From NCBI GenBank assembly GCA_030650275.1, contig JAUSEK010000014.1, forward strand, positions 1-41,934: DNA of 41,934 bases, read 5' to 3'. Positions 1-41,934 of this stretch are shown piece by piece. Source of the DNA: Candidatus Omnitrophota bacterium. GTDB taxonomy: Bacteria; Omnitrophota; Gorgyraeia; Zapsychrales; Fredricksoniimonadaceae. Both the position numbers and the translations under genes were made by a program. The notes beneath the pieces are model-generated. The model had not been told where the DNA came from. It saw only the letters and a list, made by a program, of their open reading frames with translations, and did not search any database. Within the stretch, counting starts at the first letter, position 1. Every line of letters starts with the position of its first letter.

Positions 1-58
1 CGGTTTACCCATTTGGTTTTTCACCTCTAGGCATACATACAGATAAATTTCAAAAAAT

Positions 59-77
59 GTCCCCCCTTTACGGGACA
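59..77. repeat. Short inverted repeat TGTCCC...GGGACA
   Basis: The arms TGTCCC (59-64) and GGGACA (72-77) form a six-pair stem. Read on the minus strand, the stem is followed by a run of T, so it could be a weak terminator for something ending left of the window. The arm resembles the GGGGACAC palindromes found elsewhere in this window. Both readings are weak. Confidence 0.3.
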
Positions 78-131
78 AAAATCAAAAAAAATCTGTATAT
101 ACGCACAGGGGCTCAGTTGGGTTCATATAGC

Positions 132-158
132 TTGACTTGTCCGAGGGGGTGTTATAGG
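132..158 (+). promoter_or_regulatory. Candidate promoter of the recombinase gene
   Basis: TTGACT at 132-137 can serve as a -35 box. TATAGG at 153-158 is preceded by TG and one base, giving an extended -10. The spacer is 15 nt, which is short. A strong ribosome binding site (GAAAGGAG, 178-185) lies 4 nt before the ATG at 190. This leader-plus-Shine-Dalgarno layout differs from several host promoters in the window that appear leaderless. Confidence 0.4.
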
Positions 159-189
159 GGTGTTGTAAAGCAGATATGAAAGGAGAACG

Positions 190-2112
190 ATGATCGCACC
201 AATAGTACAAGACAAAAAAAGAAAACGATTCGTCATTTATACCCGATGTTCCACCGACGATCAGGCGCAAGGCGACTACACGACCCTTGACGCGCAGGCC
301 CATCACTGCAAGAACATGATGGATGCCTTCGGCTACGAACTGGCAAGCTTCGGTGATAACGGCGTAATTAACGACGATGGCTATTCCGGAAAAGACCTGA
401 ATCGTCCCGGCATCCAAGCCATACTCAAAGACATTCAAAAAACAAAGTCTTTTGATGGCATTATCTTTTTCCGCCTAGACCGCCTGACCCGCAATCCTCG
501 CGATCTCTACAGCATGATCGATCTTTTCAAGGCACAAGAAGTCGACTTCCTATCCGTCCGTGAGAATCTTGACAGCTCAACAGCCATCGGTCGGGTTGTC
601 ATCGGCATCATCGGATTGCTATCAGCTTTTGAGCGCGAACTCACCGGCGAACGCGTCAAAGCCTCACAGATCGCCCGGGCAAGACAAGGCAAATGGGTTG
701 CCGGTCGACCGCCGTTCGGCTACAAACAAGTAAAAGACGGCGAACCGCTTCCAAACGGCAGACAGCCTCATAAAAATGAAATTGACGAAACGATAGCACC
801 GCACATAAGACGCATTTTTGATCTAGCGGCTGAGAATAAAACCTTGAGCGAAATCGGAAACACCCTCATACAAAACGAAGTGCCGACCGCAAAGAAAATG
901 TTGTGGCGAAAGCAAACGGTCGCAAAAATCATAAAGAATCCGTTCTACAAAGGCATAATCTCCTATTCCGGAGAACTCCATAAAGGCAACCATCTCGCCA
1001 TTGTCGATGATGAACTCTGGGATAAAGCGAACCGAGTGATCTCGGCGAACCTGCCCGGTCACAGATTTAAGAAAATAGCTAAGGATTATAACCAGCGCTT
1101 GAAAGGATTACTGCGATGCGGGAAATGTGGGAGTAGTTTCGTCTGCGCCATAGCTCATAGCCATAATGGAAACATTTTTTATTATTATGAATGTAGCCGG
1201 GCGAGACAAAAACTCGGATGTGACACCAAGCGGATATCCGCTACGGCGTTTGATGAAGCGGTAATTGCCTTCTTTAGGCGGGCGTCAAAAGATCAGGAAA
1301 TCATCGTGAAGGCGATGGGAAATGCGATCAAAGACAACGCAACCAAGCTGGATATCTACGACAAAGAAGTCAAAACACTACAGAAGAAGCTCGACATAGC
1401 GAAAAAAGCGGCGACTAAACTATTAAACCTCGCCATAGAAAAAGTAGTCTCAAAAGGCGTCACCTACTCAGATAAAATGGACGTATTAGAAAAAGAAGTC
1501 ACCGTATTGGAAGATAAATTGTCTAAAGCGGTAGCGCACCGAAGGGCCGCGGATATGTCGATCCACTCCAGCGAGTATTTGTATTCAAACCTGCGGTTTG
1601 CCATGGCACATCTGGACAAAGCCCCGGCAGAGGCTCAGATAACCCTGCTAAAGGCCCTGATTAAGGCCATAGACATCCATGATGACCACGTAATAATGCG
1701 GATGTACATCGGGGAACCCTTCGAGGAACTAACCTGCCAAATTGACCCTAAAAAACAGGAAACCCTGCCCGTTGCTGTTACCAGCACCGAACAGGGTTCG
1801 CCTGAGCGTCAACAATGGCGGAGAGGCAGGGATTCGAACCCTGGAGCAGCCTTTCGACCGCCACACGCTTTCCGGGCGTGCGCCTTCAACCACTCGGCCA
1901 CCTCTCCATTACCTCAAATTACTATATCAACTCACCGCGCCAGCATACATCTCCTGCCTCTGCTGCGTGATGCGCTCATCACTCAAATATTCATCATAAG
2001 TCGTGCCCAGACGGTCAATGAATCCGCCGGGGGTCAATTCCACGATGCGGTTGGCCGCTGTTTGCACGAGTTGATGGTCATGCGAAGAAAACAGGATGGT
2101 GCCCGGAAATGA
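190..2112 (+). CDS. Large serine recombinase (site-specific integrase)
   Basis: A large serine recombinase, expected to cut and rejoin DNA at attachment sites of a mobile element. The N-terminal resolvase domain (about residues 13-160) has the nucleophile Ser21 in YTRCSTDDQ and the LDRLTRN segment. A recombinase domain follows (about 165-300). A zinc ribbon has Cys310, Cys313, Cys335 and Cys344, and a coiled coil spans about 380-450. Similarity to the family seems to end near residue 520. The frame then has no stop: from residue 543 it is the antisense translation of tRNA-Ser, and after that antisense of the ABC-F gene, up to 2112. The last 100 residues are therefore probably not native protein. 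A strong GAAAGGAG precedes the ATG. The gene sits at the edge of a probable integrated element extending left, out of the window. Confidence 0.9.
   Translation: MIAPIVQDKKRKRFVIYTRCSTDDQAQGDYTTLDAQAHHCKNMMDAFGYELASFGDNGVINDDGYSGKDLNRPGIQAILKDIQKTKSFDGIIFFRLDRLTRNPRDLYSMIDLFKAQEVDFLSVRENLDSSTAIGRVVIGIIGLLSAFERELTGERVKASQIARARQGKWVAGRPPFGYKQVKDGEPLPNGRQPHKNEIDETIAPHIRRIFDLAAENKTLSEIGNTLIQNEVPTAKKMLWRKQTVAKIIKNPFYKGIISYSGELHKGNHLAIVDDELWDKANRVISANLPGHRFKKIAKDYNQRLKGLLRCGKCGSSFVCAIAHSHNGNIFYYYECSRARQKLGCDTKRISATAFDEAVIAFFRRASKDQEIIVKAMGNAIKDNATKLDIYDKEVKTLQKKLDIAKKAATKLLNLAIEKVVSKGVTYSDKMDVLEKEVTVLEDKLSKAVAHRRAADMSIHSSEYLYSNLRFAMAHLDKAPAEAQITLLKALIKAIDIHDDHVIMRMYIGEPFEELTCQIDPKKQETLPVAVTSTEQGSPERQQWRRGRDSNPGAAFRPPHAFRACAFNHSATSPLPQITISTHRASIHLLPLLRDALITQIFIISRAQTVNESAGGQFHDAVGRCLHELMVMRRKQDGARK
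1749..1798 (-). terminator. Intrinsic terminator after tRNA-Ser
   Basis: On the minus strand, arms AACCCTG and CAGGGTT (1792-1798 and 1761-1767) enclose an inner stem TGCTG-GTAA-CAGCA. The two can be joined through G-U pairs into one long hairpin, which is followed by TCCTGTTTTTT. It starts 18 nt beyond the 3' end of tRNA-Ser and would end an ABC-F/tRNA transcript. It lies inside the 3' part of the recombinase frame on the other strand. Confidence 0.7.
1816..1907 (-). tRNA. tRNA-Ser (anticodon GGA)
   Basis: A complete class II tRNA. The acceptor stem GGAGAGG pairs with CCTCTCC, the discriminator is G and CCA is encoded (1816-1818). The T arm is CAGGG-TTCGAAT-CCCTG. The long variable arm is GCGGTC-GAAA-GGCTGC. 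The anticodon stem CACGC/GCGTG closes the loop CCGGAAA, with anticodon GGA at 1871-1873. Position 33 reads C rather than the near-universal U. The gene starts 19 nt after the ABC-F stop on the same strand, so co-transcription is likely. Its 3' end borders the recombinase region, the usual arrangement when a tRNA serves as an integration site. Confidence 0.93.
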
Positions 2113-3555
2113 CTCCATCCCCCTGTTCAAGGAGGTGATGGCCTCCAGGTCCAAATGGTTGGTGGGCTCATCCAGGATGATCGCGTTGGCGCCGGTGAGC
2201 ATCATGCGCGCCAGCATGCAGCGCACCTTCTCCCCTCCGGAAAGCACCCGTACCTTCTTTAAACTCTCCTCACCGGAAAAAAGCATGCGACCCAAAAACC
2301 CGCGTACAAAATTCTCATCCGTCTCTTTGGAATACTGCCGCAGCCAGTCCACAAGATTTAAGTCCATGTCGAAATATTTTGCATTCTCCTTGGGAAAATA
2401 CGCGCGGCTGGTCGAGGCGCCCCACTTGAAGCTGCCGGAATCCGCCTGCACCTCCCCCATCAAGATCTGGAACAACACGGTCTTGGCCAGGCCGTTGGGC
2501 CCGACAAAGGCGATCTTGTCGCCTTTATTGACGTGCAGGGAAAAATCCTTGAACATCAACTGCCCGTCGATGGTCTTGGAGATCCCGTCCACAGACAGCA
2601 CGTCATTACCGGCTTCGCGTTCGGGTTTGAAATTAATAAAAGGGTATTTGCGCGACGAAGGCCTGATCTCTTCCAGCGTCAACTTCTCCAATATTTTTTT
2701 GCGGGACGTGGCCTGCCGGGCCTTGGACGCGTTGGCGCTGAAACGCGCGATGAAATCCTGCAATTCCTTGCGCTTCTCTTCGGTCTTCTTATTGGCCTCT
2801 GAACGCTGGCGCAGGGCCAATTGACTGGCCTCCAGCCAAAAAGTGTAGTTGCCTGAATACAGTTGTATTTTACGAAAATCAATATCAGCGATGTGGGTGC
2901 ATATCTTGTCCAGGAAATGGCGGTCGTGAGACACGACAATGGCGATGTTCTGAAAATTGGCCAGGAACTCTTCAAGCCACAGGCACGTTTCCACGTTGAG
3001 ATGATTGGTGGGCTCGTCCAGAATGAGAATGTCCGGGTTGCCGAACAGCGCCTGGGCCAACAGCACGCGCACCTTCTGTGAACCTTCCAGCTGTTTCATG
3101 GGCAGGGCATGCAGGGACTCCTTGATGCCCAGATCGCTCAGCAATTTGGCGGCCTGACCTTCAGCATCCCACCCGTTCATCTCGGCAAATTCCGCTTCCA
3201 GTTCGGAGGCGCGCAAACCATCCGCGTCGGAGAAATCCGGCTTGGCGTAAAGCTCATCCTTCTCCTTCATGACGGCATACAATTTCTTATGCCCCATGAT
3301 CACAGTGGTCAGGACGGTGAATTCATCAAAAGCGAACTGGTCCTGCTTGAGCACGGAGATGCGCTTGGCCGGAGCCACGCTCACCGTGCCCGCGGTGGTG
3401 TCGATCTCGCCGGAAAGGATCTTCAAAAAGGTGGATTTGCCCGAGCCATTGGCGCCGATGATGCCGTAGCAATTGCCCGGGTTAAAGGTGATGCTGGCCC
3501 CCTCAAAAAGGACGCGCTTGCCGAATTGTAAGGAAACGTTACTGACGGAAATCAT
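1927..3555 (-). CDS. ybiT: ABC-F family ATPase, YbiT type
   Basis: An ABC-F protein: two ABC ATPase domains in one chain, no membrane domain, acting on the ribosome. The first Walker A is GANGSGKS (34-41), followed by a degenerate signature and DEPTNHLN. The linker between domains contains RFSANASKARQATSR, typical of the family. In the second domain the Walker A reads GPNGLAKT (352-359), with Ala357 where Gly is expected, followed by the signature LSGGE and DEPTNHLD. The second switch is SSHDHQ rather than SHDR. Length (542) is normal for YbiT. No Shine-Dalgarno is visible, and a TATAAT lies 9 nt before the ATG. tRNA-Ser follows directly. Confidence 0.9.
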   Translation of the reverse strand: MISVSNVSLQFGKRVLFEGASITFNPGNCYGIIGANGSGKSTFLKILSGEIDTTAGTVSVAPAKRISVLKQDQFAFDEFTVLTTVIMGHKKLYAVMKEKDELYAKPDFSDADGLRASELEAEFAEMNGWDAEGQAAKLLSDLGIKESLHALPMKQLEGSQKVRVLLAQALFGNPDILILDEPTNHLNVETCLWLEEFLANFQNIAIVVSHDRHFLDKICTHIADIDFRKIQLYSGNYTFWLEASQLALRQRSEANKKTEEKRKELQDFIARFSANASKARQATSRKKILEKLTLEEIRPSSRKYPFINFKPEREAGNDVLSVDGISKTIDGQLMFKDFSLHVNKGDKIAFVGPNGLAKTVLFQILMGEVQADSGSFKWGASTSRAYFPKENAKYFDMDLNLVDWLRQYSKETDENFVRGFLGRMLFSGEESLKKVRVLSGGEKVRCMLARMMLTGANAIILDEPTNHLDLEAITSLNRGMESFPGTILFSSHDHQLVQTAANRIVELTPGGFIDRLGTTYDEYLSDERITQQRQEMYAGAVS

Positions 3556-3564
3556 AGAGCGGAA

Positions 3565-3573
3565 ATTATAACA
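3565..3573 (-). promoter_or_regulatory. Extended -10 (TGTTATAAT) of the ABC-F gene
   Basis: A perfect TATAAT with an upstream TG lies 9 nt before the ABC-F ATG (3555). No -35 box is convincing, as is common with extended -10 promoters. A start 6-8 nt downstream would leave almost no 5' leader. Confidence 0.6.
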
Positions 3574-3584
3574 TAAACGGGAAT

Positions 3585-3614
3585 AAAAGGGGACACTTTA
3601 TGGTGTCCCCTTTT
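3585..3614 (-). terminator. Intrinsic terminator of the antiporter gene, GGGGACAC palindrome
   Basis: A 12-pair perfect stem with a 6-nt loop (arms 3585-3596 and 3603-3614) contains GGGGACAC/GTGTCCCC and ends in TTTT on the minus strand. The antiporter stop codon (3598-3600) is in the loop, so the hairpin uses the last codons of the gene. The same core occurs in palindromes at 6562 and 41662. Confidence 0.7.
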
Positions 3615-5313
3615 TCACGTACAGCTGGGCAAAGGCGGTCTGGAAAATGTCCCAGGCCTGGGAGGCGTCCCTGGCATTGAGAACGGCCTGCCTGTTGGCG
3701 GGGTCCTGCATCACGCGGGCAATGGCCTGCAGGATCTGCACCTGCAGGGTATCATCGTTGTCGGGGACCAGGATGAGAAAAATAAAATTGCTGAGTTTGC
3801 CATCGGGGGAGTTCCAGTCCACACCGGAAAGCGACCTGGCGAAAATAATGACCGGTCTGCGCAAGCCGGCCAGGCGGGCATGCGGCAAAGCCACCCCTTC
3901 CTCAATGGCGGTGCCCATCATCTGTTCACGCTCCAAAACCATATGGACAATGGATTCATCATCGTAAGAATCATCTTCCTGGGCCGCGGCTTGTGCCAAA
4001 ACCCGCAGGGCCTGTTCGCGATTTTCCACTTTAAGGGGAATGATGATGCCGCGGCGGCTGAAGAATTCAAACACGCTGACCTGCTTGCGCCGTCCCAGGC
4101 CCCAAGCCAGCCACGGCCCCATGACAATGGCCGTGATCAAGGCGCCGAAAACGATGCCGGTGAACACCGTCGGTGTGATCAGTTTGAACTCCAAAGCCAA
4201 TAAACCCATGATGATCTCCATCATCCCGCCGGGCGTATGGGCAATGGCGATGGTCAAACGGTTGGTCTTGGGGATACGGCATAAAGAGACCCCGATCCAG
4301 GCGCCCAAAAAACGGACGCTGATGCCGATGATGGCGACAAAAAGCACGATGACCGGGTCAAAATAGGCCAGGAAATCCATTTTAAGCCCGATGCTGGTAA
4401 AAAAGAGGGGGACGAACACAGCATAGACCATCTGGGAAATGGTCTGGCGGGTCTTTTCCGAAATGGCCTTGGCCTCCCCGGCCATGATGCCGGCGAGCAA
4501 AAACCCGAATAAGGCGTGCAGGCCCACTTTTTGCGCCACGGCACCGCACAACAAGCCCAAAAGAAAAATAAACGTCAGGGACGCGGACGGCTCGGGCAAT
4601 TTCAGGACCCTGATCCTGCTGATGACCCAATTGCTGAATACACGCCCGCCGGTCAGGCACAAAACCACGAACGCCACAGCCGTGACGATCATGATCCCCA
4701 TTTGATCGAGGGGCGCTCCGGACTGGATAAAAAACCCGAACACAACGGTGAACACCAGCCACCCGATCATGTCGTTGACCGACAACGCCGACATGATGAG
4801 AAACCCCAGATCGGTCTTTTTGATGTGAAGATCATGCAGGGCGCGCGCGGTGATGGGCATGGCGCTGATCGTCAGCGCGGTCGCCATGAAAAAACAGAAC
4901 ATCAGTTTATTATCTAAGGAAACCAAATAGGAATTCGGCAGGAACCAGGCGCAGGCAAACCCCAGCACCATGGGCACGATGATATCGGTCAGCGCGATCT
5001 TTAAAGCATCGCCCCGGTGGCGCCAGGCGCTGGAAAAGTCGATCTCAAGGCCGGTTTCCAGCAAAAAGAAAAAAGCACCCAGCCACGCCACGGTCTCGAG
5101 CATGTGCTGCTGAACGGGATCATTGGGAAAAATAAAGCCATGGATCTGCGGGAAAAAACGGCCCAGGATGGTGGGGCCGAAAAAAACACCGACGAGGATC
5201 TCGGCGGTCAGGGCCGGCTGGCGGAAACGGGTGAACACTTCCCCCAAAAACCGGGCAAATCCGAGCAGGATGAACAATTGCAAAAGAAAAATAAAAATGT
5301 TCTGCTCATTCAT
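3598..5313 (-). CDS. CPA2-type Na+/H+ antiporter fused to a PTS EIIA domain
   Basis: An inner-membrane cation/proton exchanger of the CPA2 (KefB/GerN-like) family. Residues about 5-395 form roughly a dozen hydrophobic segments. Residues about 415-565 form a soluble domain like the fructose/nitrogen type PTS EIIA. The motif EEGVALPHARL places the phospho-accepting histidine at His478. The fusion suggests that transport is gated by phosphorylation or by a PTS-like signal; the partner enzyme is not in this window. The gene is monocistronic, with its own promoter (TTGAAC, 16 nt, TAAAAT) 6 nt before the ATG and a terminator overlapping its stop codon. It is divergent from the DEAD-box gene. Confidence 0.88.
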   Translation of the reverse strand: MNEQNIFIFLLQLFILLGFARFLGEVFTRFRQPALTAEILVGVFFGPTILGRFFPQIHGFIFPNDPVQQHMLETVAWLGAFFFLLETGLEIDFSSAWRHRGDALKIALTDIIVPMVLGFACAWFLPNSYLVSLDNKLMFCFFMATALTISAMPITARALHDLHIKKTDLGFLIMSALSVNDMIGWLVFTVVFGFFIQSGAPLDQMGIMIVTAVAFVVLCLTGGRVFSNWVISRIRVLKLPEPSASLTFIFLLGLLCGAVAQKVGLHALFGFLLAGIMAGEAKAISEKTRQTISQMVYAVFVPLFFTSIGLKMDFLAYFDPVIVLFVAIIGISVRFLGAWIGVSLCRIPKTNRLTIAIAHTPGGMMEIIMGLLALEFKLITPTVFTGIVFGALITAIVMGPWLAWGLGRRKQVSVFEFFSRRGIIIPLKVENREQALRVLAQAAAQEDDSYDDESIVHMVLEREQMMGTAIEEGVALPHARLAGLRRPVIIFARSLSGVDWNSPDGKLSNFIFLILVPDNDDTLQVQILQAIARVMQDPANRQAVLNARDASQAWDIFQTAFAQLYVKKGTP

Positions 5314-5319
5314 AAGGCC

Positions 5320-5347
5320 ATTTTAATGCATTTGCATATTTGTTCAA
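5320..5347 (-). promoter_or_regulatory. Promoter of the antiporter gene
   Basis: On the minus strand, TTGAAC (5342-5347) and TAAAAT (5320-5325) are separated by 16 nt. The -10 ends 6 nt before the ATG at 5313, so transcription would begin at or next to the start codon. No ribosome binding site is present. Confidence 0.5.
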
Positions 5348-5360
5348 GTGATGTTACTCT
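5332..5360 (+). promoter_or_regulatory. Candidate promoter of the DEAD-box gene
   Basis: TTGCAT (5332-5337), a 17-nt spacer and TACTCT (5355-5360, preceded by TG and one base) stand 7 nt before the ATG at 5368. The hexamers match consensus only moderately. It overlaps the divergent antiporter promoter. Confidence 0.35.
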
Positions 5361-5367
5361 ATCTTTC

Positions 5368-6561
5368 ATGACATCTTCAGAATTGAGTTTTGACGGGCTT
5401 GGAATCGCGCCCAGCATCCTGGCCGTCCTGGACCGGATGAAATTCACGGTCCCCACCCATATCCAGCACCACGCCATCCCCATTGCCATTGAAGGCAAGG
5501 ACGTCATGGGTATTGCCCAGACAGGAACAGGCAAGACCCTGGCCTTCGGCATCCCCATACTCCAGCGCCTGGCGCAGATCAAAGGCAAGGCGTTGGTGGT
5601 TGTGCCCACGCGGGAATTGGCCGTGCAGGTGGACGAACATTTGCGTAAAATAACCCCGGTGCTGGGCCTTAAGACCGCGGTCCTCATCGGCGGCGACCCC
5701 ATGCCAAGACAGCTCAGCGCTTTGAGGGCCCTGCCCCGCGTCATCATCGGTACGCCGGGCCGTATCCTGGACCATATTGAACAAAGGACCCTGCGGTTGA
5801 ACGACGTCGGCATCGTTGTCCTGGATGAAGCGGACCGCATGCTGGACATGGGTTTCGCCCCGCAGATCCGCGATATCATGCGCCATGTCCCGGCCGAACG
5901 CCAGACCATGCTCTTTTCCGCGACCATGCCGGCCGAGGTCTTGAGCATCGCCAACAGTTACATGAAATTGCCGGTGCGCGTGGAAGTTGCCCCGTCGGGG
6001 ACCGCGGCGGAGCACGTGACGCATGAAGTTTTCATCGTGCGCAAGGACTTGAAAAGCCAGCTTCTCGGCGAGATCCTGGACCAATACCGCGGGTCCATTT
6101 TGGTCTTCTGCCGGACCAAGTTCGGGGCCGCGCGCCTGACCCGCGCGATGCGCAACACCAAACACCGCGCCGCGGAGATCCACTCGGACCGTTCCCTGTC
6201 CCAGCGCCGGGAGTCCCTGGAAGGATTTAAAACCGGAAGATACCGCGTTTTGATCGCCACCGACATTGCGGCGCGCGGCATTGATGTCAAAGGCATTGAA
6301 CTGGTCGTCAACTATGACCTGCCTGATGACCCGGAAAATTACGTACACCGCATCGGCCGCACCGGACGGGCCGGACACAGCGGGCACGCGATCTCTTTCG
6401 CCACCCCGGACCAGCGCAGCGACGTGGCCGGTATTGAACGGGTCATGAACGCGCGCCTGCCCATCTCCCTGTCCCATCCCAAAATTCCCCTGGAACAGTT
6501 CGAAAAACCGAAACTCGTCTTTAGTTCGTCAAGATTTTCTTCGCGCCGGCGGCGGAGATAA
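5368..6561 (+). CDS. DEAD-box ATP-dependent RNA helicase, RhlE-like
   Basis: A cytoplasmic RNA helicase that remodels RNA or ribonucleoprotein. From the chosen ATG (397 residues) the motifs run in order: a Q motif near FTVPTHIQ, AQTGTGKT (50-57), PTREL (80-84), TPGR, DEAD (153-156), SAT (184-186), ARGID, and HRIGRTGR. The C-terminus is short and ends in a run of arginines, so there is no large accessory domain. The open frame extends upstream to 5017, but that part is antisense to the antiporter. Start codons at 5326 and 5368 are both possible; 5368 fits the family length and the candidate promoter. It is monocistronic and convergent with the aldolase gene. Confidence 0.9.
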   Translation: MTSSELSFDGLGIAPSILAVLDRMKFTVPTHIQHHAIPIAIEGKDVMGIAQTGTGKTLAFGIPILQRLAQIKGKALVVVPTRELAVQVDEHLRKITPVLGLKTAVLIGGDPMPRQLSALRALPRVIIGTPGRILDHIEQRTLRLNDVGIVVLDEADRMLDMGFAPQIRDIMRHVPAERQTMLFSATMPAEVLSIANSYMKLPVRVEVAPSGTAAEHVTHEVFIVRKDLKSQLLGEILDQYRGSILVFCRTKFGAARLTRAMRNTKHRAAEIHSDRSLSQRRESLEGFKTGRYRVLIATDIAARGIDVKGIELVVNYDLPDDPENYVHRIGRTGRAGHSGHAISFATPDQRSDVAGIERVMNARLPISLSHPKIPLEQFEKPKLVFSSSRFSSRRRRR

Positions 6562-6631
6562 GAATTAAGGGGACACAATACTTAATTCCTAGGTGTTAAC
6601 TACTGAATTAAGTATTGTGTCCCCTTAATTC
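6562..6631. repeat. REP-like 27-bp perfect inverted repeat
   Basis: The arms 6562-6588 and 6605-6631 are exact reverse complements over 27 bases, separated by 16 nt. Each arm contains GGGGACACAATACTTAA, and each begins and ends in GAATTAA or TTAATTC. It fills the whole space between two convergent genes and even includes the first bases of the aldolase stop codon. There is no T-tract, so it is not a standard terminator, although it could still block both transcripts. The GGGGACAC core links it to 3585-3614 and 41662-41713. Confidence 0.85.
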
Positions 6632-8630
6632 AAATAACCCGGTCGTTGCCGCCGTCGATGGGGATCTGCGCGCCGGTGGTTTTAGCGAACACCTCACCCG
6701 CCAAAGCGCAAACCAGAACGGCAACGTCTTTTGAGGTGATCTCCACTTTCAAAAGGTTATTGGTTTTATACTCTTCAACGGAAAGCCCGTAACTCTTCGC
6801 CCGTTGCTTCAGGACATCCTTCGTCCATATCGCCGTATCAAAAACCTGATTAGGATGCACGACGTTAACGCGGATGCCTTTGGGCGCGAGTTCCAAAGCC
6901 GCCACCCGGGCCAATTGCGTTAACCCGGCCTTGGCCGCGGAATAAGCTGCCGCTCCCGGTCCCGGCGCCGCAACGTTCTTGGACCCCACCACGATCACCG
7001 ACGGGTCAATGCCGTATTCCAGATACGGCAAACAGGCCTTGAGCAAACGCTGATGGCTGGTGAGGTTGATCGCCAAACTTTTTTCCCAAATTTCCTCGTT
7101 CATGTCTGCCAATGATCCGCTCGGCGGAAAGGTGCCGGCGTTGGACACGATGATATCCAAGCCCCCGAATTGCCCGACGCCCTGTTCAACGCCGCGAATG
7201 AGCGCTTGAGTATCAGTAACGTCGCAAACAATACCCAAGACATCGGGTGAAGTGAATTGACCGGCGATCTCCCGGCGCATATCCAGCGCAACCACATGCG
7301 CGCCCTGGGCCACGAGCGTCTCCACACAGGCCCTGCCAATGCCGCTTGATGCCCCGGTCACTAAAGCGACCTTGCCCTGCAGCGGTAATGCCCCAGATGC
7401 CTTTCCGCCGGAGGCGGATCCGCCTTTGGCGGACGCTAATTTGGCCTGTTCCAATTCCCAATATTCCATTTCAAAAATATCCTGTTCGGACAAAACCTTC
7501 CATCCGCCCATGCCTTGGGCCCATTGGATGGCCTCGACGGTATGGTCCACGATATCAGAAACAATGTCCGCTTCCGCCCTGCAACGGCCGAACGCAACCA
7601 GCCCTTGTCCGGGCCATACAGCCCAACGCGGCGCCGGGTCCAGAGAAGTCAGCTTTCCATTAGTGTTACGATCAAAATACGCGTGATAATTGCGGACATA
7701 TTCCGTCACACTTTTCCGCGGGTCTTGACCGACGATCACAGGAATGGGTTTCGTGCGGATGACATGGTCCGGGGTCAGTGTTCCCCTTGAAGCAATGGCA
7801 GTGACATTGGACAGGCCGGCAAAACCCAGGGAGCGCGGATCATTTTTTAAACGGGCCATCACAGCCCTGCCCTGCGCTTTGGAAACCGCCTGACGCAAAC
7901 GGACCAAAGCAGCCAGATCAACAGCGGGCTTTTGATGATGGACGGCGACCTTGATCTTCTGTTTGCGGATATAGTTTTCGGCCTTGCTGACAAGCAGGAT
8001 CATGCGTTCATAACTGACCTTGGCATCATCCGCGAAGGTGAATATGCCGTGATTCAGCAGAACAATGCCTTCGCATGTTTTCCAATCAAGGCCCCGGGTC
8101 ATTTCATAGACCTTGCGGGCCAAAATAAAACCCGGCATCACATACGGCACGACCAAAACACGTTTGCCGTAAAGTTCTTCAATGCGCCTGCGGCCATGGG
8201 GTGTATTGGTGATGGCCGCCACCGCGTCGGCGTGGGTATGGTCCACGAACCTGTGCGGGATGATGGCGTGCAAAATGGCTTCCACCGACGGGTTGGGCGC
8301 GTTGGGGTCCAGCATGGCCGCACGCTGTTCGCGCACCATCTGCGTATCTGTCAAACGCTTCATGGCTGCCATGCGTTTGAGCACATCCATTTTGACCGCG
8401 GCAAAGCCCTGCGTCTCAATGGCGGCCAGGTCCCAGCCGCTGGCCTTGATATACAAAACATCTTGGGTCACGCCGAAGAAATCCTTAACCAGCGCTTTGA
8501 CCGATGTATTGCCCCCGCCGTGCAGGACCAGGGACGGTTCTTGGCCTAAAAGCCGCGACGTATAAACCCGCAACTTCAACAGGTCATGGCCGCAGGCCTT
8601 CGCTTCCTTTTTATTCCACAGGCTTTTCAT
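6630..8630 (-). CDS. Bifunctional class II aldolase/short-chain dehydrogenase
   Basis: A two-domain sugar-metabolism enzyme like rhamnulose-1-phosphate aldolase/lactaldehyde dehydrogenase (YuxG/RhaD type). The N-terminal class II aldolase domain (about 1-395) has LHGGGNTSVK and the probable metal ligands DHTHADA. The C-terminal SDR domain (about 412-666) has the nucleotide motif TGASSGIG, SNAG, the catalytic serine in VVGSKN, and YSAAK with Tyr and Lys. The expected chemistry is retro-aldol cleavage of a sugar phosphate followed by NAD-linked oxidation; the exact substrate is not readable. The linker (about 400-409) is encoded by a palindromic repeat also found at 28456. It lies 36 nt after the helicase/transglutaminase frame, so it may be the last gene of that operon. 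Confidence 0.85.
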   Translation of the reverse strand: MKSLWNKKEAKACGHDLLKLRVYTSRLLGQEPSLVLHGGGNTSVKALVKDFFGVTQDVLYIKASGWDLAAIETQGFAAVKMDVLKRMAAMKRLTDTQMVREQRAAMLDPNAPNPSVEAILHAIIPHRFVDHTHADAVAAITNTPHGRRRIEELYGKRVLVVPYVMPGFILARKVYEMTRGLDWKTCEGIVLLNHGIFTFADDAKVSYERMILLVSKAENYIRKQKIKVAVHHQKPAVDLAALVRLRQAVSKAQGRAVMARLKNDPRSLGFAGLSNVTAIASRGTLTPDHVIRTKPIPVIVGQDPRKSVTEYVRNYHAYFDRNTNGKLTSLDPAPRWAVWPGQGLVAFGRCRAEADIVSDIVDHTVEAIQWAQGMGGWKVLSEQDIFEMEYWELEQAKLASAKGGSASGGKASGALPLQGKVALVTGASSGIGRACVETLVAQGAHVVALDMRREIAGQFTSPDVLGIVCDVTDTQALIRGVEQGVGQFGGLDIIVSNAGTFPPSGSLADMNEEIWEKSLAINLTSHQRLLKACLPYLEYGIDPSVIVVGSKNVAAPGPGAAAYSAAKAGLTQLARVAALELAPKGIRVNVVHPNQVFDTAIWTKDVLKQRAKSYGLSVEEYKTNNLLKVEITSKDVAVLVCALAGEVFAKTTGAQIPIDGGNDRVI
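7404..7433 (-). repeat. In-frame palindromic repeat, copy 1 (encodes SAKGGSASGG)
   Basis: Thirty bases form two adjacent hairpins, TCCGCC-AAA-GGCGGA and TCCGCC-TCC-GGCGGA, inside the aldolase/SDR gene exactly between its two domains. They add ten small flexible residues. Copy 2 at 28456-28485 matches at 26 of 30 positions and is read in the same frame. Confidence 0.8.
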
Positions 8631-8645
8631 ACGATTTTCTCGTAC

Positions 8646-8666
8646 AGACGCAGCATTGCTGCGTCT
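8646..8666. repeat. Palindromic hairpin directly after a stop codon
   Basis: AGACGCAGC and GCTGCGTCT form a nine-pair perfect stem with a 3-nt loop. It begins next to the stop codon (8667-8669) of the helicase/transglutaminase frame and fills most of the 36-nt gap before the aldolase gene. No T-tract follows. The GTA...GAGACGC-like flanks resemble a class of palindromic repeats widespread in bacteria. A terminator or mRNA-stabilising role is possible. Confidence 0.7.
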
Positions 8667-11600
8667 CTATTGCTTTTTGATCCAATCTTTGACTTCGGGG
8701 CTGGCCTGGGACTTTGCCTTTAAAACAATATACTGGTCGTTCTTTTTGTACAATTCGTTGCGGAATGTTTTGATCTCGCCGTAGCGTTGGGGTGGTACCC
8801 TGGCCCTTTTCATGCGCGTCAGGTTGTTGACGACAACGGTTTGTCCGTCCTTGCGGTAATCGGCGCTGACGTCCATGAAATCAACGCCCAGCTGGTAATC
8901 CTGCGGCACAAAATTCACCTGATACCCCTCGGGAACGTGATACGTGTTGGTATTCTTAACGAGGGTATTGGACGCGACAAAGATCGGATAGACCCGTTTT
9001 TGTTCGGCAAAATCCGGAACGTCGCTCTGGTCGCTCTCCTTTAAAAGGATCATGTCATTGGCCACGGGATAGGCGTTGGGCGCGATGTATTTCAGGTTAA
9101 AATGGACAGGGCCGTAACGGTCCTCCAGGCCCTTGACCTCCCTTTTGATCATGGTGCCGCCCTGGGTGAAAGAGGCCTCCAGGTGCTCAAAAAACTTGTC
9201 CTTATTCTGGTCGGTGGTGGAGGCCCAGGTCTCGCGGAAGGATTGTGACCCTTCCAGAGACATCCGGACCCTGACATCAAAAGTCGCGGAACCGTCGGGA
9301 TGGACGGTGATATCGCTGGTGCTGACGATCGCGTTGTCCTCTTCTTTGGACACCGGCATGTTGTCAAAACGATACCCTTGTTCTTCAATGACCAAAAGGT
9401 GGGCGCGGTCATAGGCGCTTGGGCCTTGCCCGAAATCAAAACCCTTGGCCTGCGGGTCCACGAAATAATGCCCGTCGTCCATCAAAATTTCCAGAATGAC
9501 GTGTTCAAACACCGACGGGTTAGGCAGGCCGCTTTGCGGATCGCCGCTAAACTCATTGGCAAACAGGCAAATGCGGGAACTGATGCCCACCAATTGGAGC
9601 ATGTACCGGGCCAGAAGCGAAAGGTCCTTGCAATCGCCGTAACGGTCCTTAAAGACCTCATTGGTCGGGTGCGGTTCAACGGTGTGGTCGCCGAAATTCA
9701 TGGCCACGTAACGGAAATTGTCCTGGATGAATTCTAGGATGGCGCGCGCTTTTTCTTTCTGTGGGACCTTGTCCCTGGTCAACTCCAGCGCCTTGACCGT
9801 GATCTCCGGGTCAGCCACGGTGTTCTTTACGATCAAAGCGCGATACCAGTCCGCCACCGCCTTCCAATCAGGAATGGAAGATAAAAACAAGCGGCCCCTG
9901 ACCTCGTCGGCTGGAGGCATCAATTCCTCATCTTCAACGTAACCGGTCTCCTGATACGAAAAAACATATTTGACCAAACCGTCTTTTTTTGTGATCTGCG
10001 GCTGATCCTTGCTGTTCACGGCTTTAAAAACGATGGTCTTGTCCTGGGGAACGATATACGTATACCGCGCCGATTTGGTGGGGATGACCGACACAGGCAC
10101 TTCGTCCCAAAATTGGCCGGGGATCTCTTTGCGGGAGATCTTGGTCTTGACCATCACGTCAATGATGCTGCCGATGTTGACCTGGGGGATGGTGACCACC
10201 TTGACGCGCATATCGGAATACAGGGGCGCCTGGTCATAGACCTGAAGGTCCTGGATATTGGTGGCGGGAAGCCTTTTGCCTTCCGGCGTTTCAACAAAGG
10301 CCTGGACGTCAACGATCTCCTCGCGGGCCTTATTGTAGGTGATGGGCCATTCCCCCAGCTCCTTGGCCGCTTCTTTCTGGATCTTCACCCTGGCGTGATA
10401 CGTTTCCGTGAATGACCAGTCAGGGTTGATCGTCGTCTCATATTCGCTCAAAAGCGCGATATAGGGTTTGTCCGCGTGCTGGCCTTCCCAGGTCTTGGAG
10501 AATTCCACCTGGGTCTCGGCTTTGGCCAGGGCCTTGGCCACTTCCTGCGCCGGGGGCCCGGCGTAAACAAAGGAAGAAAAAATAAAAAATAAAAAAAATG
10601 AAAGAACGGCCTTAGTTTGGATCCTGGCTTTGTGAAAGTCCACGACGCGCGAATCCAAAAGGACATGACGCAATGCCAGCGGCTGTTTAAGGACAATCCC
10701 CTCCAGCGTGGTGCAGCGGCTTAGCGCCACATACAATTGACCGTGGGCAAAGGTGCCATAGCCGATGTCAATGATGACCTTGGAAAACGTCTGGCCTTGG
10801 GATTTGTGGATGGTCACGGCCCAGGCCAGTTTCAGGGGATACTGGGTGAAATGGCCGATGACCTTGGACGCCAACGCCTGGGCGTCCTCGTTGAAATAAT
10901 ACTGGCTGATCTCCCAGGTGTATTGCTTGACGTCCACCTCGGTCCCGTTTTCCAGGCGGACGATGATGACATCTTCCCCTCCCGGTTCCGGGCGGATGGC
11001 TTTGATGACCCCCAAAGACCCATTGACCCAGCGTTTTTCAGGATCATTGTTCAAAAGCATGATCTGCGCGCCGGGCTTTAATTCCAGAATGTCCGCGGTG
11101 GGCAAGGACTTGCGTTCAAATTCTCCGGCAATGGCGCCGTGGTAGACGCGGGCACGGCCGTCGAGACCTTTGAGGCGCTCCCCGTTGATCCGCTCGGCCA
11201 ACGCATTGGTGGAAGTCAAAGAAATATAAAAATCGCCGGGCGCGAAAACTTTTACGGCATTAACGCGGGTATTGAGCGCGCTCAAATGATGACGTTCCAG
11301 CGTATCGGTGCGCACCGCGTTGAGCAAATGGATGAAGCCCTCGTCGGTTTGCCGGTAGATCTTGCTCAACTCAAGGACGTCAAAATCCAGGTCCTCTAGG
11401 ACCTTGGCGGAAAAAAAGAATGGGGTCGGATAAACGGTCTTGAAAATGTCTTCTTCCCCGCGGGTCACCACCGGCGGCAGTTGGAACAAGTCGCCGAAAA
11501 ATATCATCTGCACGCCGCCGAACGGCTTATCTGTTTCAGGCCCGTAAAGACGCAAAAAAGCGTCCACGCAGTCCAGAAGGTCGGCGCGCACCATGGAGAT

Positions 11601-11921
11601 CTCATCAATGATAACGGCTTGCAATTTGCGGTACATGTCACGTTTCTTGCGGCGCACATGCAGGTCCGCTATCGCTTGCGGAGTGATGTCGGAACGGAAT
11701 TGAAAAAAGGAATGGATGGTCTGGCCTTTGACGTTGATGGCGGCAACGCCGGTCGGCGCCAAAACAACGACGTTCTTTTCGGTGCGGTGGCGGAAATATT
11801 GCAGCAGCGTGGATTTTCCGGTGCCGGCCTTGCCGGTGACGAACACATGCCTGGACGTATTTTCCAGCGCGTCAAAAGCCGCGGCAAATTCTTCGCTAAA
11901 ATCTAATTCCGCAAAATTCAT
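8667..11921 (-). CDS. PIF1/RecD-like helicase joined in frame to a DUF3857/transglutaminase protein
   Basis: One open frame of 1084 residues containing two proteins that normally stand apart. Residues 1 to about 430 are an SF1 DNA helicase: GKAGTGKS (30-37), DEIS (106-109), GDLFQLPP, and the C-terminal IHKSQGQTF and YVALSRC motifs. Residues about 455-1084 match exported DUF3857 plus transglutaminase-core proteins, with a probable catalytic triad Cys764 (YGDCKD), His807 and Asp822. At the joint (about 428-454) is a textbook signal peptide: basic residues, a Phe/Leu-rich core, and VYA before Gly455. A GTG at 10643 could start a separate exported protein. Otherwise this is a membrane-anchored fusion, or a lost stop from an indel near the T-rich stretch. 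The ATG overlaps the menD stop (ATGA), so it belongs to the trp-men operon. Confidence 0.75.
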   Translation of the reverse strand: MNFAELDFSEEFAAAFDALENTSRHVFVTGKAGTGKSTLLQYFRHRTEKNVVVLAPTGVAAINVKGQTIHSFFQFRSDITPQAIADLHVRRKKRDMYRKLQAVIIDEISMVRADLLDCVDAFLRLYGPETDKPFGGVQMIFFGDLFQLPPVVTRGEEDIFKTVYPTPFFFSAKVLEDLDFDVLELSKIYRQTDEGFIHLLNAVRTDTLERHHLSALNTRVNAVKVFAPGDFYISLTSTNALAERINGERLKGLDGRARVYHGAIAGEFERKSLPTADILELKPGAQIMLLNNDPEKRWVNGSLGVIKAIRPEPGGEDVIIVRLENGTEVDVKQYTWEISQYYFNEDAQALASKVIGHFTQYPLKLAWAVTIHKSQGQTFSKVIIDIGYGTFAHGQLYVALSRCTTLEGIVLKQPLALRHVLLDSRVVDFHKARIQTKAVLSFFLFFIFSSFVYAGPPAQEVAKALAKAETQVEFSKTWEGQHADKPYIALLSEYETTINPDWSFTETYHARVKIQKEAAKELGEWPITYNKAREEIVDVQAFVETPEGKRLPATNIQDLQVYDQAPLYSDMRVKVVTIPQVNIGSIIDVMVKTKISRKEIPGQFWDEVPVSVIPTKSARYTYIVPQDKTIVFKAVNSKDQPQITKKDGLVKYVFSYQETGYVEDEELMPPADEVRGRLFLSSIPDWKAVADWYRALIVKNTVADPEITVKALELTRDKVPQKEKARAILEFIQDNFRYVAMNFGDHTVEPHPTNEVFKDRYGDCKDLSLLARYMLQLVGISSRICLFANEFSGDPQSGLPNPSVFEHVILEILMDDGHYFVDPQAKGFDFGQGPSAYDRAHLLVIEEQGYRFDNMPVSKEEDNAIVSTSDITVHPDGSATFDVRVRMSLEGSQSFRETWASTTDQNKDKFFEHLEASFTQGGTMIKREVKGLEDRYGPVHFNLKYIAPNAYPVANDMILLKESDQSDVPDFAEQKRVYPIFVASNTLVKNTNTYHVPEGYQVNFVPQDYQLGVDFMDVSADYRKDGQTVVVNNLTRMKRARVPPQRYGEIKTFRNELYKKNDQYIVLKAKSQASPEVKDWIKKQ
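10560..10643 (-). other. Internal GTG start and signal peptide for the transglutaminase part
   Basis: The GTG at 10641-10643 is the first plausible internal start. It would give an N-terminus of about ten residues with His, Lys, Arg and Lys, then the hydrophobic AVLSFFLFFIFSSFVYA and a small-residue cleavage site. There is no ATG in this stretch and only a weak ribosome binding site. The helicase would then need its own stop, which is not seen in this frame. Confidence 0.5.
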
Positions 11922-13666
11922 AAAGGTACCTGTTGTAAAAGCTTATGGACCTTGACATTTTCCGCGCGGTCCGACGGGACCTCAATGATCGTTGAATTTC
12001 TTCCTCTGACCGCCTTGGTATAAGCCGTCAGGAAATCCTTTGGGGTCGAGGCCTTGGCGTATTCAAGCGCGAACATGCGGGCGGCCTCCGGGAAATCCAC
12101 GCCGTGAGGGGTGGCGAAGAACTGCTCAAAGACATCTTCAAATTGGGCGATGGGCAAAAAAGAAAAAATGCCCCCTCCTCTGTTATTGAGGATGACGACC
12201 GTCACCGGGTATGGCGAATCCTTGAGCATGGCCAGGGAATTCAAATCGTGCAAGGCGGCCAAATCGCCGATCATCAGCGTGACCGGCGCTTTTAACCCTT
12301 GCGCAAAACCGCAGGCAGAGGCGATGGTACCGTCAATGCCGCTGGCCCCGCGGTTGCCGTTGATATGCACGCTATGGCCGTCAATGGCCGCGTAAAAATC
12401 CATGTCCCTGACCGGCATGCTGTTGGCCAAAAACAACCCGTGCTCCGCCGGAATGGCGCGCGATACCAGCCGCGCGGCCAGCGGTTCATTCAAATGCCCG
12501 TCTTCCCTTAAAAACCGGTCAATGAACACATCCGTGGTTTGATCGGCCCGGCCCAATGCTTTCAATAACGCCGATGCCCTGCGCTTCTTGACCAACGGCA
12601 TAACGGCATCCACAAAAACGCCGACAGACGCGTGGATGCGCCGCGTCACCTGATGGGACGGATCATTACGCAAAGAATGGTTGATGACTGTCACGTAAGA
12701 CATATTTTTGTGCTGCGCCACCCATTCATAATAACGTTTGGACGTCATCCGCCCGCCCAAATGAATGATGCCGTCGGTCCTCTTAAGCCAACGCTGTATT
12801 TTAGAGGACAACAATAAATGGTCAAAATAATGGATGACATGCCTATCGCTACAGCCCAGACGCAAGCCGCTGGAAATATCCGCAACGATCGGCCAACCCA
12901 ATTTGGTGGCCAATTTCAGCGCGGCCTGTTGGTCGCTTTCCCCGCTGACCTTCCCGATGACGATGAGGCCGTTCTTGATCGCGTTAATATTTTTGACAAC
13001 GGCATCCATGTCATTGATCGCCGCCACAGCCCCAGGATGATAAGTCGTATAGGCCTGATCCGATCTCGCCCAGGTGTTCAATCCCGCTGACAAGCGCCTG
13101 ATGTCTGTCCTGTCGGCGACAGGCGCCAACGGTTCACGGAACATGCAATTGATATGAACAACACCCGGCGTTGCCGCAACGGCCTGATAAACCGCCTGGT
13201 CAATGGTTGTCAAAACATAGGCAGGATCGATCTCGGCATCAGGACAAGGCATGTCCATGGACCATTTGGCATAAGGACCGAAGATCTTGACCTGATCAAT
13301 GGTCTGTACCGCGCCGGTCTGTCTTAATTCCGGCGGACGGTCCGCGGTCAAAACGATCAAAGGGAGTTTTTTCTTGGAGGCCTCGATCACAGCGGGCAGG
13401 ACATTGGCCACCGCGGTGCCCGACGTGCAGATCAGAACAACGGGTTTCTTTGCCCCCGCGGCATAGCCCAAGGCATGGAATGCCAGTCCCCGCTCGTCAA
13501 AATGAACGAACGGTTTTGCTTTCGGATTTCTGGCAACGGCAACGCTTAAAGGGGCGGGACGCGAACCCGGGGCCAGACAGAAATATTCCACCCCACAGCG
13601 CGTCAATTCTTCAATGATGAGCGCGCCCCACCAATGATTGATATTAGGTATTTTCTTAAAGTCCAT
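11918..13666 (-). CDS. menD: 2-Succinyl-5-enolpyruvyl-6-hydroxy-3-cyclohexene-1-carboxylate synthase
   Basis: MenD is a thiamine-diphosphate enzyme of menaquinone synthesis that joins isochorismate with 2-oxoglutarate. The N-terminus shows APGSRPAPL, and the glutamate segment FHFDERG-like (VHFDERGLAFHALG) is present. The C-terminal domain has the cofactor motif GDLAALHDLNSL followed by LNNRGGGIF. Length (582) is usual. The ATG shares one base with the menF stop (TGATG), and the stop overlaps the helicase start by four bases, so translation is probably coupled. It acts in the cytoplasm, next after MenF. Confidence 0.93.
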   Translation of the reverse strand: MDFKKIPNINHWWGALIIEELTRCGVEYFCLAPGSRPAPLSVAVARNPKAKPFVHFDERGLAFHALGYAAGAKKPVVLICTSGTAVANVLPAVIEASKKKLPLIVLTADRPPELRQTGAVQTIDQVKIFGPYAKWSMDMPCPDAEIDPAYVLTTIDQAVYQAVAATPGVVHINCMFREPLAPVADRTDIRRLSAGLNTWARSDQAYTTYHPGAVAAINDMDAVVKNINAIKNGLIVIGKVSGESDQQAALKLATKLGWPIVADISSGLRLGCSDRHVIHYFDHLLLSSKIQRWLKRTDGIIHLGGRMTSKRYYEWVAQHKNMSYVTVINHSLRNDPSHQVTRRIHASVGVFVDAVMPLVKKRRASALLKALGRADQTTDVFIDRFLREDGHLNEPLAARLVSRAIPAEHGLFLANSMPVRDMDFYAAIDGHSVHINGNRGASGIDGTIASACGFAQGLKAPVTLMIGDLAALHDLNSLAMLKDSPYPVTVVILNNRGGGIFSFLPIAQFEDVFEQFFATPHGVDFPEAARMFALEYAKASTPKDFLTAYTKAVRGRNSTIIEVPSDRAENVKVHKLLQQVPL

Positions 13667-15003
13667 CAGGCGATGATCTTGATGAAATTACTGATCTTGT
13701 TTTCTATTTCCTGCCATTCCGCTTTGGGCTTGGACCCTTCCACGATCCCGGCACCGGCATACACCGAGAGCTGTCTGCCGCGGACCAGGGCGGAGCGGAT
13801 GCCGACGACGAATTCCGCCCAATCCAAACCTACATAGCCCAATGGCCCGCCATACCATCCGCGGTCAAACGGCTCCAGCGCGCGGATCACAGCCATGGCC
13901 TTTTCCTTAGGCGCCCCGCCCAAAGCCGGGGTCGGATGCAGACATTGTAAGACATCTTCGTCTTTCACGCCATCCTTCAATTGTCCCTCAAATTTGGTCA
14001 ACAAATGGTGGCCATTGCCCAAACTAAGGATACCGGATCTGGCTGTGTGGTCCAAACGCCGGCACAACCCGCCCAAATTTTCCCGGATGGCTTCAACGAC
14101 CAGAGCATGCTCACGGGTATTCTTGGGCGAACGGGCCAATGCGATTTTCAAACGTCGGTCTTCCGCCGAAGTTTTTCCGCGCCGGCACGTCCCGGCCACC
14201 GCCTCGCTCAATACTCTACGGCCCTGGCGTTTGTACAAACGTTCGGGCGAAGCACCCAAAAATACCGATGGCCCAAATTGAAAACAAAAATGATAACTGT
14301 TGCGGGTGACCTTGCGCAGACGTTTGAGCATCACCCACGGGTTTAAAACGTCCATGAACGTCAGGATGGTCTTGCGGGCTAGGACCACCTTCCGGTATTT
14401 CCCGCGCTCAATGGCGGACAGGACGCTGTGGACATTCTTTTCCCATTGTTTGAAAGACGGATTGTCGCGGCGGGACACGGCTTTTAACGCGCTGTTTTTC
14501 AAAGACGCTTTCTCTTGGGAACGGTCCAGCTCCTTAATGATGCGGCCAAGGGCGACAGGACTTAAAGGTCCGACGAGATTACAGCAAAATATCATTCTGC
14601 CCCGGTCGCGAGCCAGTTCAAAACGCGGCAGGACGAAACGAAAGGATCCCGGAGTACGATCATCAAAACAAAACCCGCCGTACCATTGCAGATACGGATA
14701 CTGCGGCCTTAAATATTTTCTTAAGCCACGAAACACCGACGGGTAATTGACCCGCCCGTTCCCCCGGACGCAGGCGGCTTCGCCGATTCCGGCAATGGCG
14801 GCGCTGTCATCCTGATTGGCCCCGTAGATCTTGACCGCGTTGTCCTGGGCCGCGAGCCATGCCAGAGGGTCTATGGGTTTGATCTTGATCTCAATGCGGT
14901 AAACAGGATGGCACTGCAGGATGGTCCGCGCGCGGGATATTTCCTGCGCCATGCGGACCTTGGCTTCACGGAAGGAACAAGGACGGTTACTTTTCGCCGA
15001 CAT
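13666..15003 (-). CDS. menF: Isochorismate synthase
   Basis: A chorismate-binding enzyme converting chorismate to isochorismate, the first committed step of the classical menaquinone pathway. Visible family motifs include LGASPERLY, AVAGTCRRGK, LHPTPALGGAPKE and PFDRGWYGGPLGY, the last typical of isochorismate synthases rather than TrpE. The Mg2+ site lies in the C-terminal half; the N-terminal 150 residues are divergent. It overlaps menG by 17 bases and abuts menD. Because trpE is missing from this trp cluster, an anthranilate-synthase role was considered, but the position between menG and menD and the motifs favour MenF. Confidence 0.88.
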   Translation of the reverse strand: MSAKSNRPCSFREAKVRMAQEISRARTILQCHPVYRIEIKIKPIDPLAWLAAQDNAVKIYGANQDDSAAIAGIGEAACVRGNGRVNYPSVFRGLRKYLRPQYPYLQWYGGFCFDDRTPGSFRFVLPRFELARDRGRMIFCCNLVGPLSPVALGRIIKELDRSQEKASLKNSALKAVSRRDNPSFKQWEKNVHSVLSAIERGKYRKVVLARKTILTFMDVLNPWVMLKRLRKVTRNSYHFCFQFGPSVFLGASPERLYKRQGRRVLSEAVAGTCRRGKTSAEDRRLKIALARSPKNTREHALVVEAIRENLGGLCRRLDHTARSGILSLGNGHHLLTKFEGQLKDGVKDEDVLQCLHPTPALGGAPKEKAMAVIRALEPFDRGWYGGPLGYVGLDWAEFVVGIRSALVRGRQLSVYAGAGIVEGSKPKAEWQEIENKISNFIKIIA

Positions 15004-15706
15004 AAATGGTGGCCGCCCCTCCCATCAAGGGGTGGGCGTGAATGCGGGTAAAACCCATTTGCTTTAAGATCTTGCAAAAACGCTCCCCATACGGGAAAGA
15101 AGCAACGGTCTGGTTCAAATACCGGTAGGCCTTCCAATTGCCGGACAAAAGAAAACCGACCGCCGGCACGATCCAGTTCAGGTATACCCGATGACCCGCC
15201 CTCAAGAAAACATTGCCGGGGATGGAAAATTCCAGGACCAGAACGCGGCCGCCTTTTTTAAGGACACGGTACATTTCCATCAAACCCAAACGCAGGTCCC
15301 CGACATTGCGGATGCCGAACGCAATGGCCGCGGCGTCAAAGGTATTTTCAACAAAAGGCAGGGCCTGGGCATCGCCTTTCTGCAGAATAATCCTGTCTTT
15401 TAATCGCGCGGCTTCTACTTTCCGGTTGGCGATGGCCAGCATCTTTTCCGCCATGTCCACACCGTGCACCGTGCGGACACGAGGATAACTTTGGGCTAAA
15501 ATCATGGCCACATCCGCGGTGCCCGTGGCCAGGTCCAGAACGATCAGGCCCTCCCCCGGCGGCAAATACCGCGGCAATTGCCGGCGCCAGCGGATGTCCT
15601 GACCCAGCGACAAAACGTGGTTGAGAAAATCATACCGCGGGGAGATCGTGTCAAACATCTTCCACGATTCAGCCTTGGGGATGACCGGGTTTTTGCTATT
15701 TTCCAT
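14987..15706 (-). CDS. menG: Demethylmenaquinone methyltransferase (UbiE/MenG)
   Basis: A SAM-dependent C-methyltransferase that performs the last step of menaquinone synthesis. The SAM site is LDLATGTAD (about residues 57-65). The family motifs FGIRNV and the N-terminal MFDTISPRYDFLNHVLS are clear. Length (239) is typical. Its ATG shares one base with the trpF stop (TGATG), and its 3' end overlaps menF. It probably acts at the membrane face on the prenylated quinone. The prenyltransferase gene menA is not in the window. Confidence 0.92.
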   Translation of the reverse strand: MENSKNPVIPKAESWKMFDTISPRYDFLNHVLSLGQDIRWRRQLPRYLPPGEGLIVLDLATGTADVAMILAQSYPRVRTVHGVDMAEKMLAIANRKVEAARLKDRIILQKGDAQALPFVENTFDAAAIAFGIRNVGDLRLGLMEMYRVLKKGGRVLVLEFSIPGNVFLRAGHRVYLNWIVPAVGFLLSGNWKAYRYLNQTVASFPYGERFCKILKQMGFTRIHAHPLMGGAATIYVGEK

Positions 15707-16359
15707 CAGGACTCTTTGACATTAGGACCGCTGATGTAATTAACGATGTCAATGAACTCTTTGACCTTTTTGGGGTCCTTCTTGCCCGGATTTCCGCTTT
15801 CTTCCACCCCGCTGTTCACGTCCACGGCATAGGGTTTTAAACCATTGACCGGCTCAATGACATTCTGGCTGTTGAGCCCGCCGGAAAGGATGATGGGAAT
15901 GTTCTGGGACTTGATCTCTTTTAAAACAGTCCAGTCAAAGGTCTTGCCGGTGCCGCCGTATTCACCATCGCCGGCTGTGTCAAATAAAAAGGCGTCCACC
16001 TTATAAGGTGCCGTCACAGCGGGGTTAAAATCCGGCCCCACCCGAAAGGCCTTGATGATCTTGACCTGATAACGCCGCAGGCGATGGCAGAAATGATGGT
16101 CCTCATCGCCGTGCAACTGGACGGCGCGCAGGCCGCAATGGCCGATGATATCGCGGATGGCCCCCAGATTATTGTTCACAAAAATACCGACGGGGGTCAC
16201 AAAAGGCGGCAGGGCCTCGATGATCTTCTTGGCCTTGGCCGGTCCTATAAAACGCGGGCTTTTCTTGTAAAAAATAAAACCCAGCGCCCAAGCGCCCAAA
16301 TTCGCGCTTTTAAGCGCGTCTTCAAAACGGGTGATCCCGCAGACCTTAACGCGTACCAT
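15706..16359 (-). CDS. trpF: Phosphoribosylanthranilate isomerase
   Basis: TrpF converts phosphoribosylanthranilate to the deoxyribulose form in tryptophan synthesis. It is a single TIM barrel. The N-terminus VKVCGITR carries the catalytic cysteine (Cys7). LFDTAG carries the catalytic aspartate, and ILSGGLN and VDVNSGVE form the phosphate-binding loops. Length (217) is normal. It overlaps trpC by 14 bases in another frame and ends one base into menG, so the trp and men genes are physically one operon. Confidence 0.93.
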   Translation of the reverse strand: MVRVKVCGITRFEDALKSANLGAWALGFIFYKKSPRFIGPAKAKKIIEALPPFVTPVGIFVNNNLGAIRDIIGHCGLRAVQLHGDEDHHFCHRLRRYQVKIIKAFRVGPDFNPAVTAPYKVDAFLFDTAGDGEYGGTGKTFDWTVLKEIKSQNIPIILSGGLNSQNVIEPVNGLKPYAVDVNSGVEESGNPGKKDPKKVKEFIDIVNYISGPNVKES

Positions 16360-17134
16360 ACATCACATCCTTGATTGTTTGTCCGATGTCTTCGGAAGCC
16401 ATGAACGTCTCGCCGATCAAAACCGCGTGGGCACCGGCATCAGCCGCGCGTTGGACGTCGTCATGGGTTTTTAAACCGCTTTCCGCCACGATCACCTTAT
16501 CTTTGGGGATGCGCGGGATCATGCGCAGGCATTGTTCCAAATCCACCTTAAACGTGCGCAGGTCGCGATTATTGACCCCGATGATGGAAGCCCCGCTTTT
16601 AATGGCACGGTCCAGCTCGCTTTCATCATGCACTTCCACCAGGGAGTCCAGGTCCAGCGCCTGCGCGGCCTGAGCAAGGTCTTTGAGCTGTGTATCGGAG
16701 AGCATGGCCGTGATCAGGAGGACCGCGGCGCCGCCATTAGAAGAGGCCTCGATGACCTGGCATTCGTCAATGATGAAATCCTTCATCAGCGTCGGAACAG
16801 GAAACGCTTCGCTGACCATTTTCAAATGATCCGGCTTGCCTAAAAAATATTTGTCCTCAGTCAGCACGGAAATGGCCGCGGCCTTGTGGTCCACATAAAT
16901 TTTAGCAATGGCCAAAACGTCAAAATCCTTACGGAGGATGCCCCGTGAAGGCGAGGCCTTCTTGATCTCCGCGATGAGATTGATGTTGCCGGGTTTGGAT
17001 ATCGCTTTTTTGAAAATGCCGCGGGCGCGAGGACTCCTGACAAGGTTCTTTTTGAGGTCGTCGTAATAGGATCTCCGGCTGTCCAAAAGTGATCGTTTGT
17101 GAACAGCCATCATTTTAAGGAAGTCGGCGGACAC
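16346..17134 (-). CDS. trpC: Indole-3-glycerol-phosphate synthase
   Basis: TrpC closes the indole ring after TrpF. The TIM-barrel motifs are IAEIKKASPSRG (catalytic lysine), LTEDKYF, LMKDFIID, GVNNRDL and VAESGL. The start chosen is GTG (17134), because the residues FLKMMAVHKR match the usual N-terminal helix of the family; ATG codons at 17113 and 17110 are alternatives directly after the trpD stop. With the GTG start the gene overlaps trpD by 20 bases. It is a separate protein from TrpF, unlike the fused enzyme of enteric bacteria. Confidence 0.92.
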   Translation of the reverse strand: MSADFLKMMAVHKRSLLDSRRSYYDDLKKNLVRSPRARGIFKKAISKPGNINLIAEIKKASPSRGILRKDFDVLAIAKIYVDHKAAAISVLTEDKYFLGKPDHLKMVSEAFPVPTLMKDFIIDECQVIEASSNGGAAVLLITAMLSDTQLKDLAQAAQALDLDSLVEVHDESELDRAIKSGASIIGVNNRDLRTFKVDLEQCLRMIPRIPKDKVIVAESGLKTHDDVQRAADAGAHAVLIGETFMASEDIGQTIKDVMYGTR

Positions 17135-18137
17135 GGCTGGTGAATTCCTTTAATTGCTCAAGTTTGGCCAATGCCCTGCCCGAATCCACGGCATGTTCGG
17201 CCATGCGCATGCCCTGGGGCAAATTTTGCACGGCCTCGGCAATGTAAAGCGCGTAGGCGGCATTGACGATAACGATATCACGCCGGTGGCCGTGTTCGCC
17301 TTTTAATATCTCCAAAGCGATCGCGGCGTTAACAGAAGGATTCCCGCCAATAAAATCTTTGACAGCCGCGCGGGCAATGCCCAGCTCGTCGGGGTCAATG
17401 TCATAAGAGATCACGTCCACACCGTTATATTCGCTCACAAAAGTCGTACCGGTGGTTGTGATCTCATCAAGCCCGTCACTGCCGTGAACGACCAGGGCGC
17501 GTTTTAACCCAAGCGCCTTGAGGACATGCGCCATGGGTTCGGTCAGATCGCGGCTATAAACACCCATGATCTGGTGTGTCGCCTGCGCCGGATTGGTCAA
17601 AGGCCCTAAAATGTTAAAAATGGTCTTCACACCCATGGCCTTGCGCACAGGCGCCACATTCTGCATGGCCGGATGCAGGCGCTGGGCGAACAAAAACGCG
17701 ATGCCGACCTCATCCAGACATTCGTTGAGATAACGTTCTTCCATATCAATGCCCACCCCCAGCGCTTCCAGGACATCCGCACTGCCGCAGGCGCCGGAGG
17801 CCGAACGGTTGCCGTGCTTGGCCACGACCACACCGCAGGACGCAACGACCAGGGCGGCCAGCGTTGAAATATTGAATGTCCCTTTCTGGTCCCCGCCGGT
17901 GCCGCAGGTGTCCAGCACAACACCGTGTTTGGTTTTGACCGGCACAACGAATTTGCGCATGATCAGCGCCGCCGCGGTGATCTCTTCCACCGTCGGACCT
18001 TTGGCATTGAGGGCCAGCAAAAAATCGCGGATATCATCAACCGAAACGTGGCCGGCCATGATGAGTTCCATCACGACCGTGATCTCCTCATGGGTCAGGT
18101 TCTGCCCCTGCTGAATTTTTTGGACGTAATCCAACAT
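17115..18137 (-). CDS. trpD: Anthranilate phosphoribosyltransferase
   Basis: TrpD transfers phosphoribose from PRPP to anthranilate. The N-terminal helical domain is followed by the glycine-rich PRPP loop DTCGTGGD, then FNIST, KHGNRS, and the substrate region HPAMQNVAPVRK. LGPLTNP and HGSDGLDE are also present. Length (340) is standard. It follows trpG by 4 bases, so the glutamine amidotransferase and this enzyme are adjacent but not fused. Confidence 0.94.
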   Translation of the reverse strand: MLDYVQKIQQGQNLTHEEITVVMELIMAGHVSVDDIRDFLLALNAKGPTVEEITAAALIMRKFVVPVKTKHGVVLDTCGTGGDQKGTFNISTLAALVVASCGVVVAKHGNRSASGACGSADVLEALGVGIDMEERYLNECLDEVGIAFLFAQRLHPAMQNVAPVRKAMGVKTIFNILGPLTNPAQATHQIMGVYSRDLTEPMAHVLKALGLKRALVVHGSDGLDEITTTGTTFVSEYNGVDVISYDIDPDELGIARAAVKDFIGGNPSVNAAIALEILKGEHGHRRDIVIVNAAYALYIAEAVQNLPQGMRMAEHAVDSGRALAKLEQLKEFTSRVRRLP

Positions 18138-18141
18138 AAAA

Positions 18142-18708
18142 TTATAAAGACAAAAAATTCTTGAGGATGTTTTTGCCTTCCTTGGTCAGAATGGATTCGG
18201 GATGGAACTGCACGCCCCAGACAGGCAAACTTTTATGGCGAACGCCCATGAGCTCCCCGTCGTCGGTGGTCCACGCCGTCACCTGCAGGCAATCCGGCAA
18301 GGTCGCGCGGTCAATGACCAAGGAATGATAGCGGGTGGCTTCAAAAGGATGTGGTAAACCCTTAAAAAGGTCTTTGCCGTCATGCTCGATCATGGACGTT
18401 TTGCCATGCATGAGACGTTTGGCATTAATGATCTTTCCGCCATAAGCATACCCGATACCCTGATGCCCCAGACAAACGCCCAGGATCGGGACCGTTCCTG
18501 CCAGTTCCTTGATGATGGCCACCGAAATGCCAGCGTCTTCCGGACGGCCCGGCCCCGGAGAAATGACGATCTTTTCCGGTTTCATGGCGCGGATGTCCGC
18601 GACGCTCAAGGCATCATTGCGGAAAACCTTCATGTCCGCGCCCAACTCGCCGAAATACTGCACGAGATTGTACGTGAACGAATCATAATTGTCGATCATC
18701 AGGATCAT
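18142..18708 (-). CDS. trpG: Anthranilate/aminodeoxychorismate synthase glutamine amidotransferase
   Basis: A class I glutamine amidotransferase that releases ammonia for anthranilate (or, as PabA, aminodeoxychorismate) synthesis. The catalytic triad is Cys79 (GVCLGHQ), His169 and Glu171 (FHPES). Other motifs are [13 protein letters not shown] and ISPGPGRP. The partner component I (TrpE or PabB) is not in the window. The position before trpD favours the tryptophan role, but such proteins often serve both pathways. The ATG follows the murA stop by one base. Confidence 0.9.
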
Positions 18709-18709
18709 A

Positions 18710-19969
18710 TTATTCTTTTTCTCTCGATACCTTCGCGCCGATGGCGATCAATTTCTGATCCAAACCCTCATAACCGCGGTCAAGATGGTAAATGCGGTGA
18801 ATTTCGGTCTTGCCTTTGGCGGCCAGCCCCGCGATCACCAGCGCGGCAGAGGCGCGCAAGTCGGACGCCATGACCGGAGCCCCATACAATTGCTTGACGC
18901 CCTCAATGATGGCGCTGCCTCCCTCGCGGCGTATCTGCGCGCCCATACGAAGCAATTCCGCGATGTGCATGAACCGGTCGGGAAAAACCTTATCTGTAAT
19001 AACGCTCACCCCGGGAGTGATGGCCATCAGCGCCATGTACTGGGCCTGCAGGTCTGTCGGAAAACCCGGATGCGGATAGGTGGTGACGCTGGCCGGCCGC
19101 AGTTTCCTGCGGCATTTGACGCGAATATCATTTCCCACGCGCACAACGTCTGCCCCGACATATTGCAATTTATCCACCAAAGCAAGCAAATGATCGTAGT
19201 TAGCATTCTTGATCAAAATATCACTTTTAAGGGCCGCGGCCAGGATCAAAAACGTCCCTGCCTCAATGCGGTCGGACGACATTTTAAAGGCCGCGCCGTT
19301 GAGTTGGCGCACCCCGTTGATGACAATGTGCGGCGTGCCATGCCCGTGGATCCTGGCGCCCATGGCGCTTAAAAAATTGCCTAGGTCCTCAACCTCCGGC
19401 TCGCAGGCCGCGGACTCGATGATGGTTTCCCCCTGCGCCAGGACAGCCGCCATCATCACGTTGGCGGTCGCCAGCACCGACGAGCCGAACACTCCACCCA
19501 GATACACCTGCGCGCCTTTTAATTTCGGCGCGCGGACGATCACGTAACCGCCTTCCATTTCCACCTTGGCGCCCAGGGCGATAACGCCTTTCATATGCAG
19601 GTCCACCGGCCGGACACCGATGATGCATCCGCCGGGCAAAGAGACCTGGGCCTTGCCCAATTTCCCAAGCAAGGGGCCCAGCACGCAAAATGACCCGCGC
19701 ATGGTGGAGACCAATTTATAATCAGCGACATGCTTGTTCGCAGAACCGCTGATGCTCACCTGATCGCCGCTGACCTCAACCGTCTTGCCCAACGTGCGCA
19801 ATAATCTGCACATCGTGGTCGTGTCGCGCAATTTCGGCACGTTGCGGATCATGCAAGGCTGGTCCGTCAAAATGGTGGCGGCCAGGATCGGTAGGGTCGC
19901 GTTTTTTGAACCGCTGACCCTGATCTCCCCTTTTAATGATCTGCCGCCTTCAATGACGAATTTTTCCAT
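18710..19969 (-). CDS. murA: UDP-N-acetylglucosamine 1-carboxyvinyltransferase
   Basis: MurA adds enolpyruvate to UDP-GlcNAc, the first committed step of peptidoglycan synthesis. The catalytic loop [15 protein letters not shown] keeps Cys115, the residue attacked by fosfomycin, so the enzyme should be drug-sensitive. The N-terminus has GSKNATLP, and R/K residues of the substrate site are in place. Length (419) is usual. A good ribosome binding site (AGAGGA) sits before the ATG, which lies 20 bases inside the end of prmC. Its presence indicates a peptidoglycan-containing cell. Confidence 0.95.
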
Positions 19970-20741
19970 GCAAAATCCTCTCTTTTCCGTTTAAATCATG
20001 CAAAATTTCAATATGGGAAAAGGCCCGGGTTTGTTCACATAGCGCGCGCAGGGCAAAACCCTGTCCGTCGCCGAACTCCATCATAAGGCAACCGCCCTTT
20101 CTTAGCAAGGGGGGACTGGATTTTATAAGCATTTGACAAAATTTTAAACCGTCTTCTCCCCCGTCCAAGGCCAATCGGGGCTCTTTTTGCACGTCCGCGG
20201 GTAAAGAAGCGATTTGTCTGGAAGGAATGTAGGGCGGGTTGGAAACGACCATATCAAATTGTACGGGCGTATGGCCATACGCCCCTACGGATAAATATTC
20301 ATTCATATCCGCCCGCACAAAATCAATGCGGTCCGCCACGCCGTGCGCGACAGCATTTTCGTGCGCAATAGCCAACGCATCATTGGAAATATCTATCGCC
20401 GTGACCCGCGCCTGCGGAATATGTTTGGTCAGGGTCACGGCAATATTACCGGAACCTGTACCGATATCCAAGATGCTGGAACCCTTGAACCGCCGCAAGG
20501 CCTCTTCGACCAGAATTTCTGTCTCCGGCCGCGGAACCAAAACCGCAGGGTTGACCTTGAATTCCAGACCGAAAAAATTGCAAGAGCCCAAAATGTATTG
20601 TAGAGGTTCGCCCGCCTTGCGACGTGTCACATATTCATCGAATTGCTGCTGTTGTTGGGAAGTCAAAACCGGCTTGTTCAGGTGCAGGTCAATACGGCGG
20701 CAATCCAGGATATGAGTAAGAATAATCTCATCTTCAGACAT
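19950..20741 (-). CDS. prmC: Release-factor glutamine methyltransferase
   Basis: PrmC methylates the glutamine of the GGQ loop in release factors; its target RF1 (prfA) is encoded just upstream in this window. It has an N-terminal helical domain, the SAM motif LDIGTGSGN (91-99) and the catalytic NPPY (168-171). Residues 152-161 are encoded by a palindromic repeat (20261-20288) between the SAM fold and NPPY, where homologues usually have a short variable loop, so the insertion is probably tolerated. A TGCTATAAT stands 6 nt before the ATG with no ribosome binding site. It heads the prmC-murA-trp-men operon. Confidence 0.92.
   Translation of the reverse strand: MSEDEIILTHILDCRRIDLHLNKPVLTSQQQQQFDEYVTRRKAGEPLQYILGSCNFFGLEFKVNPAVLVPRPETEILVEEALRRFKGSSILDIGTGSGNIAVTLTKHIPQARVTAIDISNDALAIAHENAVAHGVADRIDFVRADMNEYLSVGAYGHTPVQFDMVVSNPPYIPSRQIASLPADVQKEPRLALDGGEDGLKFCQMLIKSSPPLLRKGGCLMMEFGDGQGFALRALCEQTRAFSHIEILHDLNGKERILHGKIRH
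20261..20288 (-). repeat. In-frame palindromic repeat inside prmC
   Basis: The core GGGCGTATGGCCATACGCCC (20265-20284) is a perfect 20-base palindrome. GTA and TAC flanks extend it to 28 bases with one mismatched pair. It belongs to the GTAGGGGCG...CGCCCCTAC style of dispersed bacterial repeats. It encodes residues 152-161 of PrmC without breaking the frame. Confidence 0.8.
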
Positions 20742-20747
20742 GCCGAA

Positions 20748-20756
20748 ATTATAGCA
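20748..20756 (-). promoter_or_regulatory. Extended -10 (TGCTATAAT) of prmC
   Basis: A consensus TATAAT preceded by TGC ends 6 nt before the prmC ATG, so the transcript would start at or next to the start codon. A 17-base palindrome covers the place of the -35 box. Confidence 0.6.
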
Positions 20757-20758
20757 GG

Positions 20759-20775
20759 TATCACATTATGTGATA
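20759..20775. promoter_or_regulatory. 17-base perfect palindrome at the prmC -35 region
   Basis: TATCACAT and ATGTGATA flank one central base. It overlaps the stop codon of the ORF6N gene and the expected -35 position of the prmC promoter, so it could be an operator or the base of a hairpin. No regulator can be named. Confidence 0.4.
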
Positions 20776-21359
20776 GCAAGATTCTTATTCTCAGGAGTAA
20801 CGATAAATCCTATTTTGGTCTTCTTATATCCTTCATTCGGATAGGTCATCAATCTTTTGATGGCCTCAAAAACGTCCCCAAATTGCCCATCATATTTCTT
20901 CTCCATTTCTTCAATCTTTTGTCTAAGCTCCTTATGAGTAGCCATGATCTCGCGTAATTTGACAAAAGCACGCATTATGGCAATATTGACCAGCACCGCC
21001 CGCTTGCTTTTTAACACACTGGACAACATCGCCACTCCCTGTTCTGTAAAAACATACGGTGAATACTTAATATTCTGACCCTGTTTCAAGGTCACAATTT
21101 GTGACCTTGAATCGGGTTCGTTTAAGGTCACATTTTGTGACCTTAAAGCGTCGGCTTCCTCCCGTGTTAATTGAAACATAAAATCTTCAGGAAATCTGTC
21201 CCTATTACGTTTGACCTGTTGATTCAATTGCTTTGTATTTACCTCATAAAGCATGGCCAAATCGTGGTCAATCATCACCTTCTGACCGCGGATCAAATAG
21301 ATCTTTTGTGCGATGAAATTGTGAGTTAAGACGTTTGATGTGTTTGGTTTTGCGGACAT
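20766..21359 (-). CDS. ORF6N-domain protein
   Basis: An ORF6N-family protein, a group common in phages and mobile islands whose exact role is unknown. The N-terminal domain (about 12-100) has the characteristic KIYLIRGQKVMIDHDLAMLY and RFPEDFMFQL; the middle has SPYVFTEQGVAMLSSVL; a coiled coil follows (about 140-165). Within the domain, RSQNVTL and RSQIVTL are repeated 12 residues apart, each encoded by a 27-base palindrome. A strong ribosome binding site (AAAGGGGGA) precedes the ATG. It sits between two housekeeping operons on the same strand and may have been acquired; it could also read into prmC. Confidence 0.85.
   Translation of the reverse strand: MSAKPNTSNVLTHNFIAQKIYLIRGQKVMIDHDLAMLYEVNTKQLNQQVKRNRDRFPEDFMFQLTREEADALRSQNVTLNEPDSRSQIVTLKQGQNIKYSPYVFTEQGVAMLSSVLKSKRAVLVNIAIMRAFVKLREIMATHKELRQKIEEMEKKYDGQFGDVFEAIKRLMTYPNEGYKKTKIGFIVTPENKNLAIT
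21085..21111. repeat. 27-base palindrome in the ORF6N gene, copy 1
   Basis: The arms TTCAAGGTCACAA and TTGTGACCTTGAA are perfect reverse complements around one central base. It encodes part of the RSQIVTLK segment. Confidence 0.8.
21121..21147. repeat. 27-base palindrome in the ORF6N gene, copy 2
   Basis: The arms TTTAAGGTCACA and TGTGACCTTAAA are perfect reverse complements around TTT. It starts exactly 36 nt (12 codons) from copy 1 and shares the core AAGGTCACA...TGTGACCTT. It encodes part of the RSQNVTL segment. Confidence 0.8.
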
Positions 21360-21480
21360 AAATCCCCCTTTGAATAGAAAGTTAGATTCTCGGGGAATTT
21401 ATGTAAACATCGCGGGGACGATGCGGATAGAAACAATTTAACAAAAGACAGAATAATTGTCAAAAAATAATTAATACAGG

Positions 21481-22566
21481 TTACGCGGCCTGGGCTTTTT
21501 CGAGGACTTCGCGTTCCGCGGCCATGAGGGCGTCGGTCAATTCGTCCAGATTCCCTTCCAGCACGGATTCCAATTGATGCGTGGTGAACCCGATGCGGTG
21601 GTCGGTGATGCGCCGGTCGGGGAAATTATAGGTGCGGATCTTTTCACTGCGGTCGCCGGAACCGACCTGCGACTTGCGCAGAGCGGCTTCTTTGGCGAAC
21701 GCGTCCTGTTTCTTCTTGTCCAGAATGCGCGCGCGCAAAATGCGCATGGCCTTGGCCCTGTTCTTTAACTGCGAACGCTCATCCTGGCACACGACCACCG
21801 TATTGGTGGGCAAATGCGTGATGCGCACGGCCGAATCCGTGGTATTGACGCTTTGCCCGCCCGGACCGGAAGAACGGTACACGTCGATCTTAAGGTCCTT
21901 GGCGTCAACGACCAGGTCGATCTCTTCGGGCTCAAAGAGAATGGCCACGGTGACTGCCGAGGTATGGATACGGCCCGAGGCCTCGGTGGTGGGCACGCGC
22001 TGGACGCGATGCGTTCCGCTTTCCCACTTCAGGCGCTTGGAACAACCCTTGCCGCTTAAAGAAAAAATGACTTCCTTGACCCCGCCGGCCTCCGTCTCAT
22101 CAAACTCGATCAATTCCAGACGCCACCCTTTGAGGTCCGCGTATTTGCTGTACATGCGGTAAAGGTCCGCGGCAAATAAACTGGCCTCCAGGCCTCCGGT
22201 GCCGGCGCGGATCTCAATGATGATGTCCTTGTCCTGTTCATTCTTGCGGGGGTCTAAAGCGTCGGAAAGTTTCTTTTCCCAAACAGCCAAACGCGAGCCC
22301 AGGTCAACCAGTTCAGACCTGGCCATTTGCTCAAATTCAGCGTCGTGTTTGCTTTTGAGGAGGTCCTGCAGTTCGCGGATCTGGTCCGCGGTCTTTTGAT
22401 AGGAACGGTACGGCTCAACGAGGGATGTTAGACCGGAAAATTCTTTGGCGAGTTTTCCATACCGGCCCTGGTCGGCGGCAATGTCCGCGTCAGCCAGCAG
22501 TTTTTCCAGCTCAACAAAACGCTCTTCGCTTTTTTTGAGCCGGGCCAACTCATTTGTTTTTAGCAT
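21481..22566 (-). CDS. prfA: Peptide chain release factor 1
   Basis: RF1 recognises UAA and UAG and triggers peptide release. The GGQ motif is at 236-238 in [17 protein letters not shown], and the codon-recognition PxT tripeptide is PTT (192-194) in [14 protein letters not shown]. The start is the ATG at 22566, giving 361 residues with the normal N-terminal helical domain; the open frame further upstream is antisense-like sequence over rpmE and lacks family similarity. It overlaps rpmE by 17 bases and is the last gene of the twelve-gene operon. The enzyme that methylates its GGQ, PrmC, is encoded downstream. Confidence 0.95.
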
Positions 22567-22753
22567 AACGCTTGTTGAAACGCTCAATGCGGCCGGCCGT
22601 ATCCACGAACTTCTTGGCCCCCGTAAAGAACGGATGGCACTGGGAGCAGATCTCCACGCGGATGCTTTTTTTGGTCGCGCGCGTATGGATGACACTGCCG
22701 CAGGCGCAGGTGATGATGGCCTGGTCATACGCGGGATGGATATTGGCTTTCAT
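22550..22753 (-). CDS. rpmE: 50S ribosomal protein L31, zinc-binding type
   Basis: L31 of 67 residues starting MKANIHP. Four cysteines (CAC and CSQC patterns) form the zinc site, so this is the zinc-containing form rather than the zinc-free paralogue. The start is the ATG at 22753, preceded by GAAAGGA at 22763-22769; a TTG 18 bases upstream is in frame but lies at the ribosome binding site itself. It is 36 nt downstream of rho, the only sizeable gap in this operon. Confidence 0.95.
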
Positions 22754-22789
22754 ATCAGGGTTTCCTTTCAATAAGGGCGGTATATTACC

Positions 22790-24124
22790 TTATTTATTCA
22801 TGTTTTGCAAGAACTCCGCGTTGGTCTTGAATTTGGAGATCTTGTCGATCAAAAGCTCCATGGCCTCCGCGGAATTCAGGTCATTGAAGGCCTTGCGCAA
22901 AAGCCAGACGCGCTGAAGGTCGCTTTCCGAGACCAGCAATTCTTCGTGGCGGGTGTTGGAACGCTTGATGTCAATGGCCGGGTAAATGCGCCGCTGGAAC
23001 AGATTGCGATCCAGCTGTAATTCCATGTTGCCGGTGCCTTTGAACTCTTCAAAGATGACTTCATCCATGCGGCTTCCGGTGTCCACCAGGGACGTGGCGA
23101 TGATGGTCAGGGAACCGCCTTCCTCAATATTGCGCGCGGCGCCGAAAAACCGCTTGGGCTTGTGCAAAGCGTTGGAGTCCACACCGCCGGAGAGGATCTT
23201 TCCGCTGTGCGGGACCACGGTGTTATAGGCACGGGCCAGACGCGTGATGCTATCCAGCAGGATGACCACGTCGCGTTTGTGCTCAACCAGACGTTTGGCC
23301 TTTTCAATGACGATCTCCGCGATCTGCACGTGGCGTTCCGCGGGCTCGTCAAAGGTGGAGGCAATGACCTCGCCCTTGACACTGCGCTGCATGTCCGTGA
23401 CCTCTTCCGGACGCTCGTCGATCAAAAGAACGATGAGCACCACTTCCGGATGGTTGGTGACGATGGAATTGGCGATCTTCTGCATGAGCACCGTTTTACC
23501 GCTATACGGAGGGGCCACGATCAAAGCGCGCTGGCCCTTGCCGATGGGCGTCAAAAGGTCCATGATGCGGGTGGAGACCTCCTTCTGGTCGATCTCCAGT
23601 TTCAGGTGCGTCTTGGGATACAAAGGCGTCAGGTTATCAAAGAAGATCTTGTCCTTGCTCTTTTCGGGATTCTCAAAATTGACCGCCTCAACCTTCAAAA
23701 GGGCGAAATACTTTTCCCCTTCCTTGGGCGGACGGATCTGGCCGGAAACCGTGTCCCCGGTCTTTAGGTCAAAACGGCGGATCTGCGAAGGCGATACGTA
23801 AATATCATCCGGACAGGGCAGATAGTTGTATTCGGCGCTTCTCAAGAAACCAAATCCCTCGGTGAGGATCTCCAGGGTCCCCTCCCCGAACATGAGGCCT
23901 TCTTTTTCCGCCTGGGCCTGAAGGATCTTGAACATCAGGTCCTGCTTTTTAAGGCCGCCGGCGCCCTGAATGTCCATGTCGTGGGCGATCTTGGTCAACT
24001 CGACCATTTTCATCTCTTTGAGTTCTTCTATATGCACGGTCTTCCCCGCGGGGTTGGCCGGTTTATAGTCGCCGTTCTCGTTTTTAAGGTCTTCTTTGTC
24101 CGGTTTTGTTTCCGTCTTGGTCAT
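22790..24124 (-). CDS. rho: Transcription termination factor Rho
   Basis: The hexameric RNA helicase that ends transcription. The N-terminal Rho_N helix bundle (about 33-70) is followed by the RNA-binding cold-shock-like domain with GFGFLRS (about 75-150). The ATPase domain has the Walker A APPYSGKT (204-211), the Walker [17 protein letters not shown], and the Q-loop/R-loop region [20 protein letters not shown]. Length (444) is close to E. coli Rho. Its ATG overlaps the coaE stop (ATGA). Confidence 0.96.
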
Positions 24125-24717
24125 TCCGTTCTCCTGTTTTGTTTTTTCCTTTGAAGCAATCTATCAACAACGGCATCCACTTGCTGGCGGGTTTCACCAA
24201 TGGTGCCGCGATTATCTATGACGATGTCCGCTCGCCGGACCTTTTCGCTCAAGGGCATTTGCAGGCGCAGGCGCCGTGTGATATCAGCCCCGGACAATCT
24301 GCACCGTTCGAATTGCTGGCAACGGGACGCCTTCACCACAACAGTGATATCAACGATTTTTTCCCATCCGGATTCAAATAAGAGCGGGACATCAAGAACG
24401 ATCAGAGGTTTGTTTCTATATAGGGAGATCTGCCTTTGAACTTCCTTCAACGCTGGCGGAAAAACGATATCGGTGAGTTTTTTTAATGTGTGAGAATTTT
24501 GAAAAACAATGCTGGCAAGTGCCTGGCGGTTTAATATTAACTTCAGTATAGCATCTGGAAAAATTTTTGCCACTCTTTTAATGCATTTTCCTTTGGGGCC
24601 CAAAAGGCCGCGGGTGATGGCATCCGCGTCAATGATCCCGGCGCCATGGCGCTTGAACATGGCCGCGACCGTGGTTTTGCCCGTGCCTAAACCGCCTGTG
24701 ACGCCTACGATAAGCAT
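24121..24717 (-). CDS. coaE: Dephospho-CoA kinase
   Basis: CoaE phosphorylates dephospho-CoA in the last step of coenzyme A synthesis. It has the P-loop GGLGTGKT (8-15), the DADAITR substrate segment, and [10 protein letters not shown]. Length (198) is normal; the C-terminal tail is basic. It overlaps glgA by 13 bases and rho by 4. Confidence 0.93.
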
Positions 24718-26087
24718 TTCTGGTACACCCTTAAGTATTCGCGCGCCGATCTCTCCCAGGAAAAACGGTGGCGGAAGGCCTGATCGGTCAAAAAATCCAT
24801 CTGCTTTTGATCGCGGTAGGTTTTGACCGCCTCTGCCAGCGCCTTGACGAACGACGGCTTGTCGTATTTGGTAAAAACGAACCCGTTGCCGCTTTGATGG
24901 ATGGGGTCGTAGAGTTTGATGGTGTCGGCCAAACCGCCGGTGTGGTGCACAACGGGGATGGAGCCATAACGCAGGGCGATCATCTGGCCCAGGCCGCAGG
25001 GCTCGAACGCCGATGGCATCAGGAAAAAATCACAGCCCGCGTAGATCTTATGGGCAACATTCTCATCAAATTTGAGAAAGATCCCCATATTTTTGGAATG
25101 ACGGCCCGCGCATTCTTCCAGCATCCGGTGGTATTTTCGCTCCCCGACACCGGTCAACACGATCTGCCCGCCCAAACGCACGATATCGTCCACAACCCCC
25201 GCAATGAGGTCCACGCCTTTTTGATGGCAGAGCCGCCCCACAAAACCGAACAGCGGCGCGCGACTGTCTGGGGAAGACAAATTCATCATGGCGCGGACCA
25301 CCATCTTGTTAAGAAATTTTTCCTGCGGGTCCTGGGAGGAATAAGGAAAATCCAAAAACGGGTCGTCCTTGGGGTTCCAGGCCTCATAGTCCAGGCCGTT
25401 GAGGATACCGGTGACATCGCGGCCACGGTTGCGCAAGACCCCGTCAAGGCTGCAGCCCAATTCCTCACCCTGGATCTCCCTGGCGTATTGAGGGCTGACG
25501 GTGGTGACCGCGTCGCTGAAAATGATGCCGCCTTTCAGGACATTGATCTGGTCATAAAATTCCAGGCCCTGCATGTGGAACAAATGCCCCTCCACCCCCA
25601 GTTTGGCGTATTGCTGTTTGGGAAAAACGCCCTGATACGCCAGATTGTGGATGGTCAGAACCGACCGGGTGTTCTTGAAGAAAGGGTCGCTTTGGAATTT
25701 GGTCTTCAGCAAAACCGGGATGAGCGCCGTATGCCAGTCATGGCAATGGATGATGTCCGGTTTGAATTTGATACGCTTGAGGATGGCCAAGGCCTCGTGG
25801 CAGAAAAAGGCGAACCGCTCAAGATTGTCATTGTAGTCGCCGCCATAGTCGCCGTAGAGGCCGTCCCGTTGGAAATAACGGTTGTGTTCAACAAAATAAA
25901 CGCGGATATTTTTACCGATGCGCACCACGGGCGAAGGGATGCCTTTGGACGTTTTATACCGGGGCGTGATGATAACGATCTCATGGCCCAATCCTTCCAA
26001 AGCCAACGGCAAGGCCCCGCACACGTCGGCAAGCCCGCCGGTCTTGGCGAATGGGACCACTTCTGATGCGCAAAAAACGATTTTCAT
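24705..26087 (-). CDS. glgA: Glycogen synthase (ADP-glucose type)
   Basis: A GT5 glycosyltransferase that extends alpha-1,4-glucan from ADP-glucose. The N-terminal GT5 domain contains KTGGLADV (15-22), the nucleotide-sugar site, and HCHDWHTALIP. The C-terminal domain has GFVGRLCHQKGVD and the catalytic FEPCGLGQMIALRYGSIP. Length (460) is usual. The ATG overlaps the polA stop (ATGA). It indicates storage polysaccharide synthesis; glgB and glgC are not here. Confidence 0.94.
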   Translation of the reverse strand: MKIVFCASEVVPFAKTGGLADVCGALPLALEGLGHEIVIITPRYKTSKGIPSPVVRIGKNIRVYFVEHNRYFQRDGLYGDYGGDYNDNLERFAFFCHEALAILKRIKFKPDIIHCHDWHTALIPVLLKTKFQSDPFFKNTRSVLTIHNLAYQGVFPKQQYAKLGVEGHLFHMQGLEFYDQINVLKGGIIFSDAVTTVSPQYAREIQGEELGCSLDGVLRNRGRDVTGILNGLDYEAWNPKDDPFLDFPYSSQDPQEKFLNKMVVRAMMNLSSPDSRAPLFGFVGRLCHQKGVDLIAGVVDDIVRLGGQIVLTGVGERKYHRMLEECAGRHSKNMGIFLKFDENVAHKIYAGCDFFLMPSAFEPCGLGQMIALRYGSIPVVHHTGGLADTIKLYDPIHQSGNGFVFTKYDKPSFVKALAEAVKTYRDQKQMDFLTDQAFRHRFSWERSAREYLRVYQKCLS

Positions 26088-28444
26088 GATAGCGTTGTCA
26101 TCTCCAGCCAGTTTGGTCCGGTTTTGACGGTGGCTTTGACGGGGACAGAAAGTTTGATGACCCCTTCCATCTCGGTACGCACCAGCGAAGCCATAGGGCC
26201 GATCTCTTTTTGCGGCACGTCAAAGACAAGTTCGTCGTGCACGGTCAGGATCATGGTTGAGGACATTTTCTTTTCGGTCATCAGCCGGTCAATGTTGACC
26301 ATGGCCAGTTTGATGAGATCGGCGGCCGTGCCCTGCACCGGCGTATTGATGGCCTGGCGCTCGGCGAACTGGCGCAAACCCATATTGGCATTATGAATTT
26401 CCGGCAAATAACGACGGCGGCAAAGCAAGGTGGTGACATATCCCTGTTCCCTGGCCTTGACGATCTCATCATCCATGAATACGCGCACCTTGGGGTAGCG
26501 CAAAAAATACCGGTCAATGAAATCCTGGGCTTCCTTGATGGAAACGCCCAAGTCCTTGGCCAAACCGAAAGAACTCATGCCATAAATGATCCCGAAATTG
26601 ATCCGCTTGGCCGTGGTGCGCATGTTGTCGTCCACCTTTGACTCCGGCGTATCAAAGATCAGGCTGGCCGTGTAACGGTGAATGTCCGCGCCCTCGGCAA
26701 ATGCCTTCTTTAAATTCACGTCGCCGCACAAATGAGCCAGGACGCGCAGTTCGATCTGCGAATAATCCGCGGACAAAAGCACGTGGCCTTTGGCATAAGG
26801 CACAAAGGCCTTGCGGATCCGCCTGCCTAAGTCCGTGCGGATGGGGATGTTCTGCAGATTGGGATTATTGGAACTCAAACGCCCGGTCTCGGCGCCGGTC
26901 TGGTTAAAAGACGCGTGCAGACGCCCGTCCGCCGGGTCAACAAGCTGCGGCAAGGCATCAATATAGGTGGACTTTAATTTGGCCACCTGACGGTATTCCA
27001 GGATCAGGGCCGGCAAAGGATGCTTGGCGGCCAAACGGGTCAGGACCTCCTCGTCGGTGGAAAAACCGGTTTTCGTTTTCTTGATGACGGGGAGTTTGAG
27101 GCGCTCAAACAGGACTTCGCTCAATTGTTTGGGTGAATTGAGGTTAAACGTCGTGCCCGCGATCTCAAACAGCGAATCCTCCGCCTCTTTGATCTTGACG
27201 GCGCACTCTTTTGAAAGTTCCTCCAGCACCGCCTTGTCCAGCCGCACGCCGTTTTTCTCCATGCGGGCCAAAACATCGGCCAAAGGCATTTCAATATCGT
27301 AAAAAAGGACCTCCACCTCTTGTTCTTTGAGCATGGCTTTCTGCAGGGTATATAATTCGCGCAGTCCCTCTTCGCTGGACCTCAAAGAAGGCATATTGTA
27401 TTTGCCCTGGCCGCCGGATAATAAATAATCCGCCAAATGCACGTCAAACACATCCCCCTTGAAGGCCTCATCCGTGAGCCGGCCGCTTTTGCGCAGGGCT
27501 TTGAGGTCATAAACGATGTGGATGTCTTTTTTTCCCTCATGTCCATGCACGTAGTCCTTGAGATCTTCGGCAACGGGATCCTCGGCCCCTTCGCCGGAAA
27601 TTTCCTTGGCGAATTTACGGAATTCCAATTCGGTGTAGATGTCAAACAACGCTTTGCTGTCCGGATCTTTGCGTTTGAGATCTTCCAGAGAAACATGCAC
27701 GGGCAGGTCAGTGTGCAGGGTCGCCAATTCCTGGCTTAAAAAAGCGTGTTCGCGACCTGCTTCCAATTTTTCCCGCAATTTGACCGGAGTGACCTTGTCG
27801 AGACGGGTGTAAATGTTCTTCAAAGACCCATATGTACTTAACAATTTACGGGCCGAAACCTCGCCGATGCCATGGACACCGGGAATATTATCGGAAACGT
27901 CGCCGGCCAGGGCGATAAAGTCCACGATCTGACCAGGGGTGACGCCGAATTTGCTTTCCACATCTTGCGCGCTGATCATCTGCTGTTGGCGGGCGCTGTA
28001 GAGTTTGATGTGGTCCCCGACCAATTGGCCCATGTCTTTGTCGTCGGTGACGATGACAACGTCCTTGTCTTTTCCGGAAAAACGCGCGGCAAGAGTGGCC
28101 ATCATATCGTCCGCTTCATACCCTTCCATTTCAAACATAGGGATGTTATAGGCCGCGACCACACGGCGGATGATGTCCATCTGGCTGATCAGTTCGTCGG
28201 GCATGGACGGCCGTTGGACCTTATAGTCGGCAAACTTGGTTTGGCGATGCGTTTTCTTGCCCGTATCAAAACAAACCGCCAGATGGTCCGGTTTCAGATC
28301 GTTGAGAAGTTTGCGCAGGATATTGCAAAAGCCGAACACCGCGTTGGTGGGCTGGCCTTTGGAGTTGGACAGGTTTTTGACCGCGTAAAAAGCCCTGTAA
28401 CAGAGGCCGTGGCCATCCACCAGAAATATGCGCGCATTGGACAT
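26084..28444 (-). CDS. polA: DNA polymerase I with a reduced proofreading domain
   Basis: Repair and Okazaki-fragment polymerase. The N-terminal 5'-3' exonuclease (about 1-290) is intact, with FLVDGHGLCYRAFYA, EADDMMATLA and VTDDKDM. The polymerase domain (about 400-786) has DYSQIELR, RTTAKRINFGIIYGMS (O helix) and TVHDELVFDV. In between, the 3'-5' exonuclease region is shortened to about 100 residues and lacks a visible DxE motif, so the 786-residue protein probably cannot proofread. That state is known in many bacterial Pol I. It overlaps glgA and starts 11 nt after the upstream FAD oxidoreductase. Confidence 0.94.
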   Translation of the reverse strand: MSNARIFLVDGHGLCYRAFYAVKNLSNSKGQPTNAVFGFCNILRKLLNDLKPDHLAVCFDTGKKTHRQTKFADYKVQRPSMPDELISQMDIIRRVVAAYNIPMFEMEGYEADDMMATLAARFSGKDKDVVIVTDDKDMGQLVGDHIKLYSARQQQMISAQDVESKFGVTPGQIVDFIALAGDVSDNIPGVHGIGEVSARKLLSTYGSLKNIYTRLDKVTPVKLREKLEAGREHAFLSQELATLHTDLPVHVSLEDLKRKDPDSKALFDIYTELEFRKFAKEISGEGAEDPVAEDLKDYVHGHEGKKDIHIVYDLKALRKSGRLTDEAFKGDVFDVHLADYLLSGGQGKYNMPSLRSSEEGLRELYTLQKAMLKEQEVEVLFYDIEMPLADVLARMEKNGVRLDKAVLEELSKECAVKIKEAEDSLFEIAGTTFNLNSPKQLSEVLFERLKLPVIKKTKTGFSTDEEVLTRLAAKHPLPALILEYRQVAKLKSTYIDALPQLVDPADGRLHASFNQTGAETGRLSSNNPNLQNIPIRTDLGRRIRKAFVPYAKGHVLLSADYSQIELRVLAHLCGDVNLKKAFAEGADIHRYTASLIFDTPESKVDDNMRTTAKRINFGIIYGMSSFGLAKDLGVSIKEAQDFIDRYFLRYPKVRVFMDDEIVKAREQGYVTTLLCRRRYLPEIHNANMGLRQFAERQAINTPVQGTAADLIKLAMVNIDRLMTEKKMSSTMILTVHDELVFDVPQKEIGPMASLVRTEMEGVIKLSVPVKATVKTGPNWLEMTTLS

Positions 28445-28455
28445 GGAAAGATTTG

Positions 28456-28485
28456 TCAGCCGGAGGCTGATCCGCCTACGGCGGA
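28456..28485 (-). repeat. In-frame palindromic repeat, copy 2 (encodes SAVGGSASG and stop)
   Basis: Two adjacent hairpins, TCCGCC-GTA-GGCGGA and TCAGCC-TCC-GGCTGA, form the last ten codons of the FAD oxidoreductase gene, including its TGA stop. Compared with copy 1 at 7404, the second stem has two base changes that keep pairing (TCC/GGA to TCA/TGA). Confidence 0.8.
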
Positions 28486-29532
28486 GAAGTATTCGCTGAA
28501 CAACTGTTCCTGGGTTTGGGCCACTTCTTTGCCCTCTAAAAGGTCACGGAGCAGTTTTTCTTTGGCAAAAGCAGCGTTAAAAAGAACAAAACCAACAATG
28601 TGTCCGTCCTGGATGAAAATTTTCTTATAAACATTATCCGGGCCGTCAAATTGCATGTATTCCCGCCCGCCTTGGGGGGCCCGGCGCACCACACCGGCGC
28701 AGGTGCCGTTGATGACCTTAAGGCCGAAATCACGGACACCTGTCGACGGTTGATCAACAGCGGCCATGTCCACGCCATCAGGCATGCCGTCGCTAAAAAC
28801 CCTTGTATCAGCTTTGAGGTCATCAAAAATGACGGCTTGCGCCGCGATCACCTTGCCGGATTTCAAACGCACCGCTTTGACCTCACCATCGCCTAAAATT
28901 TCTTCCACGGCATTTCCCGCCATGACCTTCAAGCCCTTACCCTCAAGGATCTGCTTTAAAAGCATAGTGGTCTCTTCGTCAAAAACATCCGGCAGGATCC
29001 CACCGCCCACGGCGGGGCTGACAACACTGACTTCCTTGCCCAACATCTTCAAGGCGCAGGCCGTGTTCAATCCCAAAAAATTGCTGACGCACACAACAGC
29101 ATTGTCAATGAACGGGATGTGCTTAGCCAAGGCCTCCATGGACTTGTAATGCGCGCAGTCAAAAATACCCTCTTTGCCGCGGCCCTTAATGTCCGGTCCA
29201 TGCACAGCGCCCAGATCAGTGACCAAAAGACGGTCATAAGGAAATTGCCGTTTGCTTTCCGCGCCCACGTATTTGCGTTTGGTGCTCACGCGGGACAATT
29301 GTTCATTGAGGACGATATCCACCCCATGCTCTTTAAAAAACGATGCGTGTTTGGGATGAAGGCCCTGCTCTTTGACCTCTTTGGCCAAATGAGCGGCGAG
29401 CAGCGTACGATCATACGGTAAAATACCTTCGGGACACAACAGCGTGATGGGCGATCCTTGATCTTCGGCGCGGATTGTCTCGATCGCGCTGATGGCGGGA
29501 ATTCCGTTACCGATAATGACAATATTGGACAT
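28456..29532 (-). CDS. FAD-dependent pyridine nucleotide-disulfide-type oxidoreductase
   Basis: A flavoprotein of the rubredoxin/nitrite-reductase-like NAD(P)H oxidoreductase group, 358 residues from the ATG at 29532. An AGGTGA ribosome binding site stands 7 nt before it; an upstream ATG at 29562 lies inside folD. The FAD motif GNGIPA (8-13) opens the protein. At the second nucleotide site, where GGG is usual, the sequence reads VSN (149-151) before FLGLNTACAL, so NAD(P)H binding may be weakened. No redox-active CxxC is visible. The C-terminus and stop codon come from a palindromic repeat. It lies between folD and polA; the electron partner is unknown. Confidence 0.75.
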   Translation of the reverse strand: MSNIVIIGNGIPAISAIETIRAEDQGSPITLLCPEGILPYDRTLLAAHLAKEVKEQGLHPKHASFFKEHGVDIVLNEQLSRVSTKRKYVGAESKRQFPYDRLLVTDLGAVHGPDIKGRGKEGIFDCAHYKSMEALAKHIPFIDNAVVCVSNFLGLNTACALKMLGKEVSVVSPAVGGGILPDVFDEETTMLLKQILEGKGLKVMAGNAVEEILGDGEVKAVRLKSGKVIAAQAVIFDDLKADTRVFSDGMPDGVDMAAVDQPSTGVRDFGLKVINGTCAGVVRRAPQGGREYMQFDGPDNVYKKIFIQDGHIVGFVLFNAAFAKEKLLRDLLEGKEVAQTQEQLFSEYFSAVGGSASG

Positions 29533-29534
29533 CC

Positions 29535-30386
29535 TCACTTCACCTGCGCGTTGAACATCCAAAAAACATTTTTCATAAGCATCACTGACGTCACCGGCCC
29601 CACCCCACCGCGCGCGGGCGTGATGTAACCGGCTTTTTCTTTGGCGGACTCAAAGTCCACATCCCCAACAATTTTTCCATCAATCCGGTTGGTCCCGACA
29701 TCAATGACAATGGCCCCGGGCTTGATCCAATCGCCTTTGACAAACAATGGTTTGCCGATGGCAGCCACCACGATATCCGCTCTTTGAACATGCTCCGGCA
29801 AATTCTTTGTCTTGGAATGACAAATGGTGACCGTCGCGTTTTCTTTTAAAAGTAACATCGCTATTGGTTTACCTATGATCTCACTACGACCAAGAACAAC
29901 AGCCTCCTTGCCTTTGAGATCGATCGCCGTGGATTTGATATGCGCCATCACCGCAGCTGGCGTGCAGGGAATTAAAAACGCTGTCCCTGAAAAAATACGA
30001 CCTTGATTATAGGAATTCAAACCTTCCGCGTCCTTATCAGGATAGATAACCTCAATCAACGTGTTTAAATCCAAATGGGCAGGCAGCGGTTTATTGACAA
30101 TGATCGCGTGCGTCAAGGGGTCTGCGTTAAAGGCGCGGATATCGGCAAGAACTTCAGATTCTGTGACTGACGCGGAAAATACCTTACGTTCATAGGCAAT
30201 GCCCAGCTCCCTGGCAGTGCGCTCCTGAGAAAGCGCGTAGGATGCGCCTGCCGGGTCTTCCCCGACGCTGATACTCACAAAACGCGGAACTTTTCCCGTG
30301 CCGGACTTAAGGGCCGCGATGTCCTTGATCAATTGTTCCTTGATCCGGACCGCGAGTATCTTTCCATCAAGGATTTTAGCGCTCAT
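29535..30386 (-). CDS. folD: FolD-family methylene-tetrahydrofolate dehydrogenase, probable cyclohydrolase-deficient form
   Basis: FolD normally oxidises 5,10-methylene-THF and then hydrolyses methenyl-THF. The fold and nucleotide site are recognisable: PDKDAEGLNSYN, PCTPAAVM, VVLGRSEIIGKP, IDVGTNR and TPARGGVGPVT. However, the catalytic lysine (E. coli Lys54 in YVASK) is Gln54 here (YALSQ), and the usual VQLPLP reads VNKPLP, with Asn98 and a lysine at 99. Loss of that lysine is known to abolish cyclohydrolase activity in this family. The adjacent, overlapping fchA-type gene could supply the missing activity. Length (283) is normal. Confidence 0.88.
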   Translation of the reverse strand: MSAKILDGKILAVRIKEQLIKDIAALKSGTGKVPRFVSISVGEDPAGASYALSQERTARELGIAYERKVFSASVTESEVLADIRAFNADPLTHAIIVNKPLPAHLDLNTLIEVIYPDKDAEGLNSYNQGRIFSGTAFLIPCTPAAVMAHIKSTAIDLKGKEAVVLGRSEIIGKPIAMLLLKENATVTICHSKTKNLPEHVQRADIVVAAIGKPLFVKGDWIKPGAIVIDVGTNRIDGKIVGDVDFESAKEKAGYITPARGGVGPVTSVMLMKNVFWMFNAQVK

Positions 30387-30871
30387 GCGTTGACCCTCAC
30401 CATGGCGGACGCGGCATTGAACCCCGCCATCAACAATTCCACCGCCACCTCAACATCGCTCAAAAGATACGGGTTGCCTTTGGCTGTCAGAAAAGGGGTC
30501 AGTCGGATGGCTTTGTAACATAACTGACGCACCTCTTTGGGAACAGCCGCGGCTTTAAGAGCGGCGCGCTGTTTGGCTTTGGCGCTCCCCACGCGGGCGG
30601 CCACGACCGCCAGATAGGCCTTGGCATCTTCGCTGGCCAAAACCAAAAGCCGACGGCGCAGGGCCTCGCTTTGTGCCAAAACCTTTGTCATCTGTCGGTC
30701 TAAGATCCTGGGTTTGCCTTTCCTGCCGATGGAATAACGCGTGACCATGGAAATGAGCGCGGTACCCAAAGCCGCGGACAAAGCAGCCGCGGAACCGCCG
30801 CCGGGGACGGGCTCGCGGCCGGCCAGGTCATCCAAGTATCGGGCAATGGTTTTTCGGCTAAAATTCGGCAT
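30383..30871 (-). CDS. fchA: Cyclodeaminase/cyclohydrolase family protein (FchA/FTCD C-terminal type)
   Basis: A small helical protein of the formiminotetrahydrofolate cyclodeaminase family, which includes FchA methenyl-THF cyclohydrolases. The signature PVPGGGSAAALSAALGTALISMV (residues about 22-44, shown in part as PVPGGGSAAA) is clear. At 162 residues it is somewhat shorter than the usual 200 or so, but the end is not obviously broken. It overlaps folD by four bases (ATGA) and shares one base with the trxB stop. The pairing with a FolD that lacks the cyclohydrolase lysine favours the cyclohydrolase role over histidine degradation; no hut gene is nearby. Confidence 0.8.
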   Translation of the reverse strand: MPNFSRKTIARYLDDLAGREPVPGGGSAAALSAALGTALISMVTRYSIGRKGKPRILDRQMTKVLAQSEALRRRLLVLASEDAKAYLAVVAARVGSAKAKQRAALKAAAVPKEVRQLCYKAIRLTPFLTAKGNPYLLSDVEVAVELLMAGFNAASAMVRVNA

Positions 30872-31803
30872 TAATGTCCTGACAAAAAACGCTCAGCGTC
30901 CAGGGCGGCCATGCATCCTGTGCCAGCAGAGGTGACGGCCTGACGGTACACCTTGTCCTGCACGTCGCCGCAGGCAAAGACGCCCTCCACGCTCGTGCGT
31001 GTCGTGCCGGGCTGTGTTTGAATGTAGCCGGCTTCGTCCACAACCACCTGGCCCTGTAAAAAAGACGTATTGGGCGCGTGGCCGATGGCGTAAAAAAGAC
31101 CGCCGATGGATAACACCGACTCGGCGCCCGTGGTTGAATTTTTGACCTTAAGGCCCGTGACCACCTTGTCCCCTAAAATTTCAACAGGAAGGGTATTAAA
31201 AAGGACCTTGATCTTGGGGTTATTTTTGACGCGTTCCTGCATCACCTTGGCGGCGCGCAAAACATCGCGGCGCACGATCATCAGGACCTGGGAAGCGAAC
31301 TTGGTCAAATAGGTGCTTTCTTCGACAGCCGAATCCCCGCCCCCGATGACAGCCAGGACCTTGTTACGAAAAACCGGCAAAGCCCCGTCGCAAACCGCGC
31401 AGGCGGAGATCCCCTTTTGCCACAGCCGTTGTTCCCCGGGCAAATTCATGCGCTTGGCCGCGGCGCCGGTGGAAATGATGAGCGCCCTGGTCTCATGAAC
31501 GGCAGCGCCCACAAAGACCTTGAAAGGCCGTTGGGAAAGGTCCACGCGGTCCACGGTTTCGGTCAGGATGCGTGTGCCGCAATGCAAACTTTGCTCGCGC
31601 ATCAGATCCATAAGCTTGGGGCCCGCAATGGCCTTGAAACCGGGATAATTTTCAACGTCGGTGGTGATGGTCAACTGCCCCCCGGCCGCAACGCCTCCGG
31701 CGAGCAGACCTTCAAACATCAAGGGCTTGAGAGCGGCCCTTGCCGCGTAGATCGCGGCTGTGTGTCCCGCGGGGCCCGAACCAACGATAATGAGGTCTTC
31801 CAT
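30871..31803 (-). CDS. trxB: Thioredoxin reductase
   Basis: A flavoprotein that reduces thioredoxin with NADPH. The FAD motif GSGPAGHTAA is at the N-terminus. The active disulfide is Cys135-Ala-Val-Cys138 in SACAVCDG. The NADPH site is VIGGGDSAVEE followed by RR. GVFACGDV lies near the C-terminus. Length (310) is normal. It overlaps korB and fchA by one base each. Confidence 0.94.
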   Translation of the reverse strand: MEDLIIVGSGPAGHTAAIYAARAALKPLMFEGLLAGGVAAGGQLTITTDVENYPGFKAIAGPKLMDLMREQSLHCGTRILTETVDRVDLSQRPFKVFVGAAVHETRALIISTGAAAKRMNLPGEQRLWQKGISACAVCDGALPVFRNKVLAVIGGGDSAVEESTYLTKFASQVLMIVRRDVLRAAKVMQERVKNNPKIKVLFNTLPVEILGDKVVTGLKVKNSTTGAESVLSIGGLFYAIGHAPNTSFLQGQVVVDEAGYIQTQPGTTRTSVEGVFACGDVQDKVYRQAVTSAGTGCMAALDAERFLSGH

Positions 31804-32690
31804 CAGATGAGATAATGGTCCAATATTTTGGAGCGGGGTTTCTGTTCGGCCTTGGCCACCAGATCGCGCAGGATCTGGTCATAACGGGGCTTGGCCGTGT
31901 TTTGGTAGAACAAACCGAAATAGCGGCGTTCGGCGGCAGCGAATTTGAACGCCGCAACCAGGTCCGACGGGTCATGTTCAACGACTTCGGTCTTGGGCGC
32001 GATGCGCTTGTCCGGGGCGATGCCCTTGTCATGCTTTAAAAAAGAAAACCACGTTGATGTCTTGTGGTCAAAATTGGCCGGGTCAAAATGCGGACAGCGC
32101 TGGGAAATGTGCACGAACGCAAAGCCCGGATGGTCGAACGCCGCCTTCATCGTGGCGGTCAAATGGTCCGGGATCCAGTCCGCGGTGCTCGCGACGAATG
32201 ATGCCCCCAAGCCCAAAGCCACGGTCAAAGGATCGATCGGCTGTAAGTAACTTCCCTGCGGCTGGGTGTTGGTGACATGGTCTTTGCGCGTCGTCGGGGA
32301 CGTCTGGTTCTTGGTCAGGGCGTAAAGTTCATTGTCGTAGAGCAGAAACACGCATTTGAAGTTCTTGTTGATCCCATGTATGAGATGATTGCCGCCGATG
32401 CTCAAAGCATCCCCGTCACCGGCATGCACGAACAGATTCAGGTCCGGACGGGTCAGGGCCAGCCCCAGAGCCACGGTGATGGGACGGCCGTGGATCGCGT
32501 GCACGCCATAGGTATTAAAATAATTCGGGGCGCGGCCGGAACAGCCGATGCCAGACACATTGACCGTGTGAGCCGGCTGCAGCTGGCGCTCAACGATAAA
32601 ACGCTTCAACCCCATGATGATGCCGAAATCCCCGCAGCCAACGCACCAGCGCGGATTTTCGGTATTCAGGTCTTTAAGGACAACTGACAT
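31803..32690 (-). CDS. korB: 2-Oxoacid:ferredoxin oxidoreductase, beta subunit
   Basis: The thiamine-diphosphate subunit of a 2-oxoacid:ferredoxin oxidoreductase. RWCVGCGDFG lies near the start, CSGR follows, and the cofactor motif is GDGDALSIGGNHLIH. Length (295) fits the two-subunit KorAB type. With KorA it would convert a 2-oxoacid such as 2-oxoglutarate and CoA to acyl-CoA, CO2 and reduced ferredoxin, which is typical of anaerobes. The substrate cannot be fixed from sequence; pyruvate or branched-chain acids are possible. It overlaps korA by 25 bases. Confidence 0.9.
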   Translation of the reverse strand: MSVVLKDLNTENPRWCVGCGDFGIIMGLKRFIVERQLQPAHTVNVSGIGCSGRAPNYFNTYGVHAIHGRPITVALGLALTRPDLNLFVHAGDGDALSIGGNHLIHGINKNFKCVFLLYDNELYALTKNQTSPTTRKDHVTNTQPQGSYLQPIDPLTVALGLGASFVASTADWIPDHLTATMKAAFDHPGFAFVHISQRCPHFDPANFDHKTSTWFSFLKHDKGIAPDKRIAPKTEVVEHDPSDLVAAFKFAAAERRYFGLFYQNTAKPRYDQILRDLVAKAEQKPRSKILDHYLI

Positions 32691-34495
32691 AAAAGCGTCT
32701 CCTTGACTCTATTAACAATGATCTTCGGGCGTATGGGACGGCCGGTGGCCTCGGCGATCATCGGTTGAACGTCAAAAAGTGTTTCACAACGCAGCAGCAT
32801 CGCCAGCGGCGAGGGCTTGAGCGCGTCGCCGTAAGCGACCTCCACGGTCACGATCTTCTTATATTTTGCAAAAATATCTTTGAGAATAAGCGGCAACGGA
32901 TAAACGATGCGCATGTGCATGCCGGCCACCTTGATCCCCTCCTTTTTGCACAGGGACATGGCCTCCTCGATGGCGCCGCGGGCGGAACCCCAGCCCACCA
33001 CCAGAAGATCGCCGGAATCGGGCCCGAACATCTCCGGTTTGACCAAAGCCCGGCGCACGTGATGGACCTTTTCATTGCGGATGCGATGCGAACGCTGATT
33101 GGTGCCGGAAAAATAATCCACATGGCCCTTGGCGTCCGTATTCAGACCCGTGACCCTGCGCATGCCGCCCTCGGTGCCGGGCACGGACTGTGAGAGGTGC
33201 ACCATCTCAATCTCTTTAGGCAAACGGTTGATGTGAAAACGGTCCAAAATAAAATCGGGGATATCTTCGACATTGTCCATCTCAACGACCTTGGGCTTGG
33301 TGATGACCTTATAACTGTTGGCCGTCTGAAAATCGCTCATGATAAAAACCGGCAAGCGTAACTTTTCAGCCAGATACCGGGCCATGTGCGGAGCGTAAAA
33401 ACAATCAATGACATTGGCAACGCTGATGACGATCTTTGTGTAATCGCCGTGACTGCCGAAGATCACCGCCGGCAGGTCCGATTGTTCGGTTTTGGTCGGC
33501 ATGCCCGTTGAGGGGCCGGAACGCTGGGCATCGATCACAATAATGGGGATCTCCGCCACCTGGGCATAACCGATGAATTCCTGCTTGAGCGACAGGCCCG
33601 GACCGGACGTGCACGTGACCGCCGGAACACCGCCGTAATACGAACCGATGGCCGTGCCGATGGCCGCGATCTCATCTTCGGCCTGATGCACCATGCCGCC
33701 GTAAGACGGGAACATTTTGGCCAGCGTATGCATGATGGAGGAAGCGGGCGTGATAGGGTAACCGGAAAAAAATTTGATCCCCGCGTCAATGATACCCATG
33801 CTCAAGGCGGTATTGCCGTCAATGAGGATCTTCTCCTCCTGCCGCGGGATGCTCTCGACCTGATAAGTGAAAAAAACCTTTTCCTTGGCCAGTTGATAAC
33901 CGTTATGGAAAAGGGTGATATTTTTGGCGTAGATCTCTTCGTTGAGTTTCTTACCGAATGTCTTTTGGATCTCCCGTTTGACGATCTCCTCGTCCATGTT
34001 GTAGACATAACTCAACATCCCTAAATAATACAGGTTCTGGCCCTTGCCGCCCAATTCCTTGACAATGGTCTGGGAGGGCTCATCCACATCAAAAGGAATG
34101 ACGCTCAAGCCCTCTCTGGTGCAGCGTTTGAGCACCATCTCATAAGAGTCGGGGTTGGCCTCGCGGTCGCCCATGTCCAAAAGGATGCGGCAATTGGAAT
34201 TGTATTCCTTATCGTCGAGACGCGTATCAAGGACCATCTCATGGGAAGCCAGAATGAAATCGGTGTCATTGCCGATATTGGTGATGTCAAAATCCGCCAG
34301 GCGGATGATGACGCCGGAGAGCGCCGGGCGGGTCCTGGCCGGAGGGCTGATCTCGGCCGGGATCATGGGCTCAACGTAGACGTATTTGCCCATGCCCACA
34401 AAGGCCTGCAAAAGGATGTCCCCGGCTTTCTGCGCGCCGAAACCGGCATCCATTAAAAGCTCAAAGCGTGTGACCGAACGTTTCTCCACCGACAT
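32666..34495 (-). CDS. korA: 2-Oxoacid:ferredoxin oxidoreductase, fused gamma-alpha subunit
   Basis: A 609-residue subunit with the gamma domain first (about 1-190, FGAQKAGDILLQAF) and the alpha domain after (about 225-609, SGYPITPASSIMH, TSGPGLSLKQEF, GSARGAIEEAM). This gamma-alpha order is the KorA form of two-subunit enzymes. It is the first gene of a run of twelve (korA to prfA) whose neighbours overlap or are separated by at most 36 nt. It has its own promoter (34520-34547) and a ribosome binding site AGAGG. Confidence 0.9.
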   Translation of the reverse strand: MSVEKRSVTRFELLMDAGFGAQKAGDILLQAFVGMGKYVYVEPMIPAEISPPARTRPALSGVIIRLADFDITNIGNDTDFILASHEMVLDTRLDDKEYNSNCRILLDMGDREANPDSYEMVLKRCTREGLSVIPFDVDEPSQTIVKELGGKGQNLYYLGMLSYVYNMDEEIVKREIQKTFGKKLNEEIYAKNITLFHNGYQLAKEKVFFTYQVESIPRQEEKILIDGNTALSMGIIDAGIKFFSGYPITPASSIMHTLAKMFPSYGGMVHQAEDEIAAIGTAIGSYYGGVPAVTCTSGPGLSLKQEFIGYAQVAEIPIIVIDAQRSGPSTGMPTKTEQSDLPAVIFGSHGDYTKIVISVANVIDCFYAPHMARYLAEKLRLPVFIMSDFQTANSYKVITKPKVVEMDNVEDIPDFILDRFHINRLPKEIEMVHLSQSVPGTEGGMRRVTGLNTDAKGHVDYFSGTNQRSHRIRNEKVHHVRRALVKPEMFGPDSGDLLVVGWGSARGAIEEAMSLCKKEGIKVAGMHMRIVYPLPLILKDIFAKYKKIVTVEVAYGDALKPSPLAMLLRCETLFDVQPMIAEATGRPIRPKIIVNRVKETLLCQLSLKT

Positions 34496-34519
34496 ATCAA
34501 CCTCTTATTATTATCCTTA

Positions 34520-34547
34520 TATATAACATTACCAACGGGTTTGACAA
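34520..34547 (-). promoter_or_regulatory. Promoter of the korA operon
   Basis: On the minus strand TTGTCA (34542-34547), a 16-nt spacer and TATATA (34520-34525) preceded by TG and one base. The expected start leaves a leader of about 18 nt containing AGAGG before the ATG at 34495. This head gene therefore has a ribosome binding site, unlike several others here. Confidence 0.55.
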
Positions 34548-34563
34548 GGAGAAAAGCAAAAAC

Positions 34564-35661
34564 CTAGGCCTTTAATGCGGGTCTTAGATCCTTTAATCCC
34601 TTGATAACGACTTTGGCGTCATCCCCGCCAAAATCATCATTTTTGATTTTATCATTTTTGATCAAATCGTCAATAGCCAGGTCCGATTTGATCTCAAAAC
34701 CGGCATCCTTGATCATGCGCAAAGTACGGCCATTGGATGCCCCTTTGGAATTCAAATACCCCTGCAAGAATAAAGAATTGGCCGGATATAAGGCCATGAC
34801 TTCCATGCTGCGCAAATGCCCTTCCCGTCCGGCGGCGACGCGGATTTCCGCTTTGGGATTCAAAAACCTGAACAGGCACAAAACGCGCAAGACGAATTGC
34901 GGGGTCAAATTTTTGGGTTCGGACAACAAATTGCCCTCGATGGGGACCAAAAGATTGACCGGAATGGACGCGGCCTTAAGCGTCCGCAGGCGTTTGGCCA
35001 CTTCAATGATGTCCTTATGCTCCTCGCCCATGCCCACGATCATGCCGGAACACAATTCTATGCCTGCCTGGCGCGCGGCCAAAAGGGTGTTGATCCGGTC
35101 GGCAAAGGTGTGCGTCGTGCAAATGTTTGGATAATGCGATTCAGAAGTGTTGAGATTATGATTGAGCCGGTCTAAACCCGCCTGTTTTAAGGAAACCGCG
35201 GCCTCGGGCGTCACAAAACCGGTGGACACACAAATTTCTTTATTTGGAAATTCCGATTTGATGCTGGTGATAAGCTTTGTCAGGCGCTGGACCCTTGACG
35301 GCGAAGCCCCGCGTCCGGCGAAAACCATGCAATAACGGTAGGCGCCTTTGGAATAGGCCTGACGGGCTTCTTCCAGCATTTCCTCGTCGGATTTAAGGCC
35401 GTATTCCTCGATGTCCGCCTTGGATGTTTTGGCTTGGGCGCAATAGTGACAATCCTCGGGGCAATGGCCGTTCTGGGCATTGTTGATGATATGGACGACC
35501 ACCTCTTTGCCGCGAAAGGTCTTGCGCACCTCATACGCGGCATCTAAAAGAGGCAAAATTTCAAGGGCTTCGTCCCCCAAAATGCGGCCGCATAAGGCGT
35601 CGCTCAATTCTTCGCCAGCCATGCTTTGCCGGGCTAGATCAATATAAAAAGACCTGTTCAT
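34564..35661 (-). CDS. bioB: Biotin synthase
   Basis: A radical-SAM enzyme inserting sulfur into dethiobiotin. The 4Fe-4S motif is Cys67-x3-Cys71-x2-Cys74 (CPEDCHYCAQ), and further cysteines for the second cluster are in YRYCMVFAGRG, EICVSTG and IELCSG. The start is the ATG at 35661 (365 residues). An upstream ATG overlaps the neighbouring gene and has no family similarity. The C-terminal tail beyond the barrel is about 40 residues longer than usual and charged. The first 38 bases of this gene occur again at 36647-36684, on the far side of the AbiEii cassette. No other biotin genes are nearby. Confidence 0.92.
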   Translation of the reverse strand: MNRSFYIDLARQSMAGEELSDALCGRILGDEALEILPLLDAAYEVRKTFRGKEVVVHIINNAQNGHCPEDCHYCAQAKTSKADIEEYGLKSDEEMLEEARQAYSKGAYRYCMVFAGRGASPSRVQRLTKLITSIKSEFPNKEICVSTGFVTPEAAVSLKQAGLDRLNHNLNTSESHYPNICTTHTFADRINTLLAARQAGIELCSGMIVGMGEEHKDIIEVAKRLRTLKAASIPVNLLVPIEGNLLSEPKNLTPQFVLRVLCLFRFLNPKAEIRVAAGREGHLRSMEVMALYPANSLFLQGYLNSKGASNGRTLRMIKDAGFEIKSDLAIDDLIKNDKIKNDDFGGDDAKVVIKGLKDLRPALKA

Positions 35662-35662
35662 A
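35625..35662. repeat. 38-bp direct repeat, copy A (start of bioB)
   Basis: This covers the bioB start codon and its first 12 codons or so. It matches 36647-36684 at 36 of 38 positions, including 27 identical consecutive bases. The copies are 1022 bp apart and flank the nucleotidyltransferase gene pair. Confidence 0.88.
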
Positions 35663-35684
35663 AGCTGATTTCTCTTAAGAGCAT

Positions 35685-36353
35685 CTATCCCGAGAGCGAA
35701 GAGGCAATTTCTTTTCGCCACTGATTGAAAAATGACAGCAATTCTTCTGCTTTTAAAGGATCAAAAACCAACGATAAATCATAATCTTTCTGCTGATATA
35801 ATTTCAAACGTTCAAACGCTACCCCCAGCCAATACAGATCAAACCCAGGGTCTTTTTGTTTGGCATAATCGACCATCTGGGCCTTGGAGAATTTCCCCAT
35901 TTTGATCAAATAATAAACGTCAATAAAATCCCTCAACGCCGCGCGGCCGAAGAGGGCCAGCAATTTATTAGCGGCAATGTCTGTTAGGCTATGCACATGA
36001 AGACCCGGATAATCGGAAAATTGACACCACGGTTGAAGATAAAAAGGAGCATCCAGTGCCAGGTGAATGACGACCTCATCGCCGGGCAAGGAAACTTTTA
36101 ATTCCGCAAAAGACTTAAATTCCCGGTGTATGGCAACCCCGTATCCATCTGACTTCAAGTCCTTCTCCAACAAACGGCCAAAAGGCATGATAAAATTTTC
36201 TTTGTCCGTAAAAAAATCCAGATCTTCGCTTCTACGGTGCTTTAAATAAAATAATGACAGCGCAGTGCCGCCCGTAAAACAAAAAGGTCCGGCATCTTTA
36301 AGGCCACCGATTTTCTTTAAAATATTATTTTGAAACGGTGTGATGATCTGCAA
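35685..36353 (-). CDS. AbiEii-type nucleotidyltransferase (toxin-like)
   Basis: A member of the nucleotidyltransferase AbiEii/AbiGii toxin family. The polymerase-beta-like core shows FTGGTALSLFYLKHRRSEDL followed by DF, with the GG and paired Asp that bind nucleotide and metal, and later DIAANKLLAL and RDFIDVYYLIK. It could be the toxin of an abortive-infection or toxin-antitoxin pair. Its start overlaps the small upstream gene by 29 bases. It is 23 nt before bioB, which now depends on transcription from this cassette or readthrough. The pair is flanked by copies of the bioB 5' end. Confidence 0.85.
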   Translation of the reverse strand: MQIITPFQNNILKKIGGLKDAGPFCFTGGTALSLFYLKHRRSEDLDFFTDKENFIMPFGRLLEKDLKSDGYGVAIHREFKSFAELKVSLPGDEVVIHLALDAPFYLQPWCQFSDYPGLHVHSLTDIAANKLLALFGRAALRDFIDVYYLIKMGKFSKAQMVDYAKQKDPGFDLYWLGVAFERLKLYQQKDYDLSLVFDPLKAEELLSFFNQWRKEIASSLSG

Positions 36354-36588
36354 AGAAATCCTCCCAAAACATTCTCACTTCAGCGGGAATATACCGCTTG
36401 AGATCGTCAAATACCTGGCGTATGCCGTCAACGCCGATGTCTTTGAGGAGCCCGCGAATGTCCGCCTCATGGCCGCGCGAAAGTACCTGTTGCACATAGA
36501 TCTGCCGCGTTGACGGGCAATCAAGGTCGAACTGCGCGTCCCGTTTCAAGAACCAAAATAAACTTTGTTTTAATTTTTTAAGCACCAT
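36325..36588 (-). CDS. Small DUF6922-like protein, probable partner of the nucleotidyltransferase
   Basis: An 87-residue protein that I recognise only as resembling small DUF6922-type proteins found next to AbiEii-like nucleotidyltransferases, where they may act as antitoxin. Typical features are the aromatic WFLKRDAQFDLD start, QVLSRGHEADIRGLL, and a C-terminal RMFWEDFF. No catalytic motif is visible. A TGATATAAT stands 6 nt before the ATG, and there is no ribosome binding site, so it is probably leaderless. It overlaps the downstream nucleotidyltransferase by 29 bases. Confidence 0.65.
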   Translation of the reverse strand: MVLKKLKQSLFWFLKRDAQFDLDCPSTRQIYVQQVLSRGHEADIRGLLKDIGVDGIRQVFDDLKRYIPAEVRMFWEDFFADHHTVSK

Positions 36589-36594
36589 AAAGGA

Positions 36595-36603
36595 ATTATA
36601 TCA
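36595..36603 (-). promoter_or_regulatory. Extended -10 (TGATATAAT) of the AbiEii cassette
   Basis: A consensus TATAAT preceded by TGA, 6 nt before the ATG at 36588. It would also drive the nucleotidyltransferase and bioB. Confidence 0.6.
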
Positions 36604-36646
36604 CAGCGGATGATCGGTTTGCGCGGTTTTCTTTAATTCGTCAAGT

Positions 36647-36684
36647 TTTACCGGGCCAGATCAATATAAAAAGACCTGTTCATA
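36647..36684. repeat. 38-bp direct repeat, copy B (truncated bioB start)
   Basis: On the minus strand this reads ATG plus ten bioB codons, then a stop (MNRSFYIDLAR). It begins 5 nt after the stop of the 54-residue gene. It is a remnant or duplicate of the bioB 5' end, left on the upstream side of the AbiEii cassette. Confidence 0.88.
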
Positions 36685-36689
36685 TAAGT

Positions 36690-36854
36690 CTACTTAGCCA
36701 ATTCTTTTAAAGTTTCACCATGACGCTGATTAACCCTAACAGCCGCTTGTCGATAAAACTCAGTTAGTTCCTTACGAGACATATTCTTGGTTTTACGCTG
36801 CAATTTGTCACGGATGTCCCGCGCCATTTTAACAGCATCAAATCTTTTCTTCAT
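36690..36854 (-). CDS. Small charged protein of 54 residues, function unknown
   Basis: The frame begins MKKRFDAVKMARDIRDKL, continues through MSRKELTEFYRQAA and ends LKELAK. It is basic and likely helical. The overall look (FDAVKM start, then a helix with EL.EFYR) resembles small antitoxin-like proteins, but I cannot assign it. Evidence that it is real: an excellent ribosome binding site GAGGTGA (36861-36867) 6-7 nt before the ATG and a TGATATAAT promoter about 40 nt upstream. It ends 5 nt before the truncated bioB start, so it was probably once next to bioB. Confidence 0.65.
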   Translation of the reverse strand: MKKRFDAVKMARDIRDKLQRKTKNMSRKELTEFYRQAAVRVNQRHGETLKELAK

Positions 36855-36894
36855 AATTAGTCACCTCATGCATTCTTGAAACTTGCATATTTAA

Positions 36895-36903
36895 ATTATA
36901 TCA
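36895..36903 (-). promoter_or_regulatory. Extended -10 (TGATATAAT) of the 54-residue gene
   Basis: A consensus TATAAT with an upstream TG, in the 72-nt gap after the giant gene. The predicted leader is about 30-35 nt and contains GAGGTGA. Confidence 0.55.
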
Positions 36904-36926
36904 TCAAATATGCTGCTCTTGATAAT

Positions 36927-39900
36927 TTAATTCACGATCCCCAGGAATTCGGGCAGGTTGTTGAGGGGCTGGATGTTGATGATGACCGGCACAAAGCCCG
37001 AGGCGTTTTGCAATTGCTGAAGGATGGCGGGGTCGATGTGAAACTTAATTTGCCCTCCGGAATTACTAGTTTGCAAATATAAATTGGCGGGGGTTAGGTC
37101 GATACCGCCTGTATTACTAACCGTGGCCTTATCATCGCCTAATTGAGCATTGTCAATGTCAGAGTCTTTTAAAAATTTCTTGAATTCTTCCACCATCCCA
37201 TTAATCTTTGTTTCTAAATCATTAGGGGTTCCGCTATTATCCAAATCAAAAACCCTAATATCCTTTCGTTCCCTATATGATTGAACAAGTGATGTTCTAA
37301 CATCCTCACGCTCTACAAGTCTCTCATCAAACCTCTCACCTAAATCTTTTTCTTTGCCCTCTCCCGGCCGATACCCTCTATCGATAAATCTTTTTCTTGC
37401 TGTTTCATTTTCAATATTAACGTTAATTACCCCTTTTATATAAAATCCTTCTTCCTCTAAAACTTTTTCCAGCCCTTTATGTCTTTCAAGAGATATTGGA
37501 CTTAGATCTAAAATAAATCCCTTCGCGTAAAGTGATGGATTTGCTTTTAAAACCTCAAGCAACCTTTTAGATCCTTGACGCTGATCCTTCTCAAGGCCTG
37601 ACAATAGTTCTCCTAAAGAAATATGAGGAATTCCTAATTTATTAAACAACGTAAGACCTACCATACCCTTACCAGAAGCAGGTATACCCATCAACAAGAC
37701 TACCGGAGCCCCTACCGCCATCGCCCGGTCTGTTTCGGGCTTCGGCGCAGACGCCAGGCCGGCGTCCGGGGCCATGGCCTGGTCTCCCTGTCCATGTTTT
37801 TCGGCTAATTGGGCGTTGTCCCTTTTCTCTGTATGACCTCGGGAAAGATCAAAATCTGGCCGCAATTTATATAATTTAGAAATATCGATCCAAAAATTAC
37901 CAAAATATACCTCATTATGATATTTATTAAAATAAGGTCTAAAAGTCTTCATATAAAATTTGATTGCGTCCTCAGTAAAAGCTGTCCATGTCATCTGTTG
38001 TACGCCTTCTTTATGAAGTCCGGCGATGATATGTTTCATGAGCCAGGTGCCCATCCTTAAGTTTGGTTTATTTTGATATTGTCTATCAACGGCAATGGCC
38101 ACAAGCATCGCTTTTCTAGGTTTCTTTGGAATTCTCTCCGCCTCTGCAAAACCTAGTATCTGACCACTGCTGTCTATCGCAAACATAAACCTGTGTCCCT
38201 TACTATTAAGTTGATGCTGGAATTGCTGACGGTCTGTATCAACAAGTTCTTGATCTTTCTCATCATAAGGAGCTATGAGCCTGTTCAGTTCAACCAAACG
38301 ACCCAAAATTTCCTCTTTTTTCTTAGGCTCAGCTGCGGCAAAAAACTCTCGCCCGTCAATAATCTTGGCCCCAGCCGCGATCACTTGATCTGTTTCGTGG
38401 TCCGGTGCAGGATTCTGATTGGTATCCGCCCCCATCGCCCGGTCTTGACGCGGGGTGGTGGCCATGGCAAAATCATTTTCACCTCTAAGCCGCTCGGCCT
38501 CGCCGTAGTAAATAGAATCATATACTTGGCTGTATCCAAAGGCTTCGTCCCTTACCACCAGCGCATATTCATGCGGTGGAATGTTCCATATGTCATGCGA
38601 CGCAGGACTATCCCATCCACCTAGCTTTCTGTCTGAAACAACGCGTGCCTTATTGTTCTTGGCAGAAGTAAGGGTAACACTCCTGACCAATATTTTTTGT
38701 TCCAACTCTTCTTGACGAGTTTCGGTACGCGCAGGAACATCCCACATATCGTAGGCGCCCTTGATAAATAACGTTTGAAAAGACAGGCGGGAAATAAATT
38801 TTTTATACGCGTCAAATGATTCCCGTCTTTCTTTTAAAAACCGGACCAAGGCACGGGCATCTTGGGCAGGCAATATTTTTGACAATCCTTGAGGGACTTG
38901 ATCGCCCAGGGTCAACATTTTTTCCAAGATCACACTGTTTTGATCTATCAATTTCTCTTGTTGAAGGGCCGTCTTTAAATCCTTCCAGTTGTCGACTGAA
39001 AATCCTTCAATATAGGGGGCCAATACCTGTCCCGAGTACACATCCCTTTGAATATACCAAAAGCGTTTTAATACCGGCTTTCCTGTCTTCTCATCGGCAA
39101 CTTCAAACTCCACCACGGCATTTGTTTTCGCCCCATCCGTGATACTGCTAACGTGTTGTTCATTAAGAAAATTGATGTTCCCTTCTTGGTCGAGGTCAAA
39201 ATAGGAAATTTGCCTGATCTTCCCATGCAAAAATGCCATGATCCGTGCGATGGCCAAGGGACCCATGCCGCTGATGCCCGTCTGATCTTTAAGTTGATCC
39301 CAGTCCGAAGGAGAATCATAACGCAGAGAAGTCAATTCTGCCCTGACAATGTTTATCGGTTGTGCGAATAATTCTTTGATGTCCTCCCACGTTCCAAAAC
39401 CTTCCCTTCCCATTGAAACAATGTCCGTCGATCCTCCGACCATGGTCAACGGTGTGGCAGGATCAAAACCTCCGAAAGGACAATAGACAACATCTCCCTT
39501 TAATTCCATCTGTTGACCCCATTCACGAAGCTTCGAAGCATATTTGTCATATACGAATGAACTTCTCAATTTTTCAAGCTGTGCCAATATTTTCTTATCT
39601 GTGCGGCCACGTTCAATGGCCTGGCTGACCGCGGGTATGTTCAATACGTTAAAACCGCCGATAGGCAAGGTCGTCAGGTCGATGTTACCCTGCGCTTGCG
39701 CTATCATCGCGTGGTCTGTTTCGGGATCCGGCGCAGGCGCGTGGCCGGCGTCCGCCGCCATCGCCTCATCCGCCATATGTAAATTAACAAGCGTCCTAAC
39801 GCTTCCTGCTTGAGAATTCTCAAAAAGAACATCTCCCCCGAAAAGACTGCGGGCGTTCAATCTAGCATCCCATAAACCCAATCCAGCCCCACTGACCATT

Positions 39901-41934
39901 TCATCTTCATCAAATGAATCATCAATGGACCTATATTTCGTACTTAGTCCACGAATAAACAACAATCCCTGTATTCCAAATTTACTAACAAATCCATCAA
40001 TTATTTCATTGATCTTTTCTTTTGATCTCCAATCAATTCTCTCAAAATCAATCCTACCATAGGTTGAATGGTCTTCTAAAGACACTTTTAGCGGCCCAGG
40101 ACGACTGACAGCCAGTTCACCTGTCTTTGTATCTCTATACAAACTCCAGCGTTCCCCTGCATTGAACAATCTTTGTCGTAATTCTGTGAAATCAATCCGC
40201 CCCTTATTCTCAATAGAAATATTTATATTCTTTCCAGACAATGAAATTTGAACCTTAATTGGATTTGAATGCGAGGGCGATGCGTCATAAGCATTGATCA
40301 ACAGCTCCCTAAAAACACTTTTCAGTTTTCTAGATTCGTAACGTCCCCGAGATCCTTCTCCGTTTTTCTCATATAATGGAGTATCTTTTATGGTCCCAAC
40401 CCTTACAACCTGATTGACCTCGTCACCCACGTCAACCAGACCTACAATACCCGGAGCACGCTTCGAATCAAGATCACGGATCACTTCCCGTAACAAACTT
40501 CCGACATCCATTGGAAATTTGTTAACGAACTTTTTAACTCCCTTTGCCGTCATCGCCCGGTCTTGGCTTAATTGGGCGTTGTCCCCTTTTGCGCCTGGTA
40601 ACGGCCGCCATATGGTTATTTTACTCGAGCTATAGAGATAGAGCTCTTTGAAGGATGTCTTAGCTGATCTAACAAAATACCTTTCCTTAACAGCCTCCAT
40701 TTCATTTGTAGTGCTATGTGCATTTGTTTCTACTAAATACCCTCTCGCTGAAGTTCGTCTATGCATCGCTTCCCAGAATCTTTCATTATCGGCTAACGTA
40801 CCGCTATATCCTGGATAATTGACATAAATTACGTCGAATATTCTCTTGTAATCAAAAATATTACGAATTAAGAATTTGATCTCTATAACTCTGCCGTTCA
40901 TCCAAGGTGCACTCTTAATATTCTTCTCGAAGGCTATCTGAAGCCGCAGTTCCTTACTTGGAGCTGAAACAATCTTCACGGAAGTTTTGCTTTGATCAAT
41001 AATGGCCTCTTTACGATATTGAAATTGAGCTAATTTTCTTTTCATTTGGCGTTGTAACAATGGCAGGTCTTTGGATCCATAATAACGATATGCTGAAGAA
41101 GCGTTTGGACCGTCATCTTCCCATGGTTTAAAATAAGTTGCTAAATTCATTTCATCCGGATCTAAAAAATCGACATACACCAATTTCGTAAGCTTCGGAA
41201 ACAATTTCGCCAACGGAACAATGCTTTTTAAATCCAGTTCACTGGCAGGATAATAGACCGGCCCTTCAAAATTAGCGAAAAACTTTCCATCCATAATATT
41301 TTTCGGATGGGCCGCCATCGCCCGGTCTGTTACGGGATTCGGCACGAGTTCCAGGCCGGCGTTCGCGGACATGGCCAAATCTGCGGACACATTCATTAAA
41401 TCCTCTGTGTTTAATTGTTTTGCATCAATCGTTGTTACTGTTTGCAAAACCAGTTGGGCAAAATCTGTGGCATTAATACCGCCCGAAAAATACTTCCTTG
41501 GAATGATTTGTTGCGTTATGGGGTCCTGCTCTTCTTTGATGTAGTTGTAGACGCCTTTTTTGAAGGCCTTGAGGTATTGCTGGTAGATGGCTTCAACGTC
41601 GTTAGAAGGGTTTCCCTGGGGTGCTTTCGCATTCAATGCTTGAGAGGTTGGCAATGTGCTTGGGGACACGTTGCGGTCTCCCGCTAACGCGGGAGCTTGC
41701 GCAACATGTCCCCTGGTAGGCATAGGGTTAATGACGCTGTCATGATATTCCGTTCCTTTGATCTTATTCTTATCCGCATAGACCTGAGAGAGGATGCTGT
41801 CCTTGATCTTCTTCTTGTACCAAGTGGCAAGGATAAGGGAGTTGTAGACCTGACGGAGTTGGGCGAAGTTCTTGTTCTCGTTGACTTCCTTGGTCAGGGC
41901 TGGGATTACTATTTCACGGACGATTTGACTGCCT
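36927..41934 (-). CDS. Giant modular protein, 3' part (5' end beyond the window)
   Basis: The frame stays open to the window edge; the ATG at 41723 is internal, because matching sequence continues upstream of it. Modules from N to C terminus: a helical region (41934-41382, YQQYLKAFKKGVYNYIKEE); a methyltransferase-like region (about 41310-40586, DVIYVNYPG, RGYLVETN); a GHKL histidine-kinase-like ATPase (about 40548-39771) with N-box ELLINAYDAS, a degenerate IENKG and GAGLGLWDARL; an unassigned region (about 39699-38447); a GNAT acetyltransferase (about 38373-37824); an adenylate-kinase-like P-loop domain (about 37716-37159, GIPASGKG); and a C-terminal tail (GGIDLTPANLYLQT, VIINIQP). Linkers repeat DRAMA and DNAQL. 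No signal or membrane segment is visible. The role is unknown. Codon use looks more AT-rich than in the operons. Confidence 0.85.
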   Translation of the reverse strand, partial: GSQIVREIVIPALTKEVNENKNFAQLRQVYNSLILATWYKKKIKDSILSQVYADKNKIKGTEYHDSVINPMPTRGHVAQAPALAGDRNVSPSTLPTSQALNAKAPQGNPSNDVEAIYQQYLKAFKKGVYNYIKEEQDPITQQIIPRKYFSGGINATDFAQLVLQTVTTIDAKQLNTEDLMNVSADLAMSANAGLELVPNPVTDRAMAAHPKNIMDGKFFANFEGPVYYPASELDLKSIVPLAKLFPKLTKLVYVDFLDPDEMNLATYFKPWEDDGPNASSAYRYYGSKDLPLLQRQMKRKLAQFQYRKEAIIDQSKTSVKIVSAPSKELRLQIAFEKNIKSAPWMNGRVIEIKFLIRNIFDYKRIFDVIYVNYPGYSGTLADNERFWEAMHRRTSARGYLVETNAHSTTNEMEAVKERYFVRSAKTSFKELYLYSSSKITIWRPLPGAKGDNAQLSQDRAMTAKGVKKFVNKFPMDVGSLLREVIRDLDSKRAPGIVGLVDVGDEVNQVVRVGTIKDTPLYEKNGEGSRGRYESRKLKSVFRELLINAYDASPSHSNPIKVQISLSGKNINISIENKGRIDFTELRQRLFNAGERWSLYRDTKTGELAVSRPGPLKVSLEDHSTYGRIDFERIDWRSKEKINEIIDGFVSKFGIQGLLFIRGLSTKYRSIDDSFDEDEMVSGAGLGLWDARLNARSLFGGDVLFENSQAGSVRTLVNLHMADEAMAADAGHAPAPDPETDHAMIAQAQGNIDLTTLPIGGFNVLNIPAVSQAIERGRTDKKILAQLEKLRSSFVYDKYASKLREWGQQMELKGDVVYCPFGGFDPATPLTMVGGSTDIVSMGREGFGTWEDIKELFAQPINIVRAELTSLRYDSPSDWDQLKDQTGISGMGPLAIARIMAFLHGKIRQISYFDLDQEGNINFLNEQHVSSITDGAKTNAVVEFEVADEKTGKPVLKRFWYIQRDVYSGQVLAPYIEGFSVDNWKDLKTALQQEKLIDQNSVILEKMLTLGDQVPQGLSKILPAQDARALVRFLKERRESFDAYKKFISRLSFQTLFIKGAYDMWDVPARTETRQEELEQKILVRSVTLTSAKNNKARVVSDRKLGGWDSPASHDIWNIPPHEYALVVRDEAFGYSQVYDSIYYGEAERLRGENDFAMATTPRQDRAMGADTNQNPAPDHETDQVIAAGAKIIDGREFFAAAEPKKKEEILGRLVELNRLIAPYDEKDQELVDTDRQQFQHQLNSKGHRFMFAIDSSGQILGFAEAERIPKKPRKAMLVAIAVDRQYQNKPNLRMGTWLMKHIIAGLHKEGVQQMTWTAFTEDAIKFYMKTFRPYFNKYHNEVYFGNFWIDISKLYKLRPDFDLSRGHTEKRDNAQLAEKHGQGDQAMAPDAGLASAPKPETDRAMAVGAPVVLLMGIPASGKGMVGLTLFNKLGIPHISLGELLSGLEKDQRQGSKRLLEVLKANPSLYAKGFILDLSPISLERHKGLEKVLEEEGFYIKGVINVNIENETARKRFIDRGYRPGEGKEKDLGERFDERLVEREDVRTSLVQSYRERKDIRVFDLDNSGTPNDLETKINGMVEEFKKFLKDSDIDNAQLGDDKATVSNTGGIDLTPANLYLQTSNSGGQIKFHIDPAILQQLQNASGFVPVIINIQPLNNLPEFLGIVN
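37139..37158 (-). repeat. DNAQL linker repeat, copy at the C-terminal tail
   Basis: This encodes DIDNAQLGDD between the adenylate-kinase-like domain and the C-terminal tail. It matches the AATTGGGCGTTGTC-type sequence at 37806 and 40570 less exactly. Confidence 0.6.
37717..37783 (-). repeat. DRAMA linker repeat, copy 1
   Basis: This encodes DQAMAPDAGLASAPKPETD plus RAMAVG between the GNAT and adenylate-kinase-like domains. It shares GCCATCGCCCGGTCTGTT with the copy at 41311. Confidence 0.8.
37804..37823 (-). repeat. DNAQL linker repeat
   Basis: This encodes DNAQLAE after the GNAT domain. CTAATTGGGCGTTGTCCC is nearly identical to 40566-40585. Confidence 0.7.
38374..38446 (-). repeat. DRAMA linker repeat, copy 2
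   Basis: This encodes QDRAMGADTNQNPAPDHETD and then QVIAAGA between the unassigned region and the GNAT domain. CGCCCGGTCTTG and TGATCTGTTTCG match other copies. Confidence 0.75.
39700..39770 (-). repeat. DRAMA linker repeat, copy 3
   Basis: This encodes DEAMAADAGHAPAPDPETD and then HAMIA between the GHKL-like ATPase and the unassigned region. Confidence 0.8.
40549..40585 (-). repeat. Short DNAQL-DRAMA linker repeat
   Basis: This encodes DNAQLSQDRAMTAKG between the methyltransferase-like region and the GHKL-like ATPase, joining both linker motifs. Confidence 0.75.
41311..41381 (-). repeat. DRAMA linker repeat, copy 4
   Basis: This encodes DLAMSANAGLELVPNPVTD and then RAMAA between the helical N-terminal region and the methyltransferase-like region. 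Confidence 0.8.
41662..41713. repeat. In-frame REP-like palindrome in the giant gene
   Basis: The outer arms GGGGACACGTTGCG (41662-41675) and CGCAACATGTCCCC (41700-41713) pair with one mismatch. Inside, CTCCCGC-TAAC-GCGGGAG forms a perfect seven-pair hairpin. It encodes RGHVAQAPALAGDRNVSPS and interrupts what looks like continuous helical sequence. It shares GGGGACAC with 3585-3614 and 6562-6631. Confidence 0.75.

What the first reader, a model, noticed from the sequence alone, without database searches (positions are those of the whole stretch)
36927..41934. Giant mosaic protein of enzyme-like modules
Methyltransferase-like, GHKL ATPase, GNAT and adenylate-kinase-like modules, normally separate enzymes, are strung together in one frame that exceeds the window. 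Some active-site motifs are altered (IENKG in the ATPase), others look intact (GIPASGKG). The conserved C-terminal tail suggests a family with swappable interiors, possibly surface or interaction proteins.
Basis: partly seen in the sequence, partly recalled or inferred. Interest (0 to 1): 0.65.

Follow-up and report, generated by a model that had tools for sequence, protein, structure and literature searches.

The report
Exported chain of swappable enzyme modules
The gene belongs to a large, apparently undescribed family of bacterial proteins that carry an export signal, keep the same head and tail, and swap the enzyme-like parts in between; in relatives these parts include most of sugar breakdown (glycolysis), which is normally done only inside the cell.

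Summary
One open frame (minus strand, 36927-41933, 1668 aa) strings together a methyltransferase-fold module, a GHKL ATPase-like module, an unidentified module, a GNAT module and an adenylate-kinase-like module. It runs off the contig because the head of the gene is a repeat. It is not an assembly fusion: relatives of its modules recur, in other orders, only inside large ORFs (917-19,367 aa) of other Omnitrophota.

The gene belongs to a multigene family found in 133 of 384 Omnitrophota genomes. Members have a signal-peptide-like N-terminus, a ~350-aa constant head absent from Pfam, a variable interior and a ~60-aa constant tail. Modules are separated by a tetrapeptide, D-x-A-M (210 found, ~11 expected). 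Interiors are purged of cysteine (0.12% versus 1.15%).

Relatives carry second copies of central-metabolism enzymes. One genome has UGPase, PFK, PGI and, across a frame break, a phosphoglucomutase; and, in another ORF, GAPDH, GAPDH, PGK, enolase and an aldolase-like module. All four cargo GAPDH domains keep exactly one cysteine, the catalytic one. Free copies of PGK and GAPDH exist in nearly all genomes.

Best reading: Sec-exported multi-enzyme proteins working outside the cytoplasm. Export, activity, processing and final location are inferred, not shown.

The parts
36927..41933 (-). whole open frame, 1668 aa, 5'-truncated at the contig end
41454..41933 (-). last ~160 aa of the constant head (GSQIVREI...LRQVYNSLILATWYKK...GVYNYIKEE...IPRKYFSGG), with an in-frame PTRGHV repeat-type insertion
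   Evidence: terminal 141 bp shared with contigs C4 and C1
41310..41402 (-). linker 1 with D-L-A-M and D-R-A-M
40584..41318 (-). module 1: class I methyltransferase fold without the usual Gly-rich SAM motif; 68% and 57% identical to modules in 18,421- and 19,367-aa ORFs of other families
40551..40583 (-). linker DNAQLSQDRAM
39780..40550 (-). module 2: GHKL (HATPase_c)-like, N-box kept, G1 box IENKG
   Evidence: E 1e-4, below curated cut-off
39699..39779 (-). linker with D-E-A-M and D-H-A-M
38484..39698 (-). module 3: unidentified (~400 aa); relatives only inside large ORFs (33% identity in G286, ORF 3970 aa)
   Evidence: no Pfam match
38373..38474 (-). linker with D-F-A-M, D-R-A-M and a D-Q-V-I variant
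37830..38372 (-). module 4: GNAT acetyltransferase-like
   Evidence: E 6e-7, over cut-off
37716..37820 (-). linker with DNAQL, D-Q-A-M and D-R-A-M
37170..37715 (-). module 5: adenylate-kinase-like P-loop module, GIPASGKG kept, DGFPR lost; relatives in interiors and large ORFs elsewhere
36930..37118 (-). constant tail, GGIDLTPANLYLQT...GFVPVIINIQPLNNLPEFLG

Best explanation
The gene encodes one member of an Omnitrophota family of exported multi-enzyme proteins. A Sec-type signal peptide and a constant ~350-aa head start the protein, a variable row of enzyme-derived modules follows, and a constant ~60-aa tail ends it. The head and tail most likely handle export and assembly or anchoring. The D-x-A-M linkers separate the modules and may be where a protease or docking partner acts. 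The modules work outside the cell's own cytoplasm, in the envelope, at the surface or in a partner or prey cell, as a second set of metabolic and signalling enzymes next to the normal free copies. Shown: the head-interior-tail architecture, module exchange, cysteine purge, the linker motif, and conserved catalytic residues in several relatives. Inferred: actual export, catalysis, cleavage at D-x-A-M, and the place of action.
For: Family and architecture: (133 of 384 genomes; 80 of 90 complete ORFs with both ends). Signal-peptide-like start in 97-101 of 110 heads (rule-based). Cysteine 0.12% in interiors against 1.15% in neighbouring ORFs and 0.75% in signal-peptide-like controls; the same module has lost its cysteines in the window but keeps them in two giant ORFs. 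D-x-A-M is the most enriched gapped triplet, 210 against ~11, and 2.1 against 0.04 per 1000 aa in control ORFs; it lies next to the head, next to the tail and at module-size spacing. Alignments between interiors start near it in both proteins more often than random (5 against 0.3). Cargo: PGI 482 of 486 positions, PFK, UDPGP, PGK 379 of 379, GAPDH twice, enolase, aldolase-like, PPDK, Fic, GGDEF, kinases. Free PGK in 52 of 54 genomes and free GAPDH in most. Catalytic residues kept in PGK copies L194, L186, L189, L190 (one glycine of the TGGGA motif is changed); all four cargo GAPDHs keep only the catalytic Cys; Fic HPFADGNGR intact.
Against: No experiment, no proteomics. The signal peptide was judged by a simple rule, not a trained predictor, and the window copy lacks that part. 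Some cargo is degenerate: PGK in L187, L188 and L196 lost key residues, the enolase in L194 lost its GDEGG loop, and the window's kinase-like and methyltransferase-like modules lack standard motifs. D-x-A-M is nearly absent in one lineage (G302: 3 in 14,574 aa), so it is not essential to the architecture. NAD, ATP and acetyl-CoA are not normally available outside a cell, which is awkward unless the enzymes enter another cell or a closed compartment. The glycolytic cargo is in other families of the order, not in the window's genome, where only an aldolase-like module was recognised.
Confidence: 0.55

Rival explanations
1. Non-catalytic structural or adhesive proteins: enzyme folds are re-used as stable, exported building blocks or binding modules (pseudoenzymes), with sequence variety giving different surfaces.
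For: Loss of key motifs in the window's modules, in several PGK copies and in one enolase. Giant ORFs of the phylum have been proposed to be adhesins (PMC10066038). Glycolytic enzymes are known to serve as surface adhesins in other bacteria (PMC4009768).
Against: GAPDH copies lose every cysteine except the catalytic one; PGI, PFK, Fic and several PGK copies keep catalytic motifs; successive enzymes of one pathway lie side by side.
Confidence: 0.22
2. Cargo proteins delivered into partner or prey cells: a multi-effector polyprotein, working like MARTX toxins but unrelated to them.
For: Cargo needs cytosolic cofactors (ADK-like, GNAT, PGK, GAPDH) and includes effector-like families (Fic, Ser/Thr kinase, FHA, TPR, HEAT). 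Predatory or host-dependent life is proposed for Omnitrophota, with molecules passing into prey (PMC10066038; PMC13153191).
Against: No translocation device was identified; no RTX repeat or cysteine protease domain appeared in the Pfam scan of this protein; the lifestyle of this organism is unknown.
Confidence: 0.15
3. Cytoplasmic metabolon-like scaffolds: the N-terminal hydrophobic segment only anchors the protein to the membrane and the modules face the cytoplasm.
For: Gives the enzymes their cofactors without any export; pathway neighbours are fused.
Against: Ten-fold cysteine depletion while neighbouring proteins are normal; AxA-type cleavage context in most heads; second copies beside free enzymes.
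Confidence: 0.07
4. Assembly or frame-fusion artefact.
For: The contig ends inside a repeat.
Against: Relatives of the modules lie in large single frames in many independent assemblies; 80 of 90 complete ORFs have head and tail.
Confidence: 0.01

Closest known systems
Giant ORFs (>20 kb) of Omnitrophota (Seymour et al. 2023, PMC10066038)
   Same: Same phylum, long single frames, poorly annotated; a window module is 57-68% identical to modules in 18-19 kaa ORFs
   Different: The window gene is about 5-6 kb; it has a constant head and tail, D-x-A-M linkers and almost no cysteine. Two giant ORFs sampled had 0.7-1.5% cysteine and SSP-type linkers.
TPI-GAPDH fusions and mitochondrial glycolysis in stramenopiles such as Blastocystis (PMC3527533, PMC6198282)
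   Same: Glycolytic enzymes fused to each other and carrying a targeting peptide to another compartment (abstracts)
   Different: Eukaryotic organelle; here a bacterium, Sec-type signal, many more enzymes in one chain, plus non-metabolic cargo
MARTX toxins
   Same: Constant ends with swappable enzyme modules between (general knowledge)
   Different: No RTX repeats or cysteine protease domain found in the window protein; cargo is mostly metabolic
Moonlighting surface glycolytic enzymes (PMC4009768)
   Same: Glycolytic enzymes outside the cytoplasm
   Different: Those are the ordinary enzymes; here they are dedicated, cysteine-purged second copies in a chain with a signal-peptide-like start

Membership tests
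Head-tail family defined here | constant head before the interior | tested here: met
   last ~160 aa of head present, ~80% identical to a paralogue's head; first part lies beyond the contig
Head-tail family defined here | constant C-terminal tail | tested here: met
   E 3.9e-28 to the tail profile (the window copy is itself in that profile); 80% identical to the C4 paralogue
Head-tail family defined here | signal peptide at the N-terminus | not testable with these tools
   off the contig in the window gene; present in relatives by rule
Omnitrophota giant ORFs (PMC10066038) | ORF longer than 20 kb | tested here: not met
   5.0 kb seen; paralogues with full heads are 1.0-1.9 kaa
MARTX toxins | RTX repeats and an internal cysteine protease domain | tested here: not met
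   no such Pfam match to the window protein at E up to 1
Adenylate kinase (module 5) | P-loop GxPxSGKG | tested here: met
   GIPASGKG; Pfam ADK over cut-off
Adenylate kinase (module 5) | NMP-binding DGFPR motif | tested here: not met
   LDLSPIS in the window, FDISSR in L121; NCBIfam adenylate kinase equivalog cut-offs not reached
Class I SAM methyltransferase (module 1) | fold | tested here: met
   Foldseek E 1.5e-5, probability 1.0; VIA Z 10.4, rmsd 3.1, 140 aligned
Class I SAM methyltransferase (module 1) | Gly-rich SAM-binding motif I | tested here: not met
   VYYPASELD in the window and in its close relatives
GHKL ATPase (module 2) | N-box and G1 box | tested here: inconclusive
   ELLINAYDA present, DxGxG absent (IENKG); HATPase_c below curated cut-off
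GNAT acetyltransferase (module 4) | Acetyltransf_1 profile over cut-off | tested here: met
   30.1 bits, cut-off 20.7

The most novel reading that the evidence does not exclude
Some Omnitrophota run a second, largely complete glycolysis outside their own cytoplasm, either in an envelope compartment or inside a prey or host cell, with enzymes exported as polyproteins whose modules are joined, and perhaps cut, at D-x-A-M linkers.
Probability: 0.25. Interest if true: 0.95.

Novelty: categorically new. Interest (0 to 1): 0.8.

Why it matters
If the proteins are exported and active, central carbon metabolism would be placed outside a bacterial cytoplasm as genetically encoded enzyme chains, which I know of in no bacterium. 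It would also give testable content to the poorly understood giant ORFs of a whole phylum and bear directly on whether Omnitrophota feed on or in other cells. Even if the modules are inactive, a family of up to dozens of head-tail genes per genome with freely exchanged enzyme modules and a short, conserved separator is a new kind of modular protein system.

Tried and rejected
Internal translation start at the Met of D-x-A-M: Shine-Dalgarno-like sequences are no more frequent there (25 of 221) than before other Met codons (244 of 2089). Pure DNA-level repeat as origin of D-x-A-M: Asp and Ala codons and the second residue vary, though GCG is favoured. Known fold for the head: AlphaFold model (pLDDT 82) gave no PDB match below E 0.1 and VIA Z at most 3.8; no convincing Pfam family or PDB sequence relative. 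Known relatives of the tail: only weak, unconvincing PDB hits. ATP/ADP translocase (PF03219) as a partner: nothing found, but controls did not ring either, so uninformative. Literature: no paper with the head or tail peptides, none joining Omnitrophota and polyprotein, none with 'periplasmic glycolysis'; most subscription papers and all preprints are not covered. PGK tree: cargo copies fall on one side of a branch in 77% of bootstraps, too weak to claim a single origin, with long branches. Pfam on the own-genome paralogues found few families.

Full report
What is in the window. The finding lies on the minus strand, 36927-41933: one frame of 1668 aa without a stop, open at the 5' side. The window is the whole contig C14 (41,934 bp) of a 1.63-Mb genome. 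The last 141 bases of C14 are identical to the ends of contigs C4 and C1, so the assembler stopped inside a repeated gene part, the constant head of the family. Which contig carries the missing start cannot be decided from these data.

Family. Searching the own genome with the protein gives 29 matches that resolve into about ten paralogues sharing the head and the tail but not the interior; eleven tails were found in long frames, plus one in a 61-aa fragment. Full paralogues begin with a signal-peptide-like segment, followed by a ~350-aa conserved head (WVNLSPYEKDRI, TEMGRDLLAQDYLLKQITASLIYPE, VNTFNKVWIVP, LKVMLEEDYLAL, LRQVYNSLILATWYKK, GVYNYIKEE, IPRKYFSGG). No convincing Pfam family, PDB sequence or known fold was found for it. 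In the phylum, 133 of 384 genomes carry the head, with up to 83 first-look candidates in one genome. The genome collection gave 521 relatives; the 80 kept are nearly all from 'Candidatus Omnitrophota' assemblies. Among 90 complete ORFs with a full head, 80 have the tail.

Interiors are swappable. Among 129 interiors there were only 34 significant pairwise matches. Searching 384 genomes with the window's interior gave relatives of modules 1, 3 and 5 and one partial match across modules 2-3 (query 366-559); every one lies in a large frame of 917 to 19,367 aa, none as a small separate gene, and module 4 (GNAT) had no relative at that threshold. Module 1 is 68% identical to a module in an 18,421-aa ORF of another family (G249) and 57% to one in a 19,367-aa ORF (G226), which suggests exchange of modules between lineages.

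Separators. An unbiased scan of gapped triplets in 98,080 interior residues puts D-x-A-M first: 210 seen, about 11 expected after shuffling, far ahead of any other real motif. Neighbouring control ORFs have 0.04 per 1000 aa, interiors 2.1. The first copy mostly lies within 71 aa of the head, the last often within 45 aa of the tail, and the spacing is bimodal (linker doublets up to 33 aa, and module-size gaps); flanks are poor in aromatics and rich in Ala, Thr, Pro and Ser. Homologous modules start near it in both partners more often than chance (5 against 0.3); the aldolase-like modules of L039 and L194 are an example. Codons vary, so it is kept at the protein level with a mild GCG bias. Internal translation starts are not supported. 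The motif is lineage-bound: 58 copies against 2 expected in G114, but 3 in 14,574 aa in G302. Whether it is cut is unknown.

Export. A hydrophobic segment and a small-x-small site precede the head in 97-101 of 110 cases (simple rule). Interiors hold 0.12% cysteine against 1.15% in neighbouring ORFs and 0.75% in signal-peptide-like controls; 62 of 156 long interiors have none. The window protein has one cysteine in 1668 residues. Module 1 shows the purge directly: positions that are Cys in G249 or G226 (GYCG, HCK, LCA, YCE) are GYSG, HST, PNA and YRK in the window. Tat-like signals, which belong at the start of a precursor, lie just after D-x-A-M in some interiors, suggesting capture of whole exported genes.

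Cargo. Pfam surveys of 109 interiors list 81 and 36 families: methyltransferases, GHKL ATPases, protein kinases, FHA, Fic, GGDEF, glutamate and alanine dehydrogenases, TPR, HEAT, DnaJ, and the glycolytic enzymes PGI, PGK and PGM. In G114 one ORF holds UDPGP, PFK and PGI (PGI 482 of 486 positions), and a phosphoglucomutase frame (recognised by eye) follows after a stop; another ORF of 2991 aa holds GAPDH, GAPDH, PGK (379 of 379), enolase and an aldolase-like module between head and tail, with DQAM or DKAM at most joints. In G302, of another family, GAPDH-GAPDH-acyl-CoA dehydrogenase, PGK-HMGL-like, enolase and PPDK segments occur in head-tail ORFs. A free PGK is present in nearly all of 54 genomes and a free GAPDH in most, so these are second copies.

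Are they active? All 20 free GAPDHs examined have 3-6 cysteines; all four cargo domains have exactly one, the catalytic one in SNASCTTN. The four are probably not independent, so this is suggestive rather than a formal test. Nine PGK substrate-binding or catalytic positions are all kept in L194, L186, L189 and L190 (a tenth, the first glycine of TGGGA, is Ala in these four); L187 lost one, L188 two, and L196 is degenerate, while 16 free copies are invariant. PGI and PFK motifs in G114 look intact and the L194 enolase lost its GDEGG loop (by eye). Fic HPFADGNGR is intact. The family is therefore a mixture, and the window's own modules, which lack DGFPR, the SAM motif I and the G1 box, may be altered or inactive.

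Conclusion. The most economical reading is an exported, modular multi-enzyme protein. Export, catalysis, processing and place of action remain inferences. Glycolytic cargo has been seen in relatives of the same order, not in the window's genome, where only an aldolase-like module was recognised.

Noticed in passing
own-genome paralogue heads (L034-L043) and window aa 72 onward: Peptides that look like translated palindromic repeats (PTRGHV..., VIPAKAGIQ, PAHQLAGALSG, ETQHAAS, SSVGDP, VGRAREG) are inserted in frame at hinge positions of the heads.
   Followed up: partly
L194 aa 430-1180; L226 aa 470-1240: Two tandem GAPDH modules occur in head-tail ORFs of two different families (G114, G302).
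   Followed up: partly
L245, L246: Giant ORFs of 18-19 kaa share module 1 but have normal cysteine content and SSP-type linkers instead of D-x-A-M, a second polyprotein style in the phylum.
   Followed up: partly
L036, L037, L041, L092: Tat-like signal sequences lie inside interiors, directly after D-x-A-M.
   Followed up: partly
L004:7923-9065: A short paralogue (381 aa seen) carries two near-identical winged-helix-like repeats (AVKARRDLLLEILNGLAEQGQLTVRELTERLNQRTGYE).
   Followed up: no
35685-36353: A 222-aa frame with TTG start next to the gene resembles an AbiEii-type nucleotidyltransferase (from memory).
   Followed up: no
L045: A Phenylobacterium MAG contig carries the head at 67% identity, probably a mis-binned Omnitrophota contig.
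   Followed up: no
L238/L195, position ~3436: The PFK-PGI frame and the PGM frame of G114 follow each other with only a stop between them; possibly a frame break in one gene.
   Followed up: partly
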